From: Dicyema japonicum
Taxonomy: Eukaryota; Dicyemida; Rhombozoa; Dicyemidae
Reading direction: 5' to 3'
DNA length: 64,000 bases
Assembly (NCBI GenBank): GCA_011109175.1
Contig: RDEW01000024.1
Location: 391,005-455,004, forward strand
In this document: positions 1 to 64,000 of the stretch, piece after piece
How positions within the stretch are numbered: the stretch's first letter is position 1
Layout of the letters: every line of letters starts with the position of its first letter
Notes under the pieces: generated by a model
Told to the model about the DNA's origin: nothing
What the model saw: only the letters and a program-made list of their open reading frames with translations
The model's database searches: none
Made by a program: the position numbers and the translations under genes

Positions 1-1173
1 ATGGGATCCACCGATAGAATAAAAAGAAAATGAAGATGAGGTACGTCGGAAGAGTCCAGGCCACATAGGCGGACTCGCATAACCTCTTAATTAACTTTAA
101 TTTTCTGGACTTCTGAGAAAATTGAACTGTTGCCGACCACATTAATAAAATGTCTTTGAAACACCAATTAAAGTCTGTTAAAATTTGACTATTTTTCAAT
201 TGCGATCGATGAAACAGTCGACAATGTCGGAATTGCACAATTGGCAATCTTTTTTAGAGCCTGTGATTCAGATTTTAATATTTATGAAGAACTGGTGTAA
301 AGACATCTTTGTAAAACTACTACAAAAGAAGCATGTATGTTTGTGCACACATGGTGCTCCGAATGTGGTTGGACGACATTCTGGTGTTGCTGCCAAATTT
401 CTGAAATAGAAAAGTTAAATCTCGGGTCATCATTTGTATTATTCATCAGCAAAATTTGTGCTAAAATATTTAAAAATGGAAAATACGATTAGTTTGGCCA
501 CGAAGACAGTAATATTTCAGAGTCATGTCCTCAACCACCTGTAGTTTAGTAAACTGATGATATATATGAATAATCAGTTCAGCGACATTCCTTTTTATAC
601 TCAAGTCCGCTGGTTATCACTTTACAAAGTTGAGAAAAATTTTATTTGTTGAGACCGGAAATAATTTTATTTATGGAAATGAAGGCCAATACACAGACGA
701 AATGAAAACCAGATGAAAGCTTACAAATGGAATTATTGTAAATCCAATCAGATTCTATACTTAAAGCTAAATATTTGGAGGTTGGAATCCCTGCTTTCTT
801 TTCATATCTTCATGGAAAGTTTAAAAACTATGAAGTTTGCGATAAAAATCATTGCTATGCCTGTGAACAGCTTCTTCAATTTATGAAATTGATAAAAACT
901 GCTCAAAGAACAAGAATCACTTATGAAAATTTATCCATTTTAATAAAAGTCGGAACTTCACGAATACGTGAATATCAAAAATTGTATCCAAAAAAGATGT
1001 AAAGTAGCTTTCACCAAAATTGAAGGGTTGTGATTAAATAAATAAGTTTCTCTTATTTTTGGTTTTTCATTATAATAAATAATTCTTAGAAATAATATAT
1101 CAGAACCAATCTTCCCTTGATGAGAAAATATTATAAATGCGGCCCTTGAAGCGAAATGAGTTTGACACCCCTG
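1..1173 (+). mobile_element. hAT transposon remnant (3' part, right terminal repeat present)
   Basis: The plus strand at about 169-410 reads as the middle of a hAT transposase: an AIDETVDN-like segment, then AQLAIFFRACDSDFN, and after a frameshift CTHGAPNVVGRHSG. These match the conserved 'ID-T-DV-AQL-IFIRG' and 'TDGAP-MVG--SG' blocks of ZBED5/GTF2IRD2-type hAT elements. A hAT-like terminal repeat lies at 1154-1173: on the minus strand it reads CAGGGGTGTCAAACTC, a classic Charlie/Tip100-type end. The left end is outside the window. Stops and frameshifts make it inactive. That the transposase and the terminal repeat belong to one element is inferred. Confidence 0.65.
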
Positions 1174-1199
1174 CTGTAGACATTTCTCTCCCAGCATGT

Positions 1200-1740
1200 C
1201 TCTCGTCGCTAATGACCTGTAAAACCCTTGTTTTGAGGATTCTACACTCCTCTCTGAATTCTGTCGTGAGGCCTGGAGCCATACCTATAAGTTTTCCCTA
1301 CCTTTCATGTTCTTTCATGCTGTATCCCAGAATTTATTTGAAGATCTTTTGGTGTCATCAAACCAATATCGCCATGCCTGTTTGTTTTCGGGGCGTCTTT
1401 CGAGAGCGATGCATGGCTCAACGCCATTCCCAATTAAGTTAGGGTACCTTTCTGGATGATGAATTCGTCCATATTGGGATCTCATTACGACTGTGATTAT
1501 AAGTCTGTGTGCCGCATCCATGCCGATCCGGGGACCAGATCGATTGTTATGGCTTACATCATTTTCTGAAAAAAAAGTGCAGGCAAATCTTCCAGACACA
1601 TAGCCTTGAACGAAGTCGTTTGGGACGTCAACTGCACCGACACGTTTGCCTCTAGAAACACGGTCATCCTTAATGATTTTTTGTTTGTTCCACTTGCCAT
1701 TGAATAAAGTTTAGTTTGGTTGGAATGGTGCCCCAAACCG
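1200..1740 (+). mobile_element. LINE-C fragment (non-LTR retrotransposon C-terminal region)
   Basis: Plus-strand frames contain YRHACLFSGRL near 1367, a basic block, then NEVVWDVNCTDTFA near 1613-1650. The last matches the 'WDATCVDTFA' block of a widespread invertebrate reverse-transcriptase-associated C-terminal region. The same order of blocks recurs at 19.9-20.7 kb, so the two are copies of one family. Many frameshifts and stops. I do not assign it to a named clade. Confidence 0.55.
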
Positions 1741-2149
1741 AGGTCGTACTGTATAATAGCACTTTCGCGAAAATATTCGTAAATCTAAGGATGCCTGCAT
1801 ACAGAAATTATATAATGATGAATAATCGAACGCATTATTAAAGACCAAGCATTTCCAAGTATCAACAGGCAAATTAAATTTCGTATTTTACAAAAAACCA
1901 GAACCTTCATGATGATCAAAAACAAAATTTATTTTAAAGATCCGAATGGAAATCACGAGCTTGTCATTTGAATGGACAATGACAATGAAATGGAAGATTT
2001 AATCTCAGCACTCCATAACCAGACTCATTTTTGAATGAATAAAATGGAGGATCTCTACAATAAACACTACTTCCACATTAAAAGAAGTGTTATCCGCAGA
2101 GTAATTAATTCCTGTGAATCTTTAAGTTTTCTATTCATTTAAAAGTTTG

Positions 2150-2441
2150 TTTTTTGGTAATATTTCAATAGATAAGAAAATGGAGCAGCTGCTTCGACCG
2201 CGGAAAACCTAAAAATCAAGAAATATTCTTGCCTCGGGGATCGCTACGATTTACTCCTGTTGCGACCGAATCATCAGGAGCCGTTGGTCCAATGACGGCT
2301 GAATTCTTGCAAGAACTCGGAGGATTGCTTGCCAGAAAGAAAAGGGATCAAAGAGAAGGGTTATGGCTAAGACAAAAGATCAGAATAGCCATACTCCGAG
2401 GGAACTCGTTCGCAATCCACGCAGCAGGCTTCCTCAACTGA
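2150..2441 (+). mobile_element. LINE-C 3' end fragment
   Basis: An open stretch ends at 2439-2441. It reads FTPVATESSGAVGP, then FLQELGGLLARK, then LWLRQKIRIAILRGNSFAIH. This is the terminal 'VETSG...LG..L....WL.QRI.IAI.RGN...' signature of the LINE-C family. Related pieces lie at 2880-3140, 5500-5660 (minus), 20.54-20.70 kb and 39.78-39.88 kb. An A-rich tail follows at 2456-2510, as expected for a retroposed 3' end. Confidence 0.6.
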
Positions 2442-2559
2442 TATTTGTTTAATTGTTAAAAAAAATTAATTTAAAAAAAATAAAATTAAAAAACAAATCT
2501 GGTTTTGAATTAATATCATATATTTAATTAAAGTTTCAATGGACTTAAAATGCATACTC

Positions 2560-2700
2560 TATTAATATGGGCCTTTTATGATGTTACAACCAGAAAATGG
2601 TACAGAATTTAAAAATGATGATATTCGGGCTCTTACTAAAGAATTTAATATTAGTATTTCCAGAAACGAGGATCCCAAAGAAATCCAATACGTTGATTAA
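2560..2700 (+). pseudogene. Integrase core fragment
   Basis: The plus frame around 2583-2690 reads LQPENGTEFKNDDIRALTKE, resembling the 'SDNG.EFKN..I..L' block that carries the second catalytic Asp of retroviral-type integrases. Here that Asp is replaced by Glu. It resembles the corresponding block of the integrase gene at 43.8-45.3 kb, which reads SDNGSEFKNQEITKL. Only this block is recognisable, so it is a dead fragment. Confidence 0.5.
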
Positions 2701-2879
2701 ATCTACAATATTATAACGTACAAATTACCTTTCGATTTTTTCTTGAATTCAGGGGCTTGTGATTTCCCTTGGACTATTTTATGGAATATTTTATGGACAA
2801 TTCCTCCATTGAGTAATTGTAAAATTATTTTTAGTCAACACACCGATAACATATATTGAGAAAGAGTCCACAACAACTA

Positions 2880-3145
2880 AAATCTAGACTCAAGGACCTG
2901 CTCTGCAGCCGTCAAGGCGGAGAAGGCCAAACTCGAAAAATACGTCGACCTTTCCGATAGTGTCAAATTTGTTCCCCTTGATATGGAAACTTCCGGATCC
3001 TACTCCCCCACTGCGCTAGAGTTTTTCGGACGTCTTGGAAACCGGATCACCTTATGCATTGAAGATCTCTGAGAACGCCGCTGGCTGTTTGAGCGAATTT
3101 CGCTCGCAATTCTGAGAGGGCGGCAGCTAACTAGTGTTTTGTCCT
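2880..3145 (+). mobile_element. LINE-C 3' end fragment (second copy)
   Basis: The plus frame reads KAEKAKLEKYVDLSDSVKFV, then METSGSYSPTALEFFGRLGN, and after a stop WLFERISLAILRG. This is the same C-terminal family as 2150-2441, with the 'ETSG' and 'RISLAI-RG' blocks in order. An AT-rich stretch follows. It is a 5'-truncated, inactive copy. Confidence 0.55.
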
Positions 3146-3149
3146 ATCA

Positions 3150-4393
3150 ATTTAAAAAAAATTTTTTATTGACCTAAAAAATTAAATTTTGACTTTTTTA
3201 AACTTCATAACTTTTGATTAATATAATATTTTTGATTAAAAACTACTTTGCTATAAATTTTAAACAATTTTTAAGAAATAAATTTTGACTTTATTGACAA
3301 AATCGCCTCAAATTTTCGATTGAATTGTAATGAGTGTTTTTTGGCATATGTTTAACAGAGCCACGCCACCAGCTCAACCAAACAATTACAATACAATTTC
3401 AAAAATATATTTTTTAACAAATAAGCTAAAAAATTGGAAAGCTGTAAAAATGGTATCTATCTCTTCTTAAAAAAATATAATTTACTCATGCCATTTTAGG
3501 CTGAACATGCCAAAAATTATCATCTATAAGCCGAACATTGAGGATTTCCATTAACTATGAGTCTTTGCATGTCAAGTAATTACATATTACTTGATTTTTC
3601 TTATGTATGGAACTTTACAAGAAAGTATTATGTCTCATTTGCATTTTTTATAGTATTTCCTTCCTTATTGATGTACTGGTTTTTATGTGTTTTGATGCAT
3701 TGAATCCTTCTGCAATAAATTGGGTGAAAACACCGTACTAAATTCTTGATAGTGGAATAATGGTTTGAGAATCCTGAGTAGTTTATTTAATTACAAGATT
3801 AGTTTGTGGCAGTTCAACTGTCGAATTTGACATACCAGCTTAAGGAATGCAATGGGACTGATTGAGATGTTATAGAAAACTCAGAGTTTGGACTTTATCG
3901 ATTTTTAGTTGAACATCTGTTAATTGCCATGGCTTCAATTCAACATTCGCACATAGGCCTAGGCAGTCCTTGATAGTATACACTTTTTGGTGATATTGAA
4001 ATTGCGATTCTTTTATTAAACATTATCACGTGACAGTAAATCAAATTCATAGGAATACCGTAAATAATGCAACAAATCAAATGTAAACCAAAATTCTTTA
4101 CGTGACTATTAATGGTCAATTACACGAAACTAATTTGTGCATCAAATGTCATTACAACTGATCACCAATGTAGGAACAGTATTAGATAATCCATGACTCC
4201 AAACTTTACTATAATGCTGTTCATATAATTTCATAGAGTTATCTATGATTATGTCTTTGGGTGATGAATTGTGCCCTTTTACCTGAAAAGACTTCGAAAG
4301 TGGTTGGTCCCTTCACAGAAGAGTTTTATATGTGACTTTGGATAGATAAGTTATTAATTTTAACTCATTCAATCGGTAAATATCATTTAGAAT
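3150..4393. other. AT-rich spacer with no recognisable gene
   Basis: Low-complexity, A/T-dominated DNA. I found no frame with a family signature, no terminal repeats and no micro-intron gene structure on either strand. Long T and A runs are frequent around 3150-3480. Confidence 0.4.
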
Positions 4394-4502
4394 GGTTCAC
4401 CGGGTAAGTTATTCAGAAAATGTAATAATAATGGAATAATAATGGGATTTAAAACGGTTCACCGGGTAAGTTATTCAGAAAATGTAATAATAATGGAATA
4501 TA
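4394..4502. repeat. 62-bp period direct duplication
   Basis: The block beginning GGTTCACCGGGTAAGTTATT at 4394 is repeated from 4456, offset 62 bp. The following text (CAGAAAATGTAATAATAATGG) is identical in both copies. It looks like a recent local tandem duplication in spacer DNA. No coding frame spans it. Confidence 0.85.
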
Positions 4503-4879
4503 CCAAATATTCTAAAGACTTGAAAATCACCAATAACTCTTTATTATAACCCAATGAATCCCTGTTAGTAGATTAGTAAGTTAATGAATTCAAGAATTCA
4601 AAGTGGGGGACATTCTCCATTATTAACGCAGTACTGTTCGGCAAGTCTCTTCACGTCGATATCCTCATTCGTCCAATAAGCCTGAATTATTAAACTAACT
4701 ACTCTATATTGGAGTCCCTTGCTTTTATAGTAAATGCAATATTTACAGGAGGAATAATCACGTGACTTTAATTAAAATAGACTTTACATTGTGGTGGTTT
4801 ACATTGCGATTGTTATGTGGTGGTCGTTCTAAATAAATAAAATCACTAATATATGCATTATGATTGTTTTGCCGATTAT

Positions 4880-5310
4880 GCTCATCTTCAGTACGATTTT
4901 TATTGGCATCATCATTGTGATGGTTTCTATTTTCGTTGTGCTCATTATGATGGCGATTGTCATGATGGTTTCGATCATGGTTTTGCTGATTGTTATCCCT
5001 ATTATGGCGATTGTCATGATGGTTTCGATCATGGTTGTGCTCATTGTTATCCCTATTATGGCGATTGTCATGATGGTTTCTTTCTTGGTTGTGCTCATTG
5101 CTATCCCTATTATGGCGATTGTCATGATGGTTTCTTCTTGGTTGTGCTCATTATCCCTATTATGGCGATTGTCATGATGGTTTCGTTCTTGGTTGTGCTC
5201 ATTGTTATCCCTATTATGGCGATTGTTATGATGGTTTCGTTCTTGGTTGTGCTCATTGTTATCCCTATTATGGCGATTGTTATGATGGTTTCTGTGATGT
5301 CGATGATTAT
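4880..5310. repeat. 54-bp minisatellite array (about 7 units)
   Basis: Seven consecutive units, each starting near TATGGCGATTGTCATGATGG, run from about 4949 to 5290, with degenerate partial units upstream. The normal unit is 54 bp; one unit near 5115-5160 is shorter. Because 54 is a multiple of three and the unit lacks stops in several frames, long open frames exist on both strands. On the minus strand they read as an Asn/His/Arg-rich repeat (units like NNRHNRDNNEHNQE). A minus frame starts with ATG at 5329. The short unit breaks every frame, so I treat it as satellite DNA rather than a proven gene. Confidence 0.85.
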
Positions 5311-5499
5311 ATGAGTTGGCGACGAACATCTCAGATAATAGTACAATTCCTTTAATTAGTAATTTTTAAAAACCAATTAATCCAATCATTTTATGAATTA
5401 CCGAATGTTTTTAACATTTTATTATGAATTTATGGTTAACCATCAAATATTATTTAATTTATTTTTAAAAAAATGACAATTATTTAACAGAAAATCAAA

Positions 5500-5665
5500 T
5501 GTTAGTTGAGGAAGCCGGCTGCGTGAATCGAGAACGAGTTCTTTTGTAGTATGGCCATTCAAATCTTTTGTCTTAACCATAACCCTTCTCGCTGATACCT
5601 TTTCTTCCTGGCATGCATTCCACCGAGTTCGCGCAAAAACTCAGATTAATACTGATTTCCTTTAA
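5500..5665 (-). mobile_element. LINE-C 3' end fragment (minus strand)
   Basis: The reverse complement closely matches 2299-2440: FLRELGGMHARKK, a REGLWLRQKI-like block, and an SIHAAGFLN-like ending. The nearby A/T-rich tail is on the expected side. One in-frame stop (ATTTGA) and a lost upstream part show it is dead. Confidence 0.55.
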
Positions 5666-5669
5666 ATTC

Positions 5670-7280
5670 TTTAATTTCTCTTAATTTAACTACACTACGA
5701 ACATCCAAATAATCTCCGCAACCAGAAAAGGGCCTTCAAACTAACTGAGAGATGGTATACAGGGGAAAATGTGTGGCTTGTCGAAGATCCTCACCTTAAC
5801 TCATGGCTCATTCAACGTACTCGGACTTAATGACGATGTAAATAACATCACTTATGGCAAAATCTACTTAAATATCTATAATAAAGCAGCAGTCAAATAT
5901 GGATGAAAATTATACACTGTCCTCTGCCGATTTTTGCGGAGGTGCCGTCATCCCGTTCTGCTCATCGCTGGAAAAGTTGAATGCGAGAGTAGAAGGGCAT
6001 AATCTGGTGCATTGGATTTCATGAAAGTAACTTTCTGGTAATTGGTTGAATTCTGAGGTGGAAATTATCTATATTCATGCAACATCAGATTCATGAACCC
6101 AACAAGACACGTAACCACATGGGCTGGGAGAAGAAGAAATCAACACGGAGATCCGATAAATAGAAAATTTGGCTAGACAGGTCCGGCGGAGATCGTCTGA
6201 GAACCAGAAGGGATACGAGATTCAGATACGTCGATGGTTGTTCATTCAAAGACTTGATTGCAACGCCTATTAGCTGGGCAAGACCACAGAATATCGTACT
6301 TGCTTAGGGATTCGGATCGGATTCTTTTTTTCCTCCAAATTTTTTAGGTTAACAACAAGCGTTTCTTGTCAGCAAAAAGTGTTTCATCACGTGGGTGACT
6401 TGCATAATATGGGGAAATGACCAAAATATAAATTTCCGATTGGTATGGTTATCCTTGGTCTTTCTTCAGCCACAAATATGTCACTTCCTGGTTATTTGTC
6501 TTCACATGTTTAACTCCTTGAAAATCGCCGTTTGACGAAAGCCATATCCGAACCTTAGAGTGAGAAAAAGTTATTAAAGCTTCTTTAAATTTTCCGTAAT
6601 GAGGTTTCGACTATATACCAATCCTTTGCGTGAGTCGCGTGTTTGACATGCCTGGTCTAAATTTTTTTGGAGGACGAGAATCTCAGCATCGGTATTGATA
6701 TTTTGCGAACCTAACATGTGTCGTTGTGAGGCGATTATTGACCGAAAAAAGTAATTTTTTGCGGAAAGAGCGCATAAGGGTCCCCAAGAATCACCACTCT
6801 CAACAAGATTATCAAACGTGTCTTTTAGTTGCTAGGTTTTCGTTTTTGATTGAACACCAAGGGTGTAACTGCTGAGATGATAAGAAACCTGAATGGAAAC
6901 TATTTTTCAAGCTTGCATGGAAGATCTCTCGTCTTGGAGATGGCATGAGTTCATTGGCTCATTCAGTCTCCCCAAATGCACTCGGGGAATTTAACAAAAA
7001 TACCAAGGGTTTCATCGATAATAGAAATTTCAAGAAATTGAGATTCGTGATATGTAAAACTAATAAAACTAAATTCTATTAATAAAATGAAAGAAAATCA
7101 TAAGGAATGATAAGAATTCGCCGTTGAAACGTTTGTTACAAGTGAAATAAGTCCGAAATAATTACAATATAATATATTCAGTTTTACGGAATCATTCCTC
7201 ATTTTAAGTACCTCAGTCGTAAACATGGAGTACAGGACTTGTTCATTTTGACAAAGTTATTAAATTTTATGACAAAGTTT
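5670..7280. other. Unassigned spacer
   Basis: Mixed sequence with scattered short frames but no signature I could name. A stretch near 5930-6330 has somewhat higher GC and may be old retroelement coding DNA, but no diagnostic motif survives. No RNA gene seen. Confidence 0.3.
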
Positions 7281-7281
7281 A

Positions 7282-7545
7282 TTAATAATAATAATAACAG
7301 CCTTTTTCATCACGGAGCCGTGGTATTAGCTCCGCATAGGCAGGACACACTTTATTTAAGTAAAGAACAGTTAATTTAACTAATCGTAGAACCAAGGAAT
7401 GATCTTCACTTCTTTTTTTTTTTTCTTGTGTGAGTGTCCTTTCTAGACAATCCAGTTCCGCAGTGAGTATTCACTGATGACGGCGTCACTCGTCAAACCC
7501 TTTCCGCATCGTAGATGCGTGGAACCTTCACCAGGTAACTTGGAA
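7282..7545 (-). mobile_element. tRNA-derived SINE, minus orientation, 5' head missing
   Basis: Read on the minus strand it has the family body: TAGATGCGTGGAAC-like head-proximal box, GACGAGTGACGCCGTCATC, CACTGCGGAACTGGATTGTC, AAAGTGTGTCCTGCCTATGC, then GCGGAGCTAATAC and a TTATTATTATT tail at 7282-7300. The same body is complete at 8531-8847. This copy stops before the tRNA-like head. Confidence 0.85.
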
Positions 7546-7889
7546 AACCATGTATTAGTCTACATATATTTAAATTTAAAATTTTATAATAATAATAAAA
7601 AAATTAAATTACATGATTTGTGGCTCGTTTTTTCTTCATCAACTAACCTGGACTAGTGGACCGAAAGTACTAAAGAAATTACTCCTTGCTAGCCAGGAGA
7701 AGAACATATGGATACAGTATCTAAATACAGATGACCAACACACAAAATCACAGAATGAGAAAATATTAAAACAAGAAACACCATACGTTTGAGAACAAAT
7801 AATAGCATAATCGACAGATTAAAGTAATCGAAAACTTTAAAGGACAACGGAATGTTCTAAATTAGAGGAAATGTACTGAATCAGCCAGT

Positions 7890-8975
7890 ATCGTCGTTAT
7901 GACGGAGTCTAATTTATTCTAATCGAACGATCACGGTAGCATTTGTACTGTTCCAGAAGGGAACGAACTTCAAGAGGAAAAAAACTTGAAGTTGGGAGAG
8001 GTGGTCATTCAGAAGGCTCACAAACCAAGGAATAAAGTAGAAAATTTCAAACCAGTTATACTGAAACTATGGGCAAATATAATCACAGAGAGTGGAGAGT
8101 CGCTAGACTTTTATAGTCAACACACCATAACGACTTTCGTAAGGGCAGATCGACCTCGGATGTTGTGTGGAGCTACAAGTGGAAGTGAGGAATGTTCCAA
8201 AGGTTACGAAAATTCTTGGTGTTGACATGTAAAAGGCATTTGATTCGGTAAATCGGCGGAAATTGTAAAGTCATTGAAGGTTTCCTTGATAGTTTCACAA
8301 TCAGGCTAATTAAGAAACTCGTAACGGACACGTAGCTGAATTTTATTATCAGGGGAACCTCCTCAAGATGATTAGAGACAACGGTGGGCGCCCCTAAAGA
8401 GATCCCCTATTTTGTTTGTCATCTACCTCGAGGCAGCCCTTCAGGACCTGGAGCCACTCCTTGAAGGTGGAACGAGCACAATAGCATACACAGATGTGGT
8501 GAACTTAATTTCAAATAAAACATTTACTGCCGGGTGGCATAGTGGTTAGGTGTCGGGCTAAAGTGACTTAGGTTACGCGTTCGATTCTCGCTGCTGTTCA
8601 CCTGGTGGAAAGTTCCACGCATCTACGATGCCAAAAGGCTTTGACGAGTGAGGCCGTCATCAGTGGATACTCACTGCGGAACTGGATTGTCTAGAAAGGA
8701 CCCACACACATGAAAATGAAGTGAAGATCATTCCTTGGTTCTACAATTAGTTAAAATTAACTGTTCTTTACTTAAATAAAGTGTGTGTCCTGCCTATGCG
8801 GAGCTATAAATATTATGGCTCTCGTGAAAAAGCTGTTATTATTATTATTACTGCTTTATTTGAGGAAATAGCGTGAGAGCTTGCTGAATGGTTCTTATCT
8901 GTAAACCTCGGATAAAACCGACAGAGGAGTATTGACACAAAATCGACAAGTCTTGCTCCCTTCTGGTGGCTATTT
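7890..8975 (+). mobile_element. LINE-R (RTE-like) RT fragment interrupted by a SINE
   Basis: Plus-strand pieces include HTITTFVRADRPRMLCGAT (fingers region), a PLKRSPILFVIYLEAALQDL block, and AYTDVVNLIS in place of the catalytic YADD motif. Just after the SINE the text resumes with ALFEEIAXELAEWFLSVNL, which in the nearly intact copy follows the YADD block. Excising the SINE plus one copy of its target duplication joins 'SNKTFT' to 'ALFEEIA' in frame. Several stops make it inactive. Confidence 0.75.
8531..8847 (+). mobile_element. Full-length tRNA-derived SINE with target-site duplication
   Basis: The head is tRNA-like. The A box TGGCATAGTGG is at 8535-8545 and the B box GTTCGATTC at 8579-8587, spaced as in Pol III promoters. 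The unrelated body follows, then a 3' end GCGGAGCTATAAATATTATG and a (TTA)n tail. The element is flanked by the 7-bp direct repeat TTACTGC at 8524-8530 and 8848-8854, showing target-primed insertion into the surrounding LINE-R. The 3' end matches the LINE-R 3' end at 34.56-34.62 kb. Transcription by Pol III is inferred from the boxes. Confidence 0.92.
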
Positions 8976-9061
8976 TGGACTATTTTCTTAGAGTTTCCGT
9001 ATCAACCAAGGACAACCCTGTTGACCATACTTATAGAAATAACTTAGAATATTTAAATATA

Positions 9062-10548
9062 CAGAAAACCCTCATTAATCCGAACTAAAAAAATTTGGAT
9101 GTCTATCGGATTGTGAAGGGAACAAATATATTAATTTCATTGTAGTTATATTATGTTTTCACATATAATAATAATTTCTCCATTTTAGCTTCAATAATTT
9201 CCTCGTCGACATTATCATCTTCACAAAGAATTACGATTTGGTTCTCGTCGAACACTTCTGTTTGAGTTATTTCTTATTCATCAGCATGTTCAGTTCGTTC
9301 GGTACTCATTTAAAACAGGATCTTGCATTATATCTTCATTAGCAAATTAATAAAGACATTTAATTGCCTCAGTCTTTTTAAAACAATTTTTATGTCTTCT
9401 TTTACTTTGTGTGAGATTCAATGATGGCTTTCCGTAAATTCACAAAAAATCTTTTTCCAAATCAAGGGTAAATAATCCAAAATAAACCTTTTTCTCTAAT
9501 AATGCTTAAAGTTCTTGATTATGCCTGCATCCACGGTTGAAGATGTGCAGTTGTGTTTTTTGGAAGAATAAATTTCAATTTTCAAAAAATTTCGTTAAAG
9601 CGTGGAACATTGTCAATCAGTAAAAAGAACTTTTTTCTGTACATTTTAATTCATCACTGTGATGACTGATGAAAACATAAAAAATTTGTTGTCATTCAAA
9701 TAATTACAATTTTCAAAGTCAAAATCTTTTAAAAATCTTGGTCTTTTATTATGACGAATAAAAAGGATTAATTTTTATTGTTCCAGTTTCATTAGCACAA
9801 AGAGCTATAGTAATCCTCACTTTTGATTGCTTTATGCCATTTCTATCTTTAGATGAAATTGTTTTAAAAGGGTAAGATTGAAAAAAAGTCTAGTTTCATC
9901 CATTTTAGCAATACGCCAGGTTTTCTAACTAACTATATTTGTATTCTAATTAACTTCATTTTGTGTTAATCTATTAACTAGCTCAACCATGAAAAACTTT
10001 TAGTTTAAGATAAAATCTTCCTTTAAGTCTGTGTAGCCTTTACTAACTTCAAACTTATTGATTCCAAGCTTTTCACGAAATACTTTAGATTATTAAATGA
10101 TGATATCTTCAATAATAAAAATTTATTAATTTCATCCATTCAACAAGTGAATTGATGATGTTTACCAATTGGCTCTTTACTTGTTAATCGTAGTTTCACA
10201 GTTTTCCAACTTTCATGAGATTTTAAAATTTCTAAAAATATAGAAATTGTCAAATAAGGGTTTATTTTTATTTCACAAATATGGGATAATTATGAGAGTC
10301 ATATTTGATGTATTTTATTTTTTTTATTACTTTTTTCTAACAATTTGTACTGTTAGATTTAAATAAATTCACCTGAATCCATGATAAAAACAAAATAAAT
10401 CAATCCGAAATTTTTAATAAATGTCTTTCGGATTGCGGATTATGAAGTTTCGGTTTATTGAAACCTGTTTGTAAGAAAACTTTATAAAATTTTGCTAACT
10501 CATCAAAAAATTCGGATTAATGAAGTTCGGATTAATGAGGGTTTACTG
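9062..10548 (-). mobile_element. pogo/Tigger-like DNA transposon with TIRs and TA duplication
   Basis: The left end reads CAGAAAACCCTCATTAATCC and the right end, on the minus strand, CAGTAAACCCTCATTAATCC. They are nearly perfect inverted repeats flanked by TA at 9060-9061 and 10549-10550. The internal coding DNA is on the minus strand. The stretch FFLLIDNVPRF, then LKFILPKNTTAHLQPW near 9530-9640, is the 'LL-DN...LPPNTT-LQP' region around a catalytic Asp of pogo-type DDE transposases. Stops and frameshifts show a dead copy of about 1.49 kb. Confidence 0.88.
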
Positions 10549-10770
10549 TATTAATAATTGGATCGTTTATCGCAAAGAGGAAAAAGGATGACAGACGGAG
10601 ATAGAATTTCTTACAAATCGTATGGAAATGCGTTTTCGATAAAGGGGCAGCCTTGACTTAAAAAAACATATAGTGGTTGTTAACTATTTGTGTTTTATCA
10701 TTTTAATTTAATTCACCAAATATATTAATAAAATAATTTAAAATATAACCAAAATCTTTAAAATTTAATA

Positions 10771-11861
10771 TTAGCATTTTAAAAATTTAATATATGAATA
10801 GCGAATATATTTCTTGGAATCGAATGTTTTATCGCGAATTTCTTTCAGATTCAAATCCTAAATATTATCCTTAAAATTTACGTCAAAAAAAGGATGATTC
10901 GGTACATCACTATCATTCGAATATCCAAGTCGATCCTTTTTACATTTAATGAGCAACTGAGATGTAATAACTTCAAACCTTTAATATTAAATCCTTGCAG
11001 TCTTCGTTCACAATCCCCGTTAAGTTCGGTTCAAGTCGTTGGATATCTTGTAAAACTTCATTCTTTGTATTCTTAAAGAAAGGAAGCTAAATTTGATAAA
11101 AAATATACTTTGTTGAAATACATGGTATATATGATTATACCAAGGCACCACCAATCCGTACTGTGGCAACATTCTTTATGGGTTATTTGTTCGGGGGAAA
11201 AAGTAGTACAATGATCCAATCAGTGAGGGACAATTTGTCTTGGGAGGAACATTCACTTCACTTAAACCGAAATCAGTGATCTTCACATAGCCATCTGACC
11301 CCAACAATAAATTTTCTAACTTAAGGTCCCTAAAGTACATGACTATAAATACCCGTGAATGATGTCGTTATTATGAAGAAACTCTACTCCAAGGCTACAC
11401 AAGCGGAGTAAAACTTTATTTGTCTTAAAGTAAAGGGTTTTTTCTTTAGTAATTTTACCAAATTCTCCAACTCAATGTATTCCAAAACATAACAAATATA
11501 AGACTAATATTATGCCCGAATAAACCTCATCATAATAATATGAATTTATGTGAACGAATAGGTGATGATTTACCTTTGTCACCAAATCGAAGACTTTCAG
11601 TTCGCTTATTATTCGATTACAGTCTCGTAGAGATGAGAGATTTTGGCGTTTTATAGCAAAATTTTCATGATTTTTGTTTTCGTATAAATCAACCTATTTA
11701 TCATTTAAACTAAACTACTGTTCCAAAACTCCCCTGCGCGATTTTTATCAGATTGAATTCCGTCACATCGGATCTAATTGTCACAATTGAATATACATTT
11801 TTACATCAAAATTTTGTAAACTCAACGTTATTTTTAATTCTTCAACATTTATGCTTGTCAT
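10771..11861 (-). pseudogene. AGC-family protein kinase paralogue 1 (micro-introns; two 1-nt indels)
   Basis: ATG at 11861, stop TAA at 10771-10773. GT-AG introns at 11774-11796 (23 nt), 11694-11718 (25), 11330-11352 (23) and three more of 22-24 nt towards the C terminus fit a catalytic domain plus AGC tail. Visible motifs: Gly loop AQGSFGT, beta-3 Lys in NFAIKRQ, catalytic loop HGDLKLENLLL (Arg of HRD lost, Asp kept), intact DFG in KITDFGLSE, PEQITHKE, then TDWWCLGIII and HPFFD. Against paralogue 2 there is a 1-nt deletion near 11392 and a 1-nt insertion in a C5T5 run near 11193-11202. Either this is a young pseudogene or these are base-calling errors; if the latter, the gene is intact and the only copy with a usable Lys and DFG. 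The text around YSACVALGVEFLH resembles PKN/PKC kinases. Confidence 0.8.
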
Positions 11862-11869
11862 TAAATATT

Positions 11870-12200
11870 AGATTGCATTTTGTTTTTATAATTACAGCGT
11901 TATTTTTCATTAGAAATTATTGTTTAGTAATGACTTATTTTTCTATCTATTTTATTTCATTTTAGAATTTGCTAATTATTTTTTAATTTAACAAAAATAT
12001 AAAATATGCTATTTATTATTGGTAAAAAATTAATTAACAATAAAATATTATTTGGAGAGCGACTGCTGACATTACTGAGTAAGCGTTTCCGCGGGCAACT
12101 GCGATCCCAATTAGTTGCCTCAGCCAGACCGCTTCCCGCACGTCTTTCTTGTGGTGGCCCAATTTCCTCCCGATTTCCTTCAGGAAAGAGGCTGTAATAT
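11870..12200. other. AT-rich spacer with a short GC-richer repeat-like piece
   Basis: 11,870-12,050 is A/T-rich and shows nothing. 12,056-12,196 is abruptly GC-richer and contains a Leu/Arg/Ser-rich open stretch (ERRLLTLLSKRFRGQLRSQL). It looks like a retroelement end, but I cannot name it. Confidence 0.3.
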
Positions 12201-14950
12201 TTATTATTGACTTGGGAATTTTTGCAAATAAACAGTTTGGTAGTTATCAGATAATGAGTATTCTTGAGGTCTTAGTCCATGCGAACATAACATAACATTT
12301 TTATTGAAGACCAAGTCGTAACGATAGTTAGGGGGATTAAAAATCCTGCCACGAAGCCTGGATTCTTTCGCAGTTTTATTCCCTCTAGCTTCAAAGTCTT
12401 GTCTGAACGTAAGTGTCATCCACTCTGGCCTTTAGAAGAAAACCCCTAAACCGTTCCACTACTACCAAATAACGAAGATCAACATTGATACCACCGAACT
12501 TTTCGAGACGTCTGATATCAATTCCCGAAATAATTACGTTAGTACTAGGATTTCTGGGAGCCGTAAAATTCCTCATAAATATACCGAAGAACAGAGGACT
12601 CAAGACTGAGCCTTGTGGCACTTCCCCTTCATTACAATCACTTCAGAAGTGAGTCTTCCGCATCTCACAAATGATTTTCTCCCCGCCAGAAGATTCATTA
12701 ACCAATCGACTAAAAGTTTTGAAATTTCAGCTGCGACTAGCTGATAAACAGTGCATCATGTCAGACACGATCGAGATCCTTCGATATATCTAGGCAGACT
12801 CACTCAGCTGATAGTTGAAATTCTGGCCTTCGAAATTCCTGGCTCGTCCACGATTTTCATACTCGAAAGAGATTCTTCGCTACTAGATCCTTTGGATCAA
12901 TCCCTTGAATTCTCTCGAGCAGCTCCAGAAAGGCATTAGGAATATCCGCTTCGGTGACATACTGTTTCTCTTTAAAATAACAGCATCTCATTTATATCCA
13001 GGAGCTACAAGCCTCCATAAGACTTCCAGAATGTTGGTTCTTGTTGTCTACCCTGCCTTAGTTCTCCATTTATGACTTGTTTAAATAAAAATCTATAGTC
13101 TCTGAGTATATTGAATTCTTCTCTTTAGATAATTCCTGATCCACACAATCCACACTATCTTAGTTTTGCCGAAGGCGATTCTCTGAAATTTCCAACCTTG
13201 ATATGGGTAAGACAGCGTCTTTAGAATATCCGAGAAAAAGGTGTAGTAAAACAATTTAGATACTCCTTCATATGTACTCACAATGTTTGCGAAAACAGTC
13301 CACATCACACCTGGCGAAAACATAGACGTCGATAAAGAACATAGCTTATCAGTCATGAAAGTCCTGTAAGACTCCAATTGACATTATTAGTATCAAATTT
13401 CATAAAACTCCCGCAATACGTGGCCGACTTTAAATTAACACATAAGATTTTGGGAATATGGTCGCTTCCGAAGAATAGTAGTATCCAAATGCGCAGTAAG
13501 ATGTGAAGACACTAGCAAAACACAAAGTTTACCACCACCTGTGTATGAATAATGATTTGGTTCCTTGGATGTCAAAACCTTGAAGCCAAGCGAGTCGGAT
13601 AAATGTCTCAATCTTCGTCCATTCTGATTGGTCGAACCACACTTAAAAGCAACATGTTTAGAACTAAGACCTCCAACCAAAATAGATTCCGGGTTGTCGA
13701 TAAAAAATTGGCGTATACTGTGCATACATTTTATAAGAATCTCGAATACACTCCTCCAATAGTAATCCCCACATCGTCACTGCAAATGTGAAAAGAATTA
13801 AATTCATATTCAGTGTTCCCTGTGATTGGGGCCTTCGACTATATAGATGTCATAGATAAAAGAGATGTTCCCGTATCAGCAGCAGCTCTTTCCTTCCATA
13901 TAATATCTACAGACGAAAAACCATATAGAATGAAATCTTATTCTCTGATTTTAGTCTCGTTAACGACGATAATATCAGTCTCCTCGGCTTTCACCAGTTC
14001 ATCATGCCTTTTCCGAATGGATTCACCAGCATTATTTTTACATTTCTTGCTTTCAACAACTTTTCAGGTGGTCTAGCCTCTTCAGGTCTAGTGCCACCAC
14101 ATTCAGTAAATCCACATTTGCCTTCGAACATTCGTGGTGATAATGAAAGTCATCTCTTTTGAGTCATTCCCTTTCAGTTTCGAGTTTTTTTTCTCATTTT
14201 GTTTTCATCTTATTTTGAAGCATTCTATCCGTTTGCATGGTTTGCGTAATCTCCTTAAAGTCTTCAGTTTACTTACAAGTTTCGCAAGTAGACCCGCAGA
14301 TTTCTTCAACTGATTGGACCATCTCGGGTTTATCTCATCTGACAGATTCATGAAAGTTAGTTTGGCGAACGCGCAATTCCTGAGTCTTCGCCACAAGGAA
14401 ACTTTTATAACACGACCAACAGTAGTTGATGCACTTCTCCGATCTCCTTTAAAGAGACAGCTGCTAAGTCCCGTGTTCCTCTCCACAAATAAAGTATTTC
14501 TCCCTTTCAATGCATCGAGATGCAACAAATTTATGGCATCTGAAACATCGGATTGCAGAGTCTTATTAGAGACGTAGCCTCAGCTCTTGATTTGAAGGTC
14601 AATTTTCCCACCTAAGGTTGTAACCTTCTTTCTTGAAGCAGTTGAAAGAAAATCCTGGCTGAAGAGTCACCAAAGATCTTCGTCAGTATTCCACGAGGGG
14701 ATCACCTTCAGAAACCACTTCAGATGGGGTAAACTCGGTGTGGAAATTCTGTGCCCATTCACACCAAATATGAAACTTTTTCCAGCTCTTAGTAAAAGCA
14801 TATCTGTCTTTAATATTGAGAATTCAAGTGTTAAAGAACCCGATTTCCTCGGACTAATTCGAGCTTTACGTGCAGTTTCCAAATTAGCCAAAGTGTTAAA
14901 ACAGTGAATCTTTCCAAATGCAGGATTAGTGATCACAAGAGAGACCACTG
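12200..14950 (-). mobile_element. LINE-J (Jockey/I-like) remnant: RT, endonuclease and ORF1 pieces
   Basis: Minus-strand pieces come in the order expected of one element read right to left. ORF1-like frames lie at 14,205-14,948. An endonuclease piece lies at 13,435-13,725 (ESILVGGLSSKHVAFKCGST then HLSDSLGFKVLTSKEPNHYS, the 'GDLNAKH..WGC...N..G..L' region). An RT palm entry lies near 12,560-12,621 (MPQGSVLSPLFFGIFM). Frames are broken by stops and small indels. About 2.7 kb; inactive. Confidence 0.75.
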
Positions 14951-15131
14951 TTAGTCAGTTATATTAACTAGATGTAGTTGCTTCCAGAGAAGACTTCTCA
15001 TCACTTCGATTAGTAATACCTTTAATGTTCTCAACAAAATTAATTTTTAAAAAATTAATGTTAAATATATTTAAGTCAATTAGTCAGTAGTAATATTTTT
15101 CAAATTACAATCCCTACAGCGTCATATTTTG

Positions 15132-15765
15132 AACTACTCATTTAAGCTAATCGTGGGGTATTTAACTGTGAGAATCTTAAGAAAGCAAAATGTGTTTGCC
15201 ACTTAGACAAGACTGTCGAGAACTTAAATAGGACTGACCAGGAAAGCGAACTAATAATTGACTCGAGACTTATGAGAACTATCAAAATCATGGATTCCCT
15301 AACTTCTAAATGAACATGCATAAAATAGTTCTAAACCCATTCCAATTAGATTTGTTAGTAAATCAAGGATTTGAAGTTAATGCGAATTGGCTGTTAATTT
15401 GGTCCTTTAAATTAGTGATCAGAATACCAGCTTCTTTTTACGATGTCGAAAATAAATCAATATTAAGATTAATATTACAAAAGTGACCCCGAAAATAGAA
15501 AAATTGACTATATTTTGGGTAGTATTCCATTCATATAACAATTGATCAGATATTGCTGTAAATGGAACAAAGGAATTTATGAAGAATATTGTGGAGAGAA
15601 ATGATGGAAATAACTAAAATGCAAAATTTAAAGACAAACGATAATTCTCATGAAATTAGGTTAATATGTCAACTTTTATTTAATTTTATTAATTACAATT
15701 TTTATTGGATAAAATTAAATATTATTTAAAATATATTTAATAATCGAACAATTAAAAAAATTTCA
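15132..15765. repeat. Direct repeat unit A enclosing membrane-protein gene A
   Basis: About 600 bp that recurs in the same orientation at about 17,290-17,860, with small indels. It includes the gene, its upstream region (TGAAATTAGGTTAATATGTC and the A/T block after it) and the 3' flank (a TGTTTGCCAC... block). It marks a local gene duplication. Confidence 0.85.
15363..15651 (-). CDS. Small type I membrane protein A (79 aa, two micro-introns)
   Basis: ATG at 15649-15651, stop TGA at 15363-15365. Two GT-AG introns, 15614-15639 (26 nt) and 15405-15427 (23 nt), must be removed to read it; the coding sum is 240 nt. Predicted order: signal peptide, residues 1-24 (starts MRIILFPSFLST, hydrophobic); short ectodomain, about 25-38, with an N-glycosylation sequon (NTT); one transmembrane helix, about 39-59 (IVNFSIFGVTFVIL...); stop-transfer RHRKKK; a 14-residue tail ending ALTSNP. 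I recognise no family. A sister gene lies 2.1 kb away with the same intron positions. Promoter-side DNA, signal peptide, introns and tail are nearly identical between copies, whereas ectodomain and helix differ. Function unknown; a surface receptor or ligand role is only inferred from the topology. Confidence 0.78.
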
Positions 15766-16665
15766 TGACAGATTGTCCTAACGAAAAACCAGGACAGAAA
15801 AAGACGATTGTATGCTCAATTGATATCCAGAAGGCTTTTGACTCTTTTTTGAGGAAGATTATAACTCACAAAATATATTCGTCGAACATTGACGAAAATC
15901 TGAAATTATGGTTGGGAAATTTCTTAAGTGATCGACGAGGAAGAGTACACTATGGCAATCGATGTTCCGTATTGAGACTATTTGCAAATGGCGTTCCTAA
16001 GGGATCCCCATTATCTCCCCTCTTGTTTAACCTTATGATGAATGAGTTGCCACTCCCACAGGGGGATGATGACATATATTAACGTATACAGATGATATAG
16101 TCATTTCTTCGAAGGATGTGAGTATTATCGAAGCAACGAGAAGAGTAAAGGACAATCTGAATAAACTAAGTTATGGCTTTGAGAAAATCAATTGACTGCT
16201 AGCCCGGAGAAGTCGGTGTTGACCCTATTCACGACAAACAGAAGACTAGAAAAAGTATCAATTGACTAGGGAAAGTCACATTGGATGGGAAAAATATCCC
16301 GCAAAACAAATACCAGAAAATCCTAGGAGTTACCTTTGACACCTTCTTAACCTTTACAAAACACGTCTAAAATATGTTATTGACTTGTACGAAGAAAATC
16401 AACTTCCTGAATGCGTTCTTGGGAAACCTAAGAGACAAAAAAGATCTGAATGGACTGGATGTCATATATAAACAGTTCATCGAGTCTAATATAGGATACG
16501 CATGTACTGTCTGGAGATCTAACCTTGCTGCAACGAATTTGGACAAGATCTGCAACATTCAAGTGAAGGCAGCAAACCTACTAAGGAAATCTTCCCGTGT
16601 GGAAATCCTACCCAGAAACCTTGAAAATATGATAGAGGCGACTGGAACAGTACCCGAGTATGCGG
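15765..16665 (+). mobile_element. LINE-J RT fragment
   Basis: Plus-strand RT frames: TIVCSIDIQKAFDSF (first catalytic Asp block), NGVPKGSPLSPLLFNLMMNE, then TDDIVISSKD near 16,090 in place of YADD. The thumb region follows (QKILGVTFDTFLTF, CTKKINFLNAFLGNLRD, ESNIGYACTVWRSNLAATNL). Close kin lie on the minus strand at 39.9-41.2 kb and 57.0-57.6 kb. In-frame stops near 16,080 and 16,265 show it is dead. It separates the two membrane-protein genes. Confidence 0.8.
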
Positions 16666-17140
16666 ACCTCGCCCATATCGGTCCCTTGCTCTTTCCTGGT
16701 TTATGCAGAAGAATCAAAATTCCATCACCAAGTTTCAAGGGGGAATGCGTCTCAAATACCTCATTGAAAATCTTTGTAATGAAGGTTGTCAGTTTGCCTG
16801 GTGCATACTTGATCATTTCTCCATGTATGTTGTCTGGTCCCCCTGCCCAGATGTTGTTTAATTTAATGTTTCCTCTGTAGAGATCGGTAGATTCAAGCTT
16901 CTTGGTGATGGCTCTACATGTGAGGTTTCATTTTCATTCAAAATTCCTGAAATGTTCGGCAATAATCTCAGTTTTTTTTTATTATCCAATACATTTTTTC
17001 CTTGACTGTCGTGAATACAAATATTCGTAGGTTGAACTCCCCTCTGCAAAAGGCGAACTGCTCGAAACATTTGTGTTCCGTATCCCAACTTCTCAAGTTG
17101 GCAGTTACCTCAACTAAATAAAGAAATTTTATTATTATTT
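16665..17140 (-). mobile_element. LINE-R fragment, minus strand
   Basis: The minus strand reads a linker (MFRAVRLLQRGVQPTNICIH, then DSQGKNVLDNKKKL), then AGGPDNIHGEMIKYAPGKL and FNEVFETHSPLKLGDGILIL. These are the 'KSAGPDNI..ELLKYG' and 'NDVFE....LG.GLLIP' blocks of the nearly intact LINE-R at 33.1-33.3 kb. It abuts the plus-strand LINE-J piece head to head. Confidence 0.75.
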
Positions 17141-17289
17141 TTACAAGAAAATTCGCTTTAGTGAATATTTCTTGAACAGTAGATCGTTCAACGGATAAGT
17201 TTAGACTGAGAAGCTAAAAAGTTGGTTCTTGACTCAGGCATACTCCACCATTGCTTATGTAATCAAGCTAATTTTTCATTCGAGAGATA

Positions 17290-17860
17290 AAATAGTCATT
17301 TACGCTTAATCATGGGCTATTTAACTGTAACGAATGTAATAAAAACAAAACGTGTTTGCCACGTAGACAAGACTGTTGAGAATTTAAATAGCAAGGATTC
17401 AAGTGAACATAAAAAATTAAAATCTAAACCCTTTCCCATTAGATTTGTTAGTAAATCAATGATTCGAAGTTAATGCGAATTGGTTGTTAATTTGGACCTA
17501 AAATTAGTGATCAAAATACCAGCTTTTTTCTACGATGTCGAAGGTATATAAAAAATCCGATTAATATTACACCAGCGACAGTGAAATAAGAAATGATGCC
17601 AATAACTTTGCTAGTGTATTCCATATGAATCTCATATTGATCATTCATTGTTGTAAGTGGAGCAAAGCAATTTATGAAGAATATTGTGGAGAGAAATGAT
17701 GGAAATAACTAAAATGCTAAATTGAAAGACAAACGATAATTCTCATGAAATTAGGTTAATATGTCAACTTTTATTTAATTTTATTAATTACAATTTTTAT
17801 TGGATAAAATAAAGTATTATTAAAATATATTTAATAATCGAACAAATAAAAAAAATTTCC
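17290..17860. repeat. Direct repeat unit B enclosing membrane-protein gene B
   Basis: Second copy of the unit at 15,132-15,765, same orientation. The upstream block (from TGAAATTAGG, 17745 onward) and the 3' flank are close to identical to unit A over long stretches; the differences concentrate in the middle of the coding region. Confidence 0.85.
17456..17746 (-). CDS. Small type I membrane protein B (80 aa, two micro-introns)
   Basis: ATG at 17744-17746, stop TGA at 17456-17458, introns 17709-17734 (26 nt) and 17498-17519 (22 nt), coding sum 243 nt. The signal peptide starts MRIILFPSFLST, as in copy A, then comes a 14-residue ectodomain (MNDQYEIHMEYTSK) unlike that of A and without its NTT sequon. 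The helix (VIGIISYFTVAGVILIGFF) also differs. RHRRKK and a tail ending FALTSNH follow, almost as in A. Intron positions and phases match A. Conserved splice sites and open frames in both copies argue for real genes rather than chance. Family unknown. Confidence 0.78.
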
Positions 17861-17879
17861 GAACAATTAATACGAGGAC

Positions 17880-19880
17880 CTCTGACTTATCCACTTAGCA
17901 TTTGATTAGTTTGGCTCACACGATGCTGTCAGTGGTTGGTTGTTCAGTTAAGAAGACTAATGTGTAGTTCACATTATGCAAGTCCCCGTCTTTACACAAG
18001 AATGCCGAAAATGGGATCTAGTGAAAAACATTGAACTAAGATGAGGAAGCTGTTGAAACCACGTTTCAGTATATCAGAGATCTCGTACTTTGTGATCTCT
18101 GAGAAGGGAAACCTCCCATCAGTGTGTTAAATAACAGTGTTCAAAATAGATCTTTGCAAGACTTTTTTCTCAAATAATATAATATTTATTAGAAAAGTAT
18201 GTGTCCCTGGTATTATCCCTTCATTCTAAAGTATAGATATAGGTTCGAAACTTTTTTATCTTCGCTTCGTTGACAATTAAAATATCCTTGGCTTTTGCCA
18301 GGGAAACTAATTCCTGATGCCTCCTCAGGATTGATCGAAATTCATGAGAATGATTTTCATATTTCGATTACAGGTCTTGTCAATGTGATCTCTTCAGGAA
18401 CAGAACCATACGTTAAGTAACGTTAAGTACAAAATTCAATTTACCACCTTCTTCACTCAGGCTGTTAATCTCCTGTTAACTCTGATTTTTTTCAGAGGGC
18501 CCTAGTAGGCTCCCAGCAAGACCTCTTTAGCTTTTCCTCCAGATATTAATTATCCACATTGACTTTTTCCATGTTGGCTTCACAATATCAGAGTTTAGGG
18601 TCTCATATTTGGTCATGATTTCATGCTTGTTTTTATTTGACTTCATATCTAGGTAACGTAAGGAAAAAGATTTTCGCATTTTTTCCACGTGTCCGAGACA
18701 TGACAGTTATCTCCTTTTCTCATAGAGGTCACAGCTTCTCTGGCGATCGGACAACAATCATAGCCTGTTCTGTGGTTGCCTGACCCGCAGTTGATACAAG
18801 ATACGGGGAACTGTGGTCTTCCCATTAGAAACTGCAATGTCTTGCAATGTGTCCGAAATATTCAAATAAAAACATCTAGTGACGGTCTTCTGACCTACTC
18901 AAAAAATATTTCTATCCATCCAATATAAAAAAAGCTTCTGTCTCAGTAGCTGCTCATCTTTACAACACTGAGTTTATTTCTATCTCTACTGGCGTTTATG
19001 GACTGGCGTTTTATGGATTCGGTGATAGGGGCAAGTTCTTTTTATAGACCATAAGTTCGTCGTTATCAGCCCATGTCGACACATTCACTAGAAAAATCTC
19101 CGTATACCTCTTTTGGATTTCGATTGTCTTATGATTGCCTATTCCTAAAGAAGACAAATTGATTTCTTCTATGAATGAGGTTTTGTCTGCCTTCTCTCAA
19201 AATTTAATTCGGAAAACTCCGTGACCTTTTTCCAATCACTCTGACATTCCTTAGGGATTTCAGTCCACATAATAGATCTTCAAACTTGATCTTTCCATAC
19301 TCTTGTCAATGACTGAAAGATCAACTATTAAAACACTCGGATTCCGTTCATCTCCATAACTTATCTTTTATATTGTAGTTGAGTTGAGACTTTCTTTCTT
19401 TCTTGCTATGGTTGATTCGGACTTCTTCAGATTATTCCTGCAATTTTTTAGCTTTTCTTTTTTTGTTGTCAATACTTTTCAAACTTTTCTTTAATGAAAT
19501 TTTTGCACACATGGTCAAACTGTTATCCACGTTTTTTTGGATAACAGTTGCTTATGCTTTTGTATCTTGTCTCGACAAAAATAATGTATAGAAATCAGTG
19601 GCTATATTCGTGTGAGGTTGAATGCATCAAGGCCTTTGGTAGACAGTAATTAGAAGAGGACGTTCGTAGAAGTAAAATATGTCAGCTTCAGATGTTGAAA
19701 GTTCACGATGAAAGAAATTTTTGACAAGTCAATGTGAAATCAGTAATATGTAGAAAAATATCAAATTCAACTTTTTTATTAGTTAAATAAAAATATCTCA
19801 CATTTGTTTTTACATGGGGATCTAAGAAAAAGGACATTTTACTATGTCAAAAATACTGTTGAGAAAATATTCATTATTCG
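17880..19880 (-). mobile_element. LINE-J ORF1 (gag-like) remnant with a zinc knuckle
   Basis: A minus-strand frame at 18,649-18,837 contains FPVSCINCGSGNHRTGYDC, a zinc-knuckle-like C-X2-C-X4-H-X5-C arrangement typical of Jockey/I ORF1 proteins. Surrounding minus-strand sequence to about 19,350 has ORF1-like frames broken by stops. The rest, to 19,880, is unassigned. Confidence 0.55.
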
Positions 19881-19889
19881 AGGATTACC

Positions 19890-20720
19890 TAATCCCTTCG
19901 ATTTCAGGAATGCAACAAGTGGATCTCCTCAGACCCTGTTGTTATTTCTGCCATCAATGTTCTCTCAGTGGGGTCTCTAACGGAGTCTGGACAATGCTGT
20001 ATACCTGAAGTCTTGAGGAAGATTTGCTAGTGTAATCTAACCAACATCGTCATGCCTGTTTGTTATCGGGGCCCTTCCTGGCTCAAAGTCAAACCTAATG
20101 AAGTTTTTGGTATTTTTTCGAATGATGAATTCTTCCGTATTGGGATCTCATTCTGACTGAGATTGAAAGTATTGTGCCATATCCGTGTCAATGCGGAGAC
20201 CAGATCGACTGTTTTGGCCTACACCCCTCTCCTGTATAAAGAATTAAAAAAGATCTTCTAGACAAATGACCTTAAACGAAGTCGTTAGGCGATCGTTGGA
20301 CGCGTCCGGACAACACCAATACTCGAACCAGTCGGTCTTTGCAGGCGTGACGTTAAACGAAAAGATAAAGTGACCACCTTCCCCTTTCAGCCAGGAAACC
20401 TCTGATCTGGGACGTTTACCTTGCAACCTACTCCAGAGAGCTTCTGGAGTCTGTTTGGCTGATATGAAAGTCGTGAGGTTGACACGGGAAAAGTACGTTG
20501 TCATTTCTAAGGAATTTTTGTTTGTTCAGCTCGCCATTGAGACTTCTGGTTCCCTTGCGCCTGCGACGCTGGAATTCTTGAGTCGTCTAGGGAATCGTAT
20601 TTCTATAGGATCGTGAGATCCCTGTGAGCGTTGCTGGTTATTTGAGCAAATCTTGCTCGCCATCATGAGAAGGAATACCCACGCAGTCAGGACGGCTGCT
20701 ATATGACCATTTGTTCACTT
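19890..20720 (+). mobile_element. LINE-C remnant, longest C-terminal copy
   Basis: In plus-strand frames, in order: a RHACL...GPFLAQS piece; DEFFRIGISFRLRL; CQCGDQIDCFGLHP (Cys/His zinc-like box, normally 'CRCG...D..G.H.LSC'); TPILEPVGLCRRDVKRKD; IETSGSLAPATLEFLSRLGN; and a final WLFEQILLAIMRRN. This is the block order of an invertebrate RT-associated C-terminal module. Multiple stops and frameshifts. It ends just before the A/T-rich 3' flank of kinase paralogue 2. Confidence 0.7.
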
Positions 20721-20890
20721 TATTTTGTCATTAATAAATAATTTAGATTTAAAAAAATTAATCAATATAAAAAATTAAATTTAACAAATTAATTAGTAAT
20801 TAATTTAGTAATTGTAACAATTAAAATCATAAACCGCAGTACATCGATCGTAGTAGTTTGAATGAAAATTTTTTCCCCTAAAATTACAAA

Positions 20891-21972
20891 CTATAAGAAT
20901 ACTTGAAAATATTCATCGGGGTTAAACTTTTTGTCACGAATTGTCTGAAAATTAAAACTCTGAATATTATTTTATGAATTGTACTTTAAAAAATGGATGT
21001 TTAAGTACATCATCATCTTTTAAGGATCCTAGTCTATCGTGAGGGGATTTAATTAATAACTGAGATTCAACAAATTCAAAACCTTTGATATTAAATTCCT
21101 ACATTTCACATTAGTCATCATAGGGAAGTGAGGATTGTGATGTAGAATATCCCAGTAAAGTTCGCGAGTATTCGTTTTAAAATAAGGAAGCTAAAATTAG
21201 TAAAGTAAACTATACTTTTCCAAAGTACATGTAATAAATTATTATACCAAGGGACCACCAATCCGCACTATAGGAAATTTTATTGTATCTCAGTATTTCG
21301 GGAGAAAAATAGTGAGGTGATCCATAGTTTGAATGACAAAATGATTTACGACTGTCGTTCATTTTACTCAAATGAAAATTAGTTATTTTCACATAACCGT
21401 CAGTCCCCAACATTAGATTCTGTAACTTAAGATCGCTAAAATTTATAAAAGTAAAAACCTATGGATGATCTTGTTAGCATGCAAGAACTCTACTCCAAGA
21501 GCTACACAGGCTGAGTAAAACTTTATTTGTCTATAAGAGAAGCGTTGCTTTTGCATTAAACGTTCTAAATCACCCATCTGCATGTACTTCATTGGAAGGA
21601 AGAGATTAGACTAACAATTAATAGAATCCCAACATTATCAAAATAATATGACTTTAGGTGGACAAAAAATATATTATTTGTTCTTGTGACTAAATCAAAT
21701 ACTTTCACTTCATTTATTATTCTTTGCAAGTCGACTGAAGCCGTAAGACTATGAAGTCTCACTGCGCATTTGTTTTGGTTTTTATCTTTGCACAAATCAA
21801 CCTATTTATTAATATAACGTGACTTTTCCAAATGATCCATTTCCAATTTCTTTTACTATTGTGTAATCAGTTGGGATGGATCTATTAGAATATATTATAT
21901 TGTATACCTCTCAATTTGCAAATTCTGTTCGTCCAATGAATTTTGTAATTTTTCAATAATACTATTCTCCAT
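20891..21972 (-). CDS. AGC-family predicted pseudokinase, paralogue 2 (seven micro-introns)
   Basis: ATG at 21970-21972, stop TAG at 20891-20893. GT-AG introns at 21882-21907 (26), 21802-21823 (22), 21587-21615 (29), 21436-21458 (23), 21191-21215 (25), 21060-21082 (23) and 20960-20984 (25) give one open frame of about 302 residues. Layout: short helical N terminus (ENSIIEKLQNSLDEQ); Gly loop GNGSFGK; beta-3 CAVRLH with Arg for the ATP-binding Lys; catalytic loop HSDLKLQN (Arg lost, Asp kept); metal site NFH instead of DFG; SPEILRYNK; DWWSLGIIIYYM; HPFFK; and an AGC tail (TIRDKKFNPDEYF). Three altered motifs with no frame damage suggest a retained, catalytically impaired kinase. The closest feel is PKN/PKC/PKB. 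The 29-nt intron may instead be 23 nt with a non-AG end, adding two residues. Confidence 0.85.
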
Positions 21973-22440
21973 AATTCGAAAATATTTGCTTTTTCGTATT
22001 TATAGTCAAGGCATTAATTTTTATTACTAATTATTTGTTTAGTCACATAAATTTTCTACGTATTTCATTTCATACCTGAATTTTATTTTTCTTATAAGCT
22101 AAATTTTATAAAATATTTTACATTATTACTTTTAGTTTCCATTAATGTTGCAACGTCTTGTGTGTTCTGGTAACGAAATAATAAAATAATAAACTATGAA
22201 CACATTACTAATATAAAATTTAATTTCAAGTTCGTGTTGAATTTTACAAATAACGCTAAAAAGTTAGTTTTTGATGTATTTAATAATACTTTACTGAATT
22301 TATGCAATTTTTTGTAATCTCTGGTCATTTCCAATTAAAACTTTTTAATTTAAGAATCTTCTCATCATTAATTATATTGGCAAAAAAGTTCCCATCTCCT
22401 ATCGGATTCCTCTGCAGGAATGAGAAGGCTACTGTAGTAA
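21973..22440. other. AT-rich upstream region of the pseudokinase
   Basis: Very A/T-rich sequence with no recognisable gene on either strand. It would contain the promoter of the minus-strand kinase, but I see no defined element. Confidence 0.4.
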
Positions 22441-22560
22441 GGACCACAAGTGTTGGATGGCTCAGTTGATTGCGGGAACTGGGATTACCTAACTTTTAAC
22501 GTTTTTTCTGTGTTTCTTTCCCAATGATCCAGGGTTTTTAAATAAATAAACATTCTGGAT
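22440..22560 (+). repeat. Retroposon 3' tail, hairpin type (decayed)
   Basis: Contains GGGATTACCTAACTTTTAAC, a pyrimidine-rich loop (TTTTTTCTGTGTTTCTTTCC), AATGATCC and an AGGG...AAATAAATAAA end. The layout matches the tails at 36.82-36.90 and 45.43-45.50 kb, where the flanking arms pair as a stem. Confidence 0.55.
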
Positions 22561-22669
22561 ATTATTTATTTCTCGGTTTGTTTGGTGAACGTTTATATTT
22601 TGATTATCAAGAATAAACTCAACCTACATAAATCACGCTTCGTTGTTTTTTATGATTGCTTCCTTTTCT

Positions 22670-22995
22670 GCACTTTCCGAGGAGCCATATCAGCTATCAC
22701 TCCCCTCAGGTAGAGCACACACTTTATTTTAAGCAAATAACAGATATCATAGCTAATCGATGAGGGAGAATCAAGGAATGCTCTTCACTTCTTTATTTTT
22801 CTTTTTGTCGGGTGTATGTCCTTTATAGACGATTCTATTCCGCAATGAAATGTTCATTGATGACGCCGTCACTCGTCAAGCCAAAGCATAGAGATGCGTG
22901 GAACCTTCAACCGAAATTTACAGTAACGGAATTTGAACTAGCGACCTTCAGATCTTTTACCCGGCAACCGTTATACTGCACATCCTCACGATTGC
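22670..22995 (-). mobile_element. SINE, second subfamily, minus orientation
   Basis: Shares the central boxes of the SINE family (TGACGAGTGACGGCGTCATC-like, GCGGAATAGAATCGTC, AAAGTGTGTGCTCTACC) but has a different 3' end (GCTGATATGGCTCCTCGGAAAG) and a decayed tRNA-like head around 22,930-22,985. The sister copy is at 60,060-60,360. Confidence 0.75.
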
Positions 22996-22999
22996 TTTC

Positions 23000-24310
23000 G
23001 GTAGATTTTCTGATTTTAGCGATCATTAGATCTCATTTGAAATATTTGTATTGTTGTAAGTCTCCAGAAGGATCGAAGTCGTCATAACATAATTCAAATT
23101 TCTACAAATGCTTAGAGGTAATAGCAATCTTCAGGTCAGATTAAGTCAATAGAGCAGTGATTCCCAATTTTTAGGTGCTCGCGAAACCTTTTTGTGCTAA
23201 TTTTTTTCGGAACCTTTCCAATTCAATTATTACAATTTTTACTTAAAACATTACCAAAAACAATTTTAATGTGAAAATTGAGGTAACTCTTTTAGCATAG
23301 TCATTAACAATTGATATATCATCATGATTGGTGGATATACACAATCTCTGAACGATCGGCGTTCATCGAATAATAGTAAGAACAGACTTTATGCTTGTAG
23401 AACCTCTGAGGTTCATTTAGTTTACATGACCGATTTTCGCGTGTGTCAATTCGCGTCCATTTGAATTGAAAATCACATTTATATGAGGGTGTAGATTATC
23501 CCCAGAGACTTTGAACACCCACATCTTTAACCAACTTAGAGGCTCATGTATTTTGTTTTTTCAAAAGCAGCCTTTGATAAAGAGGAACCGCCATAACAAT
23601 CCAAATGACCAATTGTCACGATGTTAATGAATTTCCTTTCACTGTCTGTTCATATTATGCTCTTCGCCACAAATTAAGCCCTTTTTTGCAGAAATTCTTA
23701 ATATTTCCAAATTTTTGGACTCGGAAGCACCTAGTCACCGGTTTCCTGTACCATTCGAAATAAACTTTCTGGAGATTAAACATTATGCGAACCTCACAAG
23801 TAACATGGTTATCGCCTTCGAATTCAAAGTTGTTGAAACGTTTAATCTGTCCCAATGCCATGTTTTTAACTTCCAGGTTCACTACAATCATACGTCATGG
23901 TAGACGAAACAAATCGCTCAGAGTGTCCTTTTCATATGGAAGCAGCATCTTGATATTGTTCACTAATTCAATCTCCTTTTTTGGATTCAGACTTGTTTAT
24001 GGGTTTATCTTCCTTAGCGAGTTTTTATTATTTTTGTTATTAGTCGTCGTCCATAGCCTGGACATTTGCCCATAAATTAAAAAAATATTTTAAATAAAAC
24101 TTCAGTACTGAAATTAATAGTGAATTAAAAAAATAATAAAACTGTCTATATTATCTTTAAATAACTAGAACTAGAAGGTGTCTTTTGTGGGTTTTTTTCC
24201 AAAATTCATTGAAAAAATCATGATTTATATATCATTTATAAAACTTACTAGATTAAATTAATATTTTAATAATAAAGACAATAAACACTTATATTATTTT
24301 CAGACATCAT
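23000..24310. other. Unassigned spacer with a possible hAT end
   Basis: At 23,158 the text CAGTGATTCCCAATTTTTAG followed by GCTCGCGAAACC resembles the start of a hAT terminal repeat, but I found no matching right end. The remainder shows no recognisable gene. Confidence 0.3.
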
Positions 24311-25400
24311 ATCATTTTTTCCTATGGGAACAATGTCGTTACTTGGAGACAAGTTCTTGGAATGAGTCAGGATCATGGAGTTAGTTTGGTTATCTTTGGT
24401 CTTTGGAATAATTTTAATTTAATTTCACAATCCGAAAGGGAACCCGAATTTTTTGTTACTGTATGTGAGTGTAAAATCATAATTATCAATTTAATTTTTA
24501 ATTTTCTGTAATTAAAAAAAATTTTGTCTTCTTTCTAATTCAATAACAGGCATCATCTGCCAAGAGACTGTTGGCCGTGTACGACAACAATTAAAAAAGT
24601 TCGTGGAATCAATACAACTCTCGTTATTTTCCAACCTGGACAAGATTCCAATCTCTAGGAAAACACCTCTGTAACATGCTCGACCACTCCCAAAGTCGCA
24701 AAAGTAATTAGGGAAAAGCGGAAACGATCCCGAAACGAAAATATTTACCTAACGTCCTCCGTTCGGCAAAGTCAGTTGAAAGAGAGTCCAAGTTATTGCT
24801 GGGTATTATATTTGTCATCGAAAAAATAACAACACAGATAACATCCCATATGAGAGAGTGTTTTTGGCAATGTGAAAATTGTCATCCCGTCTGGTCGCCT
24901 CCATCACCTTTAATGGATCATCTCAACTGATACAACGATTTATCTCCTTGCCTGGCTGGCACGAAAAATGACCATTTGATTCCAAAACTCCACTAGAGGA
25001 GTTTCCACAACTGCAAATATGAACTTTTATGTTGATTCCAGATGGATTCTGTTTCTGTAGAAGTGGAAACTGGATACACTTAATTAGTTGTTTACTTTAA
25101 CTTCTATCTCTGTGTATCCGGGGTTAATAAATTAAATTAGCCAATAATAATATTTTTTTAATTCATATCAATTTATATAATACAGCCACGTGGTTCCATG
25201 TGGTGCTATCTGCTATTTGGTCAAAAATCATTTTCCTTCCCTCCGATGACGTCATTGGACCCACCTTACAGAGGAGACGCCCAATGCCTAGTCGGCATCA
25301 AGAGTCTGCGACTATTCTTCTCTCTGGGGATAATTTCGTTAACATGAGACAAGTTCTGGAACGCAGGAACGAGGCAGGATCAATGAGTTAGTTTGGTTAA
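24310..25400. repeat. Two adjacent pieces of repeat family X
   Basis: 24,900-25,140 matches 42,100-42,270 (CTCCACT.GAGG.GTTTC.AC, TTTTATGTTGATTCC, GGATACACTTAATTAGTTG, TGTGTATCCGGGGTTAATAA). 25,195-25,300 matches the 5' portion at 41,960-42,090 (CATGTGGTG..., GACGCCCAATGCC). The order is rearranged relative to 42 kb. The end sequence GGATACAC...GTGTATCC at 25,072-25,119 can form an 8-bp stem. Probably a retroposon of SINE or LINE-tail type; no protein seen. Confidence 0.65.
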
Positions 25401-25447
25401 TTTAATTAGCGGATTATGGTCTATATCACTCTTTCAAGATATTATAT

Positions 25448-25642
25448 TCAACAAATAAAGATAAGACAACTCCTGAGACGGTTGATAGAAATGAGAGATA
25501 CAGGATGCGATCCCTCTCCAATAATGATGGACACTAAACCAACAATTACACCAATAATAGCATATGCTCCACGTGACAGATAACTTGTTGACTTACAGAG
25601 ATATTCGGACTTTATGAGGATTACTCTTGGGTCTAATTTCAT
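25448..25642 (-). CDS. Possible small membrane protein exon
   Basis: A 64-residue minus-strand frame with ATG at 25,642 contains one strongly hydrophobic span (YAIIGVIVGLVSIIIG). A basic, coiled-coil-like frame lies just upstream near 25,650-25,780, but I could not join them with GT-AG micro-introns. No family recognised. It may be an exon, a remnant, or chance. Confidence 0.25.
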   Translation of the reverse strand: MKLDPRVILIKSEYLCKSTSYLSRGAYAIIGVIVGLVSIIIGEGSHPVSLISINRLRSCLIFIC

Positions 25643-25859
25643 TTTATTAAAGGATTCTTTTACTGATGGATTCGAATATATTAAAGGGAATATTTACGTA
25701 ATCAGTTCTTCAAATAGACACTAATTCCCTATGCGGTTGCAGATTCTTAGATTAATGTCATTAAGCTCTTTGTCTTTTTTTATTTTTTGATATAAAACGC
25801 AATTTATTTATTCAAAAAGTCTTATATAACCATAATAAAATTCCGAAATTCTTTATTTG

Positions 25860-26285
25860 AAGTAGTTCGCAAAAAAACGGAACACCTGTATACAAGGGCA
25901 AGTAGAGAGGTTATATATCTTATTTTTAGGTTTAACCAATCTATAAAGAGGTGGGTGTCAGTTACAAGCGATTCAAATGATAAAACCTGAATATATTTAA
26001 CTAATAAAGAAAAGTATATGATTATAACACTTCTATGCATGACAGAACTCGTCTATTATTTTTATGAGGTTAAGAAGTAAAAAATGAACTTGAATGCTTA
26101 AATACTTTTTTCTAAGATGAATCAGTAGAAACAATTGAAATTCCAGAGGATCTACTACCTATACGGAAAGATAAGAAAATATATGCTTTGAAAAATATTA
26201 AAAAGTCAGCATCAAAGATGACAAAAAAGAAGATGGAAATTCAACAAGAGGATATATTAATAGGAAATAAATTCATTATGTGACA
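25860..26285 (+). other. Coding-like plus-strand segments, unresolved
   Basis: Two plus-strand stretches look protein-coding by composition. Around 25,870-25,980 it reads VYKGK, then, after removing a 28-nt GT-AG segment, FNQSIKRWVSVTSD, reminiscent of a PH-domain start. At 26,117-26,281 it reads DESVETIEIPEDLLPIRKDK and a Lys-rich end before TGA. I could not link them in one frame, so no gene is called. Confidence 0.25.
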
Positions 26286-26289
26286 AGAT

Positions 26290-29200
26290 AATGACGGTAA
26301 TCAAAATACTAGATTTCCACTGCATGATCAAGTCTTTTGTTGAGACTACTTGTTAGTACTAAATGAAACAATTTAGATGCAAGTTGTTATCACTTATACG
26401 GATTTCATGACTATTTAAAATTATTATATTAACATTTGCTGTAAATAAAGCAGATTATGAATCACTTTTTGTGCAAACTATCTATTTTTTACCTGTAATT
26501 CATTGTATTACTTTTACTCCTTTAGACACATCGAAACTTGTGTTGTTTGATTTATTGAGACATCTCGTTAAGAGAATTGGGGAGGATATTCTTTACTTTA
26601 TGACTATAATAAGACAAACTTTCTGTGATATGTATTCGAGAGCCTATCTATGTCTTCATTATGCTTATAAAATTGTTAACTGTCTTGTTGAGTTGTAAGA
26701 GGAGAGGTCGTGTCTAGATGTTAGGCTGTATAATATTGAAGCTGTCTATTCTGAGTGCTTCTACACATTAATTTTCCATGTAATATATTGGTTTTCATTG
26801 AAGAGAGTTTGTTAATATTTAATAATGATAATTCAGAGAAAAGCGACTCGATTTATGGGATTCTTATTTTCCTATTTCCATGATGTTCAACTTCATAAGG
26901 CAGGTAAGATATATTTGATTCCATTTTTGTGGTTGTCTTATTCCTAGATTTAAAGAAAACTTATAAATGTTTCATTTACAGATGGAGTTTAGACAGCTCT
27001 TTGTTAGATTATAAGACGTAATATGCGTAGTACGTATGTTTCCAAAACTTGCTAATTGATTTTTATCCATTGTAACTATTAGCCCAAATTCATCATATTT
27101 TACTTTTATTTTAAGTAAGTGAAACCACATTGAGTTTTTCGCATCTTATCAGTCTTTTCATTTGATTTGGAGTTCATTATGTTCACTATTGTTGGAAATA
27201 GTTTAGAACATAAGAATATTCATGCTACCATATCATTATCAAACAGCTTGTTTATATCACTTTTAATTGACGTATTCTTCACCAATCAGCTTATCATTTC
27301 CTGAATTTATTCTTCTTAAAAACAATTTTGTTGTACGGTTTCTCATTTAATAATATTCTTTTAAAATGTGCCTTTATTGTATTTCTTATTTTTTCATCAA
27401 CTAGTGAGCTCATGATCTTTTTATATATGTATTTATGTATTTCTTTTCCACAATGATCTAGGATTTTATAATGTGTGCAAACTCTTTTCATAATAATGAC
27501 TTTTTATTATTGTATGTAGTGGATTCAAAATAGTTTTTCTGTACTCAATTAAGCAATTCAGCTATTATTGGTTGATTCAAATTGTAATCTCTTTGGTGCA
27601 ATATATCTGCTAGCCATCCTCAGTTTGCGTCTTCCACATAATCTGTGTGTTCTAAGTCTACCATTTTGTAGATTGATTAAAATCCAAAATTTTCAGTGGT
27701 AGTGTTTTCTTTACTAAAAAGTTCATCTACATTATATTCATTTTTTGTTAAAGTTTTTTTTAATGATTACTTTTAAATAAGTTATGCTTAAATTAGTCTT
27801 AATATCTTGTATAGCTCATCATGTTCACTATACATTCTATCACACATAGATTACACTCCAGTTGTATATTAGTTGCGCGAAGGTCCTGCTAGACCCTATC
27901 CACTCCCTCTCACAATTATTACACCCTGATGTTGTTTTTTCTACATTATTGCTGCTTGCCTAAATATTTTCTGAAAAACTTATTATATTTATTTCTTGTC
28001 CATACAATAGTCTTCTCAAACACCTCCATCAGTTGATCTGAGTAGAACCGTTTACGTCTTAGCCTTGCTCAGTCAACAATGTTTAATCTCATCATGGATA
28101 ATAAACTTCTATCTCGCCTTTTAACAACTACCCTAGGCATTGGCTTGTTATTGTTTAAATTTATTGTGCTTTCATAAAAAGCACTATACATTCTATAAAA
28201 TTTCACCCCTAAATCATATACTGTTTTCATAACATCATCTTTGCTTAACATAGTGACATTAACATTTTTCAATTTATAAGTGATTTTTCAGATAGCACTT
28301 TCATAGAGTTGCTGATATTGTGAAGATTATTCTTAAGTTCATTTAATTTTTGGGTCCTCAAATATGTCTCTAAAATATGGCAACTCAATCATAAATATTA
28401 AATTAGGGGAAAACAATTTCTTAATACAGATATTACCTCAGGCATGTTTATATTCGCAACAACATTATTGGTTCATACAAGCACTCCAAGCACATACTTA
28501 TGTATAATAACTTTTGTTCTTCTGTTAGTCGAGTCATTTCTGTCATTTTAATCTTTTTATAATTGACAATTTCCATCATCACATCTGTTATATTTATTAT
28601 GCTTTCATGAATTAAATATCGTGACAATTCTTCCATTATAGATCTTAGATCTTTTACATTAATGCTTTTTGATAAACTGATTGTATCATTTGTTGTGTTA
28701 TTAATTTGTCTTTTGATATTCCTCTGATTTTTAACATACTTTTTCAATGTTTCTTGGATCTAATTCAAACTCAATGAGGAACTCCTGCGTCATTTAAATC
28801 ACAACTTCCAATTCATAATTTATACTCTTCTGATTCATATTATTCTTTTTGTTGTTGTTTTTTTTCAATAAATATTAGTTAAAAATAAAAGAAATATCCA
28901 TTATTAGTCATAATCTTGCTCTCACAAAATTTCCATGAAATTCTCTTCCATTTCCTTGATTCTGCTCCACATTTTCATTATCCATTCTCTCATTAATTCC
29001 TGTGACTTCTGATTGGATGGAATCCGCCAAGTCTTTCTACCAACAACTGCTCTGGTCCCATTATAGCATGGAAAGTAAATTTTAATATCATACTAGATAC
29101 TAGTGTCACACAACCAAATATTACTACAAACAAGACAATCTTTTTTACTTTCTCAAGTAATCAAAGTTTGTTTACTTAATAATAAAGCCTTTTCACGAGA

Positions 29201-30160
29201 GCCATAATATTTATAGCTCCGCATAGGCAGGACACACACTTTATTTAAGTAAAGAACAGTTAATTTTAACTAATCGTAGAACCAAGATCTTCACTTCTTT
29301 TTTTTCTTTTTCTTGTGTGAGTGTTTATTCTAGACAATCCAGTTCCGCAGTGAGTATCCACTGATGACGGCGTCACTCGTCAATCCCTTTTAGCATCTTA
29401 GATGCGTGGAACCTTCCACCAGGTGAACAGCAGCGAGATTCGAACCCGTAGCCTAAACCACTTAAGCCCGACACCTAACTACTATGCCAGTTTGTTAAAT
29501 TGTTGATGATTATTATAATCATTTAACATTACTTTTGACCTTTCTCTTCTTTAAGTGATTTAATCTTGTTTACTACAGTTTCTATATTAACTTCTTTTTT
29601 TGTAATATTAACTAACAAATCACAATCCATTATCCTGTCACTCATATCTGGAGATATCAACTCTTTTCTATAATTTATATATTTTCCATTTATTGTGTGT
29701 GTTTTGGGTTTACATTGCCCTTCCACGTTTATTATATTATCTTCAGATCATATACACCAAGACAGCATTCTTTCTGTTTGTTCTTACTCCCAATGAATGT
29801 TTTCCATACATAATTTCCTTTCTTAGCATACAGTCCATTGAAGTTCAAAAGATATATATCACTTATTGTTGGGATTAGAGGTGATGATGAATGAAGGTCT
29901 GACTCCTTTATCATTTTTGATTTGGACTCTCAAAGTCTGATGATTTGATGTAACTCGGTTGCAAAAGGAACAGAAAACATCTTTTACATCATCAAGTTTA
30001 CGTACGTAGGTAAAGAGGGATGGTGGCCATATCGTAGACGAGTCAGATTTACTCGGATATTCTTCGGAAGAGAGGATTCTGATTAGTCGATTAGAGAAGG
30101 GGTCGAAATAGTATTTTATTATTATCGAGTCTTCGGATGGTTCTTGTGGAAACAAAATCG
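26290..30160 (-). other. Very AT-rich block with minus-strand coding-like pieces of unknown origin
   Basis: Minus-strand frames rich in Lys, Asn and Ile lie at 27,294-27,491, 28,069-28,272, 28,448-28,747, 29,529-29,726, 29,732-29,914 and 29,859-30,155. The last has a Cys pair (VFCSFCNR). A hydrophobic span (VLFVVIFGCVTLVSSMIL) near 29,085-29,145 looks like a membrane segment. Canonical micro-introns do not join the pieces cleanly, and a SINE is inserted at 29.19-29.49 kb. Composition differs from the host genes and from the LINEs. It could be a decayed foreign or mobile element; I name no family. Confidence 0.35.
29190..29492 (-). mobile_element. Near full-length tRNA-derived SINE, minus orientation
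   Basis: On the minus strand it reads head (TGGCATAGTAG, CCTAACT...GTCGGGCTTAAGTGG), B box GGTTCGAATC, then GTTCACCTGGTGGAAGGTTC, TAGATGCTAA, the GACGAGTGACGCCGTCATC core and the GCGGAGCTATAAATATTATG 3' end with a TTATTA tail. It is the best-preserved B box of the family and matches the 8.5-kb copy end to end. Confidence 0.88.
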
Positions 30161-30319
30161 TGTATTTGTTTCAATCGACTCCAGAAATTAAGGATGGAAA
30201 GGATGGAGGATAGCAATCGAGACAAGTCATGGGTTTTTATAATGATTTTTATTTAGTTTAGAGATTTGCATAGAGTGACAGGGAAGGTCTAGGCTGTAGG
30301 CTTGGGAGAGCAACTTACA

Positions 30320-31000
30320 GAGCTCTCATTTTTTAATTTTTGATTCCCAGTTAAGAAAAATCAACGGGGGTTGATTTGAGACATACACTTTTTTGATGTT
30401 TTGGATTCTCTGTAGTTTGTTGATAGAATTGAGGGATACAGAAGTTGAACCGAGGGGATAGTTAATTGTTGTTCGAATGATTTGTTTATGGTTTGACCCT
30501 CTGTATGGATATCCTGACACAACTTTCAATATGTTGCTGGAGGCCTTTGTCCACTGTGTCTCAACATGTTTCGAGAAAGTCTGTAGTTGGTCGAATATAA
30601 CTCCAAGTATTTTGGGATGTTTCGTTAGTGATTGTCCATGAATTTTTATTATAGTAAAAAATTTAGTTGAATGTGAATATAATGATGGTGAATTTCAGCG
30701 GGGAAGATGATTTGCTTCAAGCCACTTTTCAAGAGAGTTCGAGTTGTTCTGGAAATCCTGTCTTTAGAGGCGATGATCAGGTTTTTCCTATCGTTTTCTC
30801 CACTCGGTAGCGGAATGTCAGCCAAGAATAAGTGGAAAGTAGCGAGGGTCTGGGAGACCCTATTAGGAAATAGCCTAGAGACTGACCGAATGTTCTCGAG
30901 GCAGGCTAGTCCCCTCCCCAACTAAATAAGTTAGCTGCCAGAGTTTAAAATTCCCAGAATTGTCAGTCTGAAATATTTTCAAAGTAAGATTCTTGCTGGA
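30320..31000 (-). mobile_element. LINE-J RT fragment, minus strand
   Basis: The minus strand reads FLADIPLPSGEND, then ASKDRISRTTRT (just after the catalytic YADD position), a frame change, then HPKILGVIFDQLQTFSKHVE, ASSNILKVVSG and NSINKLQRIQN. This is the RT palm-to-thumb order of Jockey-like elements. Frameshifted and truncated. Confidence 0.75.
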
Positions 31001-31624
31001 GTCGGAGACTTACAATGTCAAGTGGAAAGAAAGGTCTTTTGATGTCTGGGTTTATTGAGAGTAACCTTAGACTCCTTGATCTCTTTTTCCCAACATATGA
31101 ATAACTTTCTGGCAAAGAACCTCCAATCAAAATCATTAAATCATTTCTAAACTCCAGGACCCAGCCTCACAAAAATGAACTTTTGTCTTAAAGTCGACAG
31201 TGGAGTATGTCTTGCCTCATGTGCTTTTGGAATTTCAATTTCGAACATCTACACGTTTAATCTTTAGGAGCAAAAATGGTCAACTTAACTAATTTCTTTG
31301 TCCAACTCAGTCTTAGGTCTATGATCTTGTCGTCTCTATGTCGACCGTTACAGAAGTGTTTTGTTATAGTGTATAACCCAGAGGTTGTCAACGGTGTGCC
31401 GCGGCACACTAAGTGTGTGCCGCAAGACAATTCTAGTGTGCCGCCTGCCAAATACAAATTTGAATAAATTTATATACATTTTTGACCTAATTAATTTAAA
31501 AAGATAAACGAATTAAAATAATTACTAAAATTAAAATAATCATTTTTTTTATTATACATTAAATGATATTTTTGGTGAGGTGGTGACGTGCCTCGTTTTC
31601 TTCTCTGTACAACGGTTAAGAAAA

Positions 31625-32469
31625 ATGTCTGAAAAACACTCATCATACAATCGAGAACTCAGGCTAATGACGTTCAACGTACGTAGAATATCGAAAGATT
31701 GGACAAGGAAAGTACTTTGTGACGATCTCGAGAAATACAAAATATCTATTGGTTGCCTAGAAAAGACGAAAATCGAAAATGGACGCTATGAGATATGGAA
31801 CAACTACCGACTGATTCTCTTCCCAACTGAATGCAAGCACTACGGCATGGGATTTGCCCTACACGTGGATTACATCAAAAAATTACATCGCTTTTGGAGA
31901 GTCAACGACCGAATAATGTGTCCTACAAGTCAAACTAAATGAACTATGCCCGTCCAAGAGTCTACTAACCGTCATAAATGTCTATGCACCACACTGTGGA
32001 CGAGTAATCAAGAAACCCCAGTGAATCGAGGAATTCTACTTCAGAACTATCAAGCACATACTCTAACAATGCTTCCTCGTCCCTTGTTTTTGTTGCGGGA
32101 GATATGAATGCAAAGGCCGGAATCCGAATGGGGCCTGAAGAATCCTCTATTGGAAGACACGGGCGCGGAAGGAGAAATGGATCTGGAGCCTCTCTGGTAA
32201 ACTTCTGCGAGGCAAATAGCCTTTTCCTGTGCAACACGGCCTTCACGCACTCAGCTTGCCACAAGACGACGTGGCACGGACAAAGAAAAAACTCTGTCGG
32301 AGAGACCGTGAATATATATAATCAAATCGACTACATTATCTGCCGAAAGTCTGATAAACACCTGATAAATGATGCACGTTCCTACCAGGGAACAACAACC
32401 GACAGCGACCACAGGATCGTCATTGCAAAACTTTGTGTAAAAAAACCTGACTGGGAAAAAATACATTGA
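31625..32469 (+). pseudogene. LINE-R APE-type endonuclease domain (frameshifted)
   Basis: The first frame starts MSEKHSSYNRELRLMTFNVR at 31,625 and runs to 31,942 (RLMTFNVR, CLEKTKIENG corresponding to the 'QET' metal site). After a frame change, TVINVYAPH follows near 31,970, then AGDMNAKAG at about 32,100 and SDHRIVIAKL at 32,402-32,430. These are the GD-N and SDH catalytic motifs of APE endonucleases that nick target DNA for target-primed reverse transcription. Two or more frame breaks between 31,910 and 32,100 disable this copy. Confidence 0.82.
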
Positions 32470-32810
32470 AAACGCGAAGAAGGCGAGACAAAGACCCAAT
32501 ATATACTTTCAGACAGAAAAATTGTGGTTAGAGCCAACTTGTAGAGCTAAATATCACGAACAAATCGAGACTCTTATGGTGAAAACCGCACCGGAATCAT
32601 CAGTACGAACTCTGTGGGATCAAACAAAACAGGCAATCTCCAAGTCGGCCAAAATATGCCTTGGAGTCCGAAATCATCACGCCCTAAAATTGGATCACCA
32701 CCCGAACGTGCCAAATATGGCAAAGCATTGCAGAGAGCTACGACTAAAAGCGGCAAACACGTCAGACGAGAGTAAAAAAAAGAGCTTAATATCCAACAAA
32801 GGGAACTAAA

Positions 32811-34531
32811 GTGGAAAATCAAAAAGATGAACAGAAAACATTCACGGGAAATTATTACATCCCTATTAAAAGATGTGGAATGCTAAAAGACAATTCAAAG
32901 ATGTATGCGGCTTTGTTGCGGACAAAGAAAGGACAAAACATCCTTCACATCAAAGACAAAGATGGAAAATTCGTGGGTAACCCGAAAGAAAAAGCAGAAT
33001 TGATTGCACGACACTTCGAAACACTGTTGAATAAAGAAAATAATGACTTTCCCCCTTTCCAAGGAAAAGCAAAGGCGCTAAAAATCCCAATCACAGTGGA
33101 AGAGGTGGAATTAGCGATAAATAAACTGAAGAACAACAAGAGTGCTGGGCCGGACAACATAAGCCCTGAGCTCCTAAAATATGGGCCAAAAAAACTTAGC
33201 GACACAATTGCAAAAACCCTAAATGACGTCTTTGAAACTAATACCGATCTAGGACTTGGAAATGGATTATTAATACCCATACAAAAACCGAACAAATCAA
33301 AAGGACCAGTAGAAAATCTCCGCCCGATAATACTTCTGAATTCGATACGCAAGGTGCTGGCAAACATTGCACTAAGCCGGATAAAGGGTGTGGCGATCTA
33401 TACCTACCAGCAAGTCAAAGTGGGTTCCGAGAAGGGAGGTCTACGGCAGACATTGTATGGAGCCACAGATGGCGCTGCGCAACGCACCAAAGATTCAAGA
33501 GCGCAACAACCGTGTTGGGAATAGATCTCTCCAGAGCTTTCGACTCAATAAACAGACAGAAACTGATGAATGTGCTTGAGCAAATATTGGATGAATCGTC
33601 GGTTAGGATAATCAGACTACTACTTGCGAACACAAGACTATCTGTGAGGACAGAAGGAGCAACTTCCCGCAGTTTCAAAACAACGATTGGGACACCCCAG
33701 GGTGATTCCCTCTCCCCTTTACTATTCACCATATACCTTGAATCTGCACTCCGCGACCTCCGTAAATGCTATATAGGAGACATAGAAGAGACATCTTATG
33801 CGGATGATGTGGATTTTGTATCACGGGATGTGACCGCACTCCAACACCTGCTAGAAAATGCACCTGCGGAGCTTGAGAAATGGTTTCTCAGCGTAAATGT
33901 TAACAAAACTGAAATTACGGAAATCAAAAGAGAAGACGATATTACTCAAAAGATGGAGACGTACTAATAAGCTCGGCTCTCTACTAGGAGACGCTGAAGA
34001 TGTACTAGGAGGAAAACACTGGCAAATGCGGCAATGGCTAAACTGAAGAAAGGATGGCTAAGGGCCAAAGGACTTGGAATTGACATCAGATGCAGGCTTT
34101 ACAACGCGTTTGTGAAACCGATCCTACTGTATAACGCTGGGACATGGGGAAGTTCCTTCAACGAACTATTGAAACTGGATTCGTTCCATAGAAGGCAACT
34201 AAGAAGCTTACTCGGAATGGAGTGGCCACGTAGAATATCAACCACTGGTATCTACAACAAGTGTATGTGTTCTTACATCAGCAAGGATGTGATAGATGCC
34301 CGGTGGAGGCTATTTGGGCATGTACTAAGAATGAACCCGGACGCACCCGCTAACAAAGCGATGGAAGATTACTTTGACAGATGCGAAAAACCCTTCCGCG
34401 GACGACCTAGATCGACACTTCCGACAGCCCTAAACAAAGACTTAAATCGTGTGAGAAAAAATTTAAAGACGGGAGACGACCTGGACGAATTGAGATCACT
34501 CGCATTCGACAGAGGAAATGGAAAAGACTAA
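32811..34531 (+). pseudogene. LINE-R reverse transcriptase (two small frame breaks)
   Basis: Order on the plus strand: linker (AELIARHFETLLNKENND), fingers (NNKSAGPDNISPELLKYGPK; LLIPIQKPNKSKGPVENLRP), palm A (LGIDLSRAFDSINR at 33,520), palm B (GTPQGDSLSPLLFTIYLESA at about 33,690) and palm C (SYADDVDFVS at 33,797, with both catalytic Asp). A thumb and C-terminal domain (YNAGTWGSSFNELL; RWRLFGHVLRMNPDAPANKA; GRPRSTLPTALNKDLNRV) follows. Frame breaks occur near 33,430-33,520 and 33,965-34,030. It copies its RNA at the nick, and probably also served the SINE that shares its tail. Confidence 0.88.
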
Positions 34532-34699
34532 CTATAAATATTGTTTCTTTGAGTGTTGCACATGCGGGGCTATAATCATTATGGCTTTCGTGAAAGTGCT
34601 TTAATAATAATAATAATAAATGACATTTACATTGGTTAACCATTATTTATTAATTTTTTATAACGTGCGCATCAACGTGCTTATGTGTAAATCAGTTCG

Positions 34700-35230
34700 T
34701 CGTTTTTATAAAGATTCTTATTTGTCATTTGGATTTATATGCAAAGATAAAAATAAACTACCTCAATGTCTAATTTGCATGGATTTTTGGCAAGTGATGC
34801 GATGGTTCCTAGCAAACTAAAGAGACATTTTACTTCCAAGCATCCGGACTATTCCAAAAAATCTGTGGATTATTTTATCCATTTGAAAAAACAACTTAAG
34901 TATTATTTGGTTTTTACTATGAATCGTAGATCTAGTCAAATGATGTTCAGTGAAACTTTTTTAAACACAAAGGAATCATTGAAATGTTCATACCTGATCT
35001 CAGAAGTGATAGCAAAACAACTAAAACCTCACACTATTGGCAAAAACTTGATAATCCCTGCTTGTCGTATTATTGCTCGGACTATGTTTGGTCATAAATA
35101 TGAACAAAAAATAATGAAGATACCTTTGTCAGATAACACTGTTTCTCGTCGGATTTGTGCTGAAATGCGAGTGCCTTTGTTAACCATTCGACCTGATATT
35201 AATGATATATGCAAAAACAATAATAATTAA
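34700..35230 (+). pseudogene. hAT transposase, internally deleted (BED finger retained)
   Basis: A BED zinc finger is visible: LPQCLIC, then DFLASDAMVPSKLKRHFTSK with the His pair. A 1-nt loss in a T-run near 34,783 breaks the frame. The typical ZBED5-like continuation follows (AKQLKPHTIGKNLIIPACRI; PLSDNTVSRRI) and then, abruptly, the family's C terminus (MRVPLLTIRPDINDIC). The RNase-H-like catalytic core is missing. It could bind DNA but not transpose. Confidence 0.85.
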
Positions 35231-35399
35231 GAATTCATTTTTTTATTAATAAAAATTTGGGCATTAAATTACCAATTTTTGTACTTAGTTTTACACATCT
35301 TAAAAAATTAATTTTTTATTTTTTAATGTGTGCCGTGGATTATTTTTTACGATTAGTGTGCCGCGAGAATTATTTTTGAAAAGCTCTGGTATAACCTGT

Positions 35400-36780
35400 C
35401 TTTGAATTAATAGTGGCAGTGTTATCTTTGTAGCATAATTATCATAATATTTTATTAAAATTAATTATTAAACACATATTTATATATTTATATATAAAGA
35501 CTTTTAAACGAGCATTCATCACAGCATAAAACAACCTCCTCATAAAACCGTTGTACTCATGTCTTTCTTAGGTTATCAGCCAATTTACATCAACCTCATC
35601 GTAAAGTTATTAATTCGTCAACTTAATGTTAAAATGACAAATATCTTTGGAAAGTGAATGAACATACTTCTGTCTTAAAATCCATCCGTCATTTGACTAA
35701 AATGAACTGATCTCCAAATTATTCACGACATCCCTAAATTGTTCATCAACATTACTCGAACGGCACTGTTACATAATTGTAGATTATTTATCAATAAAGA
35801 GCGTCTCCTGAGTAAAGTGGATCCAATGATTCAGAAGGAAGAAGTAACTAATCAAGTAGCTACATAGAGCACATGGCAAACGGGAAAATAATAATTTATG
35901 TCATACCTGACAATTTCATGGAAAAAAATTATTTATTAAAATTGTTCAACAAATCACAAAAAATGCTTGGAGTAATTTTAGGTAAGCACACATGCTTCTC
36001 CCGACTAGGCGAAAATCTGGTGTGAAGTGCCAAGAGAACCATTCAGATGAAGCTTTTTAACTATCGAAATTGGTTTGTGGTCGCATATTGAATCATAAGT
36101 CACCAAGGCTTTATTAATTACAGGGAAGGGGAACAAAGGGAGACAGAGTATTCTTGCGTTTTTGATGGCTCATTCATGATCGTCAATGGCCTCTGTGACA
36201 GCAGAAGTCTCCCTCTTATTTCGGAGGGTAGACTTAATAGCCACAACAGGTATTTTGCATTCATGTCCCCACAGATGGGAGCGTTGGCCAAGATAGAAAG
36301 ATCAGATAGTTCGGCTATAACAAAGTCATTCGGACATTAGCATGGTGGTGGGAATATATGCTAATAATGGAAATTTTTTTTATTTTGAAGTGGAATTAAA
36401 ATTTCAAAAAAAATAATTCCCGTTTATAGATTCTAACCGACATTTTGAGAACAAGGTAACTTCTCTGAAGAAAATGATAATTCTAAAAACTGTCTCAAAA
36501 ACACTTGAGCCTTGTCACAGTTTATGAACAATTTATCTGACCCACGATGACGTGTGCAAACCCATAGTGGCCAATGCCGATTTCTCACTCCTCGTCCATG
36601 AAACTATCAGCAGTCAGAAGGCTGCATTAAATTTAATTGTACCAGAACACAAAATCTTAATAGAATTACAACAGAAACTCTTAAAGGAGGCTAGTCTACC
36701 GAATGCCCTCTGTTCCATAAACTATCAAAATATCTACAATCATAAAGTTTGAGTCGATGTCATGCCCAATTAGAAGTGCT
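35400..36780. other. Unassigned region with possible retroelement pieces
   Basis: No clear gene. Around 36,100-36,330 the sequence is GC-richer and retroelement-like. A plus frame at 36,552-36,752 (helical, LLKEASLPNAL) has no family I recognise, and I could not connect it to other exons. Confidence 0.3.
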
Positions 36781-36799
36781 GTATAGGATTATCGACCCC

Positions 36800-36900
36800 A
36801 CCGGACTCGTCCTCTCCCTTGTCGGTCTGGGATCACTTAGTTAATCGAGAACGTTTATTTCTTTCTCTTTGACTTAGTGAAAGAATAATAATTATACAAA
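36800..36900 (+). repeat. Retroposon 3' tail, hairpin type
   Basis: The sequence GTCGGTCTGGGATCACTTAG, a loop TTTATTTCTTTCTCTTTGAC, and an eroded second arm. It matches 45,425-45,500, whose two arms (GGATCACT and AGTGATCC) pair perfectly. Confidence 0.65.
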
Positions 36901-37040
36901 GACTTGTAGCTTCTTAAACAATAGACATGAAAACTTATTTAGTATAAAATGAAATTCTGGTTTTTATCTAATGGTGTCTCCAATTTTCTACACTTACGTT
37001 CGCTTTCTTCAGCCTAAAACTGCCTTCTGGTCTCATCCTC

Positions 37041-37551
37041 CTAAAACCCAATTATGATCAGACAAATAATTAGCAAAGCAATAGGACGCCAAATAGACTC
37101 TACCTCCTTCTGATCAGTCCACTTAACACCCAATAAAATAAAGTAACGAAAACTATTAAAACTATAAACTAGATCCATATGATCGTAAGGCTGATTTGAA
37201 TTTGCTTATCTTAACCTCTTCATGAGATATTTTTTGAATTGATTCTCGGATTTTCTAGTATTAGGTAATATTACAACATCAATATTATCCTCAATAATCT
37301 TTCCTTCTTGTTCATAAGCATTGTACAAGTTCTCTTCGATGGACTGAAATGTGGTCATTACCTTCCAATAATGAAAATTAATTACTAGTTTTTCCATTTC
37401 TTCCTTGAATTTGTTTAGAATTAATATATCCTCATCTCTCTTTTTATTCAAATCAGAGATTATCTCCTGAAGTGAGTTGTTTAGATCAGTGGAAAAATTA
37501 CTAATATTATTTAGTAGATTACCACTTCTGACTGTCTCCCTCCTGGCTCAT
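37041..37551 (-). CDS. Small coiled-coil membrane-anchored protein (about 141 aa, micro-introns)
   Basis: ATG at 37,549-37,551, stop TAG at 37,041-37,043. Introns at 37,501-37,522 (22 nt, GT-AG) and 37,153-37,215 (63 nt; a 54-nt alternative also keeps frame) give 426 coding nt. The N-terminal two thirds is charged and helical (DLNNSLQEIISDLNKKRDED; LNKFKEEMEKLV). The C terminus has hydrophobic stretches (FRYFILLGVKW; then IWRPIALLIICLIIIGF up to the stop), so a C-terminal tail anchor in the ER or outer mitochondrial membrane is likely. An 18-nt in-frame GT-AG stretch (GTAATGACC...CAG) could be a further intron. No family recognised; the layout resembles SNARE-like or organelle-tethering proteins, which is speculation. 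Confidence 0.65.
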
Positions 37552-37599
37552 TTTATATTTATCAAATTTACCGCCTAATTTAAATTTTTAATTTAATTT

Positions 37600-39050
37600 T
37601 TTTAATTAATTAAATAAAATAAAAATTATAAAGGGACTACTGACAAACTGGGTAAATAAAAAAATAAGACAATAGTATTTGGTTACAAATAAATATGAGA
37701 CATAATCAAATAAGTCTTCCTAATGCTGAGTAGGTCACGTTTCAACCATCCAGAGGAGTTCTTCTTGGACGGCACTGGGAAGCTTCCAAAGATCAATTGT
37801 GGAGACTTTTAAATTAATTTCTTATTTTGATAACTGAGTCAGTTGCTTGGTCACTTTTCTTCGTAAAATGGATTGGTTTTCATTTACCGTATATCCTCAT
37901 GCCTTCTGCACTATTGAAGTAGTGTGTTATCAAGGGACTTGAAGTTAGTCGAGTTGAAATCAATAAATAATAGTCGACCAAGTCAACAAACTTTCTCCTC
38001 GACATTTTTGTAGTCAGTGAATAACATGAGTTTCCCGAAAACGATGCCACAAGGCGGCGAAAAGGAAAAAAGGTTATTTTCCCTAACTATTATTTCTTTG
38101 CCTACTAATGAGTTAAATGGTAAAAACGATAATCGTGGCACTAGATTAAAGTTGTGTAAGAAGAATTGTGCTCCATGGAACTCGATAACTATTAGGTTGT
38201 TGAAAAAGCTGTGCAGAAACTTTTTTTCATATATGATGGATGCCACTTTCCTATGGAATAGAGGGAATCCTAGGAAAATAATATCCTCTCTCAGTATTGC
38301 CCACATCTCAACGGTTACACGTCCTTGGTATGGGTCGAACGTAGACCATTGTGTCCGACACTGCTGCTCCCAGAGTAATATAATACAGCCGACCGTAGAC
38401 AGTGATTGACATTGTATAGTGCTCATTCCGATTTATGTATTAGTTAGATCCATTAGGGCTGTTGGATGCTTTTCTATGTTTCTTTTGAGCGAGTCTCTTG
38501 TTGAAGGAATTATCTCATCATTGCTGGTTAGTGAGTGTAACGCCATTGTACATCTCCCATAGATTTCCCATACGATTCCTCTTCCTGGACGATGATATTG
38601 AGTTTTCATTAAGTGACAAAACTCCAAGGGTGACTTCGAGGTTAAAACTTTCGTTTCTCGAGGCAATCCTCTTGATGATTGACTTTAAATTTCCTTCTTT
38701 CAGTTCTGTTGAGCTCAGAGTTCAAGAAGTGCAAAGCATAAAAGACAGTTCCATGCATTCCCATGTCAGCCTCGATTACTTTGGCGATTTATTGCTATTC
38801 AATGGTCTAGCTCCTGTGGAAGGCCTGTCGCGAGTTTCGATTATTTGACAAACGACGCTGAGTCTCTTCTAATAACACGTCCACAGTTCGGATTTGTTTT
38901 GCACGTGCCATCAAATTGGTTAACCGACTCCTATGCTGGTCTACTGATACTTAGGCCGGCATTTGCTTGATGTGGAAATTGACTCACTTTTTTGGAATTT
39001 TTTTTTATTTTTTCAGCTTTATTTTAATATTAAAATCCGTCCATTTATCC
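37600..39050. other. Unassigned region with old LINE-like pieces
   Basis: Short frames on both strands (for example a minus frame near 38,433-38,666 ending RDSLKRNIEKHPTALMDLTN) resemble the far C terminus of Jockey-like elements, but no catalytic motif survives. No host gene found. Confidence 0.3.
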
Positions 39051-39116
39051 GGGAGTTATTGTGTCACATACATACAGTAAAGTCCCTTAAGTTGGCCCAA
39101 AATTGTTCTTGAACTA

Positions 39117-39220
39117 TTTTTAGATGCGTGGAACCTTCCACTAGGTAACATCAGCGAGAATCGAATTCGTGACCTAAGCCACTTTGCCCGACACCTAACC
39201 ACTATTCCCCGGTTCTTCTT
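39117..39220 (-). mobile_element. SINE head fragment
   Basis: On the minus strand: GGGGAATAGTGGTTAGGTGT (A box region), GGGCAAAGTGGCTTAGG, B box-like GAATTCGATTC, and TAGTGGAAGGTTCCACGCAT. This is the tRNA-derived head of the SINE family without the body or tail. Confidence 0.75.
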
Positions 39221-39919
39221 TATAATTTTTGAAAATTTCTTCAAAGTGATCTACAAATCCTTATAGGTAAGGTTGTTGTCAGTTATCATTTCCCCATGTA
39301 ATTCAAAAACCATGTCTTTTTTTGAATCTTGTAAGAAATCCTTTCGAAATCTTGAAATCACTAATTGATTAATATTCCTATCAATATTTTGTGCTTTATT
39401 TGATATTATCATCATTTAACAAAGCACATATAAAAATACCCTTAGATTGCATCAAATCCATCCATTCAACAAGCTTAGTATTAAATTTAGGAAATTAACG
39501 ATTTGCATGTCTTTGTTTAAAGAATATAATTTTTAGATATTTTAAACATGGACTCTGAGCAATGAAGAATATTATTCACTGTTTTTCTTGAAATTCGAAT
39601 ATTAAATAAATCAGAAATCTGTGAGCGATTTTTTGGCACGATTTAGTATTATTCTCGTCTTTATATATATCAAAATTTGATTTTTTTGGAAACAATTAAG
39701 CCTTGTATAACTGCAATGAGAAGCTTTCTAACAGATGGTAAAATTTTTATTTTTAAAAAAAATATTTTTTTTATTGAAATGAATTACCGAGAAGGATTAT
39801 GGCTGAGACATAAGATTGGAATAACCAGAACACGTTCGCGATCCACGAAGCATGCTTTTTCAACTAACATTTGTTTCTTTGGCTTAAATAATAATTATTA
39901 TTTCTTAACCACTAACTAA

Positions 39920-41240
39920 TATTCAGGTGATCCCGGCATCTCTCAATAATCGGGCCATTTTTTCTCGATGCTCCAACCGTGATCCCACACATTTTCTATA
40001 CGGACGGGGGTCTTTTTCCTCTCCTCTTCTGAAATTGCCTCCAGTTGCCTCTATGATAGACTCGAGTGCTCTGGGGGCAATTTCTTTATCTGTATATTTT
40101 TCCAGTAATTTTATTGCTCTTGGCTGGATCTCTTGAATTTTTGTTAGGTTCGTTGCCGACAGGTTAGATCCCCATGCAGCACATGCATAGCCTATTGTTG
40201 GCTCGACATACTGCTTGTAGAGGGTCCCGATACCTGGCGGATAAATTCCTCCACAGTTCCAAAGGAAGGCTTTTACAAAATTGATCTTCTTTGCACAGGT
40301 TGATATGATGGATTCCACATGGGCTGAGAAGCAGAGGAAAGTATCAAAAGTTACTCCCAGTATCTTCTGCGATTTCTTTTGTGGTATAGGTACTCCATTT
40401 AACGTGACATCAATTGTTTGCGTTCCCATCTTTCTATTCTTAGTAAATAGAGTGACTGCTGACTTTTCGGAACATGCATTTAATCGATTCTCGCACAACC
40501 ATCCATATATGTTATTTAGTATTCCTTGTAGTCTTTCTTTAGCATGTTCGACATTTACGTCCCTAGATGCGACAACTATGTCATCGGCATAGGAAAGTAG
40601 CATGTCATTATTATTCATAGGTACGGGGAGATCACTCAAAAACAAATTAAAAAGGATTGGTGACAGAGGAGATCCTTGGGGTACACCATTGGGTAATAAT
40701 CCCGATCTGGAACTCTTGTTTCCGACACTTTCCCTCGGCGTCCACTTACGAAATTTGTAATTATAACTTTAATGGTGCATCAATTTTTGTCAAAAATATT
40801 TTTTGTATTAGGATCTTCCGTGTGACAGAGAGGAAAGCTTTTTGAATGTCGATCGTGCATATGACCGATTTTTCCTGTTTTGGCTTGATCTTGTGTCTTT
40901 CAGTTATGAACTTTATTAATGTTGTTAGAAAGGAGGTTGTTGATAATCCTTCCTTGAAGCCATGTAGGAATGTAGGTTGTGGGAGAAAAGGGTGAATAAC
41001 TTTAAGGACCAGTTTCTCCAGAATCCTCGACAAAACATATATAAGGTAAACTGGTCTGTAAGAGCCGGGATCGTTCTTTGGTCTTCGCAGCTTCAATATT
41101 GGTCGAATTTTTGATAGTTTCCACAAAGTCGGTATGGTATTTCTGTTCAGCGATGTGTTGTAGATGTTTGTTAATGCATTTATTGATGCTGGGCCCAAGT
41201 GTTTCAGCAGAATAAGAGGAATTCCGTCTGGACCACAATA
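39920..41240 (-). mobile_element. LINE-J reverse transcriptase remnant, minus strand
   Basis: Minus-strand order: a fingers part at 40,761-41,198 (LWKLSKIRPILKLRRPKNDP, SYRPVYL, LHGFKEGLSTTSFLT, VICTIDIQKAF). Then, after a frame break, YADDIVVASRD near 40,585, QKILGVTFDTFLCFSAHVES, TLYKQYVEPTIGYACAAWGS and a C-terminal stretch ending at 39,923. Both Asp of YADD are present. The missing piece between palm A and C spans a frame break near 40,700. One of the longest LINE-J copies here. Confidence 0.85.
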
Positions 41241-41929
41241 GTTTGTTTTTTTCTGATTTGATATTGCTTTGGATACATCTTTAGGAGAAAATAAGTCAGC
41301 GGGGCCATTTTGGATGGCTTTCTCTTTATTTTCGATTGTGTGTTAATCTTTTTATAAGGAATGTGACTGATTCGAATACAATGTTTCATAAATTTATTCA
41401 GATTAAGCTTGCATTGTTCTTTGTTATCTTCGAATTCTGGATTTTTCAGACGCCTCAACATCTTCCACATGTTGAAAATTAAGGTCTGATAATTTATGGC
41501 AACAGAGATTCGCAAGAGTTTCTTCCTTTAGGTGTTGTTTGTGCTTTTCGTGATGAGAATGTTTAGTGACCTGATTCGATTAATGACCTCTCGTGAGCGA
41601 TGTGTCATTCTCTTAAGGTTGTTTCTTTCCATAATTATTTTCTTGTTTTTGAGTTGTATTTCAATTTTTCGTTTTTTATATATGCTTTTCTGATAAAATT
41701 TTTTCTCCCGTCAATGAATTAAAAAAATAAATAAAATAATTGTCTTTAATTAAAAAATAAATTAAATAATTGAAAAAGATTAGTAAAAATAAAATTTATG
41801 TTTTTAATAATTGGCCAATTTAAGGGTTGGCCAACTAGAGGGACTTCACTGTATTTATTATTAAGTAAAATTAATAATAAAATTTTTACTTGATACGTGT
41901 TAATTAAACTTGTTGGTTGGTGAGTATAT

Positions 41930-42275
41930 GGTCACGATTCTGTGATGTTAGCCGCGTAGCGCCATGTGGTGTTTCGTGACTAGTTGGTCGAAGTTTCTGT
42001 TTGTTCGTCTGTTCCTCTTCTCTCTTCTTATTAGAGTGGCGTCATGTGATCCACCTGTCTAGGTGGCGCCCAGTGCCAGGCCGGCACGAAAAAGGATCAT
42101 TTGCTCTCCCCACTCCACTGGAGGGGTTTCTACAACTGCATGTAATGGAGCCTTTTACCTTTTATGTTGATTCCGGATGGACTCTGTTTCTGTATAAGTG
42201 GAAACTGGATACACTTAATTAGTTGATTACTTTAACTTCTTTCTTTGTGTATCCGGGGTTAATAAATATATAATA
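41930..42275 (+). repeat. Repeat family X, most complete copy, with 3' stem-loop
   Basis: About 330 bp: CGCCATGTGGTGTTTCGTGA, GGCGCCCAGTGCCAGGCCGG, CTCCACTGGAGGGGTTTCTA, ATGTTGATTCCGGATGG, then GGATACACTTAATTAG, a pyrimidine loop and GTGTATCCGGGGTTAATAAA. The arms at 42,207-42,214 and 42,247-42,254 pair over 8 bp. Related to 24.9-25.4 kb. Looks like a SINE or a LINE 3' UTR; no protein. Confidence 0.7.
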
Positions 42276-42789
42276 AATAAATAGTCACGAACACTGAAGC
42301 TAATTTTTGCAAGAAATGTTCAGAGTTTGTAGTCAACTTAGATGAGGTACTTTTTTTGTTCAAATTGTTCAATTGAAATATTCGTCCATTGAGTGCTTAT
42401 TTATTTAAAACAAGGACTCACCGAGAAATTAAGAGAATACGTGACTGTCATGTGATCCCAGCCTCCTAATTTTGCACGAAATATGATTAGTGGTATTATT
42501 ATGCACATTCGCGACAACAAGATAGTTAATCAATTGACGTCGCTTGTGCCGCGTCCTGGATGATCTTTGCTGTATGACGCCTCAACGCTCTCTCCCACCG
42601 TATATGTTTATGCAACTTAGAAGCAGAACAGGAATCGCAAATATATCAACATATTTAAAAAACCGAAGTTTTTCTCGCACCCATTGTAGAAGGTGTAATA
42701 AAGAGCGTAGCATCTCGAATATTGAGTTGATTTTGTACATCAGGGAAAGTGGGAGCATGAATGAGGAACACAAATATTAAATAGTAGGA

Positions 42790-43480
42790 ACTACGGTTTG
42801 TCGGCATAGTTTTAGTCTTCTAGTCGATATGGGCTTTTCAAAGCACTCAGAGATTCAATTTTAGTTTTTTCGTTTGGATTTGGTTGAGGTGTCAGATGGA
42901 GCTTATCGATGTGTCAAATTCCATTCCAAAGATCTTAGGATTCTATTTCAGAACTACTTCGAATGTGACCTTGTACCCACGATCTGATGTGAATAAAGTG
43001 AAGTAGATTTTGATGCAATAATTGATAACATTAAAACCCCCTAACGTATTCACTATGAGGGATCTGCTCTTAGAGGCGATAATAATATCACCTGCATGAA
43101 ACATAATTAGTATCTGAGATCGTCAATCTGATGGACATCACGAAGAAATAAATTCAAACAAAATCGGAGAAAGTGGGGACTCTGTAATAGTTTGGATCTC
43201 AACCTGCTGTTTCCCAATACGCCGCCCGGAAAGTAAGTTTTCAGCCAGTTCTGAGATTAGGATGAATATTGGTGTGAAAAAAAAATTATAAAGTGTGTCT
43301 TCAAAAAAACGTCTTAGATTTTTTTAAAATCCTTTCCTCTTTCCTGGTTTGTACAAGGTCAATAATCCCATCTCCAACTTCAAAAAGAGTGTTCAAATAC
43401 GGAGTTAAAATATTTTTGTAATAAGATCCATTAGTTCCATAGGAGATACTTGATCATTTTCAGTTTATTGATGGTCAAGT
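42790..43480 (-). mobile_element. LINE-J RT fragment, minus strand
   Basis: On the minus strand, FHAGDIIIASKSRSLIVN near 43,040-43,100 stands in the YADD position (one Asp kept), followed by NPKIFGMEFDTSISSI. Upstream there is a decayed QxG region around 43,150-43,220. Many stops. Confidence 0.6.
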
Positions 43481-43831
43481 GAGTCTCACCAATAATATCG
43501 GTAGATTTAATTTACTTGCTGATTTCTCAAACAGATCAAAAGACGAGCTTTCATTTCTGTTCAATTGTTTGCAATAATCTAAGTTTTTTCTATATCGTCT
43601 ACGCAGTTCCTGATTGTCATGAGCAAAAATCTTTGTCGTTGAATACATAATGTAATATGTCACATGGGCCAAGCGTTACCTATGGGCAGCCTGTTACATT
43701 AACCTTGAACCAAGATTAACTTCAATTAATTATATAAATGATTTATTAACCACAAAAAATTAAATTTAAGTAACTTTTTTTAGTCTACTCATTAATACAG
43801 TCGATATTTCTCCTTTCGAATTTTTTATCTA

Positions 43832-45260
43832 TCAAATTAAACTATTTAAAACTACCTCCACGCGATTATTCGATAAAATATTAATTATTTCTGCAACTGG
43901 ATAATACTGAGACTCAAACTTATCCAGTCGCAATGAGGGATTTGTTCCAAAGTCCTTTTTAGCCCGAACCTATTTATTAATGTTTTTGATTCATACTTTA
44001 TCTCCCATGTTAAAAGTATATTTACTATTATGAACATTCATTTTCCTGTTCATAGCTTTGTAATAATTAGAATTTTCTTCAATCGATTTAATTTCGAAGT
44101 TGAATCTCTTCGCATTCGGACACAAATTATCTGACTGGGAATTATCTAGATATAAATTTTTTAAATCAAACTACGTGAATTTTAATAGATTCTGGAGTCG
44201 AACAATTAACCAAATCGTCAATTTGTTCTGGAATCGCACACTCATCACTTAAATTATCTAAGTCATAATGTTAAGTATAACCATTAATTATTGAATTTAT
44301 TCCCTTAATTCCTCGATATCTTTCGAAAGGACTTTCGTTAGAAAATGAATGGACCGATATGTTGTAACTGTAGACAGCACTTTCTAATTTATCAAGCCAC
44401 TTTTTTTCACTGTTATCCAGCATTTTTGACAACTTCCTCGTGATCGTCTGATTAAATCTTTCGACAATTCCTTGTGCTCGTGGATTGTTAGGCCTTCCGT
44501 GAATTTGCTTAATGTTAAAATCTTCGCAAAGTTTTGTTATTTCTTGATTTTTAAATTCAGAACCATTGTCCGACTGAAGAAATTTACATGGCCCATTCAG
44601 GCGGAACAAAGATCTTAAGTTTTCACATACTTCTTTACCAGACTTATTATAGAGTGGTCGTACAAAAGCGAATCTATAAATTAAAAAAAAACCAACCTAC
44701 TATATATGTCAATGACCGTTAAAACCCATTTGAAATTTTCATTTAATGTTGAAAATTTTTTCAGGTCTATTAGATCTACTGAAAACGTTCATTTGGAGAA
44801 GAAGCAAACACATGGTGATTTATATCTCCAATCTACAAAAAATCACGAACTTTTAAAGGACGCGAAAATTTGCAGACTTCACAATTTCGAATGACTTTTC
44901 TGATAATCTCATTCTTTACAGTGAAGTATCTTTGTCGACATTCATACTCAATTTTATTGACTCCTCCGTGTGAAAACTCGTGCAACGATTTCGCAACATG
45001 CTCCATTTCGGTTTCATTATCCAGGGATATGACTAACTTGGGATCAGTTGATTTAAGATACAGTCTAAAATTATTGAAAATTTACAATACCTGTCATTGA
45101 TAATAGAAAAATTCTCTATCTTCTTTACAAGCCTATATTTTCGGTGCCTCGGAAGATTTTCGGGAAATTTATCATGCAAAGCATCTTTTAAAGTTTGATA
45201 TTCAACGCAATCTTTCACAAAACCCTTGTAAGAAGCCATTGCAACAAAATAATCTTCCAT
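43832..45260 (-). CDS. Stand-alone retroviral-type integrase gene with micro-introns (may be decaying)
   Basis: ATG at 45,258-45,260, stop near 43,832. GT-AG introns of 26 nt (near 45,075-45,100), 23 nt (44,674-44,696), 24 nt (near 44,265) and 27 nt (near 43,985) restore family text. Domains in order: N-terminal helices; an HHCC zinc domain (LHEFSHGGVNKI, CEVC); the rve core with TVIDIYSRFAFVRPL (first Asp; the 23-nt intron lies inside it), LQSDNGSEFKN (second Asp) and GIVERFNQTI (Glu); then a GDKV basic C-terminal segment. No RT or protease lies beside it. It resembles KRBA2/SCAND3-like and GIN-type cellular integrases. One stop near 44,835 and a 1-nt slip near 44,780 remain unexplained, so it may be a recent pseudogene or the introns may be misplaced. 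Confidence 0.7.
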
Positions 45261-45394
45261 GCTATAAATCACGCTAGAAATCTAGGTTTACCGCTATAAA
45301 AAATAAAATCTTTATAATCATAACATTTATGAATAAAAAACTAATTTAACAGGATTAAATCACGATATAAATCGGATATATAAAATTAAATGTC

Positions 45395-45510
45395 GGATAA
45401 TCCAATGAGGGACTCATCCTCACCTTTGTCGGTCTGGGATCACTTAGTTAGATGAGAACTTTTATTTCTTTCTTTTTGACCCAGTGATCCTGGGGTAATA
45501 ATAATAATGT
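45395..45510 (+). repeat. Retroposon 3' tail with perfect 8-bp stem
   Basis: GTCGGTCTGGGATCACTTAG, a pyrimidine-rich loop, then AGTGATCCTGGGGTAATAAT. The arms GGATCACT (45,437-45,444) and AGTGATCC (45,483-45,490) are exact complements. Same layout as repeat family X, but with a different stem sequence. Confidence 0.75.
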
Positions 45511-45705
45511 CGGATAATCAAAAGACCTTTTCAAGGTCGAAAAAATGTAACAGGCTGCCCATGCGTTACGCGCCGCCCATGTGACATAATAAGCGAACAG
45601 AAAGGAACATTTGAGTTTTTAATTTTTTAATTTCAATTTTTTTGACGCTTTCGTTTATTTTCCTAAATTTCCCACATTTAGCATCTTTATCTCATAAGTA
45701 GAATA

Positions 45706-45758
45706 ATAATAATAACAGCCTTTTTCACGGAGCCGTTGTATTAGCTCCGCATAGGCAT
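45706..45758 (-). mobile_element. SINE 3' end fragment
   Basis: On the minus strand: GCCTATGCGGAGCTAATACA, CGGCTCCGTGAAAAAGGC and a TTATTATTATTATTC tail. Only the last 50 bp of the SINE family is present, and it closely matches the 7.3-kb copy. Confidence 0.8.
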
Positions 45759-46169
45759 AAGTAGAATACTAAACAGAAAATGAAAATTTATTCTGAAATT
45801 TTATTTTTTAATTTACTCATATTTGTGTAAATAATAGATAAATTTTAATTTGTTATATTTAACTTTTTAAAATTTGTAATAAAAATGAAAATAGGAAATA
45901 CAAGACGAGATCATCGATAATATAATATTGAATTTATGAGAAATTTAAATGACAAAAAGACTTTTAATTTAAAATAAATCAAAAAAAGTAATTCAATTCA
46001 CCAGTTGGTTATAGAATAAAGATGACTTATTGTATCGTATTGTTGGACAGCGGATATTAGTGGAATCCTCAGGTTTTGATTAGAACAGAATGTAAAATTA
46101 TTTTGGTGACTAAATTATATTATTACTAATAACTAAGCATATAAATACAAATTCTCTTCCCAAAACAAT

Positions 46170-47672
<1,503 letters not shown>

Positions 47673-47699
47673 TATTATGCCCAGTTGTTATAAAGAGCT

Positions 47700-48190
47700 A
47701 CACCTAAATGAGAATAGGGCTTCAGAGGATTATTAATTAGTAATCAAATGATTTAACGATAGTTTAGTTATTAGTTTAGTTATGGAGTTGTTTACTTTTT
47801 GAAGTTATTTTCGTTTATTGCGATCAATTTCAGGGCTTAACTTATCAGTTTACAGTATGATAAAATGGCTTGCGTCGCAATTAGCTTAGGATTTTCACAT
47901 TGTTACTCACTCATACGAAACATTTTTTCTCTTTATTTCTTATTGTGAACGTTCTTTTCAATGTTAAAAAATACAAACATATTTGAGGTCTTCGATGTCT
48001 AATTCAGGCCTGTCAAATTTATCTTGATCAGCATTGAAAACAATTTCCTGACAAACGAGGTGAGCTGTGGTACAGACTTTTGTTGACAGCAAAGGAACGA
48101 TTTTACATAGAAGACTTTTTTATTATTTAATAAATTAATGATACACCTTACTTGATATTTATTTATGTATGAAAACATGATTTATTTATT
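47700..48190. other. Spacer after the HIPK-like gene
   Basis: A/T-rich. No coding signature, repeat end or RNA gene recognised. Confidence 0.4.
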
Positions 48191-50420
48191 CACGATTTTT
48201 TAAGTTAGTTATATGGGGCTTGGTCAGCAATAGAACTAAGTCTGACGGAAGCATTGCGAAAATCTACAATCAAATAGACTACATTATTTGCAAACAAAAA
48301 GACCGCAGTATTGTCACTGAGGCCCATGCTTATGGAGGGTCTATAATTGACAGCGATCACAAGATGGTTATTGCCAAAATGTCTTTAAAGAAACTTATGG
48401 GTTTTCAGGGATGAAAAGAAAGTGCAATGGACAAACGGAACTGCGGTGGAAGGGATACGTTATAGACCATCTAAAGAACAATACTATCCAGGGAAAGGAA
48501 TTTAGAAAATACCTGGATGAGGGATTGGAAGAAATATCAATAGATTTGGCACCGCAAATTGCGTGGACCTTGGTCAAACAGAAGATCGTGATTGCTACGG
48601 ATATATACCTGAAAGAGGACTACGTAACTAAAACACCGTATGAAGAAGCAACCGCTTTGAAATTCTTTGCCAAATCAACAAAAGGCGATATGGATCAATG
48701 TCTAAATACAGATGACAAAAATACGAAACAGCGGCTACAAAAAAAGACAGTCATCAAAAAAATAAGAAAAGCTGCACGTCGGATATTAAAGAACGAAACA
48801 ATAACAAAAATAGAGAAAATCGAAGGCCTTAAAGACAATGCGAAGCTGTCGGACAAATCAGTAAACTAAGGAAAACATTGACTTTACGAAATCAAGAAGG
48901 AAAACATATTGCTAACCAACAAAAATTGCAGAACTTATAGGGACTATTTTAAAGCACAATTCGTATCAAAAATAGCAAAAAACTCACATTAATACGGATC
49001 AGGGAAAATTAGACCAAGAAATAACTTTAGGAAGAAGTGATGACAGCAAGTTTCAAACTGAAGGACAATAAGAGTCCCGGCCCAGATGGATTAAATTTCG
49101 AATTTTTCAAATATGGAACTCAAAACTATACAAGATTGCGATTCTAAACGAAACATAAAGGAGCCACTTGCCACTTGGAGAAGGACTATTGATACCAGTA
49201 CAGAAGCCACACAAAAAAGCGGGGAAAGTTGAGAACCTAAGACCATAGTCTTAATCAACACATTGCAGAAGATACTAGCCAATATTACGCTTCAAAAAAT
49301 GGAGGGAGGTCTAGACTCGTACCTGTCGGCTTATCAAATTAGCTCCCGCAAAGGGAAATCAACGTCAGATGTTATATGGAGCCACAAATGGAGAAGTGCC
49401 ACTGTTCAAAAATTTAAAATAACGACAACCATTCTGGGGATTGATATGTCAAAGGCCTTTGATTCCGTCAACAGGAACAAGCTGCTGCACATATTGGAGC
49501 ACTTCTTGGAGGGCTCAACGATTAATGGTCAGGACTCCTGACGGACACAAGTTTGATGGTCAGGACTGGGAAAGCTTTATCGAGGACATTTGAAACGACA
49601 ATTGGTACCCCTCAAGGAGATCCATTATCCCGATTTGTTTATTATTTATCTGGAGGCAGCTCTACGAGACTTGAAGCCTCATATCGAAGAAGGCATATGC
49701 GGATGAAGTGGACTTTATTTCGAATAACAAAGAAGAGTTAATTGCGCTTTTGGAGAAAATGCCTGATAAAATGGCTGAATGGTCATTAAAAGTAAACACA
49801 AACAAAACCGAAATCACGGAGCTAAAAAAAGTGAGGAAAGGACCGAGGAGCACTGGCTAGATCAAAAGAACTAGGATCCCTTCTTGGTTACACCAAAGAT
49901 ATAACACGAAGGAAGACACTAACTAATGTCGCTTTCAACAAAATGAAGAAGACCTGGCTCTGCACAAAAGGCTTGACCCTAAAACTCGAATGAGACTATA
50001 CAATGCCAATCCTATTATATAATGCCGGTACATGGGCATGTACAGGGCAGGAACTGAAAAGTTGAATTCTTTTCACAGAAATCATCTCCGAGCACTCCTT
50101 TCTTCCGAAGTTTTTTCAAAATTCCGTCCGAAATCTTACACAAGAACAGGAACTGAGCCAATATCATGTGATATTACTGATTCAAGATGGAGGATGTTTG
50201 GACACATACTCCGTCACGATATGGGGACCTCTGCCAACATAGCAATGGAGGAGTATTTTGTGTTAGAGACTTCGCGTTTCCGGCAGGCCGAGGACAACAC
50301 TGCCGGTAATCCTAGATGAAGATCTCAGGAGGATTGGAAAGTGCCTTAAAGATAAGGATGATCTAGATATGATACGGAACATGGCAACGGATCGAAAAAG
50401 ATAGGTGATGTTAATTAGAT
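48190..50420 (+). mobile_element. LINE-R, second long copy (5'-truncated)
   Basis: It begins inside the endonuclease (IYNQIDYIICKQKDRS, DSDHKMVIAKM = SDH motif). RT blocks follow: NKSPGPDGLNFEFFKYG-like text near 49,065-49,110, LIPVQKPHKKAGKVENL, ILGIDMSKAFDSVNRNKLL (49,432-49,490) and TTIGTPQGDPLSRF (49,589). YADD has become YADEV near 49,693. The C-terminal domain is RWRMFGHILRHDMGTSANIA (50,180-50,240). Several frameshifts. Same family as 31.6-34.6 kb but older. Confidence 0.82.
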
Positions 50421-50639
50421 TGTTAATCTTTCATGTTGCACGTGCTTTGCCATGATCTTGGCATCGCGTACGTGCCTATAATAATAGGGGCATCCTTATC
50501 ATAACTTGCTTTGCCAAGCCCATCATCAGAGTAGCTTTTACTAAAGAATCTCAAATATAGAGCATCTGGTAAATCACCACCAAAACCAAGAGTCTTCTAT
50601 TATTATTATTATTAACCTCAGGCTTACCATTCTAAGCCC

Positions 50640-50940
50640 AGCACAAACAGTATAACTAACTAATCAAAGGAAGGAACCAAAGGAGAACATCTGCTTGTGC
50701 CGACCAAATCCATCTTCCAATACTTCATTACAGGCTTCAGCTTCCGAAGAGAGGTGGGGAAGTAGGTCCGCTCTCTTCCATTTTTGTCCCACATCCTACC
50801 GTCGCGGACATCACTTAATTCTTTAGCGGAATAGTTTTCATAATGCAATCTTCATCAGAGGGTTTGGTCAGGGAGAAAGGTAGAGGAAGATCTTTTTTAA
50901 CAACTGTGTCGTGCCAGAAGGACTCGTCTCCTTACGGGTG
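50640..50940 (-). repeat. LINE-associated repeat, also at 55.68-55.85 kb
   Basis: The block TTCATTACAGGCTTCAGCTT ... CGGAATAGTTTTCATAATGC recurs at 55,680-55,830 with about 15-20% differences by eye. On the minus strand it has an open frame (ENYSAKELSDVRDGRMWDKN) that may be LINE-derived, but I cannot place it in a known domain. Confidence 0.5.
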
Positions 50941-51049
50941 GGATCTGTTTGACAAGAATTGACCTTCGCTGAAAACTCCATCTTCGGATTTGAACCCACG
51001 ACTTCAGATCCGATGTTATCAGACGTTACATTCTTTAATAAAAAAGTAT

Positions 51050-51510
51050 CGTTCAGATGTCCTCTTTTAATAAAAAGTATCGTTCAGATATCGTCAAGAG
51101 ACAAAATTAACCAACGGAATAAAAGAACAACACTGAGAGTTCAGGCTAATTTACTTTCTGGCGGATCAGGCACTATAGGCTGAGATCATGTAAAGAATCA
51201 CTTATTCAGGAGTATTTACCGTTATTGTAGCGTAAACGACAAAATTGGGATACCACAATAAGAATTAGACAATCTTAACCCCCAAGAGTTCCTACCATCA
51301 TCATAAACACTTATGCTCACGAAGTGGAAGCTTTATAAGAACCCTTAGAAGGTTTAAGAATTTTATATTCATCTGTCGGCTATTTACGATGAACCTGTAC
51401 ACTCAACATCAATAATGATTGCGGGAGACCTAAAAGTGAAAGTGCTACTCAGATTACCTCTGAGAAAACATTCATGTATTCTGTAGGCATCCCTCGAAGT
51501 TTTATGAAGT
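51050..51510 (+). mobile_element. LINE-R endonuclease fragment
   Basis: Plus-strand text VPTIIINTYAHEVEAL near 51,290-51,335 matches the 'TVINVYAPH' strand. Around 51,415-51,440 the frame MIAGDLKVKV matches GD-N (with N lost). Heavily decayed. Confidence 0.55.
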
Positions 51511-51519
51511 AAAGACTCA

Positions 51520-52490
51520 AGAGACGCCTTTTTCCATCGGCATGAAAAAGCATCCTCTTTTTTCTTCTCCACTTAAGAGGATTTACAAAGTCGAATATTA
51601 ATTAACGCTATGCTTCGAAAGGATAGGTAAACTGGACAAAATTCGTTTCAGGTGTATCCGGGGTTATTAAAATAAAAGTAATGTTGTCGCTTTTGTTGTG
51701 TCGAGGATTTCTCTACTTTTGCATAGAAACGAAGACCATTTTCTGAAAAGAGATACCTATGCAGAGGAAATTGGATCAGTCTGAGAAGGCACATTGATCG
51801 AATTCGAAAGACAAGGCAATGGGATCTGTGGAACTATCAAGGAGAGTTTGGAAGTTACTAGAAACTAGGATAAATTAATTTCTAGCTCAGACAATTTTAT
51901 TTGCACTTTTAGATAATCGTGAACGATAAGACTAAATACTTGTCTGGCTTATAAGCCTCATTATATTGCTAGGGGTTTCAGGGATTTAATCACATGAGCC
52001 CCTTTGCACTTGACTAACTGTAAGAAGGATAAAATCTTAAGAATATCCAGTATAACTGGAGTCTCTTGAACTGGGCGCACAAACTAAAGATTCTATGGGA
52101 CGACACTTTTCCATTTTTTGGTGTGTGAAATACCTTGTCTGAAACGCAATTTATGCTCAAACCTCATGATAATAGCCCACACCACGGATAGCCGCAGCAA
52201 GAGCCAAACCCTTTAAGAAAAATACTCGACCATAGGAGGTGCTCACGTTTTCAACCCGTTCCAGCTAAAACCTTAGACATCTAGGAAATAAATCTGTTTC
52301 CTTCCAACGTTCCATCAGAGAAACAAAAAAGAAGAAAGCTGATTGAGTGCATTTTCATACAAATTGAAATATCAGGGATTCGTACCTCCGAAGAAGCCAG
52401 ATAAGTTCCCGAGGAAATACACAGTAAGCCCTCTACAATAGATTGTTGAAAACAAGATATTGTGAAGAAAGTCGTAATAAAATTGGAATA
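51520..52490. other. Unassigned spacer
   Basis: A GGTGTATCCGGGGTTATTAA tail of repeat family X is at 51,650-51,672. Beyond it no gene or element is recognisable down to the 3' end of the orphan gene at 52,493. Confidence 0.35.
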
Positions 52491-52492
52491 AT

Positions 52493-53158
52493 TTATTGAG
52501 GAAGTTGTAAATTAATAAAATTATCATTAATATTACCAAAAAGAGTATGATTACCTCGAATTGGTTTAATAGCTGGTAATATTGACTGTAATTCTTGATT
52601 ATCCCTTATTTTGACATATTCAGAAAATGAATCCTCAAAATTATTTATTTTACTATCATCAAGTTTAACAGGAAGCATATAATATTTCCCATTTAGTGAG
52701 CACTTTTTAATCTTCCTTTGTGACTGTTTTGTAGGCATGTTAACATTAAAAGCGGAGGTAGGGACTGATATTGCATTCACTCTCTTCCTTTTTCTACCAC
52801 CAAACACATTTGAACAAAAGTTATCTCCACTCTTTAACAAATTGGAAGGCCACACTATTAACTTGCCGCTAGTTGTTTCATTATTGCTTGATATGTGTTC
52901 TGTAATATCATTTCGCAAATAATTTGTATTATAAGCACGTGATAGTCTTACTAGATGATCACTTGTTTCGCCATCGTTATGTTGGGATGGTCCTTTCTCT
53001 TTACTGCCTGATAATTCATCAAAATAATTAAAATTTTGTAAAAAATCATCAAATTCGGTATATCCATCATTTTGAGTGTTTGTTGGAGTTTTGCATACTG
53101 GTTCTTCCAAGTTTTCTAAATCATCGAGAAAGTCACAATCAAACAATGAATAATCCAT
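52493..53158 (-). CDS. Intronless orphan protein, 221 aa, predicted nuclear
   Basis: A continuous minus-strand frame with ATG at 53,156-53,158 and stop at 52,493-52,495. It is the longest uninterrupted host-like frame in the window that shows no transposon motif. The N terminus is strongly acidic with Phe/Leu/Tyr (MDYSLFDCDFLDDLENLEEP; FDDFLQNFNYFDEL), like a transactivation or degron segment. A basic cluster GGRKRKRVN around residues 120-128 and a second (QSQRKIKKC) could be nuclear localisation signals. The rest is Ser/Asn-rich and low in predicted order. No family recognised; a transcription or cell-cycle regulator is only a guess. The absence of micro-introns is unusual here. Confidence 0.6.
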   Translation of the reverse strand: MDYSLFDCDFLDDLENLEEPVCKTPTNTQNDGYTEFDDFLQNFNYFDELSGSKEKGPSQHNDGETSDHLVRLSRAYNTNYLRNDITEHISSNNETTSGKLIVWPSNLLKSGDNFCSNVFGGRKRKRVNAISVPTSAFNVNMPTKQSQRKIKKCSLNGKYYMLPVKLDDSKINNFEDSFSEYVKIRDNQELQSILPAIKPIRGNHTLFGNINDNFINLQLPQ

Positions 53159-53259
53159 GTTAATATATTTATTTATTTAAAAATTATATTATAAATATAT
53201 ATAAAGACTATATAATTTTTGTCGTCTTTTTTTGTTCTTAATATATAAAAAAATTATTA

Positions 53260-53630
53260 CAAAAACTTGTCAGTGGGTGTGACGTGCCTCTGTTGCACAA
53301 GTGTGTTTTCACCTTTGATTTCTACCAGCCCATTCTTTCTTGGCACCCAAATGTCAAAGGAATACATCCTATGTATAAAAAACCTTTATATCGCACGAGA
53401 GATTGAACAATTCAAGCTAGTCCATAGTTCCATATCCATATGTTGTTTACAGGAGACGCAAATAGCGGACCATTACAAATTGGAAATCACTGCTTGGGGA
53501 GCTTGGAAAATGATGTGTAGTAGGATCATGAACATGGCACAAGGAACACTTCCGGAAGTGCTTATTAGTAATAATCAGAGTTTGATAATGTCGTGGACTC
53601 ACCTATGTGTGCTATTGCTCACCTGAAGTT
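53260..53630 (+). mobile_element. Internally deleted LINE-R (endonuclease start fused to C terminus)
   Basis: A single open frame at 53,267-53,626 begins with endonuclease-like text (SISICCLQETQIADHYKLEI, including the catalytic 'QET'). It then jumps directly to WGAWKMMCSRIMNMAQGTL, the extreme C terminus seen at 59,165-59,210 as GTWKRMCGRILDVAQ. About 2.5 kb of the element is missing at the junction. Confidence 0.65.
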
Positions 53631-54290
53631 TGGAAGAGTTGCAAACTCCCTATCCCGCAATCATGGAGGCGTGGATGGTGTCGTATCAGGCTCATTTCCT
53701 GGGGAGACGTCGAGAAAATCCTGGAGCAGATCTCATCATAATGAAGGTAACATTAATAGTATCCAGACGAACATTACCGAAAACGCTTTCTCTTCAGATA
53801 TTCAATGGATATAGCTTTCTTTCGAGAGGTAAACCTAAACCCACGAAGGCCACCCCCAACTTTCCAGAATATTCAGTTTTCAGGAATAAGTCATGGATGG
53901 GGTAGAGGCCTAATTACACTGATTAGGAACCATATCCTGGATAGCATCTCACTTCTCTTCAATGACGACACACTGTAACAACAATCATAGAATCCGCTTA
54001 CCCTCTCTTCGATTGACAATCATTAATCAGGGTCCTTCCGCAATTGTGGCAATAACACATATTTTCAGTTTCTCAATAAACGAGAACTAGATTTCGTCAC
54101 GTGGAAGATATCACTGATACACCTAAGAAAAAGAAACCACTCTCCTATTGACCGGTATCTATCATCTGTGCGTGGTCACGGCTGTTGGAAAAACTGGTCC
54201 TTCTCAAAAATCCGGAATTTCGTAGCTCTTCCATCTATTCAACACGGATTCACGAAGAGCACAAAAATCAAAATATCATGCACTAATTTC
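53630..54290 (+). mobile_element. LINE-J fragment (endonuclease end and RT start)
   Basis: Plus frames show endonuclease-like SRNHGGVDGVVSGSFPGETS, then LTIINQGPSAIVAI, then RT fingers text (ICAWSRLLEKLVL near 54,165-54,205; LPSIQHGFTKSTKI near 54,225-54,270). Many stops; truncated. Confidence 0.55.
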
Positions 54291-54299
54291 ATATTTTAT

Positions 54300-55900
54300 T
54301 TCTGTTAATTAGCGAAGCATTTTTCTGAAAAAACTCAGAACAATCATTTTGGGTAATACTTTCGAATGTTCACTCCCTACATATTTAACGTTATCCAATA
54401 TCCAGAGTTATGTCTTGATAAAAAAGATTTTTAGGATTCCATAAAAATTTTAAATCCGCCCAGTTTACAGACCTTTCATTAATGTGGTGTTGAGTCTTCC
54501 ATATTTAGTCATTGTTGCAATGACTAACATATTTCTGGTTCGTATGGGCCCTACTGTAATGAAACAGAAGATCCTGAAACATCTCCTACACATCTTGGTC
54601 TTGAGGATACTGAAAACCCAACCTTATTATGAGTATACGATGTTCTTTTATCCAAAAATATATTTACCCTTATCCCAATGCTAATGATTAGAATTTTACG
54701 GTATTTGCCGAGTGGCGTTAATTGTGTTGAAACCCTATAAATAAAAAATCAATTTATTCTTAACTTTTAAGTCACTGGAGGAGAAAAACTTATCCCTCCT
54801 AGAGAAAACAAGGAGAGCTGCAATTAAACTCTCCTTAAACAAGAAACTGAGAGACTATCTAAGCGAGGACGAAGACAAGCTGCTAGTACCAATTAGAAGG
54901 ACTGTGGAGGATCGGATCAACGTTTTCAGGAGATCTTAGATCCAGCACATATACATAAAACTGGGATAATCGATTTACATATACATAAAACTGGAGAAAA
55001 AAATTAAAAAAAGAATTGGCCCAGGTTTGGAGTCCAAGTCATATGGTAGGACTCAGATGTAATATGTCGTGAGCGCAGTGCGAGCCCGAGCGCTATGCGC
55101 CACCAGTCAATGTCAATCAATGTCAAATTAATCGATCTGATTCAAAACAATAACCCAGAGATCCATTTTACACTCTCATTCAGGCGGCCAACATTCCAAC
55201 TAAGAACCTCCAAAGGCCACAATCTTGGTATCTCGACTAAGGAGGGAACGATAAGATCAAAAATCTGCCATTGCTTTCTTTGTGGTTTAATAAATCAGCT
55301 AACTGGCCTGAATATCACATTAAAATTGACTTATGGTAAATTTCTGTAGGACTTTAATTTCGTGAGGATAACAAAAGCGTGAGGGGGTCGTACGTGATAC
55401 AGTCCGGCCTCGTTTTGGAGAAACCAAAACTACGGGGAAACCCCCGATTTTGGAGAGATTGTACTATTTTAATATTAATAATGAATTTTTTGGTAATAAA
55501 CCTTCAACTGGGGAAAATTAGTGTCACAATTTTTAATTTTTAAAATTTTCACCCATTAAATTAAATTTATTAACCAAAAACTTTAAATCGTAATAAATAA
55601 TTAAATAATTTAAAATTTTAATTTGATGCATTTAATTTGGTATCTGTTTGTGCCTTTCAAAATACATCCTTCAATAGCAAATTACAGGCTTCCACTTCCG
55701 AAGAGAGGTATAGAAGTAGGACAGCCTTCTTCCATTTTCGTTGAATGTCCTTCCGTCTCAGACATCATTTTATTCTTTAGAGGAATAGTTTTCATAGTGT
55801 AATCTTCACAATTGATTCATCTCTTGGCACAAGCAGATGTCTTTGAGAGTCAGGTGTACTAACTATCATTATTCACTCAATAATGGTAAATATATTATAT
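54300..55900. other. Unassigned region
   Basis: A plus-strand stretch at 54,770-54,945 (SLEEKNLSLLEKTRRAAIKL) and one at 55,095-55,349 are open but unrecognised. 55,380-55,440 is GC-richer (CGTACGTGATACAGTCCGGC) and may be another element end. 55,680-55,850 repeats 50,720-50,860. No host gene called. Confidence 0.3.
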
Positions 55901-55904
55901 AACC

Positions 55905-56300
55905 AAGGAGTGAACTACCACAGTCATCAGTTGATCAATTAATTTCTTTAAAATTTATTATTGGGAATATTCCTTCTTCAATTGACTCAAAAGTGACCGA
56001 TTTGTTCAATGGTGTCATGGAGCTGCTGGTAGTATATACATGTGTTTGGCTGCTATGAGATGACTAGTAATAATAAATATTTACAGTCAGCTATTGATTA
56101 CAGTGTGGTTTGGAAAGGAAGATTATTTATAATAGGACCTGGCTTATGTCATGGAATATGAGGTAATGTATATTCATTTGTAATATATTACTGACAGTCC
56201 ACTCTTCCTACATAGAGTTTGGAAGGTTTGGTTCATGGTGGTCAGGTCTTCTTTTCTGGAATATGATTTAATTTCACTCTATCCAACTATTCCTCTTGAA
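55905..56300 (+). pseudogene. LanC-like (LANCL) pseudogene
   Basis: Plus-strand pieces in the family's order: PQSSVDQLISLKFIIGNIPS, a frame slip, WCHGAAGSIYMCLAA (zinc/glutathione-binding CHG motif), a slip, NNKYLQSAIDYSVVWKGRLF, IIGPGLCHGI (second CHG motif), a TGA in place of a small residue, GNVYSF, a slip, and SPLFLHRVWK. At least three 1-nt slips and one stop in about 400 bp show it is non-functional. LANCL proteins are cytosolic, glutathione-binding lanthionine-cyclase relatives of animals, which supports a metazoan host. The remaining domain ends are not visible. Confidence 0.75.
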
Positions 56301-56309
56301 GAAGTTCAA

Positions 56310-56990
56310 CATCAACTCACCCATATCCCCTCACTCCTCTTCCAGCATCCAATGGGATATCTTCACGATTGGTTTGAAACAAAGATGGAATCTTTATTGA
56401 AGACATTGGTACTGTTGAACCACCATGCATTCAAGAGTTCTCTTCAACATGACTGATCCAATGTGAACTGTTTCAACATCCATGTAATTCTTTAATCATT
56501 TTGAGACAACTCCATTAGTCTTCAATTAGTCGTTAAAACTCTTTTTCGAGAATACAAGGCGTAAACCATTAAAATCATAAATTTAAAATCAGAATAATCA
56601 ACATTTGTAACGAAAGCTCTTTAAAAGTGTACTTCACATACCAAGGAATAGTCATCTCTACCTTTTCCATGATATCGTTGAGGGTCAATGATTTCCTGAA
56701 ACCATAAAAGGCCAGTCACTATTGACACTCGATTGTAACTAATAAACTCAACACGTGGCTCATTACTATTATGTATACTACAGGATAAATATGGATGCCT
56801 TGGTGTGGATGAAGGTAGAAAAAACAGCTCCACGAAAATATAAGTGTTAAAGTTAATATTTGATGGAGTTAAAAAAAGAGTCTGGCATGTTCATTGAACT
56901 CTTGACATGTTAAAAGCCATAAATTAATTTATTAGCCAAAAACCACCGTGATAGCCTGAATGAGAAAATTCAGGTGATCCCGCTTTCCTC
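56310..56990. other. Unresolved coding-like region
   Basis: The minus strand at 56,621-56,870 carries an open, protein-like frame (PSNINFNTYIFVELFFLPSS ... WFQEIIDPQRYHGKGRDDYS). It ends at a well-formed 23-nt GT-AG segment (GTATGTGAAG...AAAG), after which it reads only SFRYKC before a stop. No start or family found. Confidence 0.25.
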
Positions 56991-57580
56991 AGCAGCCTTC
57001 GTATCTTTTCTGCTGTTCAGGATGTGTTCCGATACATTTGTGATAAGGGCGGGATTAACACACGAATTATCAACCAGAAACTTCCCAAGTTGCATTAATC
57101 ATATTTTCAAAGCTTCTAGGCAGGATTTCCTTTTTTCGGTATTTTTGCCGCTTTTGACTAATGTTTTGGATCTTCGTTAGGATCGACGCGGCCAGGTTTG
57201 CCCCCTGAGCAGCACATGCATAACCTATTATAGGTTCAATGTAATGCTTGTAGAGGGTATCCAATCCATTTAGGCTTTCGGAGTCTCTTAGATTTTCCAG
57301 GAAAGTCTTCACGAAATTAATCTCCCCCACAAGTCGTGACTGTCTTTTCAACATGGATTGAAAAGGCTAAGAAGGTGTTCTGAGTTTTGTTTTGCTTGAT
57401 AGTTTTTCCGTCAAACTTGATGTCAATTAATAGCTTCCCCAGTCTCCTGTTTGACGTGAAAAAACTCAAACTGACTACTCCGGACTTGCTCTCACTTGGT
57501 TTCCATAAATCCACAAACTCAGATAAAGTGTATTTGACATAGCAGAGGAACAATCCTCGAACCCTATAAATGAACATGCT
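56990..57580 (-). mobile_element. LINE-J C-terminal fragment, minus strand
   Basis: Minus-strand text EINFVKTFLENLRDSESLNG, then LYKHYIEPIIGYACAAQGAN and RSFENMINAT is the thumb region also present at 16.4-16.6 kb and 39.9-40.3 kb. The upstream piece VVSLSFFTSNRRLGKLLIDI matches the post-YADD strand. Frameshifted near 57,340. Confidence 0.75.
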
Positions 57581-57699
57581 TCATCCTTATATAACTACTA
57601 TATTGAGCACACAATGGCAATTAACTCTCATGATCGCGAGCCCAATGTTCTGGAAGAGTCATTGTGTCAATCTAGGCTCGTCCTTCCGTAGGTCCACAT

Positions 57700-58545
57700 G
57701 AGGTCCGATTTACCTGATAAACCCAGACGTCAGATAAAAAGATCCTAATTTGTCCAGTGACATGCAGAAGGTTTTTGACTCCAAAAGATCTTTCAAATAT
57801 TCAAAATAAATTGAAAATTTGGCTTGCAAACTTCCTCAACGGACAATGAGGAAGAGTAATTTCACATTCCACATTTTCTGTCACTAATTTTTTACCAAAT
57901 GGGGTCCCACAAGGATCCCTACCGTCATCTATTCTCTTCAACTTTTTTATGAGCTATATGCCTTCCCATACAGCAACAACATGCTAATCCTCGCTTATGC
58001 TGACGACATAATCTTGGCAACAAGAGACCAGTGTATTCACAGCGATCACCTGCTTACAAGATTTACTGAACAGTCTGAACTGTTGGCCTACAAAGAATCT
58101 ATTACCCACAAGTCCTGAAAACTCTAGCAATGATTTTTACTTCAAACACAAGACTAACAAATTCGGCACCTTACCACAAGTCCTTTACCATTAATGGAAT
58201 GTCAATCCTCTCTATTAACACTATCATAATACTGGGGATCACATACGACTTTCTTATGCCTTTCAGCAAGCATGTCAGCAACGTCATTTTCTCCTCCAAC
58301 AAAAACTAAATTTTAATTAAAAACCCTTCTTGGATACTACGGAGGTAACTTTATCAGACAGATCTTGTCATTGACCTCTCAGTATCTGTACAAACGTGGG
58401 ATAATGTCATTATGCATAGCAAAGCTTTGACATAACATTTTTTCCATATCCCCCGCTACAATCTGCCTGCTATCTTTGTTCCCTGCAAGCAGGATACTGA
58501 TCCGTCATATTTATGAATACCGATTCGCCATTAGACAATATAAAC
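57700..58545 (+). mobile_element. LINE-J RT fragment, plus strand
   Basis: Plus text FFTKWGPTRIPTVIY (QxG region, decayed), then LILAYADDIILATRDQ at 57,985-58,030 with both catalytic Asp, then a decayed thumb (ILGITYDF-like near 58,233; TLLGYYGGNFIRQILSLTSQ). It is a different subfamily from the minus-strand piece just upstream. Confidence 0.7.
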
Positions 58546-58584
58546 GAGCAGTCACCTTAATCAATTCTCTTTTGTTGTGTTAGT

Positions 58585-58690
58585 CCCTGTAGAGAGTCTA
58601 GTTTTGCAGTTGTATCAATGATAATATCGTCACTCGACAATCCAAGATGAGTGGATCCTTCGCTGAGCAGTTCGTAAACTATAAGCAAAT
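58585..58690 (-). mobile_element. Degenerate SINE body fragment
   Basis: The minus strand retains GGATTGTCGAGTGACGATAT and GACTCTCTACAGGGAC-like boxes, in the order of the SINE core. Head and tail are gone. Confidence 0.45.
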
Positions 58691-58894
58691 ATTGTGCATT
58701 CACTACGAAAAATGAACGAAATGATATGAAATTTACATATTTATCAAAAAATAATCCCTTTATAAATTTAGCTAAAGAGTGACATCCCAAAAGTCAGAGT
58801 TGAGTGGTTAATAAAACAAGAAAAAGGATCGCCTCCGCAATTCTGCCTCTTAAAGACTTTACTTGTTTTATTTTTTAAATAAATATCAGATTCA

Positions 58895-59225
58895 GAACTG
58901 TACAAAAGATGTGGCTTAAGGCCATTATCAGAGGAGATTCTCAAGGCTAGGTGAAGACTTTTTGGTCACATCTTACGAATGGATATGTTGACTCCACCAA
59001 ACATTGCAATGGAGAACTATTTCGCACAACTGAATGGATCATTCCGTGGCAGGCCTAGAGTGACGTTGCCTTTACTACTAAATGATGACCTAATCCGAAT
59101 AAACAAAACTCTACGAAATGGTGAAGATCTTGACTCACTACGAGCAATGGCCCGGAACAGGGGAACATGGAAGAGGATGTGTGGGAGGATACTGGACGTG
59201 GCACAAGAGGAACTTAATTAATCTA
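58895..59225 (+). mobile_element. LINE-R C-terminal fragment
   Basis: Plus text RLFGHILRMDMLTPPNIAME (frame break at 58,960), FRGRPRVTLPLLLNDDLIRI and WKRMCGRILDVAQEELN ending at 59,221. It matches the last about 110 residues of LINE-R, then a short A/T tail. Confidence 0.8.
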
Positions 59226-59399
59226 ATTAATTTTTGATTTCCCAGGAGTGCTTAAATAAATATCAGATAAAACAGGAAAGGGGAATTCAACTGTAAAACC
59301 AAGAAATTAATCCCAGAATTTGTGTAATTAAAACAACTATTACCAACTCATAAGAGTGATAAAATAAAATAAGTATTCTGAAATAATTATAAGTTTGCT

Positions 59400-59575
59400 G
59401 TCTGAAATAAAAATACACTATAAAACGATGTACATATCGATCAAAATGAGATATAAATCTACCAAAATATACAGGTCGAATGAGACACATATATCAAAAT
59501 GAACATACACAGACCGAAATTAGACAGATACTGGCTAAAATACGGAATACGTCTATCAAAATGAGAGGCAACTAA
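59400..59575. repeat. Degenerate short tandem repeat
   Basis: A motif close to ATATCAAAATGAGAC recurs about seven times, each with 2-5 changes, spaced about 18-25 bp (ATCGATCAAAATGAGATATA; TCTACCAAAATATACAGG; TATATCAAAATGAACATAC; GTCTATCAAAATGAGAGGC). It is an old tandem array; no gene. Confidence 0.5.
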
Positions 59576-60054
59576 ATAATTTCTTGAGTGTATGTAAATT
59601 AGCCCCATTCTATGTCGAGTACTCAAATTTTGTTAGAAAAATAATTTTATATTGTTAATCTGATATTTTATAATTTTCTAAATGGCCATAAATCAGGTAC
59701 TCCGTTTTGCTAAAATTACTTAGGGAGAATTTTAATTTTTGAAAGTCATAATCGCAACACATGTTCCAGATTTGAGAATCTTTGTCTGACCTATAAGATA
59801 AAATTTTAAATAAAACTGATAAATCTAAACTTGTCCCTTAAAAAATATGCAATTTCTAGATTGTGGTTGCAGATGAACGGAAATTGAGTTGATGGCAAAT
59901 AGTTTCCTAAAAGATGGTGGATTTCTATTTCATCAAAACCTCCGTGACACTAAATCCCAATAATTTACTTCATTTTTGTCGTTTGTAGTAATTTCAAAAC
60001 AGATAAAATGATTTCCAGTGAATTTCAGTGTCGTTACCAATAATCGCCATCACA

Positions 60055-60362
60055 ATAATAATAAAATAATATTTGCACTTTCCGAGGAGCCATATCAGTT
60101 ATTGGTGCCCTCAGGCAGAACACACACTTTATTTTAAGCAAAGAACAGTTATATTTGCTAATCGAGGGAGGATCAAGGAATGCTCTTCACTTCTTTGTTT
60201 TTTTGGGTGTATTTCCTTTATAGACGATCCGGTTCCGCAGTGAAGTTCACTGATGACGGCGTCACTCGTCAACCCAAAGCATATTGATATGTGGAACCTT
60301 CAACCGAATTGTGCAGTATCAGGATTCTAACTAGGCCTCTTGCCCGGCAACCGCCACCATAA
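60055..60362 (-). mobile_element. SINE, second subfamily, minus orientation
   Basis: Same layout as 22,670-22,995: 3' end ATATGGCTCCTCGGAAAGTG with an ATTATTTTATTATTAT tail at 60,055-60,075, AAAGTGTGTGTTCTGCC, GTCTATAAAGG, TGACGAGTGACGCCGTCATC and a decayed tRNA-like head ending near 60,360. Confidence 0.8.
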
Positions 60363-60564
60363 TTCCTTTAAAATAGCTTTCGCTTGAGTACAAGTGATTT
60401 GGGAAGTCTGGAATACAAGAAAGACATATTCGCTAAAATCCTAAATTCGGAGAACAAGTGTAGAGGCTAATAGTTGGGATTTAAACCCAGGACCTTAGGA
60501 TTATAAGACTTACTACCTAACCTGACTTTGAATGTATTAACTCTGTACCCCAAATATAATATGA

Positions 60565-63202
60565 TTAAGCAGTTAACATGTTTTTCAATTTCCTATGAAA
60601 TTCCTTCCTCTCTGTAGCATCCAATTCACTCAAATCTGACCTTACTATCAAGTCGTGCATATCTTTATACAAAAAGTATGGGAAGAGTCCCCCGCTTTCC
60701 ATCACAGACGACAGGATATCCTACAATGAGGTCCACAGTCAACCGATTCTTTTATCAGGAGCATCGAATAGTATTTCTTGGATCTCTCCAGTCCCTCAGA
60801 GTGTCTTCTGAGTACACTATAAAACAGCTGTTGAAGGGCCAAGATATTCCTCTGCATCTTTGTGACCCCATTACTGTTTATCCTCACCATATACGAACTT
60901 CCCCTGATCAACAAGTAAGCCACAACGTCGTCCAGGTCCTCGAAAAAGTGCCTAAACGTCTCTCCATCCAAAAATAGCTGTTCAAATTCATCATTAACCA
61001 TCAGCACGTGGTCAGCAAGGTTTAAGATGTTCAAATCGATCCCCATTTCATCTGTCAGACAGTCGTACAGAGACTTGGGTTTCCAAACAAGACAACCTGC
61101 TTAGCCAAAGACGCCAGAGGCCTCATAACACACAGACGGAGGTGAAACCTCACAATCTCGCAGCATTGAACCCCAAAAGCAATCTCTTCGTTGATGAATG
61201 CCTCAAATCCTGTCTTTAAGGAGGGATCGAGACCATACTAAGCCTTATTGGAAAGAGAACCTCTACTCTGGATAAAAAATCCTGAATCATCCCAGAGAGC
61301 CATTTCTGAGAGATTAAACCCACATGATACCGAACTGAATGACATTGAGGCGAGGAATCGGGTGATTTTGCTGTCTATTAGGGGGGTCGTGTCTGACTTG
61401 AGCAGATAATCCAGTTCTTCTAGGTTTAAGTGTGAGAAGAATCCACGTGATTTATTGGATTGGGCGGAGGAAGACTCACAACTATCCTCGAGAATCGAAC
61501 ATTCTGATTTGAACAAATTTCTACTTTTTACGCAAATTTGACAGTTTTTTTGGAAGATTTGTAACAATTTCAGCAACAAATCGGCTAGTTTTCCTACGTG
61601 ACTCTCCAAATGAATCAAGCAGTCTTCAACTTTCTGAATAATATTAAAGACACAGAGCACGTGCTCGAAATTAGAGAGCAAGGTACAGATTGTAGCAGAT
61701 ATTTGGGCAGTTTGTTGACATTCTGCACCTTTTTGTCCACCAAAACAGAAAGAACAGATATATCCCGGCTATACGAGACCACATGGGCCAGTAGTTCCTC
61801 GTAGAAGGACTTGATGAAGACCTCTTCCACAAAGGTGTACAATAACGACTCACAGAACTTGAAGTCCGTCTCAAAATATTTCTTGAGGACTTGGAGGACG
61901 GCTACAATCACCATAATCACCACCAATAACGTTGCCCGCCTGTGGCTTACAGACCAGTCTCAGTCTCCCGGATTCCGTGACGGCCTGATCTTCAACATAG
62001 AGAGCTCCGGCCAGGAGGTTTCCTTTACTGGAGTGGACAAAAGAGTTCTCGTCAATTATGTGCTCCAAGTCAGAGAAAAGAGCCTTGTCGGGCTGCAGGT
62101 ACATCAGAAGGATGTCTTGTAGCTAGGTATCTTAAAACATGACTGACCACGGTGGTTACGGTATTCCACACATGGCTGGACTCGTAGATTACAAGTTCAC
62201 TCTTGGGGTCAGCCACGCAACCAACAAAAGACAAGAAAAAGTTGTGGGAGTAACCAACGGAAGTGAAATTCTTTGTAAGACGATCGAAGAAGGTTGAGAG
62301 AGTCTGCTGTTCTTCCGTGACAGAATTTGTGACCCTTTCCGCGATGGAGTACAGGTTCTCGACAATTCGAGTCCTCAAATCCTACTGTGAAAGGTCAAGG
62401 CTTACATAAAGGAGATCTGGCAGTCTTCCAAGCATGTTGACGGCGGAAATCAGGGATCCCAGAGCCCAGTAGTCAGGATCCACCTTGATGTCTCTGGAAG
62501 AGGCAGACTTGATATTCTCAACCAGAACAGGAATATCCACGTGGTATAATGATGGACAAACGAGGTAGATGATATTGTTTAACTGGGCCACTACTTCCTC
62601 GTATATTCGCTACCATTTTAAGGTCAACTACCTGTTCTAAGGCTCCAATCTCCGTTTTGAGGGTGCTCAACGAAGTCAGAGTAGCCAGCTCATTGTCCAG
62701 ACAGTTTTCTAAGTTTTAAAATCGGAGTACCAGCGTTTACCAAAGTAGAGCATGCGAGAACGAACTTTTCCTCTTCGAGATATTTTCGGGCCATGGTGGG
62801 GGCGTTCTTGACTTTGGTTCTACGCTATAGACCCACCATTACAGCATATCGATGTAGTTGGCAATCTCTGTCTGCTCCAATTGGTCGTTCCACAGCTTCT
62901 TGAGATCGTTCCGTTTGCAATTCACCAGATTCTTGCAGGACTGTAGATTAGCTCGGATTGAGCTGATTTTTTGGCGGGAAACTTGGTTGAAATAGAATTT
63001 TACTTTTAAATTTCTCATTTACATCGAAAGTACTCACGAATAAATACTTGAGGTAATCCTCAGAGCCTGTTTGTTAGAATTAGGGGAAACCGGTTATTAA
63101 TGAGTTTAATCGTTGATTTGAGGCGTTGAATTTATCGTGAAGTTCTTCCAGTTTAAGTGATATTTTTCCATGAGCATTAGTGTTTGTTACGTCGTTAACC
63201 AT
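60565..63202 (-). CDS. EXOC4: Exocyst complex subunit Sec8 homologue (about 773 aa, 12 micro-introns)
   Basis: ATG at 63,200-63,202, stop TAA at 60,565-60,567. GT-AG introns: 63,067-63,090 (24 nt), 63,003-63,033 (31), 62,820-62,842 (23), 62,709-62,730 (22), 62,610-62,631 (22), 62,382-62,405 (24), 62,116-62,143 (28; a 16-nt option also fits), 61,902-61,923 (22), 61,664-61,686 (23), 61,074-61,096 (23), 60,721-60,743 (23). A 51-nt one at 61,210-61,260 is needed to skip an in-frame TAG at 61,238. The N-terminal part (LQSCKNLVNCKRNDLKKLW, then CSTLVNAENCLDNEL) is diagnostic for Sec8. Later RLVCKPQAGNVI, LLQSHVLCVFNIIQKVEDCL and NILALQQLFYSVL align in order with the animal protein, which is about 970 aa, so this one is shortened. 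Sec8 is a core rod of the exocyst, tethering secretory vesicles at the plasma membrane. Confidence 0.9.
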
Positions 63203-63209
63203 TATGGAT

Positions 63210-63480
63210 TTGAATTTATTTGAGTTTATAAATACTTTTAAAATTTAATTTTAATTATTTAATATTATACGATATTTTAATAAATAAATTTATTATTTAG
63301 ATAAAGCGGCATTTTTGGTATTCATAATTATTTATTACGTTTCTTCTCCAACGAATGGATGGAAGATACCGGCGAATGTGCAAAATACTTAAGAATTCCA
63401 ATTTCTTTTGGACCAGGTTCACTTATGTGTAAAAAATTACTATTATTAAAGCAACACACGTGAACCTATACCCGTGAGGC
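63210..63480. other. Upstream region of the Sec8 gene
   Basis: A/T-rich for about 130 bp before the ATG, then mixed sequence. It would hold the minus-strand promoter; no defined element is visible. Confidence 0.35.
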
Positions 63481-64000
63481 GTTAGAAACAATCAAACTAA
63501 GTAAGCGGTTCCACCTTTCACAGTTGTGTGCAACCTTTTCAAGTCGCCAAATGTTCTCCACATTCTATTTTTTGACGTACTTGAAATCGGCATCAATTAT
63601 CCCAGGAAGTGTGACTCGTATATGTCACAGAAACGATCCCAGTCTCAACGAAGTACTCTTCCGTTGCTATATTACCTGGGATATTCATTTCCAATCTCAA
63701 TATATGTCGGAAGAGCCCCATCTAAAATCAGTGATCTTGAGACTCAAAGGACCATTGGAATACACATTATATAAAGCATTCTTGTTTATTTTATTTTGTC
63801 AATTTAATTCTAACAATTTCCTTATTAGTCAACGATGAAAAGACTCTACCCGACTTTCTCAGCCTTGGGCATTGCCCACGTTGACAAATTATATAATAGG
63901 ACTGTTTAACAACGGCGCTGATAGCCTTAGCTGGATTATTTATTTGATCTCCTTCTGTCAATCCAGTTCTTTTTACTTTGTTTACTATAGTTTGCCAAAT
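63480..64000 (-). mobile_element. LINE-R-like C-terminal fragment, minus strand
   Basis: The minus strand reads LFRHILRLEMNIPGNIATEE near 63,650-63,715, a break, then RVTLPGIIDADFKYVKK and LEKVAHNCERWNRLLSLIVS. This follows the 'LFGHILRM...N.AMEDYF...R.R.TLP..L..D...V.K' order of LINE-R C termini. At the window edge, IVNKVKRTGLTEGDQINNPA and CPRLRKSGRV are open but unassigned. Confidence 0.55.

Follow-up and report, generated by a model that had tools for sequence, protein, structure and literature searches.

A multicopy family of small predicted membrane proteins with a fast-changing middle in the genome of Dicyema japonicum

Two direct-repeat units encode small predicted membrane proteins

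Dicyemids are tiny animal parasites of octopuses. Within a 64,000-nucleotide stretch of the Dicyema japonicum assembly (hereafter the window, to whose first letter all positions refer unless a contig is named), a direct-repeat scan and alignment delineated two repeat units about 2.1 kb apart, unit A at 15172..15768 and unit B at 17332..17864, with approximate ends. The genes of both lie on the minus strand, as do all the parts listed here, and the promoter side of A is at the high coordinate. Unit A carries a conserved upstream module (15652..15765), recognized in alignments of nine copies, which begins near a AATTGTTCGATT block after a T-run. The coding part of exon 1 (15640..15651) reads MRII and is followed by a first intron of 26 nt (GTTTGT...TTTTAG, 15614..15639), both placed from the reading frame. 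Exon 2 (15428..15613), assigned by frame and hydropathy, encodes the remainder of the predicted signal peptide, an ectodomain of about 15 residues, a transmembrane (TM) helix with a hydropathy of 2.84 in the coding frame, and the basic stretch RHRKKKL. The second intron, 23 nt with the sequence GTATTCTGATCACTAATTTAAAG (15405..15427), emerged from a pattern search and from the rate map; it precedes the exon 3 coding tail, DQINSQFALTSNP plus stop (15363..15404, reading frame), and directly after the stop stands a conserved 3′ element of 30 nt (15333..15362), defined by pattern search of the assembly.

Unit B follows the same layout. Alignments placed its conserved upstream module at 17747..17860, and the reading frame placed the exon 1 coding part (17735..17746), a 26-nt intron 1 (17709..17734), a 22-nt intron 2 ending in ACTAATTTTAG (17498..17519) and the exon 3 coding tail, VQINNQFALTSNH plus stop (17456..17497); exon 2 (17520..17708) was supported by hydropathy as well, and the 30-nt 3′ element (17426..17455) was again found by pattern search of the assembly. 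With the predicted introns removed, the products would comprise 79 residues for A and 80 for B. In our reading of the sequence, the A protein runs in the order MRIILFPSFLSTIFFINSFVPFTA, ISDQLLYEWNTTQNI, TM helix, RHRKKKL and DQINSQFALTSNP. The preliminary description of this DNA had proposed two direct-repeat units at these coordinates, each with two introns of 22–26 nt and a protein of 79 or 80 residues, and every part of that layout was confirmed.

Other features accompany the repeats. A fragment matching RVT_1 (E=4e-12) lies between units A and B at 15768–16079 (+), and more RVT_1 open reading frames occur at 33242–33967 (+), 39923–40768 (−) and 40761–41342 (−). A protein-kinase gene is present at 20756–22080 (−) and 10803–11701, with a Pkinase match of E=4e-20 for one piece; searching the assembly with its DNA gave at least 12 matches, on contigs C109, C133, C16, C117, C148 and C94.

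The family comprises at least nine loci

The preliminary description predicted further members, and seven additional copies beyond A and B (L011 to L017) were located in the assembly searched, which spans 64.67 Mb in 191 contigs and in which all match counts are lower bounds. Five assembly searches agreed on the identical nine loci, and the family thus has at least nine: six lie within 210 kb of a single contig (C109, at 406, 408, 510, 525, 565 and 615 kb), and the others are on C16, C88 and C77. Queries with gene DNA returned these nine, and L017, the most divergent copy, gave 16 matches as a query, at nine loci. A signal-exon pattern matched nine times against once for its control, and the pattern of the 30-nt 3′ element, with up to three mismatches, matched nine times, always at family copies, against none for its controls. 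The intron-2 pattern at the same tolerance gave 22 matches, nine of them the family, versus 24 for the reversed control. A protein query retrieved just three copies; introns and divergence defeat a search at the protein level.

Two candidates were set aside. A pair of intron-2-like matches on C109 (708808 and 719469) shares only about 20–24 nt with the family, while the two resemble each other beyond that stretch, and the pair was taken as an unrelated repeat. We also rejected the view of the C16 copy as a mere other allele of the 510-kb locus; homology between them runs out at either end after about 5 kb.

Over exons 1 and 2, five of the nine copies are intact (A, B, L012, L014 and L015) and the other four are broken or atypical. 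The frame is interrupted in L011 and L013; L016 contains one in-frame stop and lacks a strong TM window (hydropathy 0.49). In L017, on C77, the usual start is changed and an ATG sits just before intron 1; its middle is long and different, with several possible introns, and ends in a TM segment with basic residues, followed by the common intron 2 and the 3′ element. The TM exon of L017 also contains a 118-nt tandem duplication (99%) around a single N (L017:977–1213), which is probably an assembly join.

Searches for relatives elsewhere gave no assignable match. Querying a large protein database with A yielded three candidates, none at E≤1; Pfam gave no match above its curated cut-off for A, B, L012, L014 or a piece of L017 (with values up to E of 1 inspected), and Rfam gave nothing at its gathering threshold. 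Among the papers listed in a search of mostly open-access literature, none described a dicyemid family of variable membrane proteins. So far the family has been found in this genome only. Ten well-characterised multicopy gene clusters are mentioned in the description of the Dicyema genome (PMC6736024).

Intact copies maintain a coding frame across tiny predicted introns

In the five intact copies the coding frame is free of stops and has a basic end. The best 19-residue hydropathy window in that frame scores 2.39–2.84, against at most 1.92 in the other two frames, and only the open frame combines a hydrophobic start with a TM window. In simulations with 50 random substitutions, the frame stayed open in 18–24% of trials per copy. 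In the intact copies exon 2 measures 186, 189, 189, 204 and 204 nt; that of L016 has 234 nt. Every one of these lengths is divisible by three, whereas intron 1 varies from 22 to 28 nt across copies without such a rule. Moreover, the basic character of the end of exon 2 is kept in eight copies, all except L017.

These regularities bear on the possibility that the units are a decaying or non-coding repeat, that is, duplicated DNA in which the regulatory parts are conserved and the middle has lost its coding role or never had one. Such a repeat would be in keeping with the four broken or atypical copies among nine, with the dN/dS of about 1 seen in the closest pairs (see below) and with the reverse-transcriptase fragment between A and B, which indicates a repeat-rich region. 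Yet in five copies the frame is still open, with its TM window and basic anchor in place, even though the aligned variable parts have come to differ at as many as about half of their sites, and the multiple-of-three rule holds for exon 2 and not for intron 1. Some of the frame breaks, moreover, may be sequencing errors: paired-box (Pax) genes are present in the assembly, and in one of them, on C101 (L086), we read a frame slip at a G-run within the conserved domain, which suggests single-base indel errors in the assembly. We consider a non-coding repeat quite unlikely.

From the reading frames, we infer that introns 1 and 2 would both be spliced out. Left in place, intron 1 would stop the frame after 7 codons in A and 9 in B. 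The family introns appear similar to other introns predicted in this assembly: reading frames place introns of 23 and 25 nt in the kinase gene of the window and one of 25 nt, ending in AATTTAAAG, in a Pax gene, and on C122 a 26-nt gap separates two Pax matches between the halves of the domain. Published Dicyema introns measure 26.2 ± 1.9 nt (n=16; PMC2222250), and a median of 27 nt is also given (PMC6543705). The Dicyema genome is put at 67.5 Mb with 36.7% GC (PMC6736024); the window has a GC content of about 35% overall, ranging from 0.28 to 0.43 in 2-kb steps. In size, GC content, Pax genes and short predicted introns, the assembly agrees with a dicyemid genome.

Intron 2 invites another interpretation, in which this stretch is never spliced out, translation would stop after ...VF shortly after entering it, and its 23 nt together with the 30-nt element would form a 3′ UTR signal. 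Reading through does yield V-F-stop in eight copies, all except L017, and the exon 3 tails are conserved neither in length nor in frame among copies. However, the 23 nt end in AATTTAAAG as in Pax and in CTAATTTTAG as in the kinase, the form in B is shortened and still ends in AG, and in L017 the same 23 nt seem, from translation, to stand in another phase. We regard the UTR interpretation as unlikely; intron 2 is likely a true intron, judged by its sequence.

The middle of the unit evolves fastest

Comparison of A with B revealed a variable middle between better-kept flanks, as previously noted. Identity was 69% in the ectodomain part (42 nt) and 67% in the TM part (60 nt), against 87–94% in six other segments: 88% in the upstream 140 nt, 94% in exon 1 plus the first 60 nt of exon 2, 92% in intron 1, 87% in intron 2, 88% in the last 24 nt of exon 2 and 90% in the 3′ 120 nt. 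The flanks of A and B are thus conserved, although calling them almost identical, as the preliminary description did, was a little strong.

To extend this comparison to the family, we estimated HKY tree lengths for eight copies on two fixed topologies, leaving out L017, whose middle does not align. The rate along the unit is uneven, as the earlier account required, with tree lengths from 0.24 to 2.08. Intron 2 is the slowest-evolving segment of the family (0.24), followed by intron 1 (0.35–0.42), exon 1 (0.50–0.61), the signal peptide (0.63–0.65), the 3′ 120 nt (0.69–0.75) and the upstream region (1.0–1.07); the ectodomain and TM part together reach 2.07–2.08. The slow introns need no special cause, because 22–28 nt would be mostly splice signal. 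The last 24 nt of exon 2, at 1.76–1.91, change family-wide at the DNA level nearly as fast as the variable part (1.76 vs 2.08), and the frozen cytoplasmic tail described for A and B does not extend to the family.

Synonymous divergence and uneven apparent age

The preliminary description offered diversifying selection on the extracellular part, or gene conversion of the flanks, as the source of this pattern. Under the first, the ectodomain of a surface or recognition family would be under positive selection, its flanks would be constrained and gene conversion would be minor or absent. In its favour stands dN/dS beyond residue 22, which was calculated for the five intact copies of the nine (L013 and L016 entered DNA comparisons and frame scans only) and lay between 1.04 and 2.87 in all ten, non-independent, pairs. 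Furthermore, non-synonymous divergence exceeds that of neighbouring DNA by a wide margin: in A/B with p=6e-8 (Fisher), in L014/L015 with p=7e-9 against a far-upstream stretch and p=5e-8 and 1e-4 against two downstream stretches, and in the 5′ piece of L011/L012 with p=1e-8 against its 3′ flank.

Synonymous sites, however, are raised as well, which is not expected from selection at the protein level alone. In the middle of A/B, 11/29 synonymous sites differ versus 32/261 sites in neighbouring DNA (Fisher, p=0.001). For L014/L015 the count is 6/35, compared with 46/1130 far upstream (p=0.004), where the stretch overlaps the kinase gene and may be constrained itself, 37/838 far downstream (p=0.006) and 24/361 just downstream (p=0.04). 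The 5′ piece of L011/L012 (pS 0.28, pN 0.20) has 5/19; the corresponding counts are 5/397 for the 3′ flank (p=2.5e-5) and 11/129 for the upstream DNA (p=0.035). Synonymous sites are few in these tests, at 19–35 per comparison. Against its near flanks L014/L015 showed no significant excess, either synonymous (p=0.62) or non-synonymous (p=0.18). The high ratios, of 1.3–2.9, belong to the eight more diverged pairs; in the two closest intact pairs, A/B and L014/L015, dN/dS was 1.0–1.2, and these pairs pooled gave pS 0.26 and pN 0.29 in the variable part (p=0.87). With dN about equal to dS there, we consider diversifying selection on the extracellular part a less likely explanation.

Within some copies, the gene core and its surroundings differ in apparent age. 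L011 and L012 show a step inside exon 2: the TM part is 92% identical, and then the tail, intron 2 and 120 nt are at 100%, with 475/480 positions identical from +180 to +659. Three duplicated blocks of 4–5 kb (L061 to L063) provide a second case: L061 has 38 sites specific to it within the initial 300 nt of the gene, versus 20 in 1450 nt far upstream. Another 16 fall in the 150 nt that precede the gene, and with them this stretch is raised in the L014/L015 pair, so the flanks are not always frozen. Gene conversion or mosaic recombination is indicated where a core seems older than the DNA around it. We rejected the reading that L062 and L063 were homogenised in the gene, where they are roughly as similar as in their flanks; the anomaly is that of L061. 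In these blocks, judging by orientation, a kinase copy stands head to head with the membrane-protein gene.

Trees of the separate segments (the middle-segment tree without L017, which does not align there) showed no significant conflict between 5′ and 3′ segments (AU p 0.38 and 0.052). The two trees are compatible, and exchange between subfamilies is therefore not supported. The earlier suggestion of gene conversion thus finds backing in the L011/L012 step and the L061 core anomaly, but not in the segment trees.

Discussion

Weak constraint on the ectodomain, combined with gene conversion or mosaic recombination, fits these data better than diversifying selection, and we favour this explanation with modest confidence. 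The nine short genes would encode small type I, or possibly hairpin, membrane proteins. Each unit would bring its own upstream region, a first coding exon of four codons, a tiny intron and a large exon 2 carrying signal peptide, ectodomain, TM segment and basic anchor, after which come another tiny intron, the short tail and the 30-nt 3′ element. The units would have multiplied through DNA duplication, because introns and the upstream region are retained. Constraint would act on delivery and topology, namely on the signal peptide, presumably cleaved, the TM helix, the basic inner anchor, the splice signals and the flanking elements. Little constraint would act on the outward part, which has about 15 residues in A and is longer in other copies; it would drift nearly neutrally or somewhat faster, while recombination or gene conversion among copies, the presumed mechanism, may make some flanks appear younger than the middle.

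Several known systems offer comparisons. The rif/stevor-type families of Plasmodium are far larger and their genes longer; like them, the present one is a multigene family of variable, here predicted, surface proteins in a parasite, and as in antigenic-variation families it combines multiple copies, a variable outward part and a better-conserved rest. Exclusive or switching expression and immune pressure would be further marks of such a family. A Rifin profile matched residues 34–65 of A at E=0.058, below the curated cut-off, and A was not classed as a Rifin. Schistosome micro-exon genes (MEGs) encode short, secreted products with a signal peptide; they have many tiny symmetrical exons, vary by splicing, and are defined by having most of the coding region in many micro-exons of multiples of 3 nt. 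They have been proposed as the origin of protein variants in a parasitic flatworm (PMC3534613). The genes described here, by contrast, have two or three coding exons, and a single exon of 186–234 nt holds the variable part (intact copies and L016). Ruminant CEACAM1 paralogues are reported to undergo concerted evolution with escaping members (PMC7042247), and resemble the present family in that similarity among paralogues depends on gene conversion while some members diverge. That paper claims natural selection in its title, which is the less likely account for the family here. CEACAM1 belongs to the vertebrate CEA-family genes, and the likeness considered here is one of pattern.

A more specific proposal is a recognition or host-facing family in which the delivery parts (upstream region, signal peptide, splice signals and 3′ element) form a fixed cassette and the ectodomain is diversified by selection and by conversion among the nine copies; whether intron 2 is kept or removed could decide between a VF inner tail and a longer one. 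We think this quite unlikely. A parasite surface location would nevertheless suit a dicyemid, a host-facing or recognition role is possible, and the most natural guess would be a role at the surface, towards the urine or renal tissue of the host or towards other dicyemids. With introns of 22–28 nt, small genes of this kind are easily missed. If the proteins are expressed at the surface, they would give access to the encounter of a minimal animal parasite with its octopus host, or to the way it identifies its own kind.
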